Assembly: GCF_018555685.1 (NCBI RefSeq)
Contig: NZ_JAFLWW010000002.1
Location: 806,001-870,000, forward strand
Origin: Aminobacter anthyllidis
GTDB lineage: Bacteria > Pseudomonadota > Alphaproteobacteria > Rhizobiales > Rhizobiaceae
Length of the DNA stretch: 64,000 nt
Direction: 5' to 3'
A program made the translations under genes and the position numbers. Every line of letters starts with the position of its first letter. Position 1 is the first letter of the stretch. Under the pieces are notes generated by a model that worked only from the letters and a program-made list of their open reading frames with translations, was not told the origin of the DNA and ran no database searches. This document shows, piece after piece, positions 1 through 64,000 of the stretch.

Positions 1-2
1 GT

Positions 3-287
3 CCGATTGAGCGCTGCCCGACCCACCCAGGCGCGCTGCTTGACGACATCATCCCGGCAACTGGAAAGACCAAGGTGGAAATCGCGGAACTGCTCGGAAT
101 CTCGCGCCAGCAGCTGTATGACATTATTCGCGAGAAGAAGCCGGTTTCCCCTGCTGTCGCTGCCCGACTGGGCAAGATGTTTGGCGATGGGGCGGCTGTT
201 TGGCTCAGGATGCAGGCGGCCTATGACGCTTGGCATGTCGAGCGCGAGGTCGACGTGAGCAACATACCGACGCTTCATGCCGCCTGA
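3..287 (+). CDS. higA: HigA-type XRE antitoxin, 5' end cut by the window edge
   Basis: The open frame runs in from the window edge and shows the N-terminal signature of HigA antidotes (THPGALLDDIIP, like the usual HPGEIL..EFL). An XRE helix-turn-helix follows (VEIAELLGISRQQLYDIIR), then the family's C-terminal pattern (AARLGKMFGDGAAVWLRMQAAYD). In this family the protein neutralises a HigB/RelE-type mRNA interferase and represses its own operon. The toxin gene usually precedes higA and would lie outside the window. An internal ATG at 75 exists, but the signature upstream of it shows that the true start is earlier. The subfamily symbol is inferred. Confidence 0.75.
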   Translation, partial: PIERCPTHPGALLDDIIPATGKTKVEIAELLGISRQQLYDIIREKKPVSPAVAARLGKMFGDGAAVWLRMQAAYDAWHVEREVDVSNIPTLHAA

Positions 288-295
288 GGTAACGA

Positions 296-835
296 GTGGA
301 CAACTACCCCGATCATCTGTCACCCGAGTTCGATGAGACGGGCGGGGTTGTCACGCCTTTTGAAGAGTGGTGGCCTCGCGTTCGGGATGCATTTCCGCAC
401 GTGCCTGCCGAAGTCGCTCGGGACTGGCTGCACAGGCATTGGCGACACTCGAATTACGATTGGCTAGCGTCGGCTGATTATCGGTTCACCCGAGTTGAAT
501 GGGCTACGAACGATCTGCGGTCCATCAGGACCAGTTGGAACAACTTCGCTGACAGGCCAGAAGACGTGATCGACCAAGGTGGCTATTTGGCGGAAAGGCA
601 CCGGGCCGTGTACGGCAACGACCTGGCGGAATACATGATCGAAAACGGCACTTGGCCGGTCCCGCCTGTCATCCTCGACAACCGAGATGGGCACGTTCAC
701 AAGCGCTATCGGCTGCCATCCACCTATGTTCTCGTCGAAGGGCACCGCCGGTTCGAAATTGGCTCATACCTCGCCAGCACAGGCCTCATGGTTCCGCAGG
801 TCCATTTCTGGATGATGACGCGAGCCGCATCCTAG
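296..835 (+). CDS. ParB/Srx-like domain protein of unknown role
   Basis: This 179-residue protein starts with GTG 8 bases after the antitoxin stop, so the two may be co-transcribed. The N-terminal half is rich in Trp and Arg and matches nothing I recognise. The C-terminal half carries a ParB/sulfiredoxin-like signature: a PVPPVILDNRDGH strand followed by YVLVEGHRRFEIGSYLA, the G-H-R-R box of ParB-type CTPase/nuclease folds. Such isolated domains occur in phage and defence-linked proteins. No signal peptide or membrane segment is visible. The fold assignment is moderate and the function is unknown. Confidence 0.6.
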   Translation: MDNYPDHLSPEFDETGGVVTPFEEWWPRVRDAFPHVPAEVARDWLHRHWRHSNYDWLASADYRFTRVEWATNDLRSIRTSWNNFADRPEDVIDQGGYLAERHRAVYGNDLAEYMIENGTWPVPPVILDNRDGHVHKRYRLPSTYVLVEGHRRFEIGSYLASTGLMVPQVHFWMMTRAAS

Positions 836-980
836 GCGCGCCGCCCCATCTTCTTGTCGACCAAGGAACGGCGTGACGACTAAAACCGTCTGAATTCAGA
901 CGTTTACCTATGCTCTGGCATTGCCAATGCATTGCGATGCCATTGCTGTAGCAATGCTAGCCCCTGCCTTGAAAACAGAA

Positions 981-1002
981 AACCCGCCTGGTGGGGCGGG
1001 TT
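981..1002 (-). terminator. Intrinsic terminator of the leftward island operon
   Basis: Inverted repeat AACCCGCC (981-988) and GGCGGGTT (995-1002). Read on the minus strand it is followed by a T-rich run (TTCTGTTTTC). It lies 77 bases beyond the stop of the last gene of the 5076-1079 operon. The rest of 836-1078 shows no convincing gene. Confidence 0.7.
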
Positions 1003-1078
1003 CTGGATGCATCTCTGCAAACTAGGGACACCATAGGGGGTTTCGTTACATGTGTCAACGCAACACTGCCGCATGAAA

Positions 1079-1753
1079 TCACATAAAATCGAAGTATCTT
1101 GCGCACAATCGCAGGTGATGCTGCAAGATAATCGCCATTTCGCGCTCTTGGACGCTATACTTTTGCGCAATATCGGCCGCAGTCTGCCCCGAGACACAAT
1201 AGTCGATGAGTTGCGCCGAGGCGGCGGAACCAAGTTCGTCTCGAAACCCGGTGAGCTTGTCGAGCGCAGCAACCCGCCCGTCCCCGATGCCGTTGGCGTA
1301 GCCCGACCTAGTCCCGCGCAGGAAGTTCGCCGAGCTGGCGATTGTCATCCCGGCCCGCTCCCACAGACTTGCGAGGTGGGAACCGGCATGGAAAAGGGCG
1401 TCTTGCTTGTTCCGCCCATATCGCCATTCGAATGATCCTGGCCGGCAGCGAAAAAACTGGCGCTCAGTACGATCCGCCGAAATCTTGACTTTGACTTTCG
1501 TCAGCCTGGCGCCGTCCTTGCCGCCGTCCGCATCCTTGAGCTTGGCGACCCGTCTTCGGTGTGGCGCTGTCTCATGCGCAACGCGCTCGCGTTGTTCGGC
1601 CCGCTCCCAAGCCTCGCTAACCCTAGTGTCTTCCACAGGGCCGCCGACGGCTGTTTCGGAACGTCTCTTCCGGCGTCGGCGAGCCTCAGCAAGGTTGATG
1701 CGCTTGCCGCCATCTACCCGCACCGATGGGAGGACTTTCTTGCTCTTCGTCAA
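1079..1753 (-). CDS. Hypothetical protein with a DUF6456-like C-terminus
   Basis: Last gene of the leftward operon, 224 residues; its ATG overlaps the upstream stop by 4 bases. The N-terminus is very basic (ARRRRKRRSE). The C-terminal ~100 residues (HAGSHLASLWERAG ... AALDKLTGFRDELGSAASAQL ... YCVSGQTAADIAQKYSV) resemble the helical DUF6456 region found in rhizobial replication or regulatory proteins, where an HTH-like helix pair precedes the terminus. DNA binding is plausible from charge and context but not shown. The family match is from memory of the pattern and needs a profile search. Confidence 0.6.
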   Translation of the reverse strand: MTKSKKVLPSVRVDGGKRINLAEARRRRKRRSETAVGGPVEDTRVSEAWERAEQRERVAHETAPHRRRVAKLKDADGGKDGARLTKVKVKISADRTERQFFRCRPGSFEWRYGRNKQDALFHAGSHLASLWERAGMTIASSANFLRGTRSGYANGIGDGRVAALDKLTGFRDELGSAASAQLIDYCVSGQTAADIAQKYSVQEREMAIILQHHLRLCARYFDFM

Positions 1754-2817
1754 GCAACCTTCCTTTCGATGAAAACCACATCGGGGTCGTTTGCCGGCGG
1801 CAGTGGCGTATGCGCGCCCTCAGGTACGACCACATTTGCGTAATGTGGGCCGGCAAAGGACTCGCTACGAAAGAGGACTTGGCGACCGTCGACGCTGATT
1901 TCGAACCTAGCGAATGGCGTATTGGGCCTATTCCCCCAGCGGTGCAGCGTCTGGAGATTTTTCCGGGCAAAGAACTTCTGCCCGTCCTCAATGCTAGCCA
2001 ACGTCGCCAGCATGCTGCGCATCGCTCTCTCGACCATTCGACCGCGTTTAAGGATCTCCTCTGTTGCGGGGTGTTCAGGCGTGGTCGGTGACCAACCCGG
2101 CAGGGGGTGCGCAGCATCAGCCAACGCCGATTGCAGTTGGCAAACGTCGCGCTTCACATCGTACCCCTCGGCCAGGAATTTCAGCCCGTGCGCCCGTCCG
2201 ATTGCTTTCCGTTGGATGACGGCATTTCCGAGCCGATCCTTCATGCCCAAGTCAGCATCAACGAAAAGCTCCCCATTTGTCTGTGCAAGTTCCCTATGCA
2301 GAAACTGGCTGTACCCTTTTGCCTGCTCGTCAAGCTGATCACGAGCGAACTGCAAGTCCGCGGCTATTTTTGACATACGGGCGACAAACTGAGTCAGCGC
2401 ATCGCGCCGTGCGCCGATTTCTAGCCAAGTATCGAAGTAATCACGGCATGCCTGCTGCCGGCGGAACAACCTTTCGGCATGGCGAAAATTCTCACCGTAA
2501 TGCGTGGCCGCGCATTGATGCCCTACGAAGCGAGCCGTTCCCTCATCCGGGAAATAGGCCATGCGCCCGCGAATGAATTTTGGCGACCCTGGCGCGCAGA
2601 ACGAACAGGGCACCCGTTCGCCTCCGGGCCGGAGCATGACCGGCACAGTGATTTCCTCGGACAACAGGACGATGTTGTCGTGCTGCGTCGGCCGGCTGGT
2701 CGACACGTTTTCAAATGTTTCGGGGCAACCCGTCGTGGCGATGTGCTGGCGCCACCGCTCAAGATACTCATCACTCGGCTGCGTCTCGAATACCGGATAG
2801 TGAGCCAAGTCGGTCAT
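1750..2817 (-). CDS. Hypothetical island protein with a possible zinc-binding segment
   Basis: This 355-residue protein is coupled by 4-base overlaps to both neighbours. I do not recognise the family. Around residues 70-105 it has a Cys/His-rich stretch (CSFCAPGSP ... GHQCAATHYGE) that could hold zinc. The middle (residues ~140-210) is strongly charged and probably helical. No membrane segment or signal peptide is seen. It sits between the DUF6074-like gene and the DUF6456-like gene, so it is likely part of the element's replication or control module. Confidence 0.65.
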   Translation of the reverse strand: MTDLAHYPVFETQPSDEYLERWRQHIATTGCPETFENVSTSRPTQHDNIVLLSEEITVPVMLRPGGERVPCSFCAPGSPKFIRGRMAYFPDEGTARFVGHQCAATHYGENFRHAERLFRRQQACRDYFDTWLEIGARRDALTQFVARMSKIAADLQFARDQLDEQAKGYSQFLHRELAQTNGELFVDADLGMKDRLGNAVIQRKAIGRAHGLKFLAEGYDVKRDVCQLQSALADAAHPLPGWSPTTPEHPATEEILKRGRMVERAMRSMLATLASIEDGQKFFARKNLQTLHRWGNRPNTPFARFEISVDGRQVLFRSESFAGPHYANVVVPEGAHTPLPPANDPDVVFIERKVA

Positions 2818-3101
2818 GCTGCACCTCCTACGTGCTGATCGGCTGCGGCTGCAGCCTCCTTTCTCACCCTGTCGAAAACGGTGAGAGAAAACGCCTCGAT
2901 CTGGTCACTAATCTCGTCGCTGTCGCGCACCCCGCACACCTGCAACTGCCCTGTGAGGCGCCGGATTGTGGTGTTCCAGAACCGGTCAGCGGCGGCGCCG
3001 TGGCGGCGCATCAGTACGTAGACCGTTTCGCGCACCAGAAGTTCCTGCCGACACAGCGGGAACGGCACGACTGTTCCGTTTTTGCTCGTGTTCTGTTCCA
3101 T
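2814..3101 (-). CDS. DUF6074-like small protein
   Basis: A 95-residue protein with the DUF6074 hallmark near its N-terminus (VVPFPLCRQELLVRET, compare VVPFPLARR in the family), then an amphipathic helical region ending in an Ala-rich tail. DUF6074 proteins are small and common in rhizobial phages and islands; their role is unknown. The ATG overlaps the preceding stop by one base, and its own stop overlaps the next start by four, so translational coupling is likely. Confidence 0.65.
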   Translation of the reverse strand: MEQNTSKNGTVVPFPLCRQELLVRETVYVLMRRHGAAADRFWNTTIRRLTGQLQVCGVRDSDEISDQIEAFSLTVFDRVRKEAAAAADQHVGGAA

Positions 3102-3961
3102 TAGCTAGCAACTCCCATGCGGCGAGATACTTCCTCAACGGCGTGCAACGGCTCGTCATCGTTTGCGCTGGGGCTTTTGAAAGAGGCGACCACCCCCGAA
3201 GGGGCCTTGATCTGAAACGGTGCGCCAAGCGGGGATGAGACAAGTGTGTCGCCGCTAGATTTAATAATACCTAGTCGCGACGGACCTGTCGCATTGTGCC
3301 GCCGATACCATTGGGCGCGAGAAATCCCCTCTGCCTCCCATGGGCGAGTTTTAGAGAGCGAATTGGCCGCCTCCCATTGTTTTCGCGGCTGGACCCCAGC
3401 AGCGCGGCGCTTATTCACCTGACGTTCGCGATCCCTGTCGCGCTTAACGTTTCGGGCGATGCCTTTGCGAATTTCCGTCGGCACATCGCAGGCACCAATT
3501 GAGCGGAACTCCTGCGCGTTGCGCTCCCAGAGGGTGACATTCAGCAGGCCGGCAACCTCGTCGGCTCCCAAGTCTAGTCGCCGGCTGCGAAGCGCATGGA
3601 GGATCGGCCGGAGCAAAGTTGCCGCCTGCGACAACACCCACGGACACCAGCGGTTACACCAACCGCGAAGGGCAACTTCGAAGTCCAGGCCACGGCGCCG
3701 GCAATGCGCGTTTAGCGCATATGCAGCGGCTTTGATGAAAAGGTCGGCATCGTCCGTCTCAGGGACGAACTGGCCGTGCCGCGCCACAATCAGTTGCTCG
3801 ATCTCGCGAAGGCGTAGCACGTTGACACTGAACGGCTGCTTCGTCTCGGCGTCGGCTCGCGAGGATAGGATGCACTTGCCTAGCTTGACCTTGCCGGTGC
3901 GGTGCTTCTTATGCCGCGCAGCGGCGGCGGGGCTAATACAGGCATCGAGGGGACGGGCCAT
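3101..3961 (-). CDS. Conserved rhizobial island protein, basic, unknown function
   Basis: A 286-residue protein. Its central region is very basic and ends in a motif seen repeatedly in rhizobial island proteins (ARNVKRDRDRERQVNKRRAAG ... SLSKTRPWEAEGISRAQWYRR). The last part, WEAEGISRAQWYRR, looks like a helix-turn-helix that would recognise DNA. I cannot assign a function; replication or regulatory protein is inferred from charge and operon position. The start overlaps the upstream stop by one base. The C-terminal ~70 residues are low complexity. Confidence 0.65.
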   Translation of the reverse strand: MARPLDACISPAAAARHKKHRTGKVKLGKCILSSRADAETKQPFSVNVLRLREIEQLIVARHGQFVPETDDADLFIKAAAYALNAHCRRRGLDFEVALRGWCNRWCPWVLSQAATLLRPILHALRSRRLDLGADEVAGLLNVTLWERNAQEFRSIGACDVPTEIRKGIARNVKRDRDRERQVNKRRAAGVQPRKQWEAANSLSKTRPWEAEGISRAQWYRRHNATGPSRLGIIKSSGDTLVSSPLGAPFQIKAPSGVVASFKSPSANDDEPLHAVEEVSRRMGVAS

Positions 3962-4164
3962 CAGATTGCCCTCCCCTTGATCAAGGTCGCCTCACGGACA
4001 GCAGCGACAGCCTCTAGTAATGTCAGGCCGAACCGCTGTCGGAGATCTGGAATTATCGGGTGCGGCGGAAACTTTTCGGTGGCCAGCCAATTGGCCGCCA
4101 CCGTAACGTCACGCGTTACGTCATGTGACGTCACTTGGTGCAGCGGTATCGAAGGAGCTGTCAT
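3961..4164 (-). CDS. Small hypothetical protein
   Basis: A 67-residue frame linked to the upstream gene by a 4-base overlap and to the downstream gene by 1 base. That is the main evidence that it is translated. The sequence (ATEKFPPHPIIPDLRQRFGLTLLEAVAAVREA) suggests a short helical DNA-binding or adaptor protein; 'IIPDLRQRFGLTLLEAVAA' could be the helix-turn-helix of a small regulator. No family is assigned. Confidence 0.5.
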   Translation of the reverse strand: MTAPSIPLHQVTSHDVTRDVTVAANWLATEKFPPHPIIPDLRQRFGLTLLEAVAAVREATLIKGRAI

Positions 4165-4406
4165 TTAAGCAGCCCCTTTGACTTGGCCGTCATAAGCGCG
4201 GTGGTGACGGCTGCAGCATATTCTTCGAGCTTATCGAGTTTGATAGCGAAACCATCCTTGCCGGGTCGCATCGCCCCGTCAGTGGTTTCGAAGAAGACAC
4301 GCGTGTTGAACACATAGGCGCCAGCAAAGAAATCCAACGAGACGCGTATTTCATCGCCTCGTAGGTTCTTCCTCATCGACGCAATCGGCATCGATGATTT
4401 GCTCAT
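4161..4406 (-). CDS. PC4/p15-type ssDNA-binding transcriptional coactivator
   Basis: An 81-residue protein with the whole compact PC4 fold pattern: MRKNLRGDEIRVSLDFFAGAY for the first strands, FNTRVFFETTDGAMRPGKDGFAIKL for the central strand-turn with the conserved PGKxG motif, and a C-terminal helix (KLEEYAAAVTTALM). Bacterial PC4-like proteins bind single-stranded or melted DNA as dimers, and some phages carry them for late transcription or replication. The neighbours are small regulators in a fully coupled operon, which suits a replication or transcription aid for the element. Confidence 0.75.
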   Translation of the reverse strand: MSKSSMPIASMRKNLRGDEIRVSLDFFAGAYVFNTRVFFETTDGAMRPGKDGFAIKLDKLEEYAAAVTTALMTAKSKGLLK

Positions 4407-4882
4407 GCGGCGGCTTGCCTCGCGTCGTCGAGAATGTGAACCGGCGTCCGCAAACGATAGACGGCATGCGAGCCTGGGAATTGCCCGCCATGGGCTTCGT
4501 GCTCGGTCTCAATCAAAAGCTGATGCTCGTGACGAAGCAAATAAACAAAATGGGCGAGCCTCAGACCAGCCGAGAAGTCAGAGGCGCTGCAGCCCCTTTG
4601 TCCAGCCTTTACCAACTCATTGAGCGCCCAGCCGACGCGGCCTGGCACGACCGCGCGGCGCTCATGCGCAGGATCACCAGGGTGAACCAAGACCGTGAGT
4701 TGAAACTTGCCCTTGCCAGAATTGATTTGGCGGGCGGCGGCATCCCTTGCTATGGAATCCATCGCGGTCCTTTTAGAATTTGGGGAAAACAAATTTTCTG
4801 GGATCGAAGGGAGATGGGCGGTTCTGTTTGGCGACTGGCCGCTCATCCCCTCACTTCTGTATTTGCTAACTCCTTTTTTCAT
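4403..4882 (-). CDS. Winged-helix domain protein
   Basis: A 159-residue protein. Residues ~75-155 (VVPGRVGWALNELVKAGQRGCSASDF ... YLLRHEHQLLIETEHEAHGGQFPGSHAVYRLRTPV) match the short winged-helix proteins common in rhizobial phages: helices, then a beta wing containing H-GG-FPG-H. The first ~45 residues are probably flexible. The ATG at 4882 overlaps the upstream stop by 4 bases; an internal ATG at 4846 is the alternative. A regulatory DNA-binding role inside the element is inferred. Confidence 0.7.
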   Translation of the reverse strand: MKKGVSKYRSEGMSGQSPNRTAHLPSIPENLFSPNSKRTAMDSIARDAAARQINSGKGKFQLTVLVHPGDPAHERRAVVPGRVGWALNELVKAGQRGCSASDFSAGLRLAHFVYLLRHEHQLLIETEHEAHGGQFPGSHAVYRLRTPVHILDDARQAAA

Positions 4883-5076
4883 GCGGCCGCTTCCAGGAAG
4901 AAGCGCAGCAGGGCCCCGCGCTCTGCAACCCAGCGGCCGCCCACTTTCTTCGCCGGCAATTCGCCCTTCTCAAGCATGTGGAACGTTGCCCGAGCTGATC
5001 GGCCGATCAGCTCGGCTATTGCTGTCGCGCCCCAGACAAGCTCTATGTTGCTGTTGCGTTCTGTAGTCACCGTCAT
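4879..5076 (-). CDS. AlpA/excisionase-like HTH protein
   Basis: First gene of the leftward operon. I chose ATG 5076 over the upstream start at 5142 because GAAAGGG sits ~8 bases before it and the longer frame would run through the palindromic operator. The 65-residue product is a MerR/AlpA-type helix-turn-helix (VWGATAIAELIGRSARATFHMLEKGELPAKKVGGRWVAER), the fold of phage excisionases and helix-turn-helix-17 proteins. It could act as excisionase with the integrase ~700 bases away or as repressor of this operon. Confidence 0.7.
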   Translation of the reverse strand: MTVTTERNSNIELVWGATAIAELIGRSARATFHMLEKGELPAKKVGGRWVAERGALLRFFLEAAA

Positions 5077-5092
5077 TGCATGGCACCCTTTC

Positions 5093-5169
5093 GCACTGCA
5101 AATGTAGTGCAGCCAGATTACACATTCAAAGTCCCTATTCAAGCCCTATTTGCACTTTGATTGCAGTGC
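5093..5169. promoter_or_regulatory. Two matched palindromic operators between divergent genes
   Basis: Two 18-base sites share the layout GCACT-N8-AGTGC: GCACTGCAAATGTAGTGC at 5093-5110 and GCACTTTGATTGCAGTGC at 5152-5169. The second, read on the other strand, begins GCACTGCAA like the first, so the pair is inverted with centres 59 bases apart. They sit between the HTH gene (start 5076, minus) and the ribbon-helix-helix gene (start 5206, plus). That is where an element's switch repressor would bind. Confidence 0.7.
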
Positions 5170-5205
5170 GTGTATGGACTGGGGAAAACTTTGGAAAGCA
5201 TCTCA

Positions 5206-5775
5206 ATGGCGCGCAGCCAAACGAAAACCACCAAGTCAGAGACGCTGACAATCCGCCTCGACCTGAAGACGCGGTTCGTTCTCGAATACGTGTCTCGGCT
5301 CAAAGGCCAGTCCATCACCACCGTCGTCGAACGCGCAATTCTAACTGCGGCTAGCCAGGAAACGGTGCCAGATCTCTCGTCGTTTGGTCCAAACGACGCC
5401 CTCACGTGGCACGATTTTTGGGATGTGAGCGAAGGGGTGCGCGCGCTCTCCCTTTCCTCTCGCACCGAGTTCTTCCCGACCTACGAAGAGGATCGGAAAC
5501 TCTCTTTTTGCAAAGAACACTGGCCTTTTTTCTTCGCAAACTCAAAGCGGAGAGCATTCCTGAACCACTACGTCGACGTACTATGGCCTCGGATAGACGA
5601 GTTCATCCAAATGCATGAGGACCAGAAATCAAAAGACTATTTTGCAGCCGGTCACGCGATGCAAAAGGCGCTGAGCGACGCGAAGCTTAAGGCCCCCGAG
5701 TGGCCTATCGTTGAGAAACCCGAGCCACCAAAGCCCAACAAATCGCGCGACTTAGACGACGAGATTCCCTTCTGA
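5206..5775 (+). CDS. Ribbon-helix-helix protein, integrase operon partner
   Basis: Start ATG 5206 is chosen for the GGAAAG eight bases upstream; a TTG at 5161 would overlap the operator. The 189-residue product opens with an Arc/CopG-like ribbon-helix-helix (ETLTIRLDLKTRFVLEYVSRLKGQSITTVVERAIL). A C-terminal portion of ~120 residues rich in Trp/Phe has no family I recognise, and the acidic tail is DLDDEIPF. Its stop overlaps the integrase ATG (TGATG), so the two are co-translated. A role as regulator of integration or of the two nearby operators is inferred. Confidence 0.7.
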   Translation: MARSQTKTTKSETLTIRLDLKTRFVLEYVSRLKGQSITTVVERAILTAASQETVPDLSSFGPNDALTWHDFWDVSEGVRALSLSSRTEFFPTYEEDRKLSFCKEHWPFFFANSKRRAFLNHYVDVLWPRIDEFIQMHEDQKSKDYFAAGHAMQKALSDAKLKAPEWPIVEKPEPPKPNKSRDLDDEIPF

Positions 5776-7022
5776 TGTCCATCCGCAAGCGCACCTGGAC
5801 GAATGCTAAGGGCGACGAGAAGACCGCGTGGGTGGTCGATTACGTCGACACCAAGGGCACTCGTCGGCTGAAGACCTTCGCCAAGAAAAAGGAAGCCGAC
5901 ACGTTCGCGGCCACGGCAAAGGTCGAGGTGCGCGAAGGAACCCACGTCGCCGACAGCGCCAGCGCCACAGTGAAGCAGGCCGGTGAGTTTTGGATAGCCA
6001 GCGCCGAGGGCGCTGGGTTGGAGCGCACGACCACCAACCAGTACCGGCAGCACCTTGATCTGCATATCGCGCCACTGATTGGCGACACGCTTCTGTCGAA
6101 GCTCTCAGTGCCCACCGTGCGGGACTTTGAGGACAAGCTCCGTGAAACGGGACGCTCGCCGGCAATGGTGCGCAAGGTGCTGGTCAGCCTCGGCTCGCTC
6201 CTAGCCGACGCGCAGGAGCGAGGGCTGGTAGTTCGCAACGCGGTCAGGGAGAAGAGCCGCGCTCGACAGAAAGGCAAAGACAGACGCCAGGAAAGGCGCC
6301 AGAAGGGTCGCCTAAAGGTTGGGACGCACATTCCGACCAGAGGCGAGGTCAAGGCCATCGTGGGCGCGCTGGAGGGCCGCTGGCGTCCGTTGCTGCTGAC
6401 AGCAATCTTTGCCGGTCTCAGAGCATCGGAGCTGCGGGGACTGCGCTGGCTCGATGTCGATCTGGAAAAACGCGAGATCCACGTCCGACAGCGGGCGGAC
6501 AGGTTCAACGATATCGGCAGGCCGAAGTCGGAAGCCGGGGAGCGAACAGTTCCTATCCCCCCGATGGTGGTCAACGCTCTGAAGGAATGGAAGCTCGCCT
6601 ACAGCAGGCCGATCACTGGCCGCGACGACGATGGCAATGTGATCAGGGAAGATGCCAGGCCATCACATCTGATCTTTGCCAATGGCTCGGGCAATGTCGA
6701 AAGCTTGGGGAACATCATCAACCGGGGACTGATCCCGGTCCAGATAGTCGCCGGCGTAACCGCGGAAACCGATGAAGTTGACGAGAACGGCAAGCCTGTT
6801 CTCGCCGCGAAGTACACCGGCATGCATGCGCTGCGGCATTTCTATGCGTCATGGTGCATCAACCGGCCACAGGACGGAGGCCTGGGCCTTCCGGCCAAGG
6901 TCGTCCAGGAACGGCTCGGTCACTCATCGATCGTCATGACGATGGACGTCTACGGACACCTGTTCCCGAGGGGCGATGATGCCGACGAAATGGCCGCTGC
7001 GGAACGCGCGCTGCTCAGCTGA
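5775..7022 (+). CDS. Tyrosine recombinase (site-specific integrase)
   Basis: A 415-residue phage-type integrase. The N-terminal arm-binding part (YVDTKGTRRLKTFAKKKEAD) and the SAM-like core-binding domain (~residues 65-160) precede the catalytic domain. The catalytic residues are visible: Arg in GLRASELRGL (~217), the H-x-x-R box HALRHF (~351-356), His in RLGHSS, and the nucleophile Tyr in MDVYGHLF (~392). Length and order are normal, so it should be active. It lies ~280 bases from the tRNA-Phe-derived junction at 7305-7354, its expected attachment site. Confidence 0.95.
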   Translation: MSIRKRTWTNAKGDEKTAWVVDYVDTKGTRRLKTFAKKKEADTFAATAKVEVREGTHVADSASATVKQAGEFWIASAEGAGLERTTTNQYRQHLDLHIAPLIGDTLLSKLSVPTVRDFEDKLRETGRSPAMVRKVLVSLGSLLADAQERGLVVRNAVREKSRARQKGKDRRQERRQKGRLKVGTHIPTRGEVKAIVGALEGRWRPLLLTAIFAGLRASELRGLRWLDVDLEKREIHVRQRADRFNDIGRPKSEAGERTVPIPPMVVNALKEWKLAYSRPITGRDDDGNVIREDARPSHLIFANGSGNVESLGNIINRGLIPVQIVAGVTAETDEVDENGKPVLAAKYTGMHALRHFYASWCINRPQDGGLGLPAKVVQERLGHSSIVMTMDVYGHLFPRGDDADEMAAAERALLS

Positions 7023-7033
7023 AGGAGGACGTC

Positions 7034-7240
7034 ATGATGTACAGTCTCGCCTTTTTTCTTTTCGGCATGTCAATGTCGCTCCTCGGTTTCCTGCTCTTCA
7101 ATATTGAGCTTACGAGGGACCGTATAACTATGGAGATTGCCCGGACAATGTACTCGGGACCGCTCTTCTTTGGCGGCTTCTCATTGGCAGTTACGGCAGC
7201 CATAGAGTTCGTAAAAGAATTGCCTTTTTTAGCAGGCTGA
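7034..7240 (+). CDS. Small two-segment membrane protein
   Basis: A 68-residue protein with a strong AAGGAGG ribosome-binding site (7022-7028) overlapping the integrase stop region. There are two predicted membrane segments: LAFFLFGMSMSLLGFLLF near the N-terminus and SGPLFFGGFSLAVTAAIEF near the C-terminus, joined by a charged loop. No family is recognised. Being the last gene before the junction, it could be a cargo or immunity-type gene of the element. Confidence 0.55.
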   Translation: MMYSLAFFLFGMSMSLLGFLLFNIELTRDRITMEIARTMYSGPLFFGGFSLAVTAAIEFVKELPFLAG

Positions 7241-7304
7241 CAGGGCCGCGCGCGACATGTCCGTGACATATCGCTATTTTTATTAATGATATCAACATAT
7301 ACGG

Positions 7305-7354
7305 TCGGATTGAAAATCCGCGTGTCCGTGGTTCGAATCCGCGTCTGGGCACCA
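7305..7354 (+). repeat. Attachment-site copy of the 3' end of tRNA-Phe
   Basis: These 50 bases read as the anticodon arm (GGATTGAAAATCC, anticodon GAA), variable loop, T-arm (GGTTCGAATCC) and acceptor strand with CCA (TCTGGGCACCA) of tRNA-Phe. The bases before them do not form the 5' half (no GCCCAGA, no D-arm), so this is a partial tRNA copy and not a working gene. Integrases of this class use tRNA 3' ends as attB, which leaves the intact tRNA at the opposite end. Confidence 0.85.
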
Positions 7355-7702
7355 CTTCCCTTCCTCCACGATTTGATCGTCAGTTTGCCAGCGACACACG
7401 AACTCGTGTCGTCCAATCCTTATCGTAAGAAGCCCACCAAGCCTTGCCGCAAGAACTCGGCGAGACGCGGCAGTCAGGCGATCCGCATTGACCTTCGGCC
7501 GCCGGGCGCCACGCCAGGGCCGAGCAGCTCTTCCCAAGAACAATTGTTTCGCTTTGTACATTTCCTCCGTCTACTTCTGTATTTGAGCGAAAATCTACCG
7601 ATATCTTGTGGAATTACATCTTCGAGCTTTGCAGATTTACATCGAATTCATCATTCGACGGCAATTTCACGTCCCGGGGGAACTTCTTGAGGAGGAAGCG
7701 GG
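7355..7702. other. Intergenic region after the element, no gene seen
   Basis: I see no supported gene here. Short open frames on both strands lack ribosome-binding sites, and one on the minus strand runs through the partial tRNA. The end of the region carries GAGGAGG ahead of the GGDEF-EAL start. The segment is probably the chromosomal flank that lay downstream of tRNA-Phe before integration, with the promoter of the next gene in its A/T-richer part (~7550-7640). Confidence 0.4.
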
Positions 7703-9793
7703 ATGGAGACGTCGCAGCGCGGCTGGGCCGAGCCCGGTTCGGAGCACCGGAAACTCGCGCACGGACTGATGCGCAACACCAAGGCGTCCTACGTCGCGGC
7801 GCTGATCCTGATCGGCTCTTTGGCCACCGCCAGCTTCTTCCTGCTCAGTTCGGTCATTTCGGCCAATATCCAGAAGACGGCGCTGATCGAACTCGGCTCC
7901 CGCCAGCAATTGCTGTCGCAACGGATCCTGCTGACCGCGACCGAGGCCTATACCGCCGACGCCCAGTGGCTGCGCACGCAGGCGCGCCAGAATCTGACGG
8001 CGGCACTGACGACCTTCCTCGCCAACGAGAAGCTGCTGCGCGAGGGGTCGCCCGACGCGCGGTCGCCGCTGCACCAGATGGCCTTGTCCGAGGACGCGCA
8101 GAAGCTGTTCGACGAGGCACCGGGCCAGATCGACGCCTCGACGCGGATTCTCGCGCACACGGTCAACTCGTTCCTCGACATGCTTCCAGACTCGGTGTCG
8201 GCGCCGATGCCCGACGACGCGGCGGCCCATTTCAGCGCACTCAGGCTCTATGTCGCCGAAAAGGTCCGGCGCGAATACGAGACGCTGACCCGGCTGTTCT
8301 CGTCGGAAGCAGCCGAGAAAGGCGCTGCGGTCGAAAAGATCCACCTGACCGTCTTCGTGCTCACTCTGCTTTTGCTCTTGGCCGAGGCCATCCTGATCTT
8401 CAGGCCGCTGGTGCGCCGGGTGGTGTCCTGCACCAGCGAGTTGCTCAAGGCGCGCGACCAGATGAATTTCGCCGCCAACCACGACGCGCTGACCGGCCTC
8501 TACAACAGGGCCTTCCTCAACGATTACATGGAAACCGCCCTTGCCACCGCCAAGCGCAAGGGCGAGATGATGGCTGTCATCCATCTCGACCTCGACCACT
8601 TCAAGACGATCAACGACACGCTCGGCCATGCCGCGGGCGACGCCGTGCTGATCGAGACGGCGATGCGGCTGGTGACCAATGTCCGCGATTCGGACGTCTG
8701 CGTGCGCCTCGGCGGCGACGAGTTCACCATCATCCTCAACGATGTCGGTTCCGAAGCCGACGCCATCGAAGTGACGGAGCGCATCGTCAACGGGCTCAAG
8801 CAGCCGCTGGAATTTGCCGGAACCTCGCTGAAACCGAGCGCCAGCGCCGGCATAGCGCTGTTTCGCGACGGCAATGGCACTGTCGCCGACCTGATCGTCA
8901 ACGCCGACCTGGCGCTCTACCTCGCCAAGGCCGAAGGCCGTGGCGGCTACCAGCTGTTCGCAACGACGCTGCGCGACAAGTTCGAGGAGAAGGCCAATCT
9001 CGAGCGCGAGCTGCGCAACGCCGTCGCGAGCGAGGCCTTCGCCGTGCACTACCAGCCCCAGGTTTCACTGCAGGGGGGCAAGGTCATCGGCGTCGAGGCG
9101 CTGGTGCGATGGGAAATCTCGGGCCGGAACGTGGCTCCGGGCGAGTTCCTGCCGGTGGCGGAAAAGGCCGGGCTGATGCCGGCAATCGGCCGCATCGTCT
9201 TTGCCAAGGCGATCCGGACAGGTGCCGAATGGCATCGCGCCGGCATCGATTTCGGCCGGCTCTCGCTCAACGTCTCGGCGCAGGAGCTGCGCGAGGCGGA
9301 TTTCGCCGGCCGCCTGCTCGACCTGCTCAAGGCGGAAGGACTGCCGACGCGGCTGGTGGCGCTCGAAATCGTCGAGTCGGTGATGCTCGACGACGAGAAC
9401 TCCGGCATCGGGCTGACTTTGAAGCGCCTGCGCAAGGCCGGCATCCGCCTCGAGCTGGACGATTTCGGCACCGGCTACGCATCGCTGGCGCATATCAGCG
9501 CCAACGAGGTCGACAGGCTGAAGATCGACCGCCGCTTCGTCCGCGACATCGACAAGAACCCGGCCAACTCCAAGATCGTCAAGGCGATCATCGAGCTGGC
9601 GCGCGGCCTGGGCATCTCGATCGTCGCCGAAGGCGCCGAAACCGACGTGGAGCTATCGTGGCTGCATGAACTCGGCTGCCCCGCCGTGCAGGGCTATGGC
9701 ATCGCCTTTCCGATGCCAGGCAGCCAGGCCGAGGCGTGGCTGGCGACCCACAGCGCCGGGCCGCAACGGACGGACACGAGCCACGTCGCTTAG
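7703..9793 (+). CDS. Membrane GGDEF-EAL protein (c-di-GMP turnover)
   Basis: A 696-residue protein starting behind GAGGAGGAAGCGGG. A first membrane helix (YVAALILIGSLATASFFLLSS) leads into a periplasmic PilJ/NarX-like sensor segment (ELGSRQQLLSQRIL), closed by a second helix near residue 220. The GGDEF domain keeps RLGGDEF (337-341), so diguanylate cyclase activity is possible. The EAL domain keeps EAL (465-467) and DDFGTGYASL, so phosphodiesterase activity is also possible. Which activity dominates cannot be read from sequence. The gene stands alone. Confidence 0.92.
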   Translation: METSQRGWAEPGSEHRKLAHGLMRNTKASYVAALILIGSLATASFFLLSSVISANIQKTALIELGSRQQLLSQRILLTATEAYTADAQWLRTQARQNLTAALTTFLANEKLLREGSPDARSPLHQMALSEDAQKLFDEAPGQIDASTRILAHTVNSFLDMLPDSVSAPMPDDAAAHFSALRLYVAEKVRREYETLTRLFSSEAAEKGAAVEKIHLTVFVLTLLLLLAEAILIFRPLVRRVVSCTSELLKARDQMNFAANHDALTGLYNRAFLNDYMETALATAKRKGEMMAVIHLDLDHFKTINDTLGHAAGDAVLIETAMRLVTNVRDSDVCVRLGGDEFTIILNDVGSEADAIEVTERIVNGLKQPLEFAGTSLKPSASAGIALFRDGNGTVADLIVNADLALYLAKAEGRGGYQLFATTLRDKFEEKANLERELRNAVASEAFAVHYQPQVSLQGGKVIGVEALVRWEISGRNVAPGEFLPVAEKAGLMPAIGRIVFAKAIRTGAEWHRAGIDFGRLSLNVSAQELREADFAGRLLDLLKAEGLPTRLVALEIVESVMLDDENSGIGLTLKRLRKAGIRLELDDFGTGYASLAHISANEVDRLKIDRRFVRDIDKNPANSKIVKAIIELARGLGISIVAEGAETDVELSWLHELGCPAVQGYGIAFPMPGSQAEAWLATHSAGPQRTDTSHVA

Positions 9794-9816
9794 CCGCAGG
9801 CCGCCGGTCCGCGCCG

Positions 9817-9830
9817 TTGATCCAGATCAA
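9817..9830. promoter_or_regulatory. FNR/FixK-type box
   Basis: TTGATCCAGATCAA is a perfect match to the TTGAT-N4-ATCAA operator of FNR/FixK/FnrN regulators. It lies 56 bases before the ATG of the 37-residue membrane protein at 9887 and 23 bases after the GGDEF-EAL stop. The spacing fits an activator site for the small gene under low oxygen. Confidence 0.75.
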
Positions 9831-9886
9831 GGCGCCGTCCAAGCAAGAGGGATCATATCAGGGCATGTCCAGATTGGAGAAATGAC

Positions 9887-10000
9887 ATGCCGACCGAAAC
9901 CATCATTGTCGTTGCCGCCGTGCTTTCCGCCTTCGGCTTTTTCGCCGCCGCCCTTGCCTATGCCAGCCTGACGTCGGAGCCGGTGCGCGGCAAGCGGTGA
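9887..10000 (+). CDS. 37-residue single-pass membrane protein under an FNR/FixK box
   Basis: A short frame with a ribosome-binding site (TTGGAGAAATGAC) and one membrane helix (IIVVAAVLSAFGFFAAALAY), ending in a basic tail (PVRGKR) that predicts a cytoplasmic C-terminus. It is too short for domain assignment. The FNR/FixK box directly upstream suggests expression under microaerobic conditions, when small subunits of respiratory complexes are made; that link is inferred. The next gene is on the opposite strand and converges. Confidence 0.65.
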   Translation: MPTETIIVVAAVLSAFGFFAAALAYASLTSEPVRGKR

Positions 10001-10018
10001 TGGCCTAAGGCGGCCCGG

Positions 10019-10786
10019 CTAGAGACGGACCTCGCCCAAAGTCACCTGTGCGACGCCGACATAAGGGTTGGCATGCAGGGCCAGGATCCACAGGCTGACG
10101 CCCGCGGTAACGGCAAAGATCAGGATCGCCTTCCTGCCCGCATGCGGCCTGTCGGCGTGGACCGCGCCAACGACGATCGCCGACAGCATCGTCAGGAACA
10201 GCACCAGATACCATTTGAGCTGGTTGACCGAGCTCGTGCCGATGGCCAGGCGCGAGTTGCGGGCATCCTGCAATTCGTCGAAATCCTGCACCATCTGGCC
10301 GATGACCGGATCGGGATGCCCCGCCTTCGCCAGGTCGATCAGGGCAAGGCGGATGCTCTGCAGCGCCTGCTCGACCGACTGTTCGGGCGACCGGTTGGCG
10401 TTGCGCCATTCTGCTGAGACGACCGCATCCTTGTAGGCCTTGAGGCCCGCCATCAGCTCGGCGGAGGCGAGAGCCTCGGGCTTTGCCATGCCGGCAAGCC
10501 GCATCATCGAGGATCGCTCCTCGCTCGCCACCTGGCTGGCGCGGGAATTGACCGACCAGACGTCGGCGGCGGTGAAGCCGAGCGACAGGGCCCAGGCCGT
10601 GGTGATGGTGCCGACGAAGGCTGCGACAGGCATTGTCAGCGGGTTATCAGCCGCCTGCTTGGCGAAGATCGCCAGGAACGCCGTACCAAGGAAGAAGGCG
10701 ATGAGCCCCACAACGATGAACGGGAGCGTCATCAGAACAGGCGACCACGCAAATATGTCCACGGCGCCGCTCCCCCCTCCACTCAC
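10019..10786 (-). CDS. DUF4239 (bestrophin-like) membrane protein
   Basis: A 255-residue membrane protein. Two helices lie at the N-terminus (MTLPFIVVGLIAFFLGTAFL and MPVAAFVGTITTAWALSLGF), then a long soluble helical domain (~residues 75-185, with the family-like stretch ERSSMMRLAGM), and two further helices at the C-terminus (LKWYLVLFLTMLSAIVVGA and AILIFAVTAGVSLWILAL). This is the layout of DUF4239 proteins, whose function is not known. It converges with the 37-residue gene and is monocistronic. Confidence 0.75.
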   Translation of the reverse strand: MSGGGSGAVDIFAWSPVLMTLPFIVVGLIAFFLGTAFLAIFAKQAADNPLTMPVAAFVGTITTAWALSLGFTAADVWSVNSRASQVASEERSSMMRLAGMAKPEALASAELMAGLKAYKDAVVSAEWRNANRSPEQSVEQALQSIRLALIDLAKAGHPDPVIGQMVQDFDELQDARNSRLAIGTSSVNQLKWYLVLFLTMLSAIVVGAVHADRPHAGRKAILIFAVTAGVSLWILALHANPYVGVAQVTLGEVRL

Positions 10787-10827
10787 TCTATGTATGTGAA
10801 TAGGCTAATTCGCTTGGTCCTCCAACA

Positions 10828-10853
10828 AAAAGCCCCGCTGTTGCGGGGCTTTT
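10828..10853. terminator. Bidirectional intrinsic terminator
   Basis: AAAAGCCCCGC (10828-10838) pairs perfectly with GCGGGGCTTTT (10843-10853) around a TGTT loop, with U-rich ends in both directions. It sits just past the stop of tdm on the minus strand. Confidence 0.9.
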
Positions 10854-10887
10854 GCGTTGTCGGGTGTTGTTGCGGCGACGGCGGGGC

Positions 10888-13260
10888 TTACGACCTGGGC
10901 TTTTCCTTCTTCGGATCATAGTGGGCGAAAGGCACGATCCTGGCCGGCAGGCGCTTTTGCTGGCCGTCGAGCTTGCCGATCTCGACTTCGGTGCCGACAT
11001 TGGCGTGGTGTGCGTCGACACGGGCGAGCGCGATGTTTTTGCCCAGCACCGGCGAACGCATCGACGAGGTTATGATGCCGATCTGGGCGCGGCCGATATG
11101 GACGCAGTCGCCATGGCCGACGGCGACGTTTGAGTCGATGTCGAGGCCGACAAGCTTGTGGATCGGGTTGTCCTTGCGCCGGATCAGCGCCTCGCGGCCG
11201 ATGAAGTCGTCGGTCTTGGTCTTCAGCGGCACGGTGAAGCCGATGCCGGCCTCGAACGGGTCGGTCTGGTCGGAGAACTCGTAATTGGCAAAGATCAGCC
11301 CGGCCTCGATGCGCACCATGTCGAGTGCGGCAAAGCCCATCGGCTTGAGCCCATGCGGCTGGCCGGCCTCCCACACCGCGTTGAAGACCTTTTCGGCATC
11401 GCGCGGATGGCACCAGACCTCGTAGCCGAGTTCGCCGGTGTAGCCGGTGCGTGACACGACGATCGGCACACCCGTCGCATCGCCGATGCGGCCGATGGTG
11501 AAGCGGAACCATTCGAGCTCCGACAGCGCCGGCTGGTGCGGCGGTGTCCAGACGATCTCTTTGAGGATATCGCGGCTGTTGGGGCCCTGGACGGCGATGT
11601 TGTGCATCTGGTCGGTCGAGGAGCGCACCAGCACCTTGAGGCCGAGTTTCTCCGCCTGCTCGCGCAGCCAGACGCCGGAATAGTCGTCGCCGCAGATCCA
11701 GCGGAAATTGTCCTTGCCCAGCCTGAGCAAGGTGCCGTCGTCGATCATGCCGCCATGCTCGTAGCACATGGCGGTATAGACGACCTGGCCGATGCCGAGC
11801 TTCTTGACGTCGCGGGTCAGCGTGTACTGCAGCAGGGCTTCCGAATCCGGGCCGGTGACCTCGAACTTGCGCAGCGCGGACAGGTCCATCACCACCGCCT
11901 TTGTGCGGCAGGCCCAATATTCCTCGATGGCGCCTTCCCTCGCGAATTCCTGCGGCAGCCAGAAGCCCTTGTATTCGATGAAGTTGCGGGTGTGCTTGGC
12001 AAAGCTTTGGTGGAAGGCGGTCTCGCGGGTCATCTTGGCTTCAGCCTCCGGGGTCGTGCGTCGGGCGATCGCGCGCTGGAATGTGTTGTTGCCGGAATAG
12101 GTCCGGACGTGGATGTCGGTGAGGTTCCAGCCATTGGCTGGCGTGGTGTCGTCAGGACAGGCCGAGGACACACAGACGATGTCGGTCAGGGCGCGCAGCA
12201 GCACATAGTCGCCCGGCCGCGACCAGGGTTCGTCGGAGAACATCACGCCATGGGCATCGATGCCGGTGTTGAAGAAGAAGTTGACCGCCATCCAGCCGGC
12301 ACGGGCATTGACGCCATGAGGGGTGAGCGCGCCGTTGAAATTCTCCGAGCAGTTGATGTGGCCGGGATAACCGATGTCGTCGTAATATTTGGCGTAGCAG
12401 GCGAGCGCAAAGGCATCGTGGCGGCCGCAGGTGTCCTGCACGACCTCGACAAGTGGTTCGAAATCCTGGTCGAAATACTTCGCATGCAGGCCGGGCATCG
12501 GATAGGCATGGCCCATCAGCGAGCGAGTGGCGGTAACGTCGAGGGCGAGGTCGCGGCCCTTGTCGAGCTTGCGCGCCGAAAAGCACTGGAAGTCGGTGCA
12601 CTGGCGGCCGTCGACGTCGATGATCTGGATGTAGTCGCCGGCCTTGACGAAATAGCTCTCCGCCGTCTTCGACCTGACCCTGAGATCGAGCACCGGATCG
12701 GCGAGCGGATCTGGCAGGTCGAAACCGACAGGGGCAGTACGCACCGTCGCCCGCTTGACCATCACCACCAGGGGTGTCGCCGTGTCATGGCTGTCGATCG
12801 CCATCGGCGCACCGGGCGCGGCAATGACCAAAGAACCGGCCCGGGCAACGACAAAACTCTCCTCGGTGCCGGCGGGCGTCGAACCATCGAAGAAGCGCAC
12901 CGCCTCGACCCGGCCGAGCATGAGCTTGCGCCGCTCGAGCCCACGGCGGAACGCCTGCAAGCTGTCGTCACAGTCGACCAGCAGCGCCTTCAGCCCCGAC
13001 GCATCGCTGTTCGAACGCGTGCCCAGAATACCCGGATCGGCCCGTCCCTGCGCGTCGAAGGCCACCAGCTCGCATGGCTGGCCGCCCTCCAGATTGCGCA
13101 CGCTCACCGTGTCACCAGCCTCGACGTCAACAAGCACCGCACCGCGGCCCGGCACGTGGTAACGCTCCATCCCAGGCACAAGCAGCCCAGGCTGCAGGAT
13201 CAGGCTCGGACGCGGGGGGCCGGCCGCAATTTCGGGATAGACTGAAATCGTCATCGCCAC
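10888..13260 (-). CDS. tdm: Trimethylamine N-oxide demethylase Tdm (DUF1989-GcvT fusion)
   Basis: A 790-residue two-part protein. Residues ~20-380 carry DUF1989-type segments (DGRQCTDFQCF, SRPGDYVLLRALTDIVCVSS, CPDDTTPANGW) with the conserved cysteines. Residues ~420-785 are an aminomethyltransferase/GcvT-like tetrahydrofolate domain (VMDLSALRKFEVTGPDSEALL, SRTGYTGELGYEVW, DMVRIEAGLI). This architecture is that of TMAO demethylase, which splits TMAO to dimethylamine and formaldehyde, the latter captured on tetrahydrofolate. The nearby tmm, folD, fhs and dmm genes support the call strongly. It is divergent from the GntR gene. Confidence 0.88.
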   Translation of the reverse strand: MAMTISVYPEIAAGPPRPSLILQPGLLVPGMERYHVPGRGAVLVDVEAGDTVSVRNLEGGQPCELVAFDAQGRADPGILGTRSNSDASGLKALLVDCDDSLQAFRRGLERRKLMLGRVEAVRFFDGSTPAGTEESFVVARAGSLVIAAPGAPMAIDSHDTATPLVVMVKRATVRTAPVGFDLPDPLADPVLDLRVRSKTAESYFVKAGDYIQIIDVDGRQCTDFQCFSARKLDKGRDLALDVTATRSLMGHAYPMPGLHAKYFDQDFEPLVEVVQDTCGRHDAFALACYAKYYDDIGYPGHINCSENFNGALTPHGVNARAGWMAVNFFFNTGIDAHGVMFSDEPWSRPGDYVLLRALTDIVCVSSACPDDTTPANGWNLTDIHVRTYSGNNTFQRAIARRTTPEAEAKMTRETAFHQSFAKHTRNFIEYKGFWLPQEFAREGAIEEYWACRTKAVVMDLSALRKFEVTGPDSEALLQYTLTRDVKKLGIGQVVYTAMCYEHGGMIDDGTLLRLGKDNFRWICGDDYSGVWLREQAEKLGLKVLVRSSTDQMHNIAVQGPNSRDILKEIVWTPPHQPALSELEWFRFTIGRIGDATGVPIVVSRTGYTGELGYEVWCHPRDAEKVFNAVWEAGQPHGLKPMGFAALDMVRIEAGLIFANYEFSDQTDPFEAGIGFTVPLKTKTDDFIGREALIRRKDNPIHKLVGLDIDSNVAVGHGDCVHIGRAQIGIITSSMRSPVLGKNIALARVDAHHANVGTEVEIGKLDGQQKRLPARIVPFAHYDPKKEKPRS

Positions 13261-13542
13261 CTCGTCTAAAATTTGCCTGTGTGTAAAGTTATTTCAGTCT
13301 CAAGAATACTCACTTTTGCCGCCGCTGCAAGACATCGTTTCGTCTCGTTGCCGGAAAATGAGGCGAGGTGATCGCCCGGCAGACAGCCTCCCGACGCTGT
13401 CAGGGACCATCTGTCCGCTGCCCGCCGCGCGATTGTCCCGGCCCGTTCGACCGTGTACTGGACCAGATTCGATAAATATTTCAAACTTGGACCGCACTGC
13501 GCTAGGATTCGTCCGGTGCCGTGGCCACGAGGCAGGACTGAC
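13261..13542. promoter_or_regulatory. Divergent promoter region of tdm and the GntR gene
   Basis: This 282-base gap separates two divergent starts. On the minus strand, ATTCTTGAGACTG lies ~45 bases before tdm; the same ATTCTTG core precedes folD and dmmD. A short palindrome CTGGACCAG (13458-13466), whose complement carries TGGTC, resembles the TGGT/ACCA half-sites of GntR-family regulators and is a candidate operator. No -10/-35 pair is certain. Confidence 0.45.
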
Positions 13543-14283
13543 ATGCAAGGTCGCGCAATGAAGGTTGAAACCGGCCAACTCACATCGCAAATCATCGCAT
13601 CCTATTCGGTAGGAGCGACGGTGCAGACCGTGCTCGACCGGCTGTTTGCCAAGATACAGTCCGAGGAATATCCGCTCGACACACGCCTTCCTTCGGAACG
13701 GGCGCTGGCCTCGGAGATGGGAGTCGCCCGCAACACCGTGCGCGAGGCGCTGGATGTGCTGGAAGACCGCAAGGTCATCAAGCGGCGTCCCGGCAGCGGC
13801 AGTTTCGTCACCTACCGCTCGGAAGAAGTGACTGAAAGGGCGGAGAGCTCGGTTGCACTGGAAACCAGCCCGCTGGACCACCTTGTCGTGCGCGGCATCC
13901 TCGAACCCGAAATGGTTCGCCTCGCGGTCATCAACATGACCCCGCGCGAGGTCTGGGACCTGGAACAGCTGATGTCGAAGATCGAAAGCGTGCATACCGA
14001 CGTTGCCGCCTTCGTCAAATGCGAAGAGGACATCTACCGCAAGATCGCCGAGGGCACGCACAACCCGCTTTTGGCATCCTGCTACAATCTGGCGATCGAG
14101 GCCTGCCGGGTGAGCTTCCGCACTACGCAGCTGCGCCGGCATCTGTCGCCGAAGCGAATCCTCGAATACCAGCAGCGCTACAACGCGCTGTTCAACGCGA
14201 TTGCCTCTCGCGACGTCGAGCGGGCCGTCGAGTTCATCAAGCTGCACCTTGTCGAGGAGCAGAAGCTACTTCTGCAGGATTGA
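13543..14283 (+). CDS. GntR-family (FadR/FCD) transcriptional regulator
   Basis: A 246-residue regulator. The N-terminal winged helix is typical (PLDTRLPSERALASEMGVARNTVREALDVLEDRKVIKRRPGSGSFV), followed by an all-helical FCD ligand domain ending in QQRYNALFNAIASRDVERAVEFIKLHL. I chose ATG 13543 (AGGCAGGA upstream); ATG 13558 is equally possible. FCD domains bind small organic acids or amines, often with a metal. Divergence from tdm suggests it controls the methylated-amine locus. Its 3' end overlaps the convergent binding-protein gene by 18 bases. Confidence 0.88.
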   Translation: MQGRAMKVETGQLTSQIIASYSVGATVQTVLDRLFAKIQSEEYPLDTRLPSERALASEMGVARNTVREALDVLEDRKVIKRRPGSGSFVTYRSEEVTERAESSVALETSPLDHLVVRGILEPEMVRLAVINMTPREVWDLEQLMSKIESVHTDVAAFVKCEEDIYRKIAEGTHNPLLASCYNLAIEACRVSFRTTQLRRHLSPKRILEYQQRYNALFNAIASRDVERAVEFIKLHLVEEQKLLLQD

Positions 14284-15579
14284 TTCCGGCGTTCGTGCCT
14301 GCAGGGCGGTACCATTGCCGCTCGCCCGCAAGCGCTGATCCCAAAGCTGCCCGAGGTCCGACATCTCCTGCTTGAGCAGACCGCCATGGCGTTTGAGCCA
14401 GCGCGGAATCGAGCCGAAGGCGGCAATCTTCGCCTTGCCGTTTTTCAGCGTCACCACCGGCCAGTCTCCGACCAGCGCGTTGTCGATCCCGAACATGCTC
14501 TCGCCCCACCAATGGGCCGGGCCGAAGGCGTGGGTGACATGACCAAGCTGCTTCATTGCCGCCAGCACGGATGCGGGGTTGACGCTGTTCGATTTCTCGA
14601 CGGCCGCATGCCAGATATCGAGGATGGCGACATATTCCCAGCTCACCGCGGTCCAGGTGCCAGGGAAGCGGGAATTGTACTCGTCGAAGAAGCCCTTCGG
14701 CTGGTTGAAGAAGAAGGTCTTGTCGTTCAGCTTCTCATCGTCGAAATCGGGAAACTGGAAGACGAAGCCTTCCATGAATTCGACTGACGTCCGGGCGACA
14801 AGCTGGTCGTAGTAATCCAGCGTGCAGGAAATGATCTGCCCCTTGAAGCCCTGCGCATGGGCATACTCGGTCATCGCATGGACCATCGGCGTGTAGCTGG
14901 TGCACCAGCACAGGATGTCAGGGTTCGAATCCAGCATCGCCTCTACGATTGCGGCAGCATCGGTCGTGTCGGGATCGTACTGGATCTCCTTGGCGACGCT
15001 CAGCTTGGCCGCCTTGAAGGCCGCGCGATAGGTCGCAAGCGAGGGAAGACCAAGCGCATCGGTCTGGCTGCAGATGGCCACGGTCCGCAGTTCCGGCCGT
15101 GCTTGCGCCAGCCACTCAACCCCCGTCACATTGAAGATCGGATGCAGTTCACTGGGCGCGATCAGGTATGGCGTATCCGGCGACAGGTCGCTCGGCAGCA
15201 GCGTCGAGGTCAGGACCTTGCGCTGGCTCAGATAGTCCCTGATCTCAGCCAGCGTATCGCCGCCCAGCGTCATCAGCAGCTTGACGTCATGCCGTTCTAT
15301 CAGAAGGCGCGCGCCCTCCGCGGCCCGCCCGGCATCGTAGCCGCAATCGAACTCCACGATCCTGATCGGATAGCGGCGCCCGTTGATCAGCAAGCCGCCG
15401 GTCCTGTTCAGCCAGTCCTCCCAGATCCGGCAGCCATGCAATCCGGGCAGGCCCCAGGATTCCACTTGACCACTGAGGGGGGCCAGGAATCCAATATTGA
15501 CGGCGTCCGGCATGCCAACGGACAGCCGGGGCAGGACACTGGAAACCGCGAGTCGATGGGCAAAGCTGGAGTTCGTCAT
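14266..15579 (-). CDS. LivJ/AmiC-type ligand-binding protein without a signal peptide
   Basis: A 437-residue type-I periplasmic-binding-protein fold of the AmiC/UrtA/LivJ group (VNIGFLAPLSGQVESWG, KLLMTLGGDTLAEIRD, EWLAQARPELRTVAIC, ATYRAAFKAAKLSV). The N-terminus has no hydrophobic secretion signal at any candidate start (TTG 15597, ATG 15579, ATG 15513), and no permease or ATPase gene of a branched-chain type lies nearby. That argues for a cytoplasmic sensor like AmiC or NasS. It is divergent from tmm and lies inside the amine locus, so a methylated amine is the likely ligand; this is inference. Confidence 0.75.
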   Translation of the reverse strand: MTNSSFAHRLAVSSVLPRLSVGMPDAVNIGFLAPLSGQVESWGLPGLHGCRIWEDWLNRTGGLLINGRRYPIRIVEFDCGYDAGRAAEGARLLIERHDVKLLMTLGGDTLAEIRDYLSQRKVLTSTLLPSDLSPDTPYLIAPSELHPIFNVTGVEWLAQARPELRTVAICSQTDALGLPSLATYRAAFKAAKLSVAKEIQYDPDTTDAAAIVEAMLDSNPDILCWCTSYTPMVHAMTEYAHAQGFKGQIISCTLDYYDQLVARTSVEFMEGFVFQFPDFDDEKLNDKTFFFNQPKGFFDEYNSRFPGTWTAVSWEYVAILDIWHAAVEKSNSVNPASVLAAMKQLGHVTHAFGPAHWWGESMFGIDNALVGDWPVVTLKNGKAKIAAFGSIPRWLKRHGGLLKQEMSDLGQLWDQRLRASGNGTALQARTPESILQK

Positions 15580-15662
15580 GTCCGTGAATACCACCAAAAA
15601 CAGAACGCTTCATCCTCGTGGTGCGAAATTTTCCTTCCTCACAGGAAACACGCCGTTGACAA

Positions 15663-15729
15663 ATTGGTATAATGGCAGGCAACATAACTGAACCAGAGGA
15701 ACCAATAACGAAATTTGGTCTATACCAAA
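15663..15729. promoter_or_regulatory. Cluster of TTGGT/ACCAA inverted repeats before tmm
   Basis: A palindrome TTTGGT-CTAT-ACCAAA occupies 15714-15729, directly ahead of the tmm ribosome-binding site. An outer pair ATTGGT (15663-15668) and ACCAAT (15701-15706) lies upstream. Such TGGT/ACCA arms resemble operators of GntR/FadR-type regulators. The TTGGTCTA half recurs before the APC permease at 18545-18552. Binding here would also block ribosome access or the tmm transcript start. The regulator could be the GntR protein at 13543. Confidence 0.55.
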
Positions 15730-15740
15730 AGGAGGAAACC

Positions 15741-17102
15741 ATGACAGCCAAGCGTGTCGCCGTGATCGGTGCCGGACCGTCGGGTCTGGCGCAGTTGAGG
15801 GCATTCCAGTCGGCCGCGGAAAAGGGCGCGGACATCCCGGAGATTGTCTGCTTCGAAAAGCAGGCCAACTGGGGCGGCCTTTGGAACTACACCTGGCGCA
15901 CCGGCCTCGACCAGTATGGCGAGCCGGTACATGGTTCGATGTACCGCTATCTCTGGTCCAACGGCCCCAAGGAGGGCCTGGAGTTCGCCGACTATTCCTT
16001 CGAGGAGCATTTCGGCAAGCAGATCGCCTCCTATCCGCCGCGCGCGGTGCTGTTCGACTATATCGAAGGCCGCGTGAACAAGGCCGGCGTGCGCAAGTGG
16101 ATCCGCTTCGAGACCGCAGTGCGCATGGTGACCTGGAACAAGGACACCAGGAAGTTCACCGTCACCGTCCAGGACCTGCCCAAGGATCACTGCTATTCCG
16201 AGGAATTCGACAACGTCATCGTCGCCTCGGGTCACTTCTCGACCCCAAACGTGCCTGAGTTCCCCGGCTTCGACCGCTTCAACGGCCGCATCCTGCACGC
16301 CCACGACTTCCGCGATGCTCGCGAGTTCGCTGGCAAGGACATTTTGATCGTCGGCACCAGCTACTCAGCCGAGGACATCGGCTCGCAATGCTGGAAGTAC
16401 GGCGCCAAGTCGATCACCAACTGCTACCGCACCGCACCGATGGGCTTCAAATGGCCCGACAACTGGGAAGAGCGGCCGCTGCTGGAGAAGGTCGAGATCA
16501 ACACCGCGACCTTCAAGGACGGTTCGACTAAGCGCATCGACGCGATCATCCTGTGCACCGGCTACAAGCACCACTTCCCGTTCCTGCCCGACGACCTGCG
16601 GCTCAGGACGGCCAACCGGCTGGCCACCGCCGACCTCTACAAGGGCGTCGCCTATGTCCACAATCCGGCGCTGTTTTATCTCGGCATGCAGGACCAGTGG
16701 TTCACCTTCAACATGTTCGACGCGCAGGCATGGTGGACGCGCGACGTCATCCTCGACCGCATCAAGCTGCCCGATACCAAGCAGGCGATGCTCGCCGACG
16801 TCCAGGACCGGGTTGCCCGCGAGGATGCCGGCAAGGACTCCCACGACGCGATCGAGTACCAGGGCGAATACGTCAAGGAACTGATCGCCGAGACCGACTA
16901 TCCTAGCTTTGACGTCGATGGCGCCAACGCGGCCTTCTTCGAGTGGAAGGAACACAAGAAGAAGGGCATCATGGAGTTCCGCAACCACTCCTACCGCTCG
17001 GTCATCACAGGCACGATGGCGCCGGCGCATCATACGCCGTGGAAGGATGCGCTCGACGACTCCCTTGATTCCTACCTCAGCACGGCCGAAGCGGCGGAGT
17101 AA
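15741..17102 (+). CDS. tmm: Trimethylamine monooxygenase Tmm
   Basis: A 453-residue flavin-containing monooxygenase that would oxidise trimethylamine to TMAO with NADPH and O2. The start ATG 15741 follows AAAGGAGGAAACC. Visible motifs are the FAD-binding GAGPSG (residues 10-15), the FMO/BVMO fingerprint [11 protein letters not shown] (~179-189), the NADPH-binding GTSYSAED (~204-211) and the C-terminal [12 protein letters not shown]. Length equals bacterial Tmm (~445-460), shorter than eukaryotic FMOs. Location between tdm and the dimethylamine genes favours Tmm over other FMOs. Confidence 0.88.
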
Positions 17103-17141
17103 ACCGCGGTCCGCGCGGACCGTCCGACTTTCCTGGTGTGA

Positions 17142-17171
17142 AAATGCCGCCCCGACCGGGACGGCATTTTC
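17142..17171 (+). terminator. Terminator after tmm
   Basis: AAAATGCCG (17142-17150) pairs with CGGCATTTT (17163-17171), extended by CCC/GGG inside the loop. It lies 40 bases past the tmm stop. Confidence 0.85.
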
Positions 17172-17330
17172 TGCCGTGGGAATTCGGCTGCAAGGCGACG
17201 AACAGCAAGGCTGCAACGAGCGTGCTCCTCACCTTTCGATGCGAACCCGTCGAGGGCAAGCTCAAGCTTTGATTGCCCCCGCACCGCATAGCTACTGAGG
17301 TCCAGGAATCTCCCAGGCTGCACCTTCGGA

Positions 17331-17413
17331 GGTCACCACCTGACCAAGTATCAGGACCTCACAGGACTTGGTTCTTCGCCTCCGCGAAGTGGGGAAAGGT
17401 AAGTCCTGGACTT
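17331..17413. repeat. Run of four short hairpins in an intergenic region
   Basis: Within 83 bases there are four inverted repeats: GGTCA-N5-TGACC (17331-17345), CCAAGT/ACTTGG (17344-17349 with 17366-17371), CTTCGC-N4-GCGAAG (17374-17389) and AAGTCC-T-GGACTT (17401-17413). No supported gene covers 17172-17564. The density suggests a dispersed palindromic repeat or a structured RNA. I cannot tell which without a genome-wide search. Confidence 0.45.
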
Positions 17414-17564
17414 GTCGAAAGGGCGTAGCGAGACGGCGATGGCCGGGTCCAGCCAGGCATGGCAGAGCTATGCGCTCGGTTCGTGCCGGTAAGCCCGCAA
17501 GACGGGCAAGCCGCCAGCGAGCGACGGCGCGATGCCAGTCATGAAGTGGCCGGCCCAAAAGCCG

Positions 17565-18266
17565 CTATTGCCAGTTCAGGCTTGGCCCGCGGTTCTTCTC
17601 GCTGGCATAGAGCGCCACCGCCATCGCCCGGTTGCGTACGTCCAGCTTGTCGTAGAGATTCTTGAGGTGGTACTTGACCGTGTTCTCCGAGATTCCGGTG
17701 CGCGCGGCGATCTGCAGATTGGTCCAGCCATCGGCCAGCACCGACAGGAGCTCGCGCTCGCGCGCGGTCAGCCGCGACAGCGGCGTGTCGTTGATCTTGG
17801 ACACATCCATGTAGGGAATGCAGATCCGGCCGTGGCCGACTGCGACAAGCGTGTCGAACAGGATTGCCGGATCGTCGAACTGGTAGCAGAAGCCTTGCAC
17901 GCCAAGGCGCACGCACTGCTTGAGGATCGAGATGTCGTGGTCGTTGGAGAAGATCACCACACGGGCATGCAGGCCGCGCCGCTGCATCTCGGCCAGTACC
18001 TCGCCGGAGTCCATGTCGGACAGCCGCCAGCCCAGCACCGCGATGTCAAACTGGGGATCCACCGCTGAAGCCGCCTCGATAAAGGCTTTGCCGGTCGGCA
18101 CGCTTTCGGCCAATTCGAAACGGCTGTCGCGTGAGAGCATATCGCCAAGGGCTGCGATCACCAGCGGGTTGCGCTCGGCGATCAGAACCCTGAACCTGTT
18201 ATCCTTCGCCACCGGCATCACCTCAATCCCGATGCCATGGCGCTGACCCTTCCACTCGGCGTTCAT
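17565..18266 (-). CDS. LuxR/NarL-family regulator with a degenerate receiver domain
   Basis: A 233-residue protein; ATG 18266 follows GGGAGG. The C-terminal LuxR helix-turn-helix is intact (LTARERELLSVLADGWTNLQIAARTGISENTVKYHLKNLYDKLDVRNR). The N-terminal receiver fold is present (FRVLIAERNPLVIAALGDML ... FDIAVLGWRLSDMDSGEVL), but the phosphoacceptor Asp position is Gly (VLGWRL where VLLD.. is usual) and the acidic pair is Glu-Arg. Phosphorylation is therefore unlikely; control by a partner or ligand is more plausible. No histidine kinase is adjacent. Divergent from the APC permease. Confidence 0.85.
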   Translation of the reverse strand: MNAEWKGQRHGIGIEVMPVAKDNRFRVLIAERNPLVIAALGDMLSRDSRFELAESVPTGKAFIEAASAVDPQFDIAVLGWRLSDMDSGEVLAEMQRRGLHARVVIFSNDHDISILKQCVRLGVQGFCYQFDDPAILFDTLVAVGHGRICIPYMDVSKINDTPLSRLTARERELLSVLADGWTNLQIAARTGISENTVKYHLKNLYDKLDVRNRAMAVALYASEKNRGPSLNWQ

Positions 18267-18707
18267 ATTCCTCCCGCCTATGTTCGTTCACGCACCTCTT
18301 GCCGACGTCTCCTGCGCCAGGCCGATCCTCCTCCGGTATAGACCGAGATCGACCTCTTGAACGCAATTCATATCATGAATGATTTTTTCATTCCAGTGGA
18401 TGCGGCATTTTTGCTGTCGAACTGACCGCCCAGCCGGCAAACAGCAGAAAAGCCTGCCTTCCCACCCATTCGGGTAGGTCGCCTCTGTCCAGAGAGGGAT
18501 CTTCGCGTGCCCAATTTTCCGACCGAGGGTACCAGTGGTGAAAATTGGTCTAGTGCTGCGACAAAATAACTTGACGGCGCATCGAATTCGGACAAACTTC
18601 ACTTTGAGGAAAAAAAGAAGCCTAAGCGGAAACTGCCGCCGTACCATGAAAACCGGAAAAGCCGGGTCTGGACGACGGGCATTCTCAATCAATGGGGAAC
18701 TGAACCA
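18267..18707. promoter_or_regulatory. Upstream region of the APC permease and LuxR-type gene
   Basis: This 441-base gap lies between divergent starts and has no supported gene; the long antisense frame across it and the permease is not coding. At 18531-18539 stands ACCAGTGGT, followed by TTGGTCTA (18545-18552), the same eight bases found in the tmm palindrome. An AT-richer stretch with CTTGAC (18570-18575) may be a -35 element for the permease. Confidence 0.4.
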
Positions 18708-20417
18708 ATGAGCGCTGTTACGGACATCAGTCCGGCGGATACCGCCGGCCAACTTCACAGGACAATCGACTGGCGAGGCGCCTTCTGGGTTGCCAGCGGT
18801 GTGCCGCCTCTTGTCTTGTTCTCCATCGGCGGCATCGCCGGCACTGCCGGCAACATCGCCTTCGCGATCTGGATCGCCTCCATGCTGATGGGCTTCATCC
18901 AGTCCTTCACCTATGCCGAGATCGCCGGCCTGTTCCCGAACAAGTCGGGCGGCGCCTCGGTCTATGGCGCCACCGCATGGCTGCGCTATTCCAAGTTCGT
19001 CGCGCCGCTGTCGGTGTGGTGCAACTGGTTCGCCTGGTCGCCGGTGCTGTCGCTCGGCTGTTCGATTGCCGCCGCGTACATCCTCAACGCGCTGGCACCG
19101 ATCCCGGGCTTCACCGAAACCTCGCCTGAGGTGTTGCAGTATCTGGCAGCCAATGTCGGCACGACTGCTGCCGACGCTGTCGCCGCGGTGACTGCAGCCG
19201 CCACCCCTGGCATCCGTACCTGGACGCTGTACAGCCACTCGCTGGGTCCGGTCGGCTTCTCGCTCAACGCCACCTTCTGGATCGGCGCCGTCTTGATGCT
19301 GATCACCTTCGCCATCCAGCATCGCGGCATCCTTGGCACGGCAAGCGTTCAAAAGGTCGTCGGCCTGCTGGTCATCGTGCCGCTCTTGATCGTCGGCATC
19401 GTTCCGATCATCACCGGCCAGATCAACTGGGACAATTACTCGCCCTTCGTGCCACTGGCAGCCGCCTATGCGCCGGAACCAGGCGCCTGGAACGTCGCCG
19501 GCTGGACGCTGATCCTGGGCGGCATGTTCATCGCGGCGTGGTCGACCTACGGCTTTGAAACCGCCGTCTGCTACACCCGCGAGTTCAAGAACCCGGCTAC
19601 CGACACCTTCAAGGCCATCTTCTACTCCGGCCTGCTGTGCATGCTGCTGTTCATGATCGTTCCCTTCACCTTCCAGGGTGTTCTGGGCCTCAACGGCATG
19701 CTGGCAACCCCGATCGTCGACGGTTCCGGTGTTGCCGATGCGCTCGCCGGCATGGTCGGCGGTGGCGGGCTGGTGAAGAGCCTGCTTGTCATGCTGATGA
19801 TCCTCGCCTTGTTGCTCGCCATCATGACGGCAATGGCCGGTTCCTCGCGCACGCTCTACCAGGGTTCGGTCGACGGCTGGCTGCCCAAGTACCTCAGCCA
19901 CGTCAACGACCACGGCGCACCGACCCGCGCCATGTGGACGGACCTCATCGCCAACCTGTTCGTCCTGGCCATCGCCTCGACGGATGCGACGAGCTTCTTC
20001 TTCATCCTCGCCGTGTCGAACTGCGGCTACATCATCTTCAACTTCCTCAACCTGAACTCCGGCTGGATCCATCGCATGGACAACGGCCACATCAAGCGGC
20101 CGTGGCGCGCTCCGACCTGGCTGATCACGGTCGGCGCCCTGTTTGCCTACGTCAACGCCATCTTCATGGGCGCCGGCGCCAAGGTGTGGAACCCGATGGC
20201 CCTGTGGGCCGGACTGTTCACTGCGGCCCTGATCATTCCGGTGTTCTGCTACCGCCATTACGTCCAGGACGGCGGCAAGTTCCCCGAGCACATGCTCGAG
20301 GATCTCGGCATGCAGCAGAGCGATCTGCGCGTGAAGAAGGCAGGCATCCTGCCCTACCTGACCCTCATCGCCGGTCTCGCGGTCGTGCTGATTTCCAACT
20401 GGTTCTTCGTGCTCTGA
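18708..20417 (+). CDS. APC-family permease, likely methylated-amine or amino-acid uptake
   Basis: A 569-residue inner-membrane transporter with about twelve hydrophobic segments, the first at LVLFSIGGIAGTAGNIAFAI. APC features include the unwound-helix glycines in IGGIAGTAG and the long conserved stretch SFTYAEIAGLFPNKSGGASVYG. It is larger than typical APC carriers because of loops near residues 150-185. The gene lies amid TMA/TMAO/DMA catabolic genes, and no TmoXWV-type ABC importer is in view. Uptake of a methylated amine, quaternary amine or amino-acid derivative is inferred from context only. It ends at a strong terminator and is followed by a broken second copy. Confidence 0.85.
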   Translation: MSAVTDISPADTAGQLHRTIDWRGAFWVASGVPPLVLFSIGGIAGTAGNIAFAIWIASMLMGFIQSFTYAEIAGLFPNKSGGASVYGATAWLRYSKFVAPLSVWCNWFAWSPVLSLGCSIAAAYILNALAPIPGFTETSPEVLQYLAANVGTTAADAVAAVTAAATPGIRTWTLYSHSLGPVGFSLNATFWIGAVLMLITFAIQHRGILGTASVQKVVGLLVIVPLLIVGIVPIITGQINWDNYSPFVPLAAAYAPEPGAWNVAGWTLILGGMFIAAWSTYGFETAVCYTREFKNPATDTFKAIFYSGLLCMLLFMIVPFTFQGVLGLNGMLATPIVDGSGVADALAGMVGGGGLVKSLLVMLMILALLLAIMTAMAGSSRTLYQGSVDGWLPKYLSHVNDHGAPTRAMWTDLIANLFVLAIASTDATSFFFILAVSNCGYIIFNFLNLNSGWIHRMDNGHIKRPWRAPTWLITVGALFAYVNAIFMGAGAKVWNPMALWAGLFTAALIIPVFCYRHYVQDGGKFPEHMLEDLGMQQSDLRVKKAGILPYLTLIAGLAVVLISNWFFVL

Positions 20418-20436
20418 CACGCTGAACACGACAACC

Positions 20437-20473
20437 AATCCCGCGCCGTCCAGTGACGGCGCGGGATTTTTTT
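20437..20473 (+). terminator. Strong terminator after the APC permease
   Basis: AATCCCGCGCCGTC (20437-20450) pairs perfectly with GACGGCGCGGGATT (20455-20468) around CAGT, followed by a T run to 20473. Confidence 0.95.
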
Positions 20474-20496
20474 CGACATATTCCGGGAGGGACCAA

Positions 20497-20664
20497 ATGA
20501 GTGCCACGTCAACGGCCACGGCGCGCCGACGCGCGCCATGTGGACTGACCTGATCTTCAACGTGTTCCTGCTCGCAATCGCCGCGGCGGATGCCACCAGC
20601 TTCTTCTTCGTGCTGTCGGTTTCCAACTGTGGTGATCCTCGCCAACTGGTTCTTCGTCATCTGA
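20497..20664 (+). pseudogene. Deleted remnant of a second APC permease gene
   Basis: Three pieces of a paralogue of the upstream permease remain. The first is ATGAGTGC with its own GGGAGG ribosome-binding site, matching the permease start. The second is a stretch encoding HVNGHGAPTRAMWTDLIFNV...DATSFFFVLSVSNCG, aligned with permease residues ~397-441. The third is a stretch encoding VILANWFFVI before TGA (20662-20664), aligned with the permease C-terminus. Each junction changes reading frame, so no working protein results. A separate terminator follows at 20691. The divergence from the intact copy shows it was once an independent gene. Confidence 0.88.
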
Positions 20665-20690
20665 CCGACAATGATCGCCTCCATGGTCGA

Positions 20691-20713
20691 GGCCGGCGCG
20701 AGCCGGCCTTTTT
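20691..20713 (+). terminator. Terminator of the permease remnant
   Basis: GGCCGGC (20691-20697) pairs with GCCGGCC (20702-20708) around GCGA, then TTTTT. Its position supports a former full gene in front of it. Confidence 0.85.
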
Positions 20714-20945
20714 CCTTTCGCGCCGGAACAAGCGGCCGCACAAATTCACTGAGGAAAATGTGCTGGGCCAATATTTCTTTCCATGAAAGATTCTTGCATT
20801 TAGGTTGACTTTCCACCCCGTCCGCTGCTATAGATTCAGACGGGAAAATTCAGCGCAAAAAGCTGTCCGGATGGTGTATCCGGGGCTGGAACCGATGGCT
20901 CATGCCATAGGCTCGCACGCGCACGCCTGGGAGGAATGGCATAGC

Positions 20946-21839
20946 ATGACGATGGTAATCGATGGCAAGGCAGTTGCCGCCGATGTGGTGACAAAGGTCC
21001 GGATCGCGGCCGAAAAGCTGATCGCCGAGACCGGCGTCGTTCCCGGCATCGCGGTGGTCATCGTTGGCCACGACCCGGCAAGCCAGGTCTATGTCGCTTC
21101 CAAGGGCAAGAAGGCCAAGGAGTGCGGCTTCCATTCGGTCGAGCACGCGCTGTCAGCCGATACCTCGGAAGCCGATCTGGTCGCGCTGGTGCAGAAGCTC
21201 AACGCCGACCCCAAGATCCACGGCATCCTCGTCCAGTTGCCCCTGCCCGGCCATATCGACGCCGGCAAGATCATTCAGACGATCTCGGCCGACAAGGACG
21301 TCGATGGCTTCCATTTCACCAATGTCGGCAAGCTCGGCACCGGCGAACTCGACACCGCCTTCGTACCCTGCACCCCGGCCGGCTCGATGCTTTTGATCGA
21401 GCGCACGCTTGGCCGAGACCTGTCGGGCCTCAACGCGGTTGTCGTCGGGCGATCCAATATCGTCGGCAAGCCGATGGCCAATCTGCTGCTCAATGCCAAC
21501 GCAACCGTCACCATCGCCCACAGCCGCACCAAGGACCTGCCGGCGCTCTGCCGCAGCGCCGACATTCTTGTCGCTGCCGTCGGCCGCCCGGAAATGATCA
21601 AGGGCGACTGGGTCAAGCCGGGCGCCACCGTCATCGACGTCGGCATCAACCGTCTCGACGCCGGCGCCAACGGCAAGTCGAAGCTCGTCGGCGACGTCGA
21701 CTACGACAGCGCTGTTGAACAGGCTGGCGCCATCACGCCCGTGCCGGGTGGCGTCGGACCGATGACGATTGCACTTCTGATGGCCAATACGGTCGTCTCG
21801 GCCTGCCGTGCGGCAGGTCAATCAGCACCTCGTTTTTAA
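20946..21839 (+). CDS. folD: FolD, methylene-THF dehydrogenase/methenyl-THF cyclohydrolase
   Basis: A 297-residue bifunctional enzyme that oxidises 5,10-methylene-THF with NADP and hydrolyses the product to 10-formyl-THF. Motifs include [17 protein letters not shown] with the catalytic Lys, [22 protein letters not shown] and the nucleotide-binding [18 protein letters not shown] 20946 fits the known N-terminus ([11 protein letters not shown]); the frame is open to 20805, but nothing homologous lies there. Next to fhs and the amine demethylation genes, it would handle the C1 units released from methylated amines. GGGAGGAAT lies ~12 bases upstream. Confidence 0.95.
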
Positions 21840-21891
21840 TCTGGCAGCCTAGGGCTCCGGGAAATCGAACCAAACTCAAGGGAAGAGAGTC

Positions 21892-23571
21892 ATGGCCGAA
21901 TTCAAGACCGACATCGAGATAGCGCGCGCTGCGAAGAAGAAGCCGATCCAGGAGGTCGGTGCCAAGATCGGCATTCCGAGCGAGCATCTTTTGCCTTATG
22001 GCCACGACAAGGCGAAGATCTCGGCCGAGTTCATCGCCAATGCGCGCAAGAACAAGGACGGCAAGCTGATCCTGGTCACCGCGATCAACCCGACGCCCGC
22101 CGGCGAAGGCAAGACCACGACCACCGTCGGCCTCGGTGACGGTTTGAACCGCATCGGCAAGAAGGCGATCGTGTGCATCCGCGAAGCCTCGCTTGGACCC
22201 AATTTCGGCGTCAAGGGCGGTGCGGCCGGCGGCGGATATGCCCAGGTCGTGCCTATGGAGGACATGAACCTCCACTTCACCGGCGACTTCCACGCCATCA
22301 CCACCGCGCACAACCTGTTGTCGGCGCTGATCGACAACCACATCTACTGGGGCAACGAGCTCGGCATCGACACCCGCCGCGTCGTCTGGCGCCGGGTGAT
22401 GGACATGAACGACCGCGCCCTGCGCGAGATCAACTGCTCGCTCGGCGGCGTCGCCAACGGTTTTCCGCGTGAAGCCGGCTTCGACATCACGGTGGCCTCG
22501 GAAGTCATGGCGATCCTGTGCCTGGCGACCGACCTCAAGGACCTCGAAAAGCGCCTCGGCGACATCATCGTTGCCTATCGCCGCGACAAATCAGCCGTCT
22601 ATGCCCGCGACCTCAAGGCCGACGGCGCCATGGCCGTGCTGCTCAAGGATGCGGTCCAGCCCAATTTGGTGCAGACGCTGGAAAACAACCCGGCCTTTGT
22701 CCATGGCGGCCCGTTCGCCAACATCGCGCATGGCTGCAACTCGGTGATCGCCACCACCACCGCCCTCAAGCTCGCCGACTATGTCGTCACCGAAGCCGGC
22801 TTCGGCGCTGACCTGGGTGCGGAGAAGTTCTTCGACATCAAGTGCCGCAAGGCTGGCTTGAAGCCTGCCGCCGCGGTCCTCGTCGCCACCGTCCGCGCCA
22901 TGAAGATGAATGGCGGCGTCAAGAAGGAAGAGCTCGGCAAGGAAAACGTCGATGCGGTGAAGAAGGGCTGCGCCAACCTTGGCCGCCACATCGAAAACGT
23001 CAAGCAGTTCGGCGTGCCGGTGGTTGTGGCGATGAACCACTTCGTCTCCGACACCGACGCCGAGATCGCGGCGATGAAGGACTATGTCGCCGGCATGGGC
23101 GCCGAAGCGATCCTGTGCAAGCACTGGGCCAAGGGTTCGGCCGGCATCGAGGAGCTCGCCCACAAGGTGGTGCAGCTCGCCGAGAGCGGCGCCTCGCAGT
23201 TCTCGCCGCTCTATCCCGACGAGATGAAGCTGTTCGACAAGATCGACACCATCGTCAAGCGCATCTACCGCGGCTCGGAGGCGATCGCCGACAAGTCGGT
23301 GCGCGACCAGTTGCATGCCTGGGAAGCCGCCGGCTACGGCCACCTGCCGGTGTGCATGGCCAAGACGCAATATTCGTTCTCGACCGACCCCAACCTGCGC
23401 GGCGCGCCCACTGACCATGTCGTGTCGGTGCGCGAGGTCAGACTGTCGGCCGGTGCCGGCTTCATCGTCGCCATCTGCGGTGAGATCATGACCATGCCCG
23501 GCCTGCCAAGGGCACCCTCGTCGGAAAAGATCTTCCTCAACGAACAGGGCCAGATCGAAGGCCTGTTCTGA
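21892..23571 (+). CDS. fhs: Formate-tetrahydrofolate ligase
   Basis: A 559-residue enzyme that interconverts formate, ATP and THF with 10-formyl-THF; in C1 oxidation it can run toward formate and ATP. The P-loop-like [18 protein letters not shown] (~residues 65-82) and the [21 protein letters not shown] block are intact, and the length is that of the family. It follows folD after 52 bases, so the two form an operon. GGGAAGAGAG precedes the ATG. It is also called ftfL in methylotrophs. Confidence 0.96.
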
Positions 23572-23641
23572 GGATAAACCTCTCTCCCAAGGCGCTCCAA
23601 TCCACCCCTCCTGTCCCCCAGGCCCGGAGCGCCCTTTCAAG

Positions 23642-23671
23642 GCCTGGCACTTCACGTGCCAGGCTTTTTTT
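23642..23671 (+). terminator. Terminator of the folD-fhs operon
   Basis: GCCTGGCAC (23642-23650) pairs perfectly with GTGCCAGGC (23656-23664), followed by seven T. Confidence 0.95.
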
Positions 23672-23756
23672 TGCCGGTCGCCAGGCTATCGCCCAAGGCA
23701 TGGCCAGCCAGTTTCACCGCGCCGGCAATCGAGAGAAAGTTGCCTATCAGTAAAAA

Positions 23757-23808
23757 TTCTTGCACTTGGATATTGCCCTAGAGGCAATTTTGGGTTCAAA
23801 TGATCCCA
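23757..23808. promoter_or_regulatory. Palindromes in the dimethylamine operon promoter region
   Basis: ATTCTTGCACTTGG (23757-23770) resembles the segment before folD (20789-20803). ATTGCC-CTAGA-GGCAAT (23772-23788) is a perfect inverted repeat. TGGGTTCA-AA-TGATCCCA (23791-23808) is an inverted repeat with one mismatch. Both lie 60-95 bases before the dmmD ATG. They are candidate operators for the locus regulators; which one binds is unknown. Confidence 0.5.
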
Positions 23809-23866
23809 ACAATATCCGCCTCACGGCAAGGCCAAGGGCGGGAAACAATATGGAGGAGTACCGGAA

Positions 23867-25000
23867 ATGACAGCTTCATGGCGTTTTTCGACGTTGGCCG
23901 ACCGCCACCGCGCGCTTGGTTCCAAACTGGAAGACTGGAGCGGCATGGGCACGGCCTGGTCTTACGATAAGGACGCCGACGAGGAGTATCTGGCGATCCG
24001 CACCAAGGCCGGCCTGATGGACGTTTCGGGCCTCAAGAAGGTCCATATCACCGGCGCGCATGCCTCGCATGTCATTGATCTGTGCACCACCCGCAACGTC
24101 GAGAAGATCTACCCCGGCAAGTCGGTCTATGCCTGCATGCTCAACGACGCCGGCAAGTTCACCGACGACTGCGTCATCTACCGCATGGGTCCGAACTCCT
24201 GGATGGTCGTTCACGGTGCCGGCTCGGGCCATGAGGAACTGACCCGCGCCTCGATCGGCCGTGACGTCTCGGTCCGTTTCGACGACAATCTGCACGACCT
24301 GTCGCTGCAGGGTCCGCTCGCCGTCGACTATCTCGCCAAGCATGTGCCCGGCATCCGCGACCTCAACTACTTCCACCACATGCAGACGCAGCTGTTCGGC
24401 TTCCCGGTGATGATCTCGCGCACCGGCTATACCGGCGAACGCGGCTACGAAATCTTCTGCCGCGGCCAGGACGCCGGCACGATCTGGGACACCATCGTTG
24501 CCGAAGGCAAGTCGATGGGCATCATCCCGACGCGCTTCACCACGCTCGACATGCTGCGCGTCGAGAGCTACCTTCTGTTTTACCCGTACGACAACTCGCA
24601 GAAGTACCCGTTTGCGAACGAAGGCCCTGGCGATACGTTGTGGGAACTCGGTCTCGACTTCACCGTCAGCCCCGGCAAGACCGGATTCCGCGGCGCCGAA
24701 GAGCACTATCGCCTCAAGGGCAAGGAACGCTTCAAGATCTTCGGCGTGCTGCTCGACAGCGACAAGGCAGCTGACGAAGGTGCCGAGATCTGGCGCGACG
24801 GCAAGAAGGTCGGTGTCGTGACCTGTGCGATGTATTCGCCGCTGGTCAAGAAATCGATGGGCATCGCCCGTCTCGACGTCGATTGCGCCATCGTCGGAAC
24901 GCCGCTGGAAATCCGCAACGCCAGCGGTACGGTCAAGGCAACGGCGCAGTCGCTGCCGTTCGACGACCCGAAGAAGCTGAAGCGGACGGCAAAGGGCTGA
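23867..25000 (+). CDS. dmmD: Aminomethyltransferase (GcvT-like) of the dimethylamine operon
   Basis: A 377-residue GcvT-family, folate-binding protein (AGLMDVSGLKKVHITGAHAS, LNDAGKFTDDCVIYRM, SRTGYTGERGYEIFC, TLDMLRVESYLLFYPYD). It lacks the DUF1989 part seen in Tdm. In methylated-amine gene sets of the dmmDABC type, the first gene encodes such a protein, thought to load the formaldehyde released from dimethylamine onto tetrahydrofolate. It starts behind GGAGGAG and ends 4 bases before the next start, so all four genes are one operon. Confidence 0.85.
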   Translation: MTASWRFSTLADRHRALGSKLEDWSGMGTAWSYDKDADEEYLAIRTKAGLMDVSGLKKVHITGAHASHVIDLCTTRNVEKIYPGKSVYACMLNDAGKFTDDCVIYRMGPNSWMVVHGAGSGHEELTRASIGRDVSVRFDDNLHDLSLQGPLAVDYLAKHVPGIRDLNYFHHMQTQLFGFPVMISRTGYTGERGYEIFCRGQDAGTIWDTIVAEGKSMGIIPTRFTTLDMLRVESYLLFYPYDNSQKYPFANEGPGDTLWELGLDFTVSPGKTGFRGAEEHYRLKGKERFKIFGVLLDSDKAADEGAEIWRDGKKVGVVTCAMYSPLVKKSMGIARLDVDCAIVGTPLEIRNASGTVKATAQSLPFDDPKKLKRTAKG

Positions 25001-25004
25001 GACC

Positions 25005-25613
25005 TTGGACAGTGCACCGGTGAAGACGATCCTCAGTCGCCCGGTCTACGGAACATTGTCACCGCAGGCCGGCAAGAGCCACCTTCTGATTGCGGACGCC
25101 GAAGGGGCGTCCGCAATCCTGGACCTGGCGAAGAAGGCTCCCGAGGACTTCTTCGCCCATGCACATATCATGTTCATCCCGGGCCGGACCGGAGACAGCT
25201 TTCAGGCATCGCTGAAGGCGTTGAAGCCGGCCCAGTATTATGAGGGCCCGTCGGTCGCGGCGGCCTTGCCGCGGCTGAATTGGACACTGGCCAACGCCCA
25301 TATGGGCCTGCGCATGTATCTTGCCGGCACCGAAGGCCTGATCGGCCAGATGATGCAGGCGGCGATCGAAGCCGGCATCGACCCTGCTTCGATCCAGACC
25401 GAGCATCGCGGCTCGTGGGCGCGCCGCATCCAGTGCGTGCACTGCAAGGGCATTACCGAAAACGTCACCACCCAGCCCGCGACCTGCTCGCATTGCGGCC
25501 TGCTTCTTTTGGTGCGCGACCACTATTCCAAGCGCCATGCCGCCTTCCAGGGCGTCTGCATCAATGCCGAGGATCCGACCGAGATCCCTCAGACAGAGGA
25601 GATTTTCCGGTGA
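25005..25613 (+). CDS. dmmA: Dimethylamine monooxygenase subunit DmmA-like, C-terminal zinc ribbon
   Basis: A 202-residue protein that appears to start with TTG behind AAAGGG. The C-terminal part has a four-cysteine zinc ribbon (IQCVHCKGI ... ATCSHCGLLLLVRDHYSKR), characteristic of DmmA-like proteins. The N-terminal ~130 residues form a Rossmann-like region (SHLLIADAEGASAILDLA). It would be one subunit of the complex that oxidises dimethylamine to methylamine. The subunit letter follows gene order in known dmmDABC clusters and is less certain than the family. It overlaps the next gene by 4 bases (GTGA). Confidence 0.78.
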   Translation: MDSAPVKTILSRPVYGTLSPQAGKSHLLIADAEGASAILDLAKKAPEDFFAHAHIMFIPGRTGDSFQASLKALKPAQYYEGPSVAAALPRLNWTLANAHMGLRMYLAGTEGLIGQMMQAAIEAGIDPASIQTEHRGSWARRIQCVHCKGITENVTTQPATCSHCGLLLLVRDHYSKRHAAFQGVCINAEDPTEIPQTEEIFR

Positions 25614-26575
25614 GCGCGGGAACAAACAAGCTGAACGTCACCGTGACCGAGGTGGTCGCGGTCAATGAACTGGTCAAGCGGTTCCATTTCGAGCGCACCG
25701 ACGGCGGCAACCTGCCGACCTTTTCCGGCGGTGCTCATGTCGTGGTCGAAATGCGCGATGGAGATATCACCAGGCTCAACCCCTATTCGCTGATGAGTTC
25801 GCCGCTCAGCACGCGTGATTACACCATCTCGGTGCGCCGCGACGATGTCGGCCGCGGTGGTTCGCTGTTCATGCACAATCGCGTCAAGCGCGGCATGGAA
25901 ATGGTCATCAGCTATCCGGTGAACCTGTTTTCGCTCGACCTGCGCGCCAGGAAGCACCTGATGATCGCCGGCGGCATCGGCATCACGCCGTTTCTCGCCC
26001 AGACGGCGCAGCTGGCTTCGTATGGCGGCAATTTCGAGCTGCACTACACCTGCCGCTCCGAGGCTCTCGGCAGCTACACAGAGGTGCTGCGCGAACGCTA
26101 CGGCAACAGGGTCAACCTCTATTACGACGAGCACAACGAGCGCATCCCGCTCGAGCGCCTGCTCGCCACGCAGCCGCTGGGCACGCACATCTATGTCTGC
26201 GGCCCCGCCGGCATGATCAAATGGGTGCGCGACACCGCTGGCGCCCATGGCTGGCCGGACGACTCGGTACACTACGAACATTTCGCAGCGCCGCAGCCGG
26301 GCACGCCGTTCGACGTCAAGCTGGCAGTCAGCGGCCTGGAGATCCGGGTCGGCGAACAGCAGAGCCTGCTCGAGGCGATCGAGGCTGCCGGCGTCGATCC
26401 GCCCTATCTCTGCCGCGGCGGCGTCTGCGGCCAGTGCGAGACCAACGTCATTTCCTATGACGGCACGTTCAAGCACAACGACCACTGGCTGAGCGATGAG
26501 GAGCACTGCTCGGGCAAGAAGATCATGCCATGCGTTTCGCGCTTCGAGGGCCGCTCGCTGGTCCTGGAACGGTAG
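25610..26575 (+). CDS. dmmB: Dimethylamine monooxygenase reductase subunit (FAD/FMN, 2Fe-2S)
   Basis: A 321-residue class IA-type oxygenase reductase, starting with GTG inside the previous stop and behind AGAGGAG. Order: flavin domain (NPYSLMSSP for flavin contact), NAD(P)H domain (KHLMIAGGIGITPFLAQTA, IYVCGPAGMI), and a C-terminal plant-type 2Fe-2S domain with cysteines in YLCRGGVCGQCETN and MPCVS. This resembles vanillate demethylase reductases. It should pass electrons from NADPH to the haem-type oxygenase subunit encoded next. The subunit letter is by gene order. Confidence 0.85.
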   Translation: MSAGTNKLNVTVTEVVAVNELVKRFHFERTDGGNLPTFSGGAHVVVEMRDGDITRLNPYSLMSSPLSTRDYTISVRRDDVGRGGSLFMHNRVKRGMEMVISYPVNLFSLDLRARKHLMIAGGIGITPFLAQTAQLASYGGNFELHYTCRSEALGSYTEVLRERYGNRVNLYYDEHNERIPLERLLATQPLGTHIYVCGPAGMIKWVRDTAGAHGWPDDSVHYEHFAAPQPGTPFDVKLAVSGLEIRVGEQQSLLEAIEAAGVDPPYLCRGGVCGQCETNVISYDGTFKHNDHWLSDEEHCSGKKIMPCVSRFEGRSLVLER

Positions 26576-26619
26576 AACATCCCGGAGCGCGTTCGACGCT
26601 CTGGAAGAGGGAGGAATTG

Positions 26620-27660
26620 ATGGGAATTAATTTCAGGAAAGAAACGTTCCGCGACGATTTTACCTTCAGGAACAGTCCTGAGAACATCAGGCGGTTTCCC
26701 TTCCCCTATCACGAAGACGCCTACATGTACTCGGTCAACATCGAGCCGCATGTGCCCGGACCGAAGAACAGCGTTTTCGAGCATCTGGTCGACGTCGACG
26801 AGCACTATGTTTCCGAAATGCAGGACCGCGCCATGGTGCTGGCGGAGGATCCGCTGCGCTGCCAGTCGCTGCCGCATATGACGCTGGCCGGCTGGGACCT
26901 GCTCGAACTCCTGATGACCGAGAAGGCCGCGAGCTATCCCGAGCATTTCAGCCTGACACGCGAGGGCGACCGCTGGCACTGGATCAACCGGCCGCTCGGC
27001 ATCGACGACACCTTCACCTTTGGCGACGTCTCCACCCTGCCCTACGGGCCGATGGAGTACATCACCCGCCAGAGCCAGGGCGACTTCGCCATCCTCGACC
27101 AGCGCGACAACAACCTGTGGATGGATGCCGGCATGATCACCACCCAGGCCGACTGGTCGCTCGATTTCGACATCGGCATGAACTTCTTCGAATGGCATGC
27201 TCCGGTGCCGCTGGCCCATGAAATGGGCGTCTTCACCCGCGCCCTGAAGTTCCTGACCAACATCCAGCAGGGCAAGCCGGCGCGGCGCCTGAACTGGACC
27301 ATGACGATCAATCCGCGGCTCGATACCAGCCCGGAAAACTTCCACAAATGGGGTAGCGACCGGCTGACGGTGACGCCCGAGAATGTCGGCGAGAAGGTGC
27401 ATCTGCGCGTCGAGCTGCAGAGCTTCTGGCGCCTGCCGCGCTCCAATGCGCTGGTCTTCCCGATCCGCTGCTACCTGCTCAAGATGGACGAATTGGTGAC
27501 GGTGCCGAAATGGGCCCGCCGCTTCCATCGCGTGCTGCGCGACCTGCCGGTCGAACTCGCCGAATACAAGGGCCTGACCCGCTATCGCCAGACCACCGTC
27601 GAGTGGCTGTCGAAGTACGATGACGGCGCACCGACCTCCCCCGGTTTCAGCCCGGACTAG
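26620..27660 (+). CDS. dmmC: Haem-dependent oxidative N-demethylase-type subunit (DUF3445)
   Basis: A 346-residue protein of the HODM alpha/DUF3445 family; ATG 26620 follows GAGGGAGG. Family features include the N-terminal FRNSPENIRRFPFPYHEDAY, the central DFAILDQRDNNLWMDAGMI and FEWHAPVPLAHEMGVFTRAL, and the C-terminal RVELQSFWRLPRSNALVFPI. Members carry a haem-binding PAS-like fold and oxidatively remove methyl groups from secondary amines. Here it should be the catalytic subunit for dimethylamine to methylamine plus formaldehyde. The operon ends at a strong terminator at 27712. Confidence 0.85.
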   Translation: MGINFRKETFRDDFTFRNSPENIRRFPFPYHEDAYMYSVNIEPHVPGPKNSVFEHLVDVDEHYVSEMQDRAMVLAEDPLRCQSLPHMTLAGWDLLELLMTEKAASYPEHFSLTREGDRWHWINRPLGIDDTFTFGDVSTLPYGPMEYITRQSQGDFAILDQRDNNLWMDAGMITTQADWSLDFDIGMNFFEWHAPVPLAHEMGVFTRALKFLTNIQQGKPARRLNWTMTINPRLDTSPENFHKWGSDRLTVTPENVGEKVHLRVELQSFWRLPRSNALVFPIRCYLLKMDELVTVPKWARRFHRVLRDLPVELAEYKGLTRYRQTTVEWLSKYDDGAPTSPGFSPD

Positions 27661-27711
27661 CACCTCAAATGACGGCCTTGGTTTTCGGAAGAACTCCAAG
27701 GCCCCGTCCAC

Positions 27712-27742
27712 AAAAAAGGAGGCGAATTTCGCCTCCTTTTTT
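27712..27742. terminator. Bidirectional terminator between convergent genes
   Basis: AAAAAAGGAGGCGA (27712-27725) pairs perfectly with TCGCCTCCTTTTTT (27729-27742) around ATT. It serves the dmm operon (plus) and the XRE-cupin gene (minus). Confidence 0.95.
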
Positions 27743-27768
27743 CATTGTACGGTTCATTGTGCCGGCAG

Positions 27769-28479
27769 CTAGTCGCCGCTCGATCCTTGCGGATAGGAGA
27801 TGATCGACAGGTATTTGATCGGCAAGGTGGTCAGCTCTTCCGGGCCGTGCGGCGCATCGGCATCGAAGAACAGGCTGTCGCCTGGCGTCATGCGATAGAG
27901 ATTGCTGCCGTGGCGGTAAACGACCTCGCCTTCCAGCATGTAGAGGAACTCCATGCCCTCGTGCTGGAACATCGGAAACACGTCCGAATCTTCCGACAGC
28001 GTGATCAGATAGGGTTCGACAACGACGCCCGCGGTATTCGAGCCGATATGGCCGAGCAGGTTGTATTGGTGGCCGGCGCGGGTGCCGCGGCGCTCGACGT
28101 CGACGCCTTCGCCCGACTTGACGAAGACGGCGTTGCGCTCTTCCTCGAAGCGCCGGAAGAATGCCGTCAGAGGTACGCCCAGCGCCCGCGACAGCGCCTG
28201 CAGCGTGGTCAGCGACGGCGAGGTGATACCGTTTTCTATCTTGGACAACATGCCGAGCGAAATGTTTGTCATCGCGGCGAGATCGGCGACGGTGATGCCG
28301 AGCTTCTTGCGGAAGGCGCGGACCTCGTGGCCGAGCGCCACCTCCAGCACCTTTTCAGGCGTGTCGCGGACGGCATGCGGGTCCTGGTGGAGCGGCGATG
28401 GCTGCGCTTTCGCCGCTATGGCGGCTGAAGCCCTCTTGCCGTCGGCAGTCAAAACGGCTGACAAACGGTCTTCTTTCAC
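27769..28479 (-). CDS. XRE-cupin transcriptional regulator
   Basis: A 236-residue regulator starting with GTG behind GAAGGA. An extended N-terminus (~45 residues) precedes the XRE helix-turn-helix (VRAFRKKLGITVADLAAMTNISLGMLSKIENGITSPSLTTLQALSRALGV). The C-terminal cupin (HEGMEFLYMLEGEVVYRHGSNLYRMTPGDSLFFDADAPHG) binds a small effector. Such regulators often repress amino-acid or amine catabolism. Its position at the end of the methylated-amine locus makes it a third candidate controller beside the GntR and LuxR-type proteins. Confidence 0.9.
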   Translation of the reverse strand: MKEDRLSAVLTADGKRASAAIAAKAQPSPLHQDPHAVRDTPEKVLEVALGHEVRAFRKKLGITVADLAAMTNISLGMLSKIENGITSPSLTTLQALSRALGVPLTAFFRRFEEERNAVFVKSGEGVDVERRGTRAGHQYNLLGHIGSNTAGVVVEPYLITLSEDSDVFPMFQHEGMEFLYMLEGEVVYRHGSNLYRMTPGDSLFFDADAPHGPEELTTLPIKYLSIISYPQGSSGD

Positions 28480-28782
28480 GCAGCTATCCTTCGTTGCAAA
28501 AACTCACAATCCATCAGTTCACCCATGGTAAAATTTCTTTACAAAAGATTCAAGGGCCTGCCGGTCAAACTGTAGGCAAAATGCATACCGAAAAGGCAGG
28601 TTGCCACGGAAAACCATTCCGCAGCAAAGCCTTATCACCACTCCGAGGCACGATCAGCTGGACAGAAGCGGCGCGCTGATTTGATTAGCCCCCTCCCCCC
28701 ATTCGATTGATTTACAGCGGCACCGGAGCGCGCGAGACTCCAGGCTCGTGCAATCGCACGATGCATCAGCGGAGGAACGGCC
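28480..28782. other. Intergenic region, no gene seen
   Basis: This 303-base gap between two divergent starts holds promoters by position, but no clear -35/-10 pair, palindrome or RNA gene. It is A/T-richer near 28525-28560, just before the XRE-cupin gene, where its promoter probably lies. Confidence 0.4.
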
Positions 28783-29382
28783 ATGAGGTCTGCCAGTTTC
28801 GCCAGTGGCGCCATCGTCGCCCTGGCTCTCGTCTGCAACGCGTGCCCAACCATCAATCCCGCCCGCGCTGAAGAACCCAGCAAAGCCGAACTCGACGCCG
28901 CGCGTCAGGCCCTGGAAAAATACAAGGATCCGTATGTAGCTATCCGCGACCTCTATCTTTCGACGGTCGGCTGCGTCCACTACAGCGGCGAAAAGATCGA
29001 AGGACGGATGGAGTATCCGAAGGGCGCGATGGGCGTGCACTTCGTCAATCTGACAGTGAAGGGGCCGCCCGACCCCAGCAAGCCAAACGTGCTTGTCTAT
29101 GAACCTGGACCGGACGGCAAGCTCACCCTCGTCGCGGTCGAGTGGCTGGTTCCAATGGACGCCGTGAAAGAACGGCCAACAGTGCTCGGCCAGCCTTTCC
29201 AGGGCCCTATGGAAGGCCACGAACCCTTGATCCCCAAGGAATTCGTCCACTACGACCTGCACGCCTGGCTGTTCAAGGACAATCCAAACGGCATGTTCAG
29301 CCCGACAAACCCCGATGTGAAATGCGACGGTTACCCATTCACCCTGCTGGAGGAGCCGACCAAGATGGTGCATCCACATTGA
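28783..29382 (+). CDS. Secreted protein of unknown function
   Basis: A 199-residue protein behind GCGGAGGAAC with a signal-peptide-like N-terminus (SFASGAIVALALVCNACPT ... ARAEE; a cleavage after ARA is likely). The mature part has a single obvious signature, the tract SKPNVLVYEPGPDGKLTLVAVEWLVP followed by HYDLHAWLFKDNPNGMFSPTNPDVKCDGY, which I have seen in uncharacterised proteobacterial secreted proteins. Two Cys in the mature part could form a disulfide. Function unknown; periplasmic location inferred. Confidence 0.7.
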   Translation: MRSASFASGAIVALALVCNACPTINPARAEEPSKAELDAARQALEKYKDPYVAIRDLYLSTVGCVHYSGEKIEGRMEYPKGAMGVHFVNLTVKGPPDPSKPNVLVYEPGPDGKLTLVAVEWLVPMDAVKERPTVLGQPFQGPMEGHEPLIPKEFVHYDLHAWLFKDNPNGMFSPTNPDVKCDGYPFTLLEEPTKMVHPH

Positions 29383-29421
29383 GGACTGGCGCCCTCAAGG
29401 CGACCTGACGCACAAGCGCAT

Positions 29422-30357
29422 TCAGCCGGGCTGCGCGGTCGCGCCCGGTGCCCCGATCTCTGCCCGGCCGACAAGCGCACCGTGATGGCCGATGACGGCG
29501 GCCGCCACGTTGGCGGCGAAGCCTGCCGCCGCGCGGTGGTCGCCAGTCTGGAGGTAATTCGCGAGGAAGGCGCCGTTGAAACTGTCGCCCGCGCCCGTCG
29601 TGTCCACAATCCTTGTCGCCGCCGCCGCGGCAGCGAAGGACTGCTCGCCATCGAAGCTCAGCGTGATGCCTTCCGCGCCGTTCTTGACGACCAGCCTGTT
29701 TGCGCCCGCAGCGCGATAGCGCGCGATCGTCGCGTCGACCGAGACATCGCCGAAATGCGTCGCCTCATCCTCGAAGCTCGGCATGACGAGGGATGAGGCG
29801 GCAGCACCTGACGTGATCGTGCGCCGCATGGTTTCGGCATCGTCCCACAATCGCGGCCGGATGTTGGGATCGAAGGCCACGAGCTTGCCGGCCGCCTTGG
29901 CACGGCCGAGTTCGCCCAAAAGCGTTGCGACCGCCTCGGGTGCGAGGATCGCCAGCGTGATGCCGGAGAAGAAGATCACCTCCGAGGCGTCGATGGCGGC
30001 GCGCAATGCTGAGGGATCGTCGGCCAAAAGCCGCGCGGCGGAGGCCGAGCGCCAGTAGGAGAAGCTGCGCTCGCCGTCCTTGAGGTGGATCATATAGAGG
30101 CCGGGGCTGCGGCCCGGCACGCGGCGTATGAAGCCGGTGCCAACTTCAGTGCCTTCGATGAAGGCCAGCATTTCATCTGAGATCGTGTCGGTGCCGACGG
30201 CGGTGAAATAGTCGACCGGTCGTGCCGCGGGCAGGAAGGCCCTGACGTAGTAGGCCGTATTGAAGCTGTCGCCGGCGAAGCCCTGCCTGAGCAACCCGCC
30301 CTCGGCCTGCCTGAGTTCTACCATGCACTCGCCGATTGAAAGAACGCGTCCCGCCAT
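29422..30357 (-). CDS. kdgK: PfkB-family sugar kinase, probably 2-dehydro-3-deoxygluconokinase
   Basis: A 311-residue ribokinase-type enzyme. The N-terminal start (VLSIGECMVEL) and glycine-rich QGFAGDSFNTAYYVR are typical of KDG kinase, and the C-terminal ATP/anion-hole motif DTTGAGDSFNGAFL with the catalytic Asp is intact. It would phosphorylate 2-keto-3-deoxygluconate for the Entner-Doudoroff route. Fructokinase and other PfkB substrates are alternatives. No sugar-acid genes adjoin it; the next gene upstream is an IclR regulator on the same strand. Confidence 0.8.
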   Translation of the reverse strand: MAGRVLSIGECMVELRQAEGGLLRQGFAGDSFNTAYYVRAFLPAARPVDYFTAVGTDTISDEMLAFIEGTEVGTGFIRRVPGRSPGLYMIHLKDGERSFSYWRSASAARLLADDPSALRAAIDASEVIFFSGITLAILAPEAVATLLGELGRAKAAGKLVAFDPNIRPRLWDDAETMRRTITSGAAASSLVMPSFEDEATHFGDVSVDATIARYRAAGANRLVVKNGAEGITLSFDGEQSFAAAAAATRIVDTTGAGDSFNGAFLANYLQTGDHRAAAGFAANVAAAVIGHHGALVGRAEIGAPGATAQPG

Positions 30358-30405
30358 GCCCGTACGGCCAATCCTGATTTTTGTGGTTGTCCGCGAGCTT
30401 GACCG

Positions 30406-31224
30406 TCAGCGCTGGCCGGCGGCCCGGATGCCGGCGCGCTCGTCCTCTGCCGTGTGGCCGAGTCGGCTCGACAGGTCGGCGGCAGCGGCGAGCAGCGTCT
30501 TGAGATAGCTGGCGTGGTTCTTGAGGCCGTCCTCGCGCGGCGCCACAAGGCAGAGCGTTGCGATGCAGATGTTGTCGGCCTGGTAGACAGGCACGGCGAA
30601 GCAGTGGGTGAAGGTCTCGACGGCGCTGTTGAAAGTGTAGTAGCCCACCCGTGATGCCTCGCGCACTTCAGCGATGAATTGTGCCGGATCGAGCCACTGG
30701 CCATTGGGCAGCTGGAAATCCTCCTTCGGGATGAAGTCGAGGATTTCCTGGTCGCTCATATGGGCGACCAGCAGGCGGCCCGAAGCCGTCCAGGCGATGG
30801 AGACGGGATCGCCGACATTCGACGAAATGCGGAATGGGCGCAGCCCCTCCTTCATCTGGGCAACGGTGTATTTGTTGCCTTCGAGCAGGCACATCTGTGC
30901 CGTCTCGCGCGTCTCTTCGGCAATATGCGTCAAAAGCTTGTCGCACTCGCGCATCAGGTCGAACTGCTCGGAATAGGCGACGCCGAGGAAATAGAGCTTG
31001 CGGCCGAGGAAAACGCGGCCATCATCGCCGCGATACTCAAGGATGCCCTGCCGCATCAGCAGGTTGACCAGTTCATAGACCGAGGAACGTGGCGCGCCGA
31101 TGCCTTGCGCGATCTCGTTGGGGCGCAGCGGCTGACGCTTGAGGCGCAGGAAGTTCAAGATCTCGAAGGCGCGATCGAGACCGCGCGCCCGCTTGTTGAT
31201 CATGTCGTCAGCTACGTCGTCCAT
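30406..31224 (-). CDS. IclR-family transcriptional regulator
   Basis: A 272-residue regulator behind GAGGAGG. The N-terminal winged helix (GLDRAFEILNFLRLKRQPLRPNEIAQGIGAPRSSVYELVNLLMRQGIL) is followed by the IclR effector-binding domain (ETAQMCLLEGNKYTVAQMKEG, GDPVSIAWTASGRLLVAHM, FAVPVYQADNICIATLCLVAP). It is likely to control the adjacent RidA, amino-acid ABC transporter and D-amino-acid lyase genes. The effector cannot be read from the sequence. Confidence 0.92.
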   Translation of the reverse strand: MDDVADDMINKRARGLDRAFEILNFLRLKRQPLRPNEIAQGIGAPRSSVYELVNLLMRQGILEYRGDDGRVFLGRKLYFLGVAYSEQFDLMRECDKLLTHIAEETRETAQMCLLEGNKYTVAQMKEGLRPFRISSNVGDPVSIAWTASGRLLVAHMSDQEILDFIPKEDFQLPNGQWLDPAQFIAEVREASRVGYYTFNSAVETFTHCFAVPVYQADNICIATLCLVAPREDGLKNHASYLKTLLAAAADLSSRLGHTAEDERAGIRAAGQR

Positions 31225-31267
31225 GCGCCGCCTCCTCGGCGAAATGCCGAAGTAAGATCCTATGCCG

Positions 31268-31651
31268 TCACGGCGCCTTGTAGGCGACGCAGTCGATTTC
31301 GACTTTGCAATCGACCATCATACTCGACTGCACGCAAGCGCGGGCCGGTGGGTGATCCCCGAAATACTCGGCATAGACGCCATTGAACGACCAGAAATCC
31401 CTGGGGTCGTCGAGCCAGACGCCGACGCGCACGATGTGCTCCAGCCCATAGCCGGCCTCCTCGAGAATGGCGATGACGTTTTGCATCGTCTTGCGCGTCT
31501 CGGCGATGATGCCGCCGCCGACGATCTCGCCGTTCTCCATGGCGACCTGGCCGGAAACGTAGAGCCAGCCATTGGCCTCGACGGCACGAGCGAAAGGCAA
31601 TGCCTGCTTGCCCGCTCCGGTCTGGCCGGTGCCGTAGCGCTTGATCGTCAT
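31268..31651 (-). CDS. RidA/YjgF-family enamine/imine deaminase
   Basis: A 127-residue RidA-type protein (ANGWLYVSGQVAMENGEIVGGGIIAETRKTMQNVIAILEEAGYGL), with the conserved C-terminal VDCKVEIDCVAY region. The Arg that binds the carboxylate of 2-aminoacrylate in canonical RidA is present in the HPPARACVQ loop. It would hydrolyse reactive enamines and imines made by PLP-dependent dehydratases. That fits the D-threonine-aldolase/D-serine-dehydratase-like enzyme encoded at the other end of this gene group. Confidence 0.88.
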   Translation of the reverse strand: MTIKRYGTGQTGAGKQALPFARAVEANGWLYVSGQVAMENGEIVGGGIIAETRKTMQNVIAILEEAGYGLEHIVRVGVWLDDPRDFWSFNGVYAEYFGDHPPARACVQSSMMVDCKVEIDCVAYKAP

Positions 31652-31667
31652 GTCTATTCTCCGAATG

Positions 31668-32438
31668 CTAGTTGAAGGTTGAGGTCTTGAGAAACTCGGC
31701 GAGCCGCTCGGTCTGCGGCTTCAGGAACATCTCGCGCGGGTTGCCCTCTTCACCGATGCGGCCCTGGTTCATGAAGATGACGCGCGACGACACTTCGTAG
31801 GCAAAGCGCATCTCGTGGGTGACCAGAAGCATGCTCATGCCGTCGCGGGCGAGGTCCTTGATGACCTGCAGCACCTCGTTGACCAATTCGGGGTCAAGCG
31901 CCGACGTCACCTCGTCGAACAACATCAGCTTGGGGTTCATGGCGATGGCGCGCGCAATCGCCACGCGCTGCTGCTGGCCGCCGGAGAGCTGGCTCGGGAA
32001 GCGGTCCCGGCGCTCGGCAAGGCCAACGCGGTCGAGCCATTTCTCGGCGACGATGCGCGCTTCGTCGCGGGCCATCTTCTTGACCTTGACCAGGCCGAGC
32101 ATGACGTTTTCGGCCGCGCTCATGTGCGGAAACAGGTTGAACTGCTGGAAGGCCATGCCGGTCATCGCGCGCTGGCGGGCGATTTCCTTTTCCTTCTTGC
32201 GGCGACGCGTGCCGCCTGCGGTGTCATAGCCGATCTCTTCGCCGTCGATGCGGATCGAGCCGCCCTGGAATTCCTCCAGCATGTTGATGCAGCGAAGCAT
32301 CGTCGTCTTGCCGGAGCCCGACGAGCCGATGATCGAGATGACATCGCCCTGGGCCATCGTGCAGTCGACGCCCTTGAGCACTTCGACTTCGCCGTAGCGC
32401 TTGTGCAGGTCGCGGATTTCGAGAAGGTTGCCGGTCAT
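31668..32438 (-). CDS. Amino-acid ABC transporter ATPase
   Basis: A 256-residue polar amino-acid ATPase. Start ATG 32438 lies just after the permease stop (32449) with GTGAGG upstream; an in-frame TTG at 32477 would overlap the permease. Walker [10 protein letters not shown], signature [14 protein letters not shown], Walker [13 protein letters not shown] and the H-loop [12 protein letters not shown] are all intact. A charged insert ([14 protein letters not shown], ~residues 75-90) is longer than in GlnQ. It energises uptake with the two permeases and binding protein upstream. Confidence 0.95.
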
Positions 32439-32448
32439 TGTTGCGGCC

Positions 32449-33111
32449 TCACGACGGGATCGAGGTTTTGCGCTCAACGTAGCGGCCGAAACGCTCGATG
32501 CCGTAGTTGATGACGAAATAAAGGAAGCCCGCGAAGAAATAGAATTCGAGGCTCATGAAGGTGCGCGAGATCAGCTCCTGCGTCCTCAGCAGCAGCTCGG
32601 CGACGCCGATGATCGACAGCAGCGTCGAAGCCTTGACCATCTCGGCAGCCGTGTTGACCCATGCAGGCAGCACCTGGCGCAGCGCCTGCGGTCCGAGCAC
32701 ATAGGCAAAGGTCTGCGGGAAGGTCAGGCCGATCGCCTTGGCCGCCTCGGTCTGGCCCTTGGGGATCGACTGCAGCGCGCCGCGCACGATCTCGCCGACA
32801 TGCGACGAGCAGAACACCGCAAGCGCCAGAACGCCGGCCTGGAACGGGCCGAGGTCGATGCCGACGGTGCCGAGCACGTAATAGCTCGCCAGAACCAGCA
32901 CCAGCACGGGGGTGCCGCGGATGAAGTCGGTGTAGCCGCGCACCAGCCAGCGCAGCGGCCTGTTGCCATAGGTGAGAGCGAGCCCGACGCCGATGCCCAA
33001 AATGGTGCCGACGAGGATCGCCAGGACCGAGATGGAGACGGTGACGCCGATGCCCTTGATGATCGGGATGCGGGCGAGCCACAACGTTTCGAAGAATGTC
33101 ACGAGTTCCAT
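32449..33111 (-). CDS. Amino-acid ABC transporter permease
   Basis: A 220-residue His/Glu/Gln-type permease. ATG 33111 is chosen because the upstream permease stops at 33117 and GAGGTG precedes it. About five membrane helices ([21 protein letters not shown] is the first) and the EAA loop ([27 protein letters not shown]) that contacts the ATPase are visible. It works as a heterodimer with the next permease. Confidence 0.93.
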
Positions 33112-33116
33112 GTCGA

Positions 33117-33779
33117 TCACCTCGGGATGGACATGCGCCGCTCGAGCTGGCGCAGCAGGGCTGCGAGCACCGAGCAGGTGGCGACATAAAGACAGCTGGC
33201 GACAATCCATGTCTCGATGACACGGAAGCTCTCGACATTGATCTTGCGCGCCTCGAAGGTCAGTTCGGGCACGGCGATGGCTGCCGCCAGCGAGGTGTCC
33301 TTGAACAGCGAAATCAGCGTGCTCGACAGCGACGGCAGCACGTTGCGCAGCATCAGCGGCATGACGATCGAATTGCGGATCTGCGACTGCGTCAGGCCGA
33401 TGGCGAGACCAGCTTCCTTCAGGCCGTTCGGCACGGCAAGCAGGCCACCACGAAACACCTCGGCGAGATAGGCACCGGAATAGATCGCCAGGGTCGAAAC
33501 GAAGCTTTCGATCTTGCCAAGCCTGATGCCGAGCTGAGGCAGTGCAAAGAAGGTGAACAGCACCAGCACCAATATCGGCGTGTTGCGGATGATGGTGACG
33601 TAGATGCGCGCGGGATGGCGCAGCGCGCCTTGCTTCGACAGCAGGCCGAAGGCTGTGACCAGCCCGAGCACGCAGCCGATGGCGATCGCCACGAAGGCAA
33701 GGCCCAGGCTGAGTGCCAGGCCCCAGAGCAGCTGGTCGAAGCTGCGCCAGACCGCCGAGAAATTGAGCGTGTAACCCAT
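33117..33779 (-). CDS. Amino-acid ABC transporter permease
   Basis: A 220-residue partner permease with helices starting at LLWGLALSLGLAFVAIAIGCVLG. The short ARIYVTIIRNTPILVLVLFTFF stretch and the EAA loop (EVFRGGLLAVPNGLKEAGLAIGLTQSQ) are typical of the family. Five bases separate it from the next gene. The pair of permeases with one ATPase and one binding protein is the usual polar amino-acid transporter set. Confidence 0.93.
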   Translation of the reverse strand: MGYTLNFSAVWRSFDQLLWGLALSLGLAFVAIAIGCVLGLVTAFGLLSKQGALRHPARIYVTIIRNTPILVLVLFTFFALPQLGIRLGKIESFVSTLAIYSGAYLAEVFRGGLLAVPNGLKEAGLAIGLTQSQIRNSIVMPLMLRNVLPSLSSTLISLFKDTSLAAAIAVPELTFEARKINVESFRVIETWIVASCLYVATCSVLAALLRQLERRMSIPR

Positions 33780-33851
33780 GGTGCCGTCAGGTTCCGGTCA
33801 AAAGAATTGGCGCGGCCGCATGTGCCAGGGGCCGCGCCATCGTTGGCGAGC

Positions 33852-34691
33852 TTACTTGTACTCGACCGGGAAGCCGATCTGCGGCGGAGCGAGCTCCTTG
33901 CCGAACCAGGTCTTGTAGGAATTGGCGTAGAAGTCGAACTCAACGCCGGTCATCGCCTCATGCAGCGCGGTGTTGACGAAGTTCAGCCAGTCCTGGTCGC
34001 CGCGCTTGACGCCGCAGGCATAGGTCTGCGGGTTCCAGCCATAGCCGGCGTCCCTGTAGCGGTCGGGGTTCTGCTTCATGTACCAGGCCAGCGACGACTG
34101 GTCGGTGGCGACCGCATCGGCGCGACCCGACTCAAGCGCCTGGTAGATCAGGTCGACGGATTCATACTGGTCGACCTTGGCCTCTGGCAGGGCGGCATGC
34201 ACCATCGCCTCGGCATAGACGTTCTGCAGTACAGAGATGGTGACGCCCGAGCCGGCAGCCTTGAGCGCCGCGTAGTCGGCATGTTTGCTGTCGCCCTTGA
34301 GCATCAGGCCGACACCCTCGCGATAGTAGGGAATCGTGAAGGCGATCTGCTGGGCGCGCTCGCCTGTCACCGTCATGAACTGGCAGGTCAGGTCGACCTT
34401 GTCGGTGGTGATGTTCGGTATGCGGGCATCCGACGACTGGTTGACGTATTCGATCTTGTCCGGATCGCCGAACAGCGCCTTGGCGACGATGCGGCCCATG
34501 TCGACGTCGAAGCCCTGCAGCTTGTCGTCCGCGCTCTTGAAGTGCCACGGCGCATTGGTGCTGCCGGTGCCGAGCACAAGATGCCCACGAGCCAGAACCT
34601 CATCGAGCCTGCTTTGTTTTTCCTGCGCGCTGGCAGGCATAACGCTCATCAGCGCGAGTGCGGCCACGGCCGCTGACAGATACGCCTTCAT
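33852..34691 (-). CDS. Amino-acid ABC transporter substrate-binding protein
   Basis: A 279-residue secreted binding protein. ATG 34691 gives a clean signal peptide (MKAYLSAAVAALALMSVMPASAQ) and has AGGAACGGTGAG upstream; the frame extends further but without homology. The mature region is a family-3 solute-binding fold (LVLGTGSTNAPWHF, LQGFDVDMGRIVAKALFG, DLTCQFMTVTGERAQQIAFT). The ligand is probably a polar or D-amino acid given the divergent D-amino-acid enzyme. Confidence 0.92.
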   Translation of the reverse strand: MKAYLSAAVAALALMSVMPASAQEKQSRLDEVLARGHLVLGTGSTNAPWHFKSADDKLQGFDVDMGRIVAKALFGDPDKIEYVNQSSDARIPNITTDKVDLTCQFMTVTGERAQQIAFTIPYYREGVGLMLKGDSKHADYAALKAAGSGVTISVLQNVYAEAMVHAALPEAKVDQYESVDLIYQALESGRADAVATDQSSLAWYMKQNPDRYRDAGYGWNPQTYACGVKRGDQDWLNFVNTALHEAMTGVEFDFYANSYKTWFGKELAPPQIGFPVEYK

Positions 34692-34843
34692 CTCACCGTT
34701 CCTCCCTGGAAAGACATCTTTTCGAATGTCCATTATTGCAGACATATGTCCTGAATAACGGATTGACGTATCAAAGTGCACGCGGCATTATTTGTCAAGC
34801 GCTTCGGAGGCAAGGGCCGACGCTTCAACTTGGAGGCATAGGC

Positions 34844-35902
34844 ATGTTCGACGAGATCCAGACACCCGCCGTGCTGGTGGACATCGATGTGGCGAAGCGG
34901 AACATCGCGCGCTTCCAGGCCTATGCCGACAGCCACGGGCTGAAGGTCCGTCCGCACATCAAGACGCACAAACTGCCGGCAATCGCCGAGCTGCAGCTCG
35001 ACGCTGGCGCGGTCGGCATCACCTGCCAGAAGGTCTCGGAAGCGGAAGCCATGGTCGCCGGCAGCGGCCGGCTGAATGATGTGCTGATCACCTACAACAT
35101 CCTGGGCGACGACAAGCTCGCCGCACTCGTGGCCCTTGCCCGCAAGGTCAAGCTCGCCGTCGTTGCCGACAGTCCGACAGTGATCGACGGTCTTGCGGCC
35201 GCCTTCGCCTCGGCCGGCGTCACGCTCGATGTCTTCGTCGAATGCAACACCGGCGCCGACCGCTGCGGTGTTGGCACGCCGCAGGAGGCAGCCGAACTCG
35301 CCGCCCGCATCGCCGCCGCACCTGGCCTGCATTTCGCCGGGCTGATGACCTATCCGCCAGTTGGAGGCGCTGACAGCGTTCAGGCATTCATGACCGAGGC
35401 CAAGGCGCTGATCGAAGCCAGGGGCATCGCGGTGCCTGCTATCACCTCGGGCGGCTCACCTGACATGATGAAGGCGCATCTGGCGCCAATCGCAACCGAG
35501 TTCCGACCCGGAACCTATGTCTACAACGACCGTTCGCTGGTCACCCGCGGCGTAGCTGCGTGGGAAGACTGCGCGCTGACAGTGCTCGCCACCGTCGTTT
35601 CCGTGTCCGCGCCCAACCGCGCCATCATCGACGCCGGCTCGAAGACGCTGACTTCCGACCTGCTCGGCCTTGTCGGCCATGGCCATGTGCTCGGTCGACC
35701 CGACATCACCATCGACCAGTTGTCGGAAGAGCATGGCCGCCTGCGTTGCGACGGCGACATCAACCTCAAGGTCGGCCAACGCATCCGCATCGTGCCCAAC
35801 CATGCCTGCGTCGTCACCAACATGGTCGATGGCGTCCATGTCTACGGCGAGGACAAGGCGCCGGAGCTGTGGCCGGTGCCGGCACGCGGTAAGATCATCT
35901 GA
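34844..35902 (+). CDS. D-threonine aldolase / D-serine dehydratase-like PLP enzyme
   Basis: A 352-residue fold-type III PLP enzyme; ATG 34844 follows TTGGAGG. The PLP lysine lies in VRPHIKTHKLPAIAELQLDAG (~residues 40-60). The C-terminal PNHAC motif provides the His/Cys pair that binds the metal in D-serine dehydratase (DSD1) and D-threo-hydroxyaspartate dehydratase. SGGSPDMMKAH and GTYVYNDRS are family blocks. It would cleave or dehydrate a D-hydroxyamino acid; RidA nearby could hydrolyse the imine product. Exact substrate unknown. Divergent from the ABC genes. Confidence 0.87.
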   Translation: MFDEIQTPAVLVDIDVAKRNIARFQAYADSHGLKVRPHIKTHKLPAIAELQLDAGAVGITCQKVSEAEAMVAGSGRLNDVLITYNILGDDKLAALVALARKVKLAVVADSPTVIDGLAAAFASAGVTLDVFVECNTGADRCGVGTPQEAAELAARIAAAPGLHFAGLMTYPPVGGADSVQAFMTEAKALIEARGIAVPAITSGGSPDMMKAHLAPIATEFRPGTYVYNDRSLVTRGVAAWEDCALTVLATVVSVSAPNRAIIDAGSKTLTSDLLGLVGHGHVLGRPDITIDQLSEEHGRLRCDGDINLKVGQRIRIVPNHACVVTNMVDGVHVYGEDKAPELWPVPARGKII

Positions 35903-35924
35903 GCCGCGCCATCCAAAAGAAAAA

Positions 35925-35949
35925 GCCTCCCGGACGTTGCCCGGGAGGC
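35925..35949. terminator. Bidirectional terminator
   Basis: GCCTCCCGG (35925-35933) pairs with CCGGGAGGC (35941-35949), with an A-run before and a T-rich run after, between two convergent genes. Confidence 0.9.
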
Positions 35950-35971
35950 CTTTCATTTCCGGTCGGGATGT

Positions 35972-36421
35972 TCAGCGCACGACCAGCACCGGCACCTTGC
36001 TGTTGGTCAAAACCTCGACGGTCTGGCTGCCGAGGATCAGTCGCCCAAGCCCGCGGCGGCCATGCGAGGCCATGACAATCAGGTCGCAACCGCGGTCATT
36101 GGCGACCTGGTTGATCGCCTCGGCCGCCCACATTTCCTCGACATGGACAGCATCGGCATTGACGCCCAGCTTATCGGCCTGGGCCTTGGCGGCGTTCAGC
36201 ACCTTGGCGCCGTACTCCTCGCCGGCCTTCTGGTAGGACACGATGTCCTCGGCGGTCGCGACCGGGCCATACATGCCGGCCGATGCGAAGATCGGCGCCG
36301 GCTCCGAGACGTTCAGCACCGTCACCTTGGCGCCCAGGCCCTTGGCCAGGCTCAAGCCATGGTCGAGCCCCTTCTGCGCCAGTTCCGAACCATCCGTGGC
36401 GACGAGGATATGGGTGTACAT
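35972..36421 (-). CDS. Universal stress protein (UspA family)
   Basis: A 149-residue single-domain Usp. The ATP-binding pattern is present: HILVATDGSELAQKGLDHGL at the N-terminus and the C-terminal G-2x-G-9x-G-S/T motif in MASHGRRGLGRLILGSQTVEVL. ATG 36421 follows GGAGAG. It is divergent from the molybdate-type transporter and shares its intergenic region. Role in stress resistance is inferred from family. Confidence 0.93.
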   Translation of the reverse strand: MYTHILVATDGSELAQKGLDHGLSLAKGLGAKVTVLNVSEPAPIFASAGMYGPVATAEDIVSYQKAGEEYGAKVLNAAKAQADKLGVNADAVHVEEMWAAEAINQVANDRGCDLIVMASHGRRGLGRLILGSQTVEVLTNSKVPVLVVR

Positions 36422-36550
36422 GGAACTCTCTCCTTGGCTCGCTGAACTTTTGGGCTCGACTGAATCTTGGCCCCAGCCTTTCCGACCGGCGCCAATGGGT
36501 CAAGGCAAAGGCCTGGATATTGACTGGCACAGCCGCACAAAGCGCTTGAC

Positions 36551-36608
36551 CGTTATATTCAGTCAAACATAACAATGCGCCGCTCGCTATATTGGCATGT
36601 ATATATCC
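36551..36608 (+). promoter_or_regulatory. Two ModE-like (Mo-box) operators
   Basis: CGTTATATTCAGTCAAACATAACA (36551-36574, given here as a composite of CGTTATAT and ACATAACA arms) resembles the ModE box layout of CGTTATAT then a short spacer then ATAACG. A second candidate, CGCTATAT (36585-36592) with TATATA (36600-36605), follows directly. Both stand upstream of the ABC genes that include a molbindin. Repression by a ModE/Mop-type regulator when molybdate is ample is the likely role. Confidence 0.6.
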
Positions 36609-36638
36609 AAACCCATTGTTCAACCCGAGATCGATCGC

Positions 36639-37691
36639 ATGAGACGCCGTAACCTGCTGATTTCATTCCTGGCTGCCGCGACAGCCCTCATTGGCTGCGC
36701 TTCGCTCGCATCGGCCGAGGAGCGCATCTTCACCGACGCTGCTGGCCGCAAGGTGGCGCTGCCCGAAAAAATCACCCGCGTCATGGCCGCGGGCCCGCCC
36801 GCCTCGGTGCTCCTCTATTCCGTCGCGCCCGAGCGCATGGTCGGCTGGGTGCGCGAGTTCAAGGACGACGAAAAGGCCTTCATCGCGGCAACTTATCGCG
36901 ACCTGCCCGTCCATGGCCGCCTCACCGGCAAGGGCGACACCGCCAACATGGAAGCCGTGCTGGCGATGAAGCCCGACATCATCCTCGATGTCGGCACAGT
37001 CAACCCGACCTACGCCTCGCTCGCCGACAAGGTGCAGGAACAGACCGGCATCCCCTACGTGCTCATCGACGGCACCTTCGCCAACACGCCGAAGTCGCTG
37101 CGCGAGATCGGCGAACTGCTCGGCGAAAAGGAGCAGGCCGAGAAGCTTGCTGCCTACACCGAGGCGGCGATGCAGCGGCTCGACAAGGTCGTGGCCGAGG
37201 TGCCGGCCGACCAGCGCCCGCGCGTCTATTACGGCCGCGGCCCCGAGGGGCTCGAAACCGGCCTCGCCGACTCGATCAACATGGAAGTGCTCGGCGCCGT
37301 CGGCGCAACCAATGTCGCGGAAGCGGCCGGCAAGGGCTCGCTCGCCAATGTCTCGCTGGAACAGATCCTGTCGTGGAACCCCGACGTCATCCTGACGCTC
37401 AGCCCGAAATTCCAGAAATCGGTGCTGTCGGATCCGTCATGGGCCGGCATCAAGGCGGTCAAGGACGGCCGCGTGTTCCGCGCGCCGGCCCTGCCCTTCG
37501 GCTGGTTCGACGCGCCTCCCGGCGTCAACCGCGCCATCGGCATTTCCTGGCTCACTTCGGCACTCTACCCGGGCAAGGCCCAAATCGACCTGAAGGCCGA
37601 GACCCGCGACTTCTACAAGCTGTTTTATCATGTCGATCTCACCGACGAGCAACTCGGCAAGCTGCTTGCCGATACCGGCTCGAAGCCCTGA
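36639..37691 (+). CDS. ABC transporter binding protein, BtuF/MolA-like, likely molybdate or tungstate
   Basis: A 350-residue type-III solute-binding protein. ATG 36639 gives a signal peptide with a twin-Arg-like start (RRRNLLISFLAAATALIGCASLASA); the alternative ATG at 36597 overlaps the second Mo-box. The mature part is the helical-backbone fold used for iron chelates, cobalamin and MolA oxyanions (IFTDAAGRKVALPEKITRVM, MKPDIILDVGTVNP, PSWAGIKAVKDGRVF). The molbindin gene and Mo-boxes favour molybdate or tungstate over iron or B12. Confidence 0.83.
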   Translation: MRRRNLLISFLAAATALIGCASLASAEERIFTDAAGRKVALPEKITRVMAAGPPASVLLYSVAPERMVGWVREFKDDEKAFIAATYRDLPVHGRLTGKGDTANMEAVLAMKPDIILDVGTVNPTYASLADKVQEQTGIPYVLIDGTFANTPKSLREIGELLGEKEQAEKLAAYTEAAMQRLDKVVAEVPADQRPRVYYGRGPEGLETGLADSINMEVLGAVGATNVAEAAGKGSLANVSLEQILSWNPDVILTLSPKFQKSVLSDPSWAGIKAVKDGRVFRAPALPFGWFDAPPGVNRAIGISWLTSALYPGKAQIDLKAETRDFYKLFYHVDLTDEQLGKLLADTGSKP

Positions 37692-37713
37692 GCTTCGAGC
37701 GGAAGCCGAGCAC

Positions 37714-38745
37714 TTGCAGCAGCACCAGAAAGCCCAGCGCGCCGGGCCGATCGCAATCGGCGCGCTGGCGGCGCTGCTCGTCGCCATCATCCTCATGGCG
37801 ATCCTGACCGGCAAGTATCCGGTGACGCCGGGCGACATCCTCGCCGTCGTTTTGGCCAAGATCACAGGCTCCGCCAGCGGCGTTGCGCCGACGATCGAGA
37901 CAGTGATCTGGAACGTGCGCCTGCCGCGCGTCGGCGCCGGCATCCTCGTCGGCGCCTCGCTTGCGGCGGCGGGCGCGGTCTACCAGGGCCTGTTCCGCAA
38001 TCCGCTGGTTTCACCCGACATCCTAGGCGTTTCCGCCGGGGCCAGCTTCGGCGCGGTGATCGGCATCTTCCTGTCGCTATCGGTGCTCGCCATCCAGGGC
38101 CTCGCCTTCGCCGGCGGACTGGCGGCGGTGGCGCTTGTCTATGCCATCGGCTCGATCGTGCGCGAGCGCGACCCTATCCTCGTATTGGTGCTGGCGGGCG
38201 TCGCCATCGGCGCGCTGCTCGGCGCGTGCGTGTCGCTGCTCAAGGTGCTCGCCGATCCCTACAACCAGCTGCCGGCCATCACCTTCTGGCTGCTCGGCAG
38301 CCTCGCGAGCATCAACCGCACCGACCTCCTGTCCATCCTGCCTGCCGTCATTATCGCTCTGTTGCCGATGGCGCTGCTGCGCTGGCGCATGAACCTCATG
38401 ACGCTGGACGACGAGGAGGCACGCGCTCTCGGCGTAGAAACCCGCTGGATCCGCATCGTCATCGTCGCTGCCGCAACCCTGATGACCGCCGCTGCTGTCT
38501 CGATCTCGGGCGTCGTCGGCTGGATCGGCCTTTTGGTGCCGCATGTCGCGCGCATGTTCGTCGGGCCGGATTTCTCGCGCCTGCTGCCGGCTTCGATGCT
38601 CATCGGTGCCGCCTACATGGTCGGCGTCGACACGCTGGCGCGCAGCATCGCTGCGATCGAGGTTCCCTTGGGCATTCTCACGGCCGCCATCGGCGCGCCG
38701 TTCTTCCTCTATCTGCTTCTGACGACCCGGCGAGGCTGGCAATGA
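37714..38745 (+). CDS. BtuCD-type ABC permease
   Basis: A 343-residue FecCD-family permease with ~10 membrane helices (first at IAIGALAALLVAIILMAILTG). The family motifs LPRVGAGILVGASLAAAGAVYQGLFRNPLVSPDILGVSAGA and GVVGWIGLLVPHVARM are intact. The start is uncertain: a TTG at 37714, or an ATG at 37630 that would overlap the binding-protein gene by 62 bases. It overlaps the ATPase gene by 4 bases. Confidence 0.88.
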   Translation: MQQHQKAQRAGPIAIGALAALLVAIILMAILTGKYPVTPGDILAVVLAKITGSASGVAPTIETVIWNVRLPRVGAGILVGASLAAAGAVYQGLFRNPLVSPDILGVSAGASFGAVIGIFLSLSVLAIQGLAFAGGLAAVALVYAIGSIVRERDPILVLVLAGVAIGALLGACVSLLKVLADPYNQLPAITFWLLGSLASINRTDLLSILPAVIIALLPMALLRWRMNLMTLDDEEARALGVETRWIRIVIVAAATLMTAAAVSISGVVGWIGLLVPHVARMFVGPDFSRLLPASMLIGAAYMVGVDTLARSIAAIEVPLGILTAAIGAPFFLYLLLTTRRGWQ

Positions 38746-39530
38746 TGCTTCAGGCAACCGAACTCGCATTCGGCTATGGCCGCGTCAAAGTCGGCCAGAG
38801 CGTCACGCTCTCTGTCGATCGCGGCGAGGTGCTGTGCCTGCTCGGTCCCAATGGCTGCGGCAAGACCACGCTGTTCAAGACCCTGCTTGGCCTTTTGCCG
38901 CGTCAGGGCGGGCATCTGGAACTCAACGGCAAGGACATTTCGACCTTCTCTCGCGCGCAGTTCGCACGGCACATAGCCTATGTGCCGCAGGCGACCGGCG
39001 CCTACTTCCCGTTCTCGGTGTTCGACGTCGTCTTGATGGGCCGCGCCAGCCGCATCGATACCTTCGCCTCGCCAACCATGGCCGACAGGGCGATAACGCA
39101 GGAGGCGCTGGCGGCGCTCGGCATCGGCCATCTCGCCGCCCGCCCCTTCACCGACATCAGCGGCGGCGAAAAGCAGATGACGCTGATCGCCCGCGCGCTC
39201 GCCCAGGAGCCCGAGTTGATCGTCATGGACGAGCCGACTGCCAGCCTTGACTTCGGCAACCAGGCCCACGTGCTGAGCCGCATCTCGAGCTTCGCCGCCT
39301 CAGGCATGGCGGTGGTCATTTCCACCCACGATCCCAGCCATGCGTTTGCCTGCGCAACCCGCGTCGCGTTGATGCGGGCGGGCACGCTCGTCGCCATCGG
39401 AAAGCCCGCCGACGTGCTGACACCGCAATCGCTGCAAGCTCTCTATGGCGTCGGAGTTGTAGTGGCCTATCTCGAACAGGCCGGACGCCACGTCTGCACC
39501 CCAACCCTCAACGCAAGGAACGCACCGTGA
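38742..39530 (+). CDS. ABC ATPase of the BtuCD-type transporter
   Basis: A 262-residue FecE/BtuD-like ATPase. Walker A GPNGCGKTT, Q-loop YVPQ, signature variant ISGGEKQMTLIARALA, Walker B LIVMDEPTASLD and H-loop STHD are all present. ATG 38742 or 38745 is used, overlapping the permease stop (ATGATG). It overlaps the molbindin gene by 4 bases, so the operon is tightly coupled. Confidence 0.93.
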   Translation: MMLQATELAFGYGRVKVGQSVTLSVDRGEVLCLLGPNGCGKTTLFKTLLGLLPRQGGHLELNGKDISTFSRAQFARHIAYVPQATGAYFPFSVFDVVLMGRASRIDTFASPTMADRAITQEALAALGIGHLAARPFTDISGGEKQMTLIARALAQEPELIVMDEPTASLDFGNQAHVLSRISSFAASGMAVVISTHDPSHAFACATRVALMRAGTLVAIGKPADVLTPQSLQALYGVGVVVAYLEQAGRHVCTPTLNARNAP

Positions 39531-39733
39531 AGATCAGCGCCCGCAACCAGATCAAAGGCAGGATCGTCGAAGTGACCAAGGGTGCGACCACCTCGCATGT
39601 CCGCATCGACATTGGCGGCGCCATTGTCACCGCTGCCATCACCAACGAAGCTGTCGACGACCTCAAGCTCGCCGTTGGCAAGGACGCCTACGCGGTCATC
39701 AAGGCCTCGGACGTCATGGTCGCGGTCGACTGA
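39527..39733 (+). CDS. mop: Molbindin (Mop/TOBE-domain protein)
   Basis: A 68-residue single TOBE/Mop domain starting with GTG behind AAGGAA: ISARNQIKGRIVEVTKGATT is the classical N-terminus of molbindins, then AIVTAAITNEAVDDLKLAVG and AYAVIKASDVMVAVD. These small proteins form hexamers that bind several molybdate or tungstate ions in the cytoplasm. Its coupling to the transporter is the main evidence for the transporter's substrate. Confidence 0.93.
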   Translation: MKISARNQIKGRIVEVTKGATTSHVRIDIGGAIVTAAITNEAVDDLKLAVGKDAYAVIKASDVMVAVD

Positions 39734-39735
39734 GC

Positions 39736-40227
39736 GTGGTCCGCGAGAACGAAATCCGCGACGGCGAAAGCGCCGTCGCGCTGCCACCCCGGTACGACGC
39801 CGAAGTCTATTTCATCGGCCGCATCCGGACGCCCTGGGACTCGCGCCTGCTGACCCCGCGCCAGGGCCGCGCCGACGGCCCTATCTGCCACATCGAGATC
39901 TTCGAGCCATGGGTAGCAGCACTCGAAGGCATCGGGCAGTTCGCGCGCCTTGAAGTGCTCTACTGGCTGCATCTGTCCCGGCGCGACCTGGTGCGCCAGA
40001 GCCCGGCCAATGACGTCACTGCCCGCGGCACATTTTCGCTGCGTTCGCCGGTGCGCCCCAACCCGATCGGCACCCAGATCGTCGAACTGGTCGGCGTCGA
40101 GGGCAGCTTCCTCACAGTTCGAGGCATGGATTGCCTCGACGGCACGCCGCTGATCGACATCAAGCCGGATCGGACGCTGTTCACCCCCATCGCCCCGCCG
40201 CAGCCGGGCGATTTCGAAACCGGTTAA
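39736..40227 (+). CDS. trmO: TsaA/TrmO-type tRNA methyltransferase
   Basis: A 163-residue TsaA-domain protein, GTG start 2 bases after the mop stop. The family signature RGTFSLRSPVRPNPIGTQIVEL and CLDGTPLIDIKPDR is intact; the fold binds S-adenosylmethionine. TrmO methylates N6-threonylcarbamoyladenosine at tRNA position 37. It lies in the molybdate operon, which is curious but may be incidental. Its end overlaps the convergent racemase-fusion gene by 4 bases. Confidence 0.88.
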   Translation: MVRENEIRDGESAVALPPRYDAEVYFIGRIRTPWDSRLLTPRQGRADGPICHIEIFEPWVAALEGIGQFARLEVLYWLHLSRRDLVRQSPANDVTARGTFSLRSPVRPNPIGTQIVELVGVEGSFLTVRGMDCLDGTPLIDIKPDRTLFTPIAPPQPGDFETG

Positions 40228-42050
40228 AGGATCCGCTTGCCGAAGGCGGACATGACGAAGTTGACGGTTTCGGCGGCAATGCGCGGCTCGGTGTCCGCGC
40301 GCAACCCCGAGATATCCATCGACAGCATGCCACCCGACAGGGCTATCGCCTCCATCGCCTGGTGTGTCTCGCGCACCGTCATGCCACCGGAACCGCCAGC
40401 CCAGCCGGGCATCTCGGTGGCCGAGGGCGAGTAGCTGACATGGAAACCGACAGTGCCGGCGGAGGCGATGCGGATCGCCTCGCGCATCACCTCACGCGTG
40501 CCCGAACCGTCGATCTCGGCCATGGTGAAGGCGGTGACGCGGGAATCCTTGAGGATGCGAACCTCGGCCGGATCGGCTTCGCGCAGGCCGACGAGCACGA
40601 CGTTTTCGGGCGAAAGCTGCGGCTGCAGCGCGCCGGGCTTGTGATCGAGGCCAAGAGCGCGCGCCAGGACCGAGCGTTCCGGCGCTTCAACTCCATCCTC
40701 GCTTTCGGGCATCAGCGCCGCGATGGAATCTATCCAGATGACGCCGAAGGAGTGCGTTGCCTCGGCAGCTGCAGCCAGCGCTGTCGACGCCGTGTGCCTG
40801 CCGGCGCCTGCATGCAGCCTGAGAAGGCCGGCGGGCGGATGCTCGGCATCGGCAATCTCGACGACATCGAACTGCATCTGTTCGAGCCGCGTGCCGACCG
40901 ATTGTTTTGCCAGCAGCGGGCCGGCAGTCCCGTCGGCGACGATCGAGACCATGCGCCGGCCGGTGAAATCGGCGATGTCGTGCATCGGCGCCTTTTCGAC
41001 ATACTCCGAGGTCATCGCCGTCAGCAGCGCGCCATAGTTCATGTGGAAGCTGACGCGGTCGCCGACGACGAGCGGCGGTTCGGCATCGGTGATGTCGAGC
41101 ACGAGATGGTCGCTCGACGCGCCCAGCACGCGCACGCCGGGATTGATCGGCACCAGCCCCTCGATCATCGTGTCCTCGCGGCCGATATTGGCAATGCCGC
41201 GCAGCCGGTCGCCCTCGTCGATGAACACCGGCTGGTTGCCGAAGGCGTCGTAGCCGGATTCGCCGATCGGCAGCGACGGCTTGACCTTGACCTCGATCAG
41301 GTCGCCGGTCAGCCTGAAGGCGTTGAACTCCAGCTCCTTCCAGGGCTCCTCCCTGAACGTCTCGTAACCGCCCTGCAGGATCGCCTCGCCGATGCGCAGA
41401 TTGTTGATGCCGGCGGGCAGCTTGTTTTCCAAAAGCAGCGGCAGCGACGATGAATTGCCGCCCGACACCCAGTCGAGGCTGATGCCGGCAAGGCGCTCGA
41501 CCTTGTAGGCGTAAGCGACGAGCTGGTTGAGATTCTCTTCCGTCGGCATGATGGCGCCGAAGCAGGTCAAATTGGTGCCGAGCCCGGCAATGCGCACGCC
41601 AGGCAACTCGAGCACGCGCTCGACCGTCGGCAACAGGTCGTTCGGCCAGATGCCTTCGCGCAGGTCGCCGAGGTCGACCATCAGCATGATGTCGTGGACG
41701 CGGCCGACGCGCTGGGCGATGCGCGATAGCTCACGGATGATTTCAAGTTCGGACTGCAGGCTGATGTCGACCGTGCGTACCACCTCCTCGACACGCGAGA
41801 GCGGCGGGCTGCGCAGCAGCATGATCGGACAGCCGATGCCGCTTTCGCGCAGCCGGCGGATGTTTTCGAAACGCGACTCGGCAAGCCCCGCAACGCCACC
41901 GCGCAGCATGGCGCGCGCCACCTGCGGCAGGCCGCAGCTGCCCTTGGTGACGCCGAACACCTTGATGCCGGAAAGTGCTGCGCGGTCGACGACGGCCCGC
42001 GCATTGCGCTCGATGCGCCCGAGATCGATGGCGACTTGCGGTCCAGACAT
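40224..42050 (-). CDS. Fusion of an alanine/ornithine-racemase-like domain and a degenerate arginase-fold domain
   Basis: A 608-residue protein. Residues 1-~360 are a fold-type III PLP racemase of the ornithine racemase/YhfX group, with the PLP Lys36 in GVTKGSCG and the phosphate loops SGGNSSSLPLLL and NNLRIGEAIL. Residues ~385-608 follow the arginase fold: LRLHAGAGRHT, GVIWIDSIAALM, VVLVGLREADPAEVRIL, GMTVRETHQAMEAIALSGG and the end FVMSAFGKRIL. The arginase metal ligands are mostly gone: DAHxD reads DSIAA and the SxDxDxxDP site reads HVSYSPSATE. The second domain is probably inactive or regulatory. Downstream partner of a D-amino-acid dehydrogenase. Confidence 0.8.
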   Translation of the reverse strand: MSGPQVAIDLGRIERNARAVVDRAALSGIKVFGVTKGSCGLPQVARAMLRGGVAGLAESRFENIRRLRESGIGCPIMLLRSPPLSRVEEVVRTVDISLQSELEIIRELSRIAQRVGRVHDIMLMVDLGDLREGIWPNDLLPTVERVLELPGVRIAGLGTNLTCFGAIMPTEENLNQLVAYAYKVERLAGISLDWVSGGNSSSLPLLLENKLPAGINNLRIGEAILQGGYETFREEPWKELEFNAFRLTGDLIEVKVKPSLPIGESGYDAFGNQPVFIDEGDRLRGIANIGREDTMIEGLVPINPGVRVLGASSDHLVLDITDAEPPLVVGDRVSFHMNYGALLTAMTSEYVEKAPMHDIADFTGRRMVSIVADGTAGPLLAKQSVGTRLEQMQFDVVEIADAEHPPAGLLRLHAGAGRHTASTALAAAAEATHSFGVIWIDSIAALMPESEDGVEAPERSVLARALGLDHKPGALQPQLSPENVVLVGLREADPAEVRILKDSRVTAFTMAEIDGSGTREVMREAIRIASAGTVGFHVSYSPSATEMPGWAGGSGGMTVRETHQAMEAIALSGGMLSMDISGLRADTEPRIAAETVNFVMSAFGKRIL

Positions 42051-42053
42051 GCC

Positions 42054-43304
42054 TCAGCCCCCGTAGACCAGCCCCTGTGGATCGATGTCGGGTTTGCGCC
42101 CAGCGACCAGGTCGGCAAGGAACTTGCCGGAGCCGCAGGCCATGGTCCAGCCGACATGGCCATGGCCGGTGTCGAGATAAAGCCCCTTGTAGCGGGCCGG
42201 GCCGATGACCGGCACCGAGCCTGGCATCATTGGCCTCAGGCCGGCCCAGACTTCGGCCTTGCGCGGATTGAAGGCGCCGGGGAACAGCTCCTGGCCTGCC
42301 TTGAACAGGCGGACGAAATCGCTGGGCTTGTAGCTGCGGTCGAAACCGGCGAACTCGGCGGTCGCGGCCAGGCGCAAGCGATCGCCAAGCCTGGAATAGG
42401 CGATCAGATTGTCTTCGTCGGCGCCACCCATCGTCGGCCCCTTGTCGGGATCGTCAAGCTGCACCGTCGCGGTATAGCCCTTGACCGGGTAGACCGGCAG
42501 GTCGATGCCGTGGCGACGGCCGAGCAGTCCGCTTTCCGGCCCCATGGCGATGACCACGGCATCGGCGCTTAGCACGCCGGCCTGTGTCTTCGCCCCGCTG
42601 ACGCGGTCGCCCTCGACGACCAGCCCCTCGACGGTTGTGTCGAACATGAATTTCACGCCCAGGCGCTCGCTGGCGTGGGCGGCGAGCTTTTCGACGAACA
42701 TGCGGGAATCGCCGGTCTGGTCGAGAGGCGAATAGACGCCGCCGGCAATGCCATCCTTGGCGGCTGCCAGGCCGGGCTCCAGCTCGACCATGCGATTGCG
42801 GTCGACGATTTCGATCGGCAGGCCATGCCTGGCGAGGAAGCGATAGTTCTCGCTGCCTTCGTCGAGGCTTTTCTGCGTGCGGAAGAAGTAGAGGATACCC
42901 TTGCGCCGGTCGTCATAGCCGATGCCGGTCTCGTCAGAGATCTCGTTGATGCACTGGCGCGAATAGAGCGCGAGCCTGAGCTTGACCTCGCTGTTGGCGC
43001 GAAGCCGCGCTGTCGTGCACTGGCGCAGGAAGCGCAGGCTCCAGGCGTAGAAATAGGGGTCTAACCGGAGCCTGACCTTGATGCCGAGATCTGACGTGTA
43101 GAGCGAGCGGATGAAGGTCTTCAGCGCCGCCGGCGAGGCCCATGCGGTGGCATCGCCCGGCGAAACCAGTCCGGCATTGGAATAGCTCGTGCCGCGTGCG
43201 GCGGCCGGATGGCGTTCGACCACGGTGACCTCATGGCCGTCGCGCGCCAGGTAATAGGCTGCCGCCGTTCCGACCACACCCGCGCCCAGAACCAGTATCT
43301 TCAT
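42054..43304 (-). CDS. dadA: D-amino-acid dehydrogenase (DadA-like)
   Basis: A 416-residue FAD-dependent oxidoreductase of the glycine-oxidase/DadA group. The dinucleotide fold VLGAGVVGTAAAYYLARDG is at the N-terminus, TSYSNAGLVSPGDATAWASP is the DadA-like loop, VYPVKGYTATV and the C-terminal GLYLDTGHGHVGWTMACGSGK complete it. It would oxidise D-amino acids to 2-oxo acids and pass electrons to the respiratory chain. It ends 3 bases before the racemase-fusion gene. The two could run L- to D-amino acid and then oxidation. Confidence 0.9.
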   Translation of the reverse strand: MKILVLGAGVVGTAAAYYLARDGHEVTVVERHPAAARGTSYSNAGLVSPGDATAWASPAALKTFIRSLYTSDLGIKVRLRLDPYFYAWSLRFLRQCTTARLRANSEVKLRLALYSRQCINEISDETGIGYDDRRKGILYFFRTQKSLDEGSENYRFLARHGLPIEIVDRNRMVELEPGLAAAKDGIAGGVYSPLDQTGDSRMFVEKLAAHASERLGVKFMFDTTVEGLVVEGDRVSGAKTQAGVLSADAVVIAMGPESGLLGRRHGIDLPVYPVKGYTATVQLDDPDKGPTMGGADEDNLIAYSRLGDRLRLAATAEFAGFDRSYKPSDFVRLFKAGQELFPGAFNPRKAEVWAGLRPMMPGSVPVIGPARYKGLYLDTGHGHVGWTMACGSGKFLADLVAGRKPDIDPQGLVYGG

Positions 43305-43513
43305 GCTGCCACCCCATGGAGCGTCGCGCAGTGCCCCGGCACGCGGAAAGGACGCTCCAACTCTTTCTTGCGCATCGGGCGATGCCGAAGATCGGCCGAT
43401 GCACCAGGCTCTGGCGGGAACCTTTCACCGTGCGGGGTCAGGCCCCTTTGCCACCCATAACGCCTGGCGTTGCAATTATCGAGACAGGGTGACGGATATC
43501 CACCACCTGTAGC

Positions 43514-44509
43514 TTATATAACGGAAGAGTTCTTCCGGCTGAGCAGCCGTTCCCAGTTGAGCGCGTCACCGACGATCCCGTCGAGATCGTCATGCCTCGG
43601 CGCCCAGCCGAGTTCGCCGCGTGCCAGGTCCGAATTGGCAACGACGGACGCCGCGTCGCCCGGCCGGCGAGTGGTCATCTGGACGGTGAAATCGGCGCCA
43701 TGGACGCGGCGCACGCTGTCGATGACTTCGAGCACCGAATAGCCGTGTCCGTAACCGCAATTGGCGACAAGGTTGCCACCACCGGCGCGCAGGCGGGCGA
43801 GCGCCAGGCGATGCGCGGCGACAAGATCGGAAACGTGGATGTAGTCGCGCACGCAGGTGCCGTCAGGCGTCGCATAGTCCTCGCCGAAGACCTGCATCGA
43901 GCCACGCTTGCCGAGCGCGGTTTCGCAGGCGACCTTGATCAGGTGCGTAGCACCCTTGGTCGACTGGCCGGTGCGGCCCTTGGGATCGGCACCGGCGACA
44001 TTGAAATAGCGCAGCGCGGTGTAGGTCAGCGGGTGCGCTGCGGCGGCATCGCGCAACATCCATTCGCTCATCAGCTTGGACAGGCCGTAGGGCGATTCCG
44101 GCGCAAGCCGCGCGTCCTCGACCACCGGCTCCATGCCAGCCGCGCCATAGACGGCCGCGGTCGAGGAGAAGATGAAATGCTTGACGCCACAGCCAACCGC
44201 CGTCTCGATCAGGCTGCGGGTCTTGCAGGTATTGTTTTCGTAATAGCCAAGCGGATCGGAAACAGATTCCGGCACCACGATGGAGCCGGCGAAGTGGATG
44301 ATCGCGTCGATGCCGTGCTCGCGGATCAGTTTTCCGACGAGCTCCTTGTCGGCGACGTCGCCCCTGACCAGCACGGCCTCGGGCGCAACAGCCCAGTCGA
44401 AGCCGGTCGACAGCCGGTCGAGCACGACGACCTTCTCGCCCGCGTCGAGCAGTTCCCAGACCATGTGGCTGCCGATGTAACCGGCACCGCCCGTCACCAA
44501 TACCGCCAT
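43514..44509 (-). CDS. galE: UDP-glucose 4-epimerase
   Basis: A 331-residue extended short-chain dehydrogenase. The start at ATG 44509 has GGAG eight bases upstream and gives the usual [15 protein letters not shown] beginning. The NAD motif GGAGYIGSH, the LDRLSTGF loop, catalytic Tyr-Lys in YGLSKLM and ALRYFNVAGADPKGRTGQ are all present. It provides UDP-galactose for surface polysaccharides. The extended frame back to 44635 has no homology. Confidence 0.93.
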   Translation of the reverse strand: MAVLVTGGAGYIGSHMVWELLDAGEKVVVLDRLSTGFDWAVAPEAVLVRGDVADKELVGKLIREHGIDAIIHFAGSIVVPESVSDPLGYYENNTCKTRSLIETAVGCGVKHFIFSSTAAVYGAAGMEPVVEDARLAPESPYGLSKLMSEWMLRDAAAAHPLTYTALRYFNVAGADPKGRTGQSTKGATHLIKVACETALGKRGSMQVFGEDYATPDGTCVRDYIHVSDLVAAHRLALARLRAGGGNLVANCGYGHGYSVLEVIDSVRRVHGADFTVQMTTRRPGDAASVVANSDLARGELGWAPRHDDLDGIVGDALNWERLLSRKNSSVI

Positions 44510-44621
44510 AACTACACTCCGCATCGAATTTCGTCGGGCCCTGTGTAGCCTGACAATACCGGCGAATGCGAGACAGGACTTTCGCGGGATGATCACGTTG
44601 GCCTTTCGGTCGCAGCGTGAT

Positions 44622-44635
44622 TTGATCCACATCAA
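44622..44635 (+). promoter_or_regulatory. FNR/FixK-type box upstream of hemA
   Basis: TTGATCCACATCAA is a perfect TTGAT-N4-ATCAA site, 123 bases before the hemA ATG. FixK/FnrN-controlled hemA expression under low oxygen is known in related bacteria. Confidence 0.75.
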
Positions 44636-44758
44636 GGGACTTTTCGGCGATCCGTGGTCGTTTGGGACGTCGAGGGCGTGGCATTATGACCAAAAACGGT
44701 CGATGGACGCCGAACCGGCCGTTGATTATGCTCACGGTTGAAAAATTGGGACGTCCAG

Positions 44759-46036
44759 ATGAACTACCAGCGGTTTTTCGAAGAAGCGATCGACCAGATT
44801 CACGCCGAGCGCCGTTATCGCGTTTTTGCCGATCTCGAGCGCATCGTCGGCAAGTTCCCGCGCGCTATCTGGCGCTCCAACGGCAAGGCCGAAGAAATCA
44901 CCGTCTGGTGCTCGAACGACTATCTCGGCATGGGCCAGCACCCCGACGTGGTGGCGGCGATGCAGAAGGCCGCCGGCAACATGGGCACCGGCGCAGGCGG
45001 CACGCGCAACATTTCCGGCAACAACCATCCGCTGGTCGAGCTCGAGCATGAACTCGCCGACCTGCACGGCAAGGAAGCCGGCCTGGTCTTCACCTCCGGC
45101 TTCGTCTCCAACGAGGCTGCGATCTCGACCATCGCCAAGCTTCTGCCGAACTGCCTGATCCTCTCCGACGAACTCAACCACGCTTCGATGATCGAGGGCG
45201 TGCGCCGCTCCGGCGCCGAAAAGAAGGTGTTCCGCCACAACGACGTCGGCCACCTCGAAAGCCTGCTGCAGGCAGCCGGCCGCGAGCGCGCCAAGCTGAT
45301 CGTATTCGAAAGCGTCTACTCGATGGACGGCGACATCGCACCGATCGCCGAGATCGCCGACCTCGCCGAAAAATACAACGCCATGACCTATATCGACGAG
45401 GTCCATGCCGTCGGCATGTACGGCCCGCGTGGCGGCGGCATCACTGAACGCGAGGGCCTCGCCCATCGCATCGACATCATCGAAGGCACGCTCGCCAAGG
45501 CATTCGGCACGCTCGGTGGCTACATCACCGGCACCCGTTCGGTGGTCGACGCCGTCCGTTCCTATGCGCCGGGCTTCATCTTCACCACGGCTCTGCCGCC
45601 GGCGATCGCCGCCGCGACCACCGCGTCGATCCGGCACCTGAAGAATTCGCAGGCCGAGCGCGACGCCCAGCAGTGCCAGGTGACGCACACCAAACAGGTG
45701 CTGGCGGATGCCGGTCTGCCGGTGATGGAGTCGGCAACGCATATCGTGCCGATCCTGGTTGGTGACCCCGAGTTGTGCAAGATGGCCAGCGACCGCCTGC
45801 TCGGCGTGCACGGGATCTACATCCAGCCGATCAACTACCCGACCGTGCCGCGCGGCACCGAACGCCTGCGCATCACGCCGACGCCGTTCCACAGCAATGC
45901 CCTGGTGGCCGAACTCAAGGAAGCGCTGGTCGAGACCTGGAATGCGCTGGGCATTCCCTATCGCACCGAGGGCCACACGGAAGTTCCCAAGAGCGAACGC
46001 ATCGTTTCGCTGCTGGTGCCGCAGTCGGGCGGCTGA
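44759..46036 (+). CDS. hemA: 5-aminolevulinate synthase
   Basis: A 425-residue PLP enzyme that condenses glycine with succinyl-CoA, the alphaproteobacterial first step of haem synthesis. ATG 44759 gives the canonical [15 protein letters not shown]. Also seen: the glycine-rich [34 protein letters not shown] and the PLP Lys in [15 protein letters not shown] weak GGGA sits before the start. The upstream FNR/FixK box suggests higher expression under low oxygen. The haem demand of the DmmC-type N-demethylase elsewhere in the window is a loose link. Confidence 0.96.
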
Positions 46037-46051
46037 GCGGCAGGCCCTTTG

Positions 46052-46246
46052 GTGCGTCCTTCGAGGCTCGCCCGCGGGCATTAGCGCTAATCTTCTAGCT
46101 GTTTTACGGGCTCGCACCTCAGGATGAGGAGCGGTGGCGCCAACGCTCCTCATCCTGAGGTGCGGGCCCGCTACAGCATTGCAAAGCTAGAGTAAAAGAT
46201 TGTAAAGCTAGAGTAAAAGTCGGCGGGCGAGCCTCGAAGGACGCAC
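46052..46246. repeat. Nested palindromic repeat element
   Basis: A 195-base structure between two genes. The outer arms are perfect 24-base inverted repeats at 46052-46075 (starting GTGCGTCCTTCG) and 46223-46246. The inner arms are perfect 21-base inverted repeats at 46113-46133 (containing CCTCAGGATGAGG) and 46144-46164. The CTCATCCTGAGG core is familiar from dispersed palindromic repeats of rhizobia. No gene is seen in 46037-46290. It could act as terminator, as a non-autonomous mobile unit, or both. Confidence 0.85.
46178..46219 (+). repeat. 21-base tandem duplication inside the palindromic element
   Basis: ATTGCAAAGCTAGAGTAAAAG-type unit of 21 bases (46178-46198) is followed immediately by a second copy (46199-46219) with a single C-to-T change. 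Only the right half of the palindrome carries the pair; a degraded counterpart lies at ~46082-46107. Confidence 0.85.
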
Positions 46247-46290
46247 TTCTTGGCAATCCTTCACCGCCGCTTCGTCAGCGACCTATCCGC

Positions 46291-47463
46291 CTACCGCGCG
46301 TTGATCCACTTCGCCAGCCGATGCGACGCCTCCTCGATCTGGTCGAGGCGGCGGTGGAAGCACAGGCGCAGGAAGCCTTCGCCACCGGCTGAAAAAGCTG
46401 TGCCGGGTGCGACGCCGACGGCAACCTTGTCGATGATGTCGAAGGCCGCCGCTTCGGAGTTCTTCATCCCATCGACGGCGAAGAACAGGTAAAAGGCTCC
46501 AGGCGGCACGCTGAAACGCACCTTGCCGGTCTCGCCGAGGATTTTGCAGACGATGTCACGTGCCTTGTGGGCACGCTCGACCTGCTCGGCGATGAAAGCG
46601 TCGCCCTCGTCGAGCGCGGCAATGCCGCCACGCTGCATGAACTGCGCCACGCCGGAGCTCGAATACTGGACCAGGTTCTCGAAAGTGCGGCTCAGCGACG
46701 GGTGCGTCTTCAGCCAGCCGATGCGCCAGCCGGTCATCGCCCAGTTCTTGGAGAAGGTGTTGACGAACAGGATCTTGTCCTCTGCAACCATGATGTCCAT
46801 GAACGACGCGGCCCGGCTGCCGCCATAGTGGAACAGCGCATAGATCTCGTCGGCGATGATCCAGAGATCGTTCCTGCGCGCGAGGTCGAGGATCGCCTGC
46901 AGCGTCTCGCGATCGGCGGTCCAGCCAGTCGGGTTGGACGGCGTGTTGACGAAGATCGCCCTGGTGCGCGGCGTGATCGCGGCAGCGATCTTTTCGACGT
47001 CGCAGATCCAGCCATTGTCGGTCATGTCGAGCAGGACCGGCACCGGCTTGACGCCGGCTATGCCTGCCGCACCGGCGAAATTCGGCCAGGCGGGCGTCAG
47101 ATAGACGGCTTCGTCGCCGGCCCCTGCCGTCACCTGCAAGGCCATGGTGATCGCTTGCATGCCACCAACGGTGACGATGAATTCGTTGGCGCCGAAGCTC
47201 TTGCCGAAATGGCGCTGGTGATAGCGCGCGATCGCCTGGCGCAATTCGGGAATGCCGGCCTGCCAGGTGTAGAAGGTCTCGCCATTGGCAAGTCCGCGCG
47301 CCGCCGCGTCGCTGATGAAGGCCGGCGTCGGCATGTCGCCCTCGCCCGACCACAGCGGGATGAGGCCTGCGCGGTCGCGCCCGTAATTGGCCACCGCCTC
47401 GATGCCGCTCATCGGAGCGCTGCGGGCCTCAATGCGAACGGCGTCGATAAGGCTCATGGTCAT
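46291..47463 (-). CDS. Class I/II pyridoxal-phosphate aminotransferase
   Basis: A 390-residue fold-type I aminotransferase of the aspartate-aminotransferase group. GGMQAITMALQ, the NTPSNPTGW loop, ADEIYALFHYGG, the PLP Lys in TFSKNWAMTGWRIGW and the C-terminal LRLCFHRR (substrate carboxylate Arg) are all intact. Substrate cannot be read; aspartate-, aromatic- or arginine-related transaminases share this pattern. It converges on the palindromic repeat downstream of hemA and is monocistronic. Confidence 0.9.
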   Translation of the reverse strand: MTMSLIDAVRIEARSAPMSGIEAVANYGRDRAGLIPLWSGEGDMPTPAFISDAAARGLANGETFYTWQAGIPELRQAIARYHQRHFGKSFGANEFIVTVGGMQAITMALQVTAGAGDEAVYLTPAWPNFAGAAGIAGVKPVPVLLDMTDNGWICDVEKIAAAITPRTRAIFVNTPSNPTGWTADRETLQAILDLARRNDLWIIADEIYALFHYGGSRAASFMDIMVAEDKILFVNTFSKNWAMTGWRIGWLKTHPSLSRTFENLVQYSSSGVAQFMQRGGIAALDEGDAFIAEQVERAHKARDIVCKILGETGKVRFSVPPGAFYLFFAVDGMKNSEAAAFDIIDKVAVGVAPGTAFSAGGEGFLRLCFHRRLDQIEEASHRLAKWINAR

Positions 47464-47514
47464 CCCAGGCTGAGAGTTGCTTGAGCCTAGTCCTAGCTCG
47501 CCGGCGCCAACGAA

Positions 47515-47548
47515 AAAACCCCCGGCGGTCCAGCCAGCCGGGGGTTTT
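47515..47548 (-). terminator. Intrinsic terminator between the aminotransferase and mscL
   Basis: AAAACCCCCGGC (47515-47526) pairs with GCCGGGGGTTTT (47537-47548), 22 bases past the mscL stop on the minus strand. Confidence 0.9.
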
Positions 47549-47569
47549 CGCGATGCCAGCGCTTGCCGG

Positions 47570-47992
47570 TTATTTCTTGGCGAGCAGGTCGCGAATTTCG
47601 GTCAGCAGCGCAACGTCGGCGGGCGGAGGACCAGCCGGCTCGGCGGCCTTCTGCTTCTCCAGACGCCTGCGCATGGTGTTCACACCCTTGACCATCAGGA
47701 AGATGATCCAGGCGAGGATCAAGAAGTTGATGACCACGGTAAAGAAGTTGCCATAGGCGAACACAGCACCTTGTTTCTTGGCTTCTTCAAGCGAAACCGC
47801 CGTGACCGAAGATGACAGCGGCAGGAAGTAATTCGAGAAATCGAAGCCGCCAAAGATCGCGCCAACGACTGGCATGATGATGTCGCCGACCAGCGACGAG
47901 ACGATCAGGCCGAAGGCACCGCCGATGATGACACCGACCGCGAGGTCCATCACATTGCCCTTGGCAATGAATTCCTGGAATTCCCTGAGCAT
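47570..47992 (-). CDS. mscL: Large-conductance mechanosensitive channel MscL
   Basis: A 140-residue channel subunit; ATG 47992 follows AAGGAGGG. The N-terminal amphipathic helix ([30 protein letters not shown]) runs into TM1 with the pore glycines. TM2 is [23 protein letters not shown], and the C-terminal helix ends [16 protein letters not shown]. All family regions are present. It opens under membrane tension on hypo-osmotic shock. Confidence 0.96.
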
Positions 47993-48231
47993 AAACCCTC
48001 CTTGTACGATTTGCAGAAAGGCGAATCGTTCCCCACCATCCGTCGCCGAGCGTTGGCACCATAGCAAAAACCGCCGGTTGCAAAACCCGTCAATGTTGGC
48101 ATGCGCCAGGCAAGCGCCTGCGCCTCACACAGGCGCATAGGCGCATAGGCGACAAGGATAATAGACTTGCCGTCGCAGCTGTGATTGCCTCAGTGCACAG
48201 GCAAACGTTTTCGCGGGAGTGAGAGTTTAGA

Positions 48232-51200
48232 GTGCAGGGGCTGGCCGTCGTCCTCATCGCCATTGCCTATGTCACGCTGCTGTTCGCCATCGCGAGCATC
48301 GGCGACCGCAGGGCCGCGAACCAGGGGCCTGGCCGGCCTCGCCCGTTCATCTATGCGCTCAGCCTCGCCATCTATTGTACGTCGTGGACCTTCTTCGGCT
48401 CGGTCGGGCTCGCCTCCGAGCGCGGCCTCGAGTACCTCGCCATCTATATCGGCCCGGTGCTGGTGTTCATGTTCGGCTTTCCCCTGCTCAGCCGCATCAT
48501 CAAGCTGGCAAAGGCCGAGAAGATCACCTCGATCGCCGACTTCCTCGGCGCGCGTTATGGCAAGAGCTTCGCCGTCGCCTCGATCGCAACGCTGATCGCC
48601 ACCGTCGGCGCCATCCCCTACATCGCGCTGCAGCTCAAGGCGATCTCCGGCTCGGTCAGCCTGATGGTCGAGCACTACACCGGCTCGCCGCCGTCCTTCG
48701 ATCCTTTCGTCAGCGACATCTCGCTGATCGTGGCACTGCTGCTGGCGCTGTTTGCGACCTTGTTCGGTACCCGCCATGCCGACGCCACCGAGCATCAGAA
48801 CGGCTTGGTTCTGGCGGTCGCGGTCGAGTCGATCGTCAAGCTCGTCGCTTTCCTCGCCGTCGGCCTGTTCGTCACCTTCGCCCTGTTCGACGGCCCCGGC
48901 GACATGCTGCGGAGCTTCGCCGCCACCGAGCAGGTCGGCGACGCCATGGGTTACAGCACCTCGCTCGGCACCTGGCTGGTGGTGACCATCATCAGCGGCT
49001 TCGCCATCATCATGCTGCCGCGCCAGTTCTACGTCATGATCGTCGAGAACCGCAGCGAGAGCGAATTGCGCACCGCGACCTGGGTCTTCCCGGCCTATCT
49101 TGTGGCGATCAACCTGTTCGTGCTGCCGATAGCCTTCGCCGGGCTCTCCACCGTCGGCACCGCGACCACCAGCGATCTCTACGTGCTGTCGCTGCCGCTG
49201 TTCAAGGGCCAGGACCTGCTCGCCATGATCGCCTTCATCGGCGGCCTGTCGGCGGCGACAGCCATGGTCATCGTTGCCAGCGTCGCGCTGTCGATCATGA
49301 TCTCCAACGACCTCGTCATCCCGATCTTCGTGCGCCGCCTGATCACGTTCAAATCCGGCGACACCGAGGACTGGTCGGCGATCATCCTCAACATCCGCCG
49401 CGCCTCGATCTTCATCATCCTGTTCGTTGCCTTTCTCTATTATCGCGAGAGCACCACGAACACGCGGCTGGCCTCGATCGGCCTGATGTCGTTTGCCGCG
49501 ATCGCGCAGTTCGCGCCGTCCTTCATCGGCGGGCTGATCTGGCGCCGCGCCAATGCCAGGGGTGCAGCGCTTGGCATGGCCGCCGGCATCGCCGTGTGGA
49601 GCTACACGCTGATGCTGCCAACGCTTGCCGCACCCGATACGGCGATCCTGACCGACGGGCTATTCGGTATTGAAGCACTCAGGCCGCAGGCGCTGTTCGG
49701 CACATCAGCCGAGCCGCTCAATCACGGCGTGTTGTGGAGCCTCGCCATCAACACGCTGTTCTTCGTCTTCGGCTCGCTGTCGCGCGCATCGGTGCCGCTC
49801 GAACGCATCCAGGCCTCGATCTTCGTGCCGCGCGACTCGAGCCCGATGCCATCGCTGCGCCGCTTCCGCACCACCATCACCGTGAACGACCTCAAGGACA
49901 CCATCGCCCGCTATCTCGGCGTTGAGCGCACCGAGCGTTCGTTCGAGACCTTCCAAAACGAGAGCGGCAGCAAGCTCAACGGCAACGACCCCGCCGGTAT
50001 GGACGTCATCCGCTTCTCCGAACAGCTGATGGCGAGTGCCGTCGGCTCATCGTCGGCGCGGCTGATCCTCTCCTTGCTGTTCAAGCGCGGCGACAACTCC
50101 TCGAAAGACACGTTCCGCCTGCTCGACGACGCCACCGAAGCGCTGCAGCACAACCGCGACCTCTTGCAGATCGCGCTCGACCAGATGGAACAGGGCATCA
50201 CCGTCTTCGACCAGGATTTCCGGCTGATCTGCTGGAACCGCCAGTATCGCTCGTTGTTCGACCTGCCCGACGACATGGGTCAGGTCGGCGTCTCGATCGA
50301 CCGCATCCTCGCTTATCTCGTGGCGCGCGGCGACATCCAGCAGACTTCACGGCTGAGCACGCTCAACCGGCTGACAAGTTTCGGCGGCCCCTGGCAGATC
50401 GAGCTCAAGACCAGTGGTCGGATCATCGAAATGCAATCGAACCCGATGCCCGACGGCGGCATCGTTGCGACCTATACCGACATTTCGGCGCGCGTCGCCG
50501 CCGATCTGGCGCTCAAGCGGGCCAACGAGTCACTGGAACAGCGCGTCAAGAGCCGCACTGCAGAGTTGACCCGCGTCAACGAGGAACTGGCCCAGGCACA
50601 GATGCTCGCCGAGGAAGCAAATCTCGGCAAGACGCGCTTCCTCGCCGCAGCCGGCCACGACATCCTGCAGCCGCTCAATGCCGCCCGGCTCTACTGCTCG
50701 TCGCTGATCGAAAAGGCAGGCAAGGGCAATGCCGGACAGGCGGCGCGCAACATCGAATCCTCGCTGGAATCGGTCGAAACCATCCTGGGCGCCGTGCTCG
50801 ACATTTCCCGGCTCGATGCGGGTGCGATGAAGCCGGCCGAAACCGTGTTCCGCCTCGACGGGCTGCTGCGCCAGATCGGCACCGACTTCCTGCCCATGGC
50901 GCGTGCCAAGGACCTCGAGCTGGTGATCGTGCCGTCGACGCTTGCCGTCAACACCGATCGCAACCTGCTGCGACGCCTGATCCAGAACCTGGTTTCCAAC
51001 GCGATCAAATACACCCGCACCGGCCGTATTCTGGTTGGCGTCAGGCGCCGCGGCGAACTTGTCGAGATCCAGGTGATCGACAGTGGCATCGGCATCGCCG
51101 CCGACAAACTAGGCACCGTGTTCCACGAATTCACCCGCCTGGACGACGGCATGCGCGAGGCACAAGGCCTCGGTCTCGGCCTGTCGATCGTCGACCGCAT

Positions 51201-51726
51201 CGCGCGGGTTTTGAAGCTTGAAATCCAGATCGAGTCGCACAAGGGCCAGGGCACGCGCTTTTCGGTGATCCTGCCCGTCACCACCGCCGAGGAACTGCCC
51301 GCCGCAACCACCACCCGGCCACGCATCCAGGCCGCGGCCGCGCTCAGCGGTTTGACCGTTATCTGCATCGATAACGATCCGCGCATCCTCGAGGGCATGC
51401 GGCTTCTGCTCGAAGGCTGGGGTTGCGTGGTCACGACCTATTCCGGTACGGAAGCCTTCGAGGCCGACAACGCCGTGGGATCAGCGCCCGAAATCATCCT
51501 GGCCGACTATCACCTCGACGGCGAAAACGGCCTCGACGTCATCCGAACCATGCGCCGCGCCTATGGCGTAGCGATACCGGCGGTGCTGATCACCGCCGAC
51601 CGTTCCAACGAGGTCCGCGCGGCCGCCGACCAGATCGAGGTCGCCGTGCTCAACAAGCCGCTCAAGCCGGCCGTGCTGCGTTCGATGATGAACCGGATGC
51701 GGCGCATGGCGCACGCTGCCGAGTGA
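48232..51726 (+). CDS. Symporter-fused hybrid histidine kinase
   Basis: A 1164-residue protein with GTG start behind GAGAG. Residues 1-~530 form an SSS/PutP-like transporter of about 13 helices, as in CbrA. A PAS region (~residues 640-750; DLLQIALDQMEQGITVFDQDFRLICWN) and a coiled coil follow. The kinase core keeps the His in AAAGHDILQPLNAARLY, N-box NLVSNAIKYT and G-boxes DSGIGIAADK and GLGLGLSIV. The C-terminal receiver has its phosphoacceptor in ILADYHLDGENGLD and K in NKPLKP. It likely senses a transported solute or redox state and drives the adjacent NarL-type regulator. Confidence 0.9.
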   Translation: MQGLAVVLIAIAYVTLLFAIASIGDRRAANQGPGRPRPFIYALSLAIYCTSWTFFGSVGLASERGLEYLAIYIGPVLVFMFGFPLLSRIIKLAKAEKITSIADFLGARYGKSFAVASIATLIATVGAIPYIALQLKAISGSVSLMVEHYTGSPPSFDPFVSDISLIVALLLALFATLFGTRHADATEHQNGLVLAVAVESIVKLVAFLAVGLFVTFALFDGPGDMLRSFAATEQVGDAMGYSTSLGTWLVVTIISGFAIIMLPRQFYVMIVENRSESELRTATWVFPAYLVAINLFVLPIAFAGLSTVGTATTSDLYVLSLPLFKGQDLLAMIAFIGGLSAATAMVIVASVALSIMISNDLVIPIFVRRLITFKSGDTEDWSAIILNIRRASIFIILFVAFLYYRESTTNTRLASIGLMSFAAIAQFAPSFIGGLIWRRANARGAALGMAAGIAVWSYTLMLPTLAAPDTAILTDGLFGIEALRPQALFGTSAEPLNHGVLWSLAINTLFFVFGSLSRASVPLERIQASIFVPRDSSPMPSLRRFRTTITVNDLKDTIARYLGVERTERSFETFQNESGSKLNGNDPAGMDVIRFSEQLMASAVGSSSARLILSLLFKRGDNSSKDTFRLLDDATEALQHNRDLLQIALDQMEQGITVFDQDFRLICWNRQYRSLFDLPDDMGQVGVSIDRILAYLVARGDIQQTSRLSTLNRLTSFGGPWQIELKTSGRIIEMQSNPMPDGGIVATYTDISARVAADLALKRANESLEQRVKSRTAELTRVNEELAQAQMLAEEANLGKTRFLAAAGHDILQPLNAARLYCSSLIEKAGKGNAGQAARNIESSLESVETILGAVLDISRLDAGAMKPAETVFRLDGLLRQIGTDFLPMARAKDLELVIVPSTLAVNTDRNLLRRLIQNLVSNAIKYTRTGRILVGVRRRGELVEIQVIDSGIGIAADKLGTVFHEFTRLDDGMREAQGLGLGLSIVDRIARVLKLEIQIESHKGQGTRFSVILPVTTAEELPAATTTRPRIQAAAALSGLTVICIDNDPRILEGMRLLLEGWGCVVTTYSGTEAFEADNAVGSAPEIILADYHLDGENGLDVIRTMRRAYGVAIPAVLITADRSNEVRAAADQIEVAVLNKPLKPAVLRSMMNRMRRMAHAAE

Positions 51727-51728
51727 CG

Positions 51729-52385
51729 TTACGCTGCCGGACGCGGCTCGCCGCCGATCTTCGATAGCAGGATGACTGCTTGGGTGCGGCTGTCGACGCC
51801 GAGCTTCTGCAGGATGGCCGAGACATGCGCCTTGATCGTCGCTTCCGACACGCCGAGTTCGTAGGCGATCTGCTTGTTGAGCAGGCCTTCCGCCAGCATG
51901 CCGAGCACGCGCGTCTGCTGCGGCGTCAGCGACTGCAGCCGCTTGATCAGGTCCGAGATCTCAGGGTCGCGTTCGACGCCGAGATCGATGTCGCCGGGGG
52001 CCGAGATCTCGCCCGACAGCACCGCTTCGATGGCGCTGCGGATGTTGTCCATGCTGGCCGATTTCGAGATGAAGCCCGAGGCGCCGAGCTCGAGCGCGCG
52101 GCGGATCGTTTCGGGGTCGTCATGGGCTGAGACGATGACGACCGGCACCGTCGCATGGATGCCACGCAGCGAGATCAAGCCGGAAAGCCCTGATGCGCCG
52201 GGCATGGCAAGGTCGAGCAGGACGATGTCGATGTCCTCGTTGGCGGCAACGATCGCCTTGACGCTCTCGAAATCGCCGGCTTCCAGCACGCTCGACACAT
52301 CGGCGAGCCCGGCGATGGCTTGCTTGAGCGCACCGCGGAAAAGCGGATGATCGTCCGCGATGACGAACTTGTGGCCTGCTGGCAA
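51729..52385 (-). CDS. NarL/LuxR-family response regulator
   Basis: A 218-residue regulator convergent with the hybrid kinase, 2 bases from its stop. The receiver is complete (VIADDHPLFRGAL with DD, IDIVLLDLAMPGASGL with the phosphoacceptor Asp, VSAHDD, SKSAS with Lys). The LuxR HTH is LTPQQTRVLGMLAEGLLNKQIAYELGVSEATIKAHVSAILQKLGV. In contrast to the receiver at 17565 all catalytic residues are kept. Pairing with the adjacent kinase is the natural inference. Confidence 0.92.
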   Translation of the reverse strand: MPAGHKFVIADDHPLFRGALKQAIAGLADVSSVLEAGDFESVKAIVAANEDIDIVLLDLAMPGASGLSGLISLRGIHATVPVVIVSAHDDPETIRRALELGASGFISKSASMDNIRSAIEAVLSGEISAPGDIDLGVERDPEISDLIKRLQSLTPQQTRVLGMLAEGLLNKQIAYELGVSEATIKAHVSAILQKLGVDSRTQAVILLSKIGGEPRPAA

Positions 52386-52539
52386 ATATCCCTCCCGAGG
52401 TCCCGACCGTTCTGTGCGCCTTGGACCGTCGGGCGCGATTATGCGGCGCGGCGCCGGGTTTTCAAGCAGCTAAAGTCAAATCGGCCCGTGAGTTGGCCAT
52501 TCATGCTCAACTTTCGGGCTGCCTGGACACAAATTGCAC

Positions 52540-52977
52540 TCAGGTCTTGTTCGGAGCGGGTGCAGTCTGCGGTGCCTGCTCTTCCTTTTCCATGTCCTTG
52601 ACGATGCCCATGAAGCTGCGGAAGAAGCGCTCCATGTAGCCCATGCTCTTCTGGAACTCTTCCTCGGTCGGCAATGTCGATTCCAGCTTCTGGGTCAACG
52701 AGTTCTCGAGCTTCACGACCCGGTCCTCGATCGCCTTGACCTCGCCCTGAAGACGTCCGATCTCGTCCTGCAGTGCCGAACGCTCGTCCGCAGCGAGCTT
52801 GCACACCAGCTGGCTGTCGCGCTCCTCGCAGATCGACATCTCGCCTGTCTGCGTGTCCATGCGGACATAACCCTTGTCGGTCTTTTCCATCTGGTAGCGT
52901 TGGGTTTCGGCGGCCAGAGTCGGTCCGGCGCTCAAGCCGGCAAGCAGCGGAACGAACATCAGAAAGGCACGGCGCAT
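52540..52977 (-). CDS. Secreted coiled-coil protein of unknown function
   Basis: A 145-residue protein. ATG 52977 is chosen for GGAGA six bases upstream. A signal peptide (RRAFLMFVPLLAGLSAGPTLAA) is followed by a short domain with two Cys (MSICEERDSQLVCKLAADE) and a long heptad-rich coiled coil (LQDEIGRLQGEVKAIEDRVVKLENSL). The C-terminus is acidic then Pro/Ala-rich. Periplasmic location is inferred; no family is assigned. The gap to the convergent NarL-type gene holds nothing obvious. Confidence 0.7.
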   Translation of the reverse strand: MRRAFLMFVPLLAGLSAGPTLAAETQRYQMEKTDKGYVRMDTQTGEMSICEERDSQLVCKLAADERSALQDEIGRLQGEVKAIEDRVVKLENSLTQKLESTLPTEEEFQKSMGYMERFFRSFMGIVKDMEKEEQAPQTAPAPNKT

Positions 52978-53090
52978 GGCTGTCTCCATTGGCGGACGGT
53001 GGACATTGTCGCGCCGCAATAGGCCCAAATTGCGGTGGGGCAATGAATGCCACCCTTCCCCGCATCATGCTTTCAGCCTATAGCGCGCAT

Positions 53091-53438
53091 ATGACGAAGA
53101 CCATCTACAAGATCTGCCCCGAGGCGATGTGGCGCGACGCCGAACGCAGCGGTACCTTTACTGGTGCCCCCATCGATCTCGCCGACGGCTTCATCCATTT
53201 CTCGACCGCCGAACAAGTCGTCGAAACCGCAGCCAAGCACTTCGCCGGACAGCGCGACCTCTTGCTCGTCGCCATCGACGCTGGGCGCCTCGGTCCGGCG
53301 CTGAAGTACGAAGTCTCGCGCGGCGGCGCACTGTTTCCGCATCTTTATGCGCCACTTGAGCCGAGCGCCGCCAAATGGGTTCGCCCCCTGCCGCTCAAGG
53401 CCGATGGCGCGCACGATTTTCCGGAGCTTGAAGCATGA
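53091..53438 (+). CDS. DUF952-family protein
   Basis: A 115-residue protein with the compact DUF952 pattern: IYKICPEAMWRDAERSGTF, then DGFIHFSTAEQVVETAAKHF (the conserved FIHFS), LVAIDAGRLGPALKYE, and FPHLYAPL near the end. ATG 53091 is the most likely start; an ATG at 53044 is possible. Function is unknown. It overlaps pyrD by 4 bases, so the pair is co-translated, a combination common in rhizobia. Confidence 0.88.
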   Translation: MTKTIYKICPEAMWRDAERSGTFTGAPIDLADGFIHFSTAEQVVETAAKHFAGQRDLLLVAIDAGRLGPALKYEVSRGGALFPHLYAPLEPSAAKWVRPLPLKADGAHDFPELEA

Positions 53439-54511
53439 GCGCATTCGACCGTCTTGGCCGGCATCTGCTGTTCAGCTTCGATGCCGAGACCGCGCATGGC
53501 ATGTCGATCAAGGCGCTGCGCTGCGGCCTGCCGGTCGGCGGCCGCGCCCCGCGCGATGCCCGCCTGCGGCTGAAGATCGCCGGGCTCGACGTTCCCAATC
53601 CGCTTGGCATGGCCGCCGGCTACGACAAGAATGGCGAGGTGCCCGACGCATTGCTCGGCCTCGGCTTCGGCTTCGCCGAGGTCGGCACGGTGACGCCGCT
53701 GGCGCAGGCCGGCAATCCCAGGCCGCGCATCTTCCGCCTCGTCGAGGACGACGCCGTCATCAACCGGCTCGGCTTCAACAATGAAGGCCACGATGCCTGC
53801 GAGAAGCGGCTCATTGCCCGTGCCGGACGGCCCGGCATCGTCGGTGTCAACATCGGCGCCAACAAAGACAGCACCAACCGCATCGGCGACTACGTCAAAG
53901 GCGTGAAGCGCTTCGCCCGCCATGCCTCGTATCTGACCGTCAACATCTCCTCGCCCAACACGCCGGGCCTGCGCAACATGCAGGCCCGCGAGCAGCTCGC
54001 CGAGTTGCTGGCCAGCGTCATGATCGCCCGTGCCGAAGCCGGTCATCAGGTTCCGATCTTCCTCAAGATCGCGCCCGACCTGCACGAGGCCGAGTTGGAA
54101 GACATCGCCGCCGAGGTCACCGAAAAGGGCATTGACGGCGTCATCGTCTCCAACACCACCATCGCCCGTCCAACGCTGCGCAGTCCGGCCCATACCGGCG
54201 AAACCGGCGGCCTGTCGGGCAAGCCGCTGTTTGCACGTTCGACCGCCGTGCTCGCGCGCATGCGCAAGCTGCTCGGCCCGCAACGCGCCATCATCGGCGT
54301 CGGCGGCGTCGATTCGACCGAGACCGCGCTCGAAAAGATCCGCGCCGGCGCCGACCTCGTCCAGCTCTATACCGGAATGGTCTATGCCGGCCCGTCGCTG
54401 CCGGCACGCATCGTGCGCGGCATGTCCGAGTTCGCGGCACGCGAGGGGCTCAAGAGCATCTCCGAACTGCGCGACAGCAAGCTCGATCAGTGGGCGGCGG
54501 CACCGCTCTGA
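53435..54511 (+). CDS. pyrD: Dihydroorotate dehydrogenase (quinone), class 2
   Basis: A 358-residue membrane-associated flavoenzyme of pyrimidine synthesis. The N-terminal amphipathic segment (FDRLGRHLLFSFDAETAHG) marks class 2. FMN and orotate motifs: GMAAGYDKNGEV, INRLGFNNEGHD, NISSPNTPGLRNMQ with the catalytic Ser, IVSNTTIARP and IIGVGGVDSTETALEKIRAGADLVQLYTG. It overlaps the upstream DUF952 gene by 4 bases and the convergent MATE gene by 25. Confidence 0.96.
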   Translation: MSAFDRLGRHLLFSFDAETAHGMSIKALRCGLPVGGRAPRDARLRLKIAGLDVPNPLGMAAGYDKNGEVPDALLGLGFGFAEVGTVTPLAQAGNPRPRIFRLVEDDAVINRLGFNNEGHDACEKRLIARAGRPGIVGVNIGANKDSTNRIGDYVKGVKRFARHASYLTVNISSPNTPGLRNMQAREQLAELLASVMIARAEAGHQVPIFLKIAPDLHEAELEDIAAEVTEKGIDGVIVSNTTIARPTLRSPAHTGETGGLSGKPLFARSTAVLARMRKLLGPQRAIIGVGGVDSTETALEKIRAGADLVQLYTGMVYAGPSLPARIVRGMSEFAAREGLKSISELRDSKLDQWAAAPL

Positions 54512-55845
54512 AACGTCGCCCGGACCCGTGGCTTGAGGATCGCCAGCAGGCACACGCCGCGTACGATCAGCAGCAGGTGAAGTGCGGCCCATAGCCCGGC
54601 ATTGCCGAAATGCGAAGGCAGCACCAGCAGTGCCGCGATGAACGCCAGCAGCGAAACCACCATCATGTTGCGCATGTCGCGCGACCATGCGGCACCGATG
54701 AAGATGCCGTCCATCTGGAAGGCGAGCACGCCGCTCAGCGCCGTGAACGCCGCCCAGGGCAGGAAAGCGATTGCCGCCGCACGCACGTCTTCGGCGGTCG
54801 AGATCAGCGCGATCAGGTCGGCCCCGAAGATCAGAAGTGCCGCCGTCATGCTGCCGGCCAGCGCAAAGCCCCAGATCGAGCAGAGGTAGACAGCCTTGCG
54901 GAAGGCCGGCTCATAGCGCGCGCCCACGGCACGGCCGGCAAGCTGCTCGGCGGCGGCCGCGAAGCCGTCGAGGAAGAAGCCTGCGGCGATGAAGAAGTTC
55001 ATCAGTACCGCATTGGCAGCCAGCGTCACCGTGCCGAACTGTGCGCCCTGTCGCGTGAACAGGGCGAAGGCGACGAGCAACGACAGCGACCTGATCATGA
55101 TGTCGCGGTTGAGCACGAACAGGCGTTTGAACGCCGCCCCATCGAAGACACGTCCGCGCGCCAGCTTCGGCTCGCGGCCAAAACGCCGCAACAGCACGGC
55201 AAATCCGATGACCATGCCAGCCGCCTCACCGGCAACCGCCGCCCAGGCGACACCTTCGACACCCCAGCCGAAATGCAGGCCAAGCATGACCGAAAGCACG
55301 ATGTTGACGCCGTTCAGCGTCGCTTGCAGAAACAGCGCGAAGCCGCCCTCGCCCCGCCCCAATATGTAGCCCAGGATCGCGTAGTTGATCAGCGCGAAGG
55401 GTGCGCCCAGCATGCGGATGCGCACATAGTGGTCGAGCGTCTCGCTGACGCGGGGCTCGGCCGACATGAACCATTGCCCGGCGAGAGAAGTCAGCGGTGC
55501 CGTCAGCGCCAGCACGATGCCGGCGATCAGCGCGATCACCACGGCGCGCCAGAAGATCGCCTGCTCTTCCGCCGAATCGCCGCGGCCGAAGGCCTGTGCC
55601 ACCAGCGCGGTCGTGCCGGCGCGCAGGAAATTGAAACTGGTGAAGACGACGTCGAAGGCAACCGCGCCCGCCGCAAGGCCGCCAAGCAGGGCAGCATCGC
55701 CGAACTGTCCGACGACGCCGGTGCCTACAAGGCCGATGAAAGGTGTGGTCAGGTAGGCCAGGGTCATTGGCACGGCAATCGCCAGCACCGAGCGGTTGGT
55801 GACGGAAAAAGGCGTCACGCGGCCCTTTGGCGATGCGTATTCCAA
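54487..55845 (-). CDS. MATE-family efflux transporter
   Basis: A 452-residue transporter with 12 predicted helices in two halves (first VLAIAVPMTLAYLTTPFIGLVGTGVVG). TTG 55845 is chosen because GGAGG lies 8 bases upstream and homology begins there; the open frame continues to 56499 but is antisense to the HDAC-like gene. MATE exporters (DinF/NorM group) pump cations or drugs with Na+ or H+. Substrate not predictable. Confidence 0.9.
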   Translation of the reverse strand: MEYASPKGRVTPFSVTNRSVLAIAVPMTLAYLTTPFIGLVGTGVVGQFGDAALLGGLAAGAVAFDVVFTSFNFLRAGTTALVAQAFGRGDSAEEQAIFWRAVVIALIAGIVLALTAPLTSLAGQWFMSAEPRVSETLDHYVRIRMLGAPFALINYAILGYILGRGEGGFALFLQATLNGVNIVLSVMLGLHFGWGVEGVAWAAVAGEAAGMVIGFAVLLRRFGREPKLARGRVFDGAAFKRLFVLNRDIMIRSLSLLVAFALFTRQGAQFGTVTLAANAVLMNFFIAAGFFLDGFAAAAEQLAGRAVGARYEPAFRKAVYLCSIWGFALAGSMTAALLIFGADLIALISTAEDVRAAAIAFLPWAAFTALSGVLAFQMDGIFIGAAWSRDMRNMMVVSLLAFIAALLVLPSHFGNAGLWAALHLLLIVRGVCLLAILKPRVRATFQSGAAAH

Positions 55846-55962
55846 CGAAAGTCCTCCCTGTTGCCGAATCCCGTTTGGGCACATGCCCCGGTTTCCCCAA
55901 CGCCCGCAACCATTTAAGTTGCGGCTCCAATCGATTTCGTTCTCCTGGTTCAGCACTCCTCC

Positions 55963-56859
55963 ATGCCGCTTCAGATCGTCAGCCATCCCGACTACGACGC
56001 CGGCTTTGCCGCGGATCATCGCTTCCCGATGAGCAAGTACAGCCACCTGATGGAGCGGCTGGAGGCGCTTGACCTCACCGCCGGGCTCAACCGGCCCGAA
56101 GTCATCGCGCCCCAGCACCTGCGTCTGGCCCATGACGCGACCTATGTCGATCAGGTGCTGACCTGCACCGTGCCGCCCCGCATCGAGCGCGAGATCGGCT
56201 TTCCGGTCGGCGAACGCGTGTCGCGCCGCGCCCAGTTGGCGGCCGGCGGCACCCTGCTCGCCGCGCATCTGGCTCTCGAACATGGCATCGCCTGCAATGC
56301 CGCCGGCGGCAGCCACCATGCCAGGCGCGCGCAAGGTGCCGGATTCTGTACCTTCAACGATGTTGCGGTGGCAGCCCTGGCGCTGCTCGCAGACAGGCAG
56401 GTCGGGAAGATCCTGGTCGTCGATCTCGACGTGCATCAAGGCGACGGCACCGCCGAAATCCTTGCCGGCAATCCGTCGGTCTTCACCTTTTCGATGCACG
56501 CCGACAAGAACTATCCGGTGCGCAAGGTCGCATCCAGTCTCGACATCGGCCTGCCCGACGGCACCGGTGACGAGGCCTATCTGGACGTGCTGGCCGACGC
56601 TCTGGCGCGGCTGTCACACCGTGGAGGCTGGGACATCGCGTTCTACAACGCCGGCGTCGACCCTCATCGCGAGGATCGGCTCGGCCGTCTCGCGCTCAGC
56701 GACGCCGGTTTGCGCCGGCGCGAACACCTTGTCATCGAGCATTTCCGCAACGCCAGGGTGCCGCTGTGCGGCGTGATCGGCGGCGGCTATTCGACCGACG
56801 TCATAGCGCTTGCCGCGCGCCACGCGGTTCTGTTCGAAACAGCTTCAACCTTCGCCTGA
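55963..56859 (+). CDS. Histone-deacetylase-like amidohydrolase
   Basis: A 298-residue class-IV-like/AcuC-type deacetylase. The active-site His pair is in AAGGSHHARRAQGAGFC, the zinc ligands in VVDLDVHQGDGTAEIL, and the later Asp in YNAGVDPHREDRLG; GGGYS closes the site. All catalytic residues are intact. Bacterial members act on acetylated polyamines or proteins. Divergent from the MATE gene with a 117-base gap. Confidence 0.9.
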   Translation: MPLQIVSHPDYDAGFAADHRFPMSKYSHLMERLEALDLTAGLNRPEVIAPQHLRLAHDATYVDQVLTCTVPPRIEREIGFPVGERVSRRAQLAAGGTLLAAHLALEHGIACNAAGGSHHARRAQGAGFCTFNDVAVAALALLADRQVGKILVVDLDVHQGDGTAEILAGNPSVFTFSMHADKNYPVRKVASSLDIGLPDGTGDEAYLDVLADALARLSHRGGWDIAFYNAGVDPHREDRLGRLALSDAGLRRREHLVIEHFRNARVPLCGVIGGGYSTDVIALAARHAVLFETASTFA

Positions 56860-56867
56860 GACGATAG

Positions 56868-57131
56868 CTATTTGCGGTAGCTGAACAGCCTGAGGATGAT
56901 GAAGGCGGGCACGACGATCGCGGCTCCAAGCAGGAAATAGCCGAGGAAGCGGTCGATGGCGCGGAAGCCCATGCGCCAGATGTCGACGAAGAAATCGCGA
57001 ATGCCATAGAGCACGTCGAAGGGCGACCAGCCGAAGGCGCTCATCACGATGCCGACGAGGAAGGAGATGACCAGGAGCTTGATGAACACCCTGAGCGGGG
57101 TGTCTCCGAGAAAACGCGCCAATCCGGACAA
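56868..57131 (-). CDS. DUF6460 small membrane protein
   Basis: An 87-residue protein with two membrane segments (FIKLLVISFLVGIVMSAFGW and FLGYFLLGAAIVVPAFIILRLF) joined by an amphipathic linker (VLYGIRDFFVDIWRMGFRAI), as in DUF6460. The family is confined to alphaproteobacteria; function unknown. Its start has GGAGAT-type sequence upstream. Convergent with the HDAC-like gene. Confidence 0.82.
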   Translation of the reverse strand: MSGLARFLGDTPLRVFIKLLVISFLVGIVMSAFGWSPFDVLYGIRDFFVDIWRMGFRAIDRFLGYFLLGAAIVVPAFIILRLFSYRK

Positions 57132-57242
57132 ATTCGATCTCCTGCGATTCTAGCCTGACAGGGATATCGTGATAACCGCGCCAGCATCAAGGTGTGGAGC
57201 CGCACCATACAGGCGCTCACGCGTTGGAAGACGCCTTTCCGG

Positions 57243-58277
57243 TCACGAAACAGGAGCTGGCGCCTGCCGGGCACGCAGGCTTTCATGTCGCAGTTGATCC
57301 CGGAAATAGACCACCGTGCGTTGCAAGCCTTCGGTCAACGCAGTTCGCGGCCGCCAGCCCAAGGTGCCGGCCAAGGCGATGTCGGGCCGTCGCTGCCTCG
57401 GGTCGTCCTCGGGCAGGGGAAAAAACTCCAGTCGCGAACTGCTGCCCGTTTCCTTCACCACCGCGCTCGCCAGCTCGATCATCGAGAATTCCTCGGGATT
57501 GCCGAGGTTGACCGGCCCGGTGAATTCCTTGGGCGAGGCCATCAGCCTGATCAGGCCGTCGACAAGATCGTCGACGTAACAAAACGACCGCGTCTGCGTG
57601 CCATCGCCAAAGATCGAGATGCTGTCTCCGCGCAGCGCCTGCATGATGAAGTTGGAGACGACACGCCCGTCGTCGGGCTGCATCCTCGGCCCGTAAGTGT
57701 TGAAGATCCTGGCGACCTTGATCTCGAGATCGTGCTGGCGCCGGTAGTCGAAGAACAGCGTTTCGGCGCAGCGCTTGCCTTCGTCGTAACACGAGCGCGG
57801 GCCGATCGGATTGACATTGCCCCAGTAGGTCTCGTCCTGGGGGTGGATGGCAGGGTCGCCATAGACTTCCGACGTCGACGCCTGAAGTATCCTGGCACCA
57901 AGGCGCTTGGCGAGGCCAAGCATGTTGATGGCGCCGAGCACGCTCGTCTTGGTGGTCTGGACCGGATCGCGCTGGTAGTGGACCGGCGATGCCGGACAGG
58001 CGAGGTTGTAGATTTCGTCAACCTCGACATGCAACGGCTGGCAGACGTCGTGATCGATCAGCTCGAAGCGAGGATGTTCGGCAAGGTGAGCGACGTTGGC
58101 GCGCGCGCCCGTATAGAAATTGTCGACGCACAAGACGTGCGCTCCTGCCTCCAGAAGCCGCTCGCAGAGATGCGAGCCAAGAAAACCGGCGCCGCCTGTT
58201 ACCAGTACCCGCTTATGTGGATGCACGTCGGCCTCTGCTTTCGCTATAGACGTTGTCTGGTCGGCAGGTTCATGCAA
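57243..58277 (-). CDS. NAD-dependent epimerase, UDP-glucuronate decarboxylase-like
   Basis: A 344-residue extended short-chain dehydrogenase. The NAD motif [17 protein letters not shown] is at ~residues 25-40, then [16 protein letters not shown], the UXS signature [16 protein letters not shown], catalytic SYxxGK as SCYDEGKR and [16 protein letters not shown]. These match UDP-xylose synthase, which decarboxylates UDP-glucuronate. It stands divergent from a glycosyltransferase fusion, so a role in surface glycan synthesis is likely. Confidence 0.88.
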
Positions 58278-58330
58278 TGTCCCGCATGCTTCTACAAGCT
58301 CACCATTTCCAGGCCAATAGGCGCGTTTGA

Positions 58331-60259
58331 ATGAACTATTTCGACGGCAAGGCTTTCAGCCGGGACTGGACATCCCATCACATTCCCGTCTGGGAACAGC
58401 TGCTGCGCGAGCGCGCGCACGAGCCTTTGCGGGTTCTGGAAGTCGGCTCGTTCGAAGGCCGCTCGGCCCTGTTTTTCCTGCAGTTCCTGCCGAACTGCCA
58501 TCTCACCTGCATCGACACTTTCGAAGGCAGCGTCGAACACAGGACGGCCGGCTCGCGCCACCACACCAAAATGGCCGAAGTGGAGGCGCGTTTCGACGCC
58601 AACACGCTGCCCTTCGCCCATCGGCTCGAAAAGCTGAAGGCCTTCTCGATCGAGGCGCTGTCGGAACTGCAGCGCGCATCGCGCCGCTTCGACATCGTCT
58701 ATGTCGACGGCGACCATCACGCCGCCTCGGCCTTCACCGACGCCCAGCAAAGCTGGGATCTGCTCGCAACAGGCGGGGTCATGATCCTCGACGACTACCT
58801 GTGGCAGCCCACCAAACCCGCCCCCGAGCGGCCCAAGGCCGGCATCGACGCCTTTCTCCAGGCCAGATCAGGAGAGTACGAGATCCTGCACCAAGACTAT
58901 CAGGTCATCATCCGGAAGTCGTGGAGGCCATCCCAACACGCGGCGGCGTCCGATCTCACCATCGGCGGGCGCAGCATCGCCGAGTTTTCGGGCGGCTCGA
59001 TCAAGCCGCCGCTGGTCAGCTTCGTCGTCATCAACTGGAATTATGCCCGCTACGTCGGCGTCACGATCGACTCCATCAAAAGGCAGGACTATCCGCATTT
59101 CGAATGCCTGGTCATCAACAACGGCTCGACCGACGACAGCGCCGAGGTGATCGCCAGGCATGTCGCTGGCGACAGCCGGTTCACGGTCGCAAACCTGCCG
59201 GAAAACCTGGGCCAGCTCGGCGCTGCCTTCTGGTCACTGGACAGGATCAAGGGCGGGTTCGTCACCTTCGTCGACGCCGACGACGTCCTGTTCGATAATT
59301 ACGCCTCGATGCATGTCCAGGCTCATCTGGCGCTGCCGCAGAGCGTTGCCTTCACGTCCTCGAGCGTCGCGGAGACGGACGCGCGCGGAAACATCCTGGC
59401 CAGCGGCAGCGTCGCCGGCAGCCAGGGCCAGACGCGAAATCTGCACGCCCAAGACTCCGTCCTGCGCCTGCCGACCGTCTCGCATGAGGACTTCCAGCAG
59501 CTCTCCGCGCGAACCGCACTCGTCCCGAAGTCGGCAAGCGGCTGGCATTGGAACCCCGGCACGGCAAACATGTACCGAGCATCTCACCTGCGGCTTGTCC
59601 GGCGCGGTGGCGAAGCCAGGTACATGCGCTCGGCGGACGGCTACTTCAACTTCATGTGCCATGGATTTGGCGGCAGCGCGCTCATCGACATCGTCCTGTC
59701 TGGCTACAGGCTGCATGGCGAAAACGCCTTCTCGAACCATGAAAGCTCGCCCTCGCTGCGGTCCGGAACACCGGAATACTATCGGCTCGCCCAGGAAGCG
59801 ACGCTGACCGACATCGATTTTCTCCTGGCCAACGCAGGCAGATATGTCTGGATTCTCGATGGCGGCTTCTGGTCGGTGCTGGACCTCATCACCCGCGAAA
59901 CGCCCAAGCGGCTGCGCCGGTTCTATTGCGACCCAAGAGTGTTCGAGATCTTCCTGGCCAACGCGCCAAAACTCGCGGCCGAGTTTCGCTCGCGCGTCTT
60001 CTGCCGCGAAATCCTCGCCCGCTATTCCGGCAGCCAGGCCCGCAAGATCCTGCGTGCCGGCTTCGGCGGCAAGCTCAAACCGCGTGCCTATGGCGAGATG
60101 GCGCTGTCCTGGCTACGGCGAGCACGCTCGATGATGCGGAAACGCAATAGCCAGCAGCCCGTCGGCCGCCATCTCCTCTTTCATACCAGCATCTGGGAAG
60201 GGGGAAATCGGGCATATCGGGCACATTCGTCCGGTCCAGCTGGTTGGGAAATGTTGTAG
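58331..60259 (+). CDS. Methyltransferase-glycosyltransferase (GT2) fusion
   Basis: A 642-residue protein. Residues 1-~190 are a class I SAM methyltransferase ([46 protein letters not shown]). Residues ~230-470 are a family-2 glycosyltransferase ([33 protein letters not shown], and the DxD-type VDADDVLF). The C-terminal part (~480-640) is not assigned. The last ~60 residues lie antisense to the FkbM gene and may not be native; the original stop may have been lost. A role in decorating a surface polysaccharide is inferred. Confidence 0.85.
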
Positions 60260-60992
60260 CTGGACGCCTCACGCCAATCCTGTCCTTTCGCAGAAAGGTA
60301 AACTCCATTGCGGGAGGGACATCGATTCCGCCACATGTCAGTACTTTCGATCCATTGTTCGGATGAATATGGACGACATCAAAATTCTTAAGTATTTTTT
60401 GAAACACGCCATTGATTGCCTTGAACCCCATCGTATTAAACAACGCATCAAGCCGATGAAATTCGACAACAATTATTCTGAACCTCGCAAGCAATGATTC
60501 ATCGGCTACAATAAGGCTCTCATATTCCGCACCTTCGATGTCCATCTGCAAGACCAGATCACCATCGTCGGAACCAACGCTGGACTCTACCCACTCCTTC
60601 AGCGTCATGAAGACGTCGTTGCTTTCTGGGCCAATAAACTTCTTGGTGAAGGCAATCGCTTCGCTCTCGATTGGCGCATCGACAACCGAATAGTCAGCCA
60701 AGAAGCATTTGATGCCCTTGGTAATCAAATGTTCCTCGAAGGAGGCAGTCGTTGAAACACCGGGTGAAAAACAATACTTCACGCCCTCAAGGTCATCCGG
60801 AATCAAATAACCTCCATCACCGTTGCCGCCAATGCGAATGAGTGGCCGATCCGTCGAGACAGGATGAACCAGCTTAAGAAAATCGGCAACGGCGGCCAGT
60901 TGACTGCTCCGCACTTTCTCCAATCGATACCGCAACGATCGCAACAACAGCGATTTCAGTTTCCAACCCACGTCTTCTCCCCCGGTCCGCAT
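60075..60992 (-). CDS. FkbM-family methyltransferase, lower GC than its neighbours
   Basis: A 305-residue frame. The FkbM/Methyltransf_21 core is clear: LIRIGGNGDGGYLIPDD, CFSPGVSTTASFEEHL, LVLQMDIEGAEYESLIVADE, IIVVEFHRLDALF. ATG 60992 or GTG 60971 (GGGGGAG upstream) may be the start. Codon choice is visibly more A/T-rich than in flanking genes, a sign of transfer. The final ~65 residues (after FPLPRCWYE) overlap the 3' end of the convergent fusion gene by 185 bases and look like readthrough past a lost stop. Confidence 0.82.
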   Translation of the reverse strand: MRTGGEDVGWKLKSLLLRSLRYRLEKVRSSQLAAVADFLKLVHPVSTDRPLIRIGGNGDGGYLIPDDLEGVKYCFSPGVSTTASFEEHLITKGIKCFLADYSVVDAPIESEAIAFTKKFIGPESNDVFMTLKEWVESSVGSDDGDLVLQMDIEGAEYESLIVADESLLARFRIIVVEFHRLDALFNTMGFKAINGVFQKILKNFDVVHIHPNNGSKVLTCGGIDVPPAMEFTFLRKDRIGVRRPATTFPNQLDRTNVPDMPDFPLPRCWYERGDGGRRAAGYCVSASSSVLAVARTAPSRHRHAV

Positions 60993-61106
60993 GCAATGTT
61001 CATGTCAGTTTCAGTGCGCCCATCCCGGAGGTGCAGCGGATAGCAGAGCAAGACACCATGTTTCCCGATTGCCGTTCAGCAACGCTGATGCTAACCAAGT
61101 GCCCGC

Positions 61107-61180
61107 GCGGGTATGATGTAATGGTAGCCTGTCAGCTTCCCAAGCTGAACGCGCGGGTTCGATTCCCGCTACCCGCTCCA
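61107..61180 (+). tRNA. tRNA-Gly (anticodon CCC)
   Basis: Full cloverleaf: acceptor GCGGGTA (61107-61113) with TACCCGC (61170-61176), D-arm with AATGGT, anticodon arm TCAGC-TTCCCAA-GCTGA giving anticodon CCC, T-arm GCGGG-TTCGATT-CCCGC, discriminator T and encoded CCA at 61178-61180. It reads GGG codons. Confidence 0.95.
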
Positions 61181-61288
61181 ATCCCCCCTCAAACGACCTT
61201 GCACAACTGAGATCACCTGAGGCGACGCTTCTTTGTTCGGGGGCCACGACGTCAGCCCGGCAGCGAACGACTGCCCCTGAAACGAAAG

Positions 61289-61311
61289 GCCGGCCGCAAG
61301 ACGCGCCCGGC
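61289..61311 (-). terminator. Likely terminator of the amino-acid binding-protein gene
   Basis: GCCGGCCGC (61289-61297) pairs with GCGCCCGGC (61303-61311) apart from one mismatch. On the minus strand it is followed by CTTTCGTTT. It lies 20 bases past the stop at 61332. Confidence 0.5.
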
Positions 61312-61331
61312 CCGGTTGTCAGTCTTAATCC

Positions 61332-62114
61332 TCAATCAGCGCCGTAGATATCGAAGTCGAAATACTTGGCGTTGATCTTGGCGTAGGTGCCGTCCTTGAC
61401 GATGGCGTCGATGGCCGCGTTGAGCTTGTCGCGCAAGGCTGCGTTTTCCAGGTTCACGGCGATGCCGGTCTCGGACTCGGTGCCTTTGAGATCGCCGATC
61501 ATCTTGCAGCAATCCTGCCCGGTGGTCTTCATCCAGTCGACGAGCACGAACTTGTCGGCGACGACCGCATCGAGCCGGCCGTTGGTGAGGTCAGCCACGG
61601 CCTCGTCCTGCGTCGGGTAGAGCTTCACCTCGGCGCCGGCCTTGGCGTAGTGGTCCTCGGCATAGATGCTCTGCGTGGTCGATGCCTGGGCGCCCACCGT
61701 CTTGCCCTTCAGCGCGTCGGGCTCCGGCGAGGTCAACTCGGAGGTCTTTGCCGCGATCAGCGCCAGCGGCGTGGTGTAGTATTTGTCGGTGAACAGCACC
61801 TGCTTCTTGCGCTCCTCGGTGATGGTCATCGAGGCAACGACGGCGTCGAATTTCTTGCCCTGCAGGGCCGGAATGATGCCGTCCCAATCCTGGGCGGCGA
61901 TCTCGCACTCGACCTTCATCTGCGTGCACAGCGCGTTGGCGATATCGACGTCGAAGCCGATGAGCTTGCCGTCGGCGGTCAGGCTGTTGAAGGGCGGGTA
62001 GGCGCCTTCGGTGGCGATCTTGAGCTTTGCCGCGTCCTGCGCCCAGGCGCCGCCGGCAGCCGACAACAGCGCTGCGAGCGACGCAGCGCAAGCGAACTTC
62101 CACGAAATCTGCAT
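61332..62114 (-). CDS. Amino-acid ABC transporter substrate-binding protein (Lys/Arg/Orn type)
   Basis: A 260-residue secreted protein. ATG 62114 follows GGAGAGG and begins a signal peptide (ISWKFACAASLAALLSAAGGAWA). The mature fold is that of the lysine/arginine/ornithine or histidine binding proteins (LKIATEGAYPPFNSLTADGKLIGFDVDIANAL, QDWDGIIPALQGKKFDAVVASMTITEERKKQVLFTDKYY). No permease or ATPase adjoins it, so it either works with a transporter elsewhere or is an orphan receptor. Ligand inferred from fold only. Confidence 0.9.
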   Translation of the reverse strand: MQISWKFACAASLAALLSAAGGAWAQDAAKLKIATEGAYPPFNSLTADGKLIGFDVDIANALCTQMKVECEIAAQDWDGIIPALQGKKFDAVVASMTITEERKKQVLFTDKYYTTPLALIAAKTSELTSPEPDALKGKTVGAQASTTQSIYAEDHYAKAGAEVKLYPTQDEAVADLTNGRLDAVVADKFVLVDWMKTTGQDCCKMIGDLKGTESETGIAVNLENAALRDKLNAAIDAIVKDGTYAKINAKYFDFDIYGAD

Positions 62115-62221
62115 GATCCTCTCCATTTGCCAGGCGCCCTTATCCGAGCGTCCTGGCTCCAGCCAAGCACAGCGGCTTGAAATGGACAAGCAGACTAAGG
62201 TTGGCGCACCGTGACGTAGGG

Positions 62222-63310
62222 TCAGTCCATGCGGAAATGCTTGGAGAGCTTTAGCCCCTGGGCCTGGTAGTTGGAGCCGAGATCGGTGCCGTAGAGCGCC
62301 TTCGGGCGCGCCAGCATGCGCTCGTAGACAAGGCGGCCGACGACCTGGCCGTGCTCCAGGATGAAGGGCACTTCGTGGCTGCGCACTTCGAGTACGGCGC
62401 GGCTGCCGGTGCCACCAGCACTGGAGTGGCCGAAGCCGGGATCGAAGAAGCCGGCATAGTGGACACGGAATTCGCCGACCAGCGGGTCGAACGGCGTCAT
62501 CTCGGCGGCGTAGAGCGGCGGCACGTGCACAGCCTCGCGCGACACAAGGATGTAGAATTCGTCCGGGTCGAGCACCAGTTCCTCGGCGCCGTGATTGTAG
62601 ATCGGCTCCCAGAAATCGACGACCTTCTGGGCCGCGCGCTTGTCGACGTCGACGAGGCCCGTGTGGTGCTTGCCGCGATAGCCGACGATGCTGCCCACTT
62701 CGCCAGCCAGGTCGATGGACAACGCGATGCCGCCGCCCGAGATATTGGGCGGATCAATGGCGACCAGACGGTCGGACACATGCAGCGCGTTGAGCTCCGT
62801 CTCCGACAGCAGCGCATTGCCCTTGCGGAAGCGGATCTGCGACAGGCGCGACCCCTTGCGCGCGACGATCGGAAAGGTGCGCGGGCTGACTTCGAGATAG
62901 AGCGGGCCGTTGTAGCCGGCCGGGATCTTGTCGAACTCCTGGCCGCGGTCGGTCATCACGCGGGTGAAGATATCGAGGCGGCCGGTCGAGCTCTTCGGGT
63001 TGGCCGAGGCCGAAATCTCGGCCGGCAGCGCAAGGCTCTCCAACAGCGGCACGATGTAGACACAGCCCGTTTCCAGCACCGCGCCGTTTGTCAGGTCGAT
63101 CTCGTGCAGCTTGAGCCGGTCGAGCTTTTCCGACACCAGCGAATTGGGTCCCGGCAGGAAGCTGGCGCGGGTGCGGAATGCGGTCGCGCCCAGCCTGAGA
63201 TCCAGGCTCGCCGGCTGGATCTGGTCGACATCGAGCGGCGGCGCCTTGAGCGCGCCAGATGCGAACAGGGCCGCGATATCCTGATCCGGAAGAATGCCCG
63301 ACTGCCGCAA
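62222..63310 (-). CDS. dcd: 2'-deoxycytidine 5'-triphosphate deaminase
   Basis: A 362-residue enzyme of the long alphaproteobacterial DCD family (about twice the length of E. coli Dcd). TTG 63310 is preferred because GAGGAG lies 8 bases upstream and gives MRQSGILPDQDI; GTG 63319 is the alternative. Motifs: PASLDLRLGATAFR, SANPKSSTGRLDIFTRVMTDRG, GYNGPLYLEVSPRTFPI, SQIRFRKG. It makes dUTP for thymidylate synthesis. Divergent from metZ. Confidence 0.92.
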   Translation of the reverse strand: MRQSGILPDQDIAALFASGALKAPPLDVDQIQPASLDLRLGATAFRTRASFLPGPNSLVSEKLDRLKLHEIDLTNGAVLETGCVYIVPLLESLALPAEISASANPKSSTGRLDIFTRVMTDRGQEFDKIPAGYNGPLYLEVSPRTFPIVARKGSRLSQIRFRKGNALLSETELNALHVSDRLVAIDPPNISGGGIALSIDLAGEVGSIVGYRGKHHTGLVDVDKRAAQKVVDFWEPIYNHGAEELVLDPDEFYILVSREAVHVPPLYAAEMTPFDPLVGEFRVHYAGFFDPGFGHSSAGGTGSRAVLEVRSHEVPFILEHGQVVGRLVYERMLARPKALYGTDLGSNYQAQGLKLSKHFRMD

Positions 63311-63458
63311 TTGCCTCACTCCTCTACAGCGCCAAGAGCCCGAATGGCGAGCCGAGGCGGCTGGATCCCGACCGTTTTCGGGGTCTTGTGCGTGGCCCAA
63401 AACGTTTAGTCGTCCGCGCAATTGACGCAAGCAGGCTGCGGGTCTAAAGGACATTTAT

Positions 63459-63513
63459 CCCGTGGTGATTTGGCCGGTCGGCTTGCAGCCACGTTAAACA
63501 AGTCGCTAAAGGG
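63459..63513 (+). promoter_or_regulatory. SAM-II riboswitch
   Basis: The segment carries the compact SAM-II (metA motif) pattern: CGTGGTGATTTGGCCGG, then GCTTGCAGCCACG whose GCCACG pairs back to CGTGG, an A-rich stretch TTAAACAAG, and the 3' CGCTAAAGGG that forms the pseudoknot. It precedes metZ, a usual SAM-II target in alphaproteobacteria. Confidence 0.9.
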
Positions 63514-63524
63514 CCGCGTTGTGG

Positions 63525-63556
63525 ACCGGTTGCGACTTTTCGCGGCCGGTTTTTTT
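63525..63556 (+). terminator. Attenuator-type terminator after the SAM-II riboswitch
   Basis: ACCGGTTGCGA (63525-63535) pairs with TCGCGGCCGGT (63540-63550), with two G-T wobbles, then six T. It lies between the riboswitch and the metZ ATG, so premature termination when SAM is abundant is the likely mechanism. Confidence 0.85.
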
Positions 63557-63572
63557 GTATTTGGATTTGGCT

Positions 63573-64000
63573 ATGAGCTCTGAAAAGCAGCGTAACTGGA
63601 AACCCCAGACCACCCTCGTCCATGGCGGCACCCTCCGCTCCGGCTTCGGCGAAACCTCGGAATCGATTTTCCTCACCCAGGGCTATGTCTATGACAGCGC
63701 CGAAAGTGCCGAGGCCCGCTTCAAGGGCGAGAGCCCGGGTTTCATCTATTCGCGCTACGCCAATCCTACCGTCGACATGTTCGAAAAGCGCATGTGCGCG
63801 CTCGAAGGCGCTGAAGACGCGCGTGCCACTGCTTCCGGCATGGCTGCGGTCACGGCCGCGATCCTGTGCGGTCTCAAGGCCGGCGACCATATCGTTGCCG
63901 CCCGCGCTTTGTTCGGCTCCTGCCGCTGGGTCGTCGAGACGCTGGCGCCGAAATACGGCATCGAGGCGACGCTGGTCGACGGCACGCTGATCGAGAACTG
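63573..64000 (+). CDS. metZ: O-succinylhomoserine sulfhydrylase, 3' end outside the window
   Basis: The first 142 residues of a Cys/Met-metabolism PLP enzyme (fold-type I). They read TTLVHGGTLRSGFGETSESIFLTQGYVYDSAE, then YSRYANPTVDMFEKRMCALEGAEDARATASGMAAV, the substrate and PLP-phosphate regions of MetZ. The PLP lysine lies beyond the window edge. MetZ converts O-succinylhomoserine and sulfide to homocysteine. Control by the upstream SAM-II riboswitch supports the methionine role. Confidence 0.92.
   Translation, partial: MSSEKQRNWKPQTTLVHGGTLRSGFGETSESIFLTQGYVYDSAESAEARFKGESPGFIYSRYANPTVDMFEKRMCALEGAEDARATASGMAAVTAAILCGLKAGDHIVAARALFGSCRWVVETLAPKYGIEATLVDGTLIEN

Follow-up and report, generated by a model that had tools for sequence, protein, structure and literature searches.

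A single 608-residue chain encoded in the window (the whole 64,000-nucleotide stretch of Aminobacter anthyllidis DNA that was analysed) consists of an Orr-type PLP racemase joined to an arginase-fold domain that is stripped of its metal site. The fusion, the fold, the ligand loss, its conservation, the purifying selection and the gene order were established by computation. We give an even chance to the protein being a catabolic enzyme that racemises a basic amino acid, with arginine the most likely one, and would feed the D-amino acid dehydrogenase DadA, with the dead arginase domain kept as an oligomerisation module. The gene, its parts and its upstream neighbour are located as follows:

40224..42050, minus strand: fusion gene, 608 aa (ATG at 42050, stop at 40224-40226; full-length homologues in the genome scans)
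40986..42050, minus strand: Orr/alanine-racemase-fold PLP domain, residues 1-355 (Pfam, NCBIfam and whole-chain model)
41943..41945, minus strand: K36, the presumed PLP lysine (lysine in all 67 distinct fusions)
40227..40970, minus strand: dead arginase-fold domain, residues about 361-608 (Pfam, predicted structure and Foldseek)
42054..43304, minus strand: dadA-type D-amino acid dehydrogenase gene (NF001933, 455.7 bits; cut-off 383)

The initial annotation had read one frame joining a racemase to an arginase-fold domain, and the frame, the Pfam and NCBIfam matches and the structural model bore this out. The racemase half matched Pfam Ala_racemase_N (PF01168) over residues 8-224 (E 2e-29). The NCBIfam Orr model (NF040742) aligned with the whole racemase domain (residues 4-353) at 406.7 bits, below its curated cut-off of 480; Orr itself is a stand-alone protein of about 350 aa. 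The C-terminal half matched Pfam Arginase (PF00491) over residues 365-585 (E 1.1e-15); this match begins at profile position 62 of 280, the domain being shortened, and the rocF arginase model (TIGR01229) gave 64.7 bits against a cut-off of 227.6. The predicted structure of residues 356-608 alone (mean pLDDT 82, pTM 0.85) was matched by Foldseek to the solved arginases 6nbk and 2ef5 (E about 3e-16, TM 0.78-0.79 by query length), and the predicted fold of the second domain is thus that of arginase, as expected. The whole-chain model (pLDDT 81.8) was matched to alanine racemases (5yyc, E 9.1e-20); the placing of its two domains is unreliable because the pTM is lower (0.61). The racemase domain has the alanine-racemase fold and K36, whose role as the PLP lysine we take from family knowledge. 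In two annotated records, the fusion is named merely 'alanine racemase'.

The genome-collection scan, the search patterns of which reach close relatives only, yielded 69 loci. A full-length open fusion is held by 59 of them, most from Mesorhizobium; the other ten are cut by contig ends, carry a stand-alone Orr (L068 and L069) or are broken (L045, L065, and L071). The three broken loci are Mesorhizobium fusion copies with disrupted frames, through either sequencing error or real loss. With L081-L086, L108, L109, and three plasmid records, the full-length total is 70 loci, or 71 with the window, representing 67 distinct proteins. The fusion was found among soil bacteria related to Rhizobium, in Aminobacter, Mesorhizobium, Pseudaminobacter, Taklimakanibacter, and others, and in further genomes from this family and order. 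The three plasmid records that carry it are from Shinella, from a replicon of Sinorhizobium, and from an entry with the label Roseateles. The last (L176, NZ_CP084753.1), by its label betaproteobacterial, is nearly collinear with the Shinella plasmid at the fusion region; the label may be wrong because the record description begins UNVERIFIED_ORG. At E 1e-40, matches were obtained in 15 of 297 genomes in the order scan, 14 of 385 in the class scan, and 14 of 398 in the phylum scan. Full-length fusions numbered 7, 1, and 4, respectively (counts that include the window's own genome each time and G245 twice), and the others were Orr-only; a rarer fusion form could be missed since the best three or four candidates per genome were scored in these scans. 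The distribution is patchy within the window's genus (6 of 10 genomes, the window's own included), and the family scan around G131 found the fusion in 1 of 20 genomes, namely G131 itself. The racemase tree placed 21 of 22 fusions in one clade (support 100/99), outside which falls L086, the deepest fusion branch (40% identity); when the long-branched L114 was excluded, a single fusion clade was not rejected (p-AU 0.318).

In the window, 3 bases separate the dadA stop from the fusion start. Upstream dadA was present in 66 of the 69 full-length loci having at least 1000 bases upstream (absent in L048, L051, and L086); the gap does not exceed 70 bases, apart from seven loci in which it is 354-376. 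A D-amino acid dehydrogenase gene and a catabolic alanine racemase gene form the dadAX-type pair; here too the racemase gene lies beside dadA, but the racemase is Orr-type and carries an arginase domain. The f50 genomes carry, in this order, genes for a permease, a universal stress protein, a guanidinobutyrase (nearest solved chain 3nio, E 3.8e-155), a 5-guanidino-2-oxopentanoate decarboxylase (735 bits; cut-off 500), an aldehyde dehydrogenase, a PRK06524 'biotin carboxylase', and a C45 hydrolase, followed by dadA, the fusion, and RidA. The Shinella, Roseateles, and Sinorhizobium plasmid records contain the same gene set, with an Lrp regulator annotated upstream in the first two, and L054 also shows a ketoarginine-type layout. 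G283/Taklimakanibacter has the f50 order without guanidinobutyrase, which is on another contig (85% identity); RidA was not found in its flanks with the query used. Linkage of the decarboxylase, aldehyde dehydrogenase, and guanidinobutyrase genes would mark a 2-ketoarginine catabolic route of the AruI/GbuA kind. In the window's genome, the decarboxylase gene lies elsewhere and the ketoarginine genes are not linked to the dadA-fusion pair; the decarboxylase gene is likewise away from the fusion in those genomes of Aminobacter and of Mesorhizobium-like bacteria that were examined. Co-occurrence of decarboxylase and fusion was uninformative, since 24 of 26 genomes exceeded the cut-off, fusion-negative ones included, and the fusion-positive genome G131 had no decarboxylase match.

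Several features of these and other neighbourhoods were recorded in addition. The PRK06524 'biotin carboxylase' and the C45 autoproteolytic hydrolase stand between the ketoarginine genes and dadA at L148:8622-11098 and L150:4289-6835; the two loci share 81% identity in the PRK06524 protein, more than the 50-70% in the other four cluster proteins compared. Several plasmid records from Vibrio and from Roseobacter-type bacteria (H13-H15 and H17) show a stand-alone Orr racemase beside a DUF1611 protein, and H8 lists DUF1611 alone; the neighbour of the stand-alone Orr at L077:311-2571 is presumably of the DUF1611 family. The window's own genome contains tandem arginase-family genes (L177, G000:C25:161500-165500) resembling MetCa/MetCb enzyme-pseudoenzyme pairs, one gene with GGDH and DSHLD and the other with GGDR, SAQLD, and FNFNVMD.

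To describe what the arginase domain has lost, eight active arginases (four from the PDB and four from fetched loci) were compared with 13 dead domains in B. caldovelox numbering, with H99, D122, H124, D126, D226, and D228 taken as the six Mn ligands. The former metal boxes are the following:

40794..40808, minus strand: former GGDH box, residues 415-419 (at the position of ligand H99, 65 of the 67 distinct fusions have R and 2 have H)
40716..40730, minus strand: former DAHxD box, residues 441-445, now DSIAA (D441 in 67 of 67; His at 443 and Asp at 445 each in 0 of 67)
40413..40442, minus strand: former SxDxDxxDP box, residues 537-546 (Asp at 541 in 0 of 67, Asp at 543 in 10 of 67)

Five of the six ligands are gone from the window fusion. 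The motifs DSIAA, HVSYSPSATE, and AGAGRHT are altered as the initial annotation stated, with corrections: the D122 equivalent is kept as D441, Gly417 is unusual (residue 417 is Asp in 60, Gly in 3, and Arg in 4 of 67 distinct fusions), and the equivalents of catalytic His139 and Glu271 have also gone. Across the 13 dead domains, the D122 equivalent is kept in 13, H99 in 2, D228 in 1, and H124, D126, and D226 in none. None of the 13 keeps an equivalent of H139, N137, T240, or E271, and 1 keeps that of S135, while E181 is kept in 13 and D178 in 7. The sequence linking the metal boxes varies between fusions, and new residues at the old active site are near-invariant, Y540 and T545 each occurring in 66 of 67 distinct fusions. 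The old arginase pocket is not preserved, because the substrate-binding loop (S135, N137, and H139) and Glu271 were replaced along with the ligands.

A different set of arginase residues is kept without exception:

40509..40511, minus strand: D514, aligned with B. caldovelox D199, interface (67 of 67 fusions; 13 of 13 dead domains, compared with the 8 active arginases)
40368..40373, minus strand: R560-E561, aligned with R249-E250, interface (each in 67 of 67 fusions and 13 of 13 dead domains)
40350..40352, minus strand: E567, aligned with E256, interface (67 of 67 fusions; 13 of 13 dead domains)

The conservation test used the 65 positions invariant in the eight active arginases, a position counting as kept when present in at least 12 of the 13 dead domains. 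By this measure, 2 of 13 catalytic-site, 4 of 4 interface, and 12 of 48 other positions were kept. The interface set differed from the positions elsewhere (p 0.0067), in a set of only four positions named after the alignment was seen, and loss at the catalytic site was not significantly greater than at the other invariant positions (p 0.71). By residue numbering, we presume that mammalian Asp204 and Glu262 correspond to B. caldovelox D199 and E256, the alignment including no human sequence. A 2020 article by Lobos, cited in PMC11271267, is said to name Glu256 and Asp204 in its title for the arginase oligomer. Asp204, Glu262, and Arg308 of mammalian arginase have an interface role: Arg308 forms a bridge to Glu262 and, in the rat enzyme, to Asp204 of the neighbouring subunit. 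In B. caldovelox arginase (3CEV), free L-arginine occupies the region of the Arg308 bridge (PMC7925462, in excerpt).

Arginine is the likeliest substrate because the linked ketoarginine genes suggest a path from L-arginine through D-arginine to 2-ketoarginine. From gene content and family knowledge, we infer that the racemase domain would convert L-arginine to D-arginine and that the DadA-type dehydrogenase encoded just upstream would oxidise the latter to 2-ketoarginine. RidA may clear the imine after this step, and the decarboxylase, aldehyde dehydrogenase, and guanidinobutyrase would then carry 2-ketoarginine to GABA. Such a route appears to have good support for some members of the family, and for the window's genome it is extrapolated. 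Against it stand the occurrence of the decarboxylase in fusion-negative relatives, its missing match in G131, its location apart from the fusion in Aminobacter and Mesorhizobium-like genomes, the lack of an adjacent DadA in L048, L051, and the deepest fusion L086, and the fact that, of the named racemase families, ornithine racemase is the closest. It is conceivable, with a lower probability, that the substrate is L-ornithine (or lysine), as the name of the Orr family would suggest, and that DadA oxidises D-ornithine to 5-amino-2-oxopentanoate, which would be turned into proline or GABA. NF040742 is the best racemase model, with 390-417 bits for four fusions and 335 for L086, and the dadA-fusion pair in Aminobacter and Mesorhizobium is not beside ketoarginine genes. 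All five fusions scored below the Orr cut-off, whereas a Geosporobacter Orr passes at 499; these scores say little, because two stand-alone Orr relatives are also below it (306 and 362). Ornithine, which the initial annotation had put forward, is made doubtful by the clusters of part of the relatives, which point to 2-ketoarginine: those of f50, Shinella, and Taklimakanibacter contain 5-guanidino-2-oxopentanoate decarboxylase, and the first two also guanidinobutyrase.

The arginase half would be descended from a RocF-type arginase and would not itself hydrolyse arginine. Over 15 close pairs, dN/dS was 0.025-0.152 in the arginase part and 0.024-0.090 in the racemase part; in 60 aligned rows, 57 of 253 positions of the former and 174 of 355 of the latter were invariant. 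The dead domain is thus under purifying selection and clearly constrained, though more variable than the racemase part. Decay of one copy was ruled out by the conservation across fusions and by these dN/dS values. The initial annotation had named beforehand relatives that keep the Mn ligands as the sign of a decayed copy, and none of the 67 distinct full-length fusions keeps the full set. That the arginase part is a functionless remnant in decay is very improbable: its variability and the three broken Mesorhizobium copies would agree with this, but the low dN/dS, the strictly conserved blocks, and its retention in several families do not. The sensing of arginine or ornithine in the old pocket without metal, as first proposed, is also improbable. 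Although E181, in part D178, and the new residues Y540 and T545 are kept, S135, N137, H139, T240, and E271 are almost wholly replaced, the inter-box loop varies, and the strictly kept residues include interface ones. Docking of a true ureohydrolase by the dead domain, as MetCb does with MetCa, would join racemase and ureohydrolase in one complex, and seems unlikely, if less so than pocket sensing. In its favour, an Aminobacter metal-free arginase subunit needed by its active partner has been published (PMC11271267, in excerpt), guanidinobutyrase shares the fusion's cluster in f50 and the three plasmid records, and L149 of G131 carries an intact agmatinase-like gene that stops at 9832, with homology to the fusion setting in at 9835 with TTG (an uncertain start, because the frame stays open further upstream). 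Against it, neither the window nor those Aminobacter and Mesorhizobium loci for which neighbouring genes were listed showed a ureohydrolase beside the fusion. The partner genes, moreover, vary between agmatinase-like and guanidinobutyrase, whereas arginase is what the dead domain most resembles. For the oligomerisation module, the argument is that trimer-interface residues are kept and the active site is gone, so that the dead domain would hold the racemase units, dimeric in the alanine-racemase fold, in a larger assembly. Against it speak the lower conservation of the dead domain, a catalytic-site loss not significantly above that of other invariant positions, the unsure domain placing in the whole-chain model, and an interface set of four equivalences, partly presumed and named after alignment. 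Regulation of racemisation by arginine through the preserved interface is possible, because the same interface binds free L-arginine in B. caldovelox arginase. By this analogy, the dead domain could be an arginine-gated switch in which L-arginine bound at D514 and E567 drives assembly and thereby activates the racemisation of arginine, a specific version that we regard as rather unlikely.

The initial annotation knew of no described protein with this design, which was too strong a claim. The Fusobacterium ornithine decarboxylase, a PLP enzyme, has at its C-terminus an arginase homologue in which Mn ligands are partly replaced, and its decarboxylase domain alone is similar in activity to the whole protein (PMC8503589, in excerpt). 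The arginase tail may therefore not affect activity, which counts against the oligomerisation module proposed here. Both proteins combine a PLP domain and a metal-less arginase domain in one chain; the Fusobacterium enzyme has an aspartate-aminotransferase-fold decarboxylase and two critical Asp replaced (PMC8503589, in excerpt), whereas the window fusion has an alanine-racemase-fold racemase and has lost five of six ligands. A dead arginase on a PLP enzyme is thus already published, and the racemase version is a further variant. The title of Mothersole 2022 reportedly implies that some species keep arginase function in the Fusobacterium-type fusion. MetCb of the Aminobacter metformin hydrolase MetCaCb is a metal-free arginase fold that matters through assembly and, like the dead domain here, has five of six ligands changed (PMC11271267, in excerpt). 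It differs from the fusion in being a separate protein without a racemase, partnered with an active ureohydrolase. A T. brucei arginase-like protein without the binuclear metal cluster, reportedly described by Hai in 2015, has the arginase fold without metal as here, but is eukaryotic and not fused. A literature search of open papers found neither a racemase/dead-arginase fusion in print nor an arginine racemase route.

Metal-less arginases are known from few places and their roles are mostly unclear; the fusion adds a case on a different PLP fold, and its conserved dead domain illustrates how an enzyme that has lost its original activity may be retained for a different function. The kept interface residues beside the lost active site offer a direct test of what the dead arginase is for. 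For organisms with the full cluster, an entry into arginine catabolism by way of D-arginine is predicted. If the arginine-gated switch were true, a spent hydrolase fold would control the access of arginine to a catabolic route for D-amino acids.
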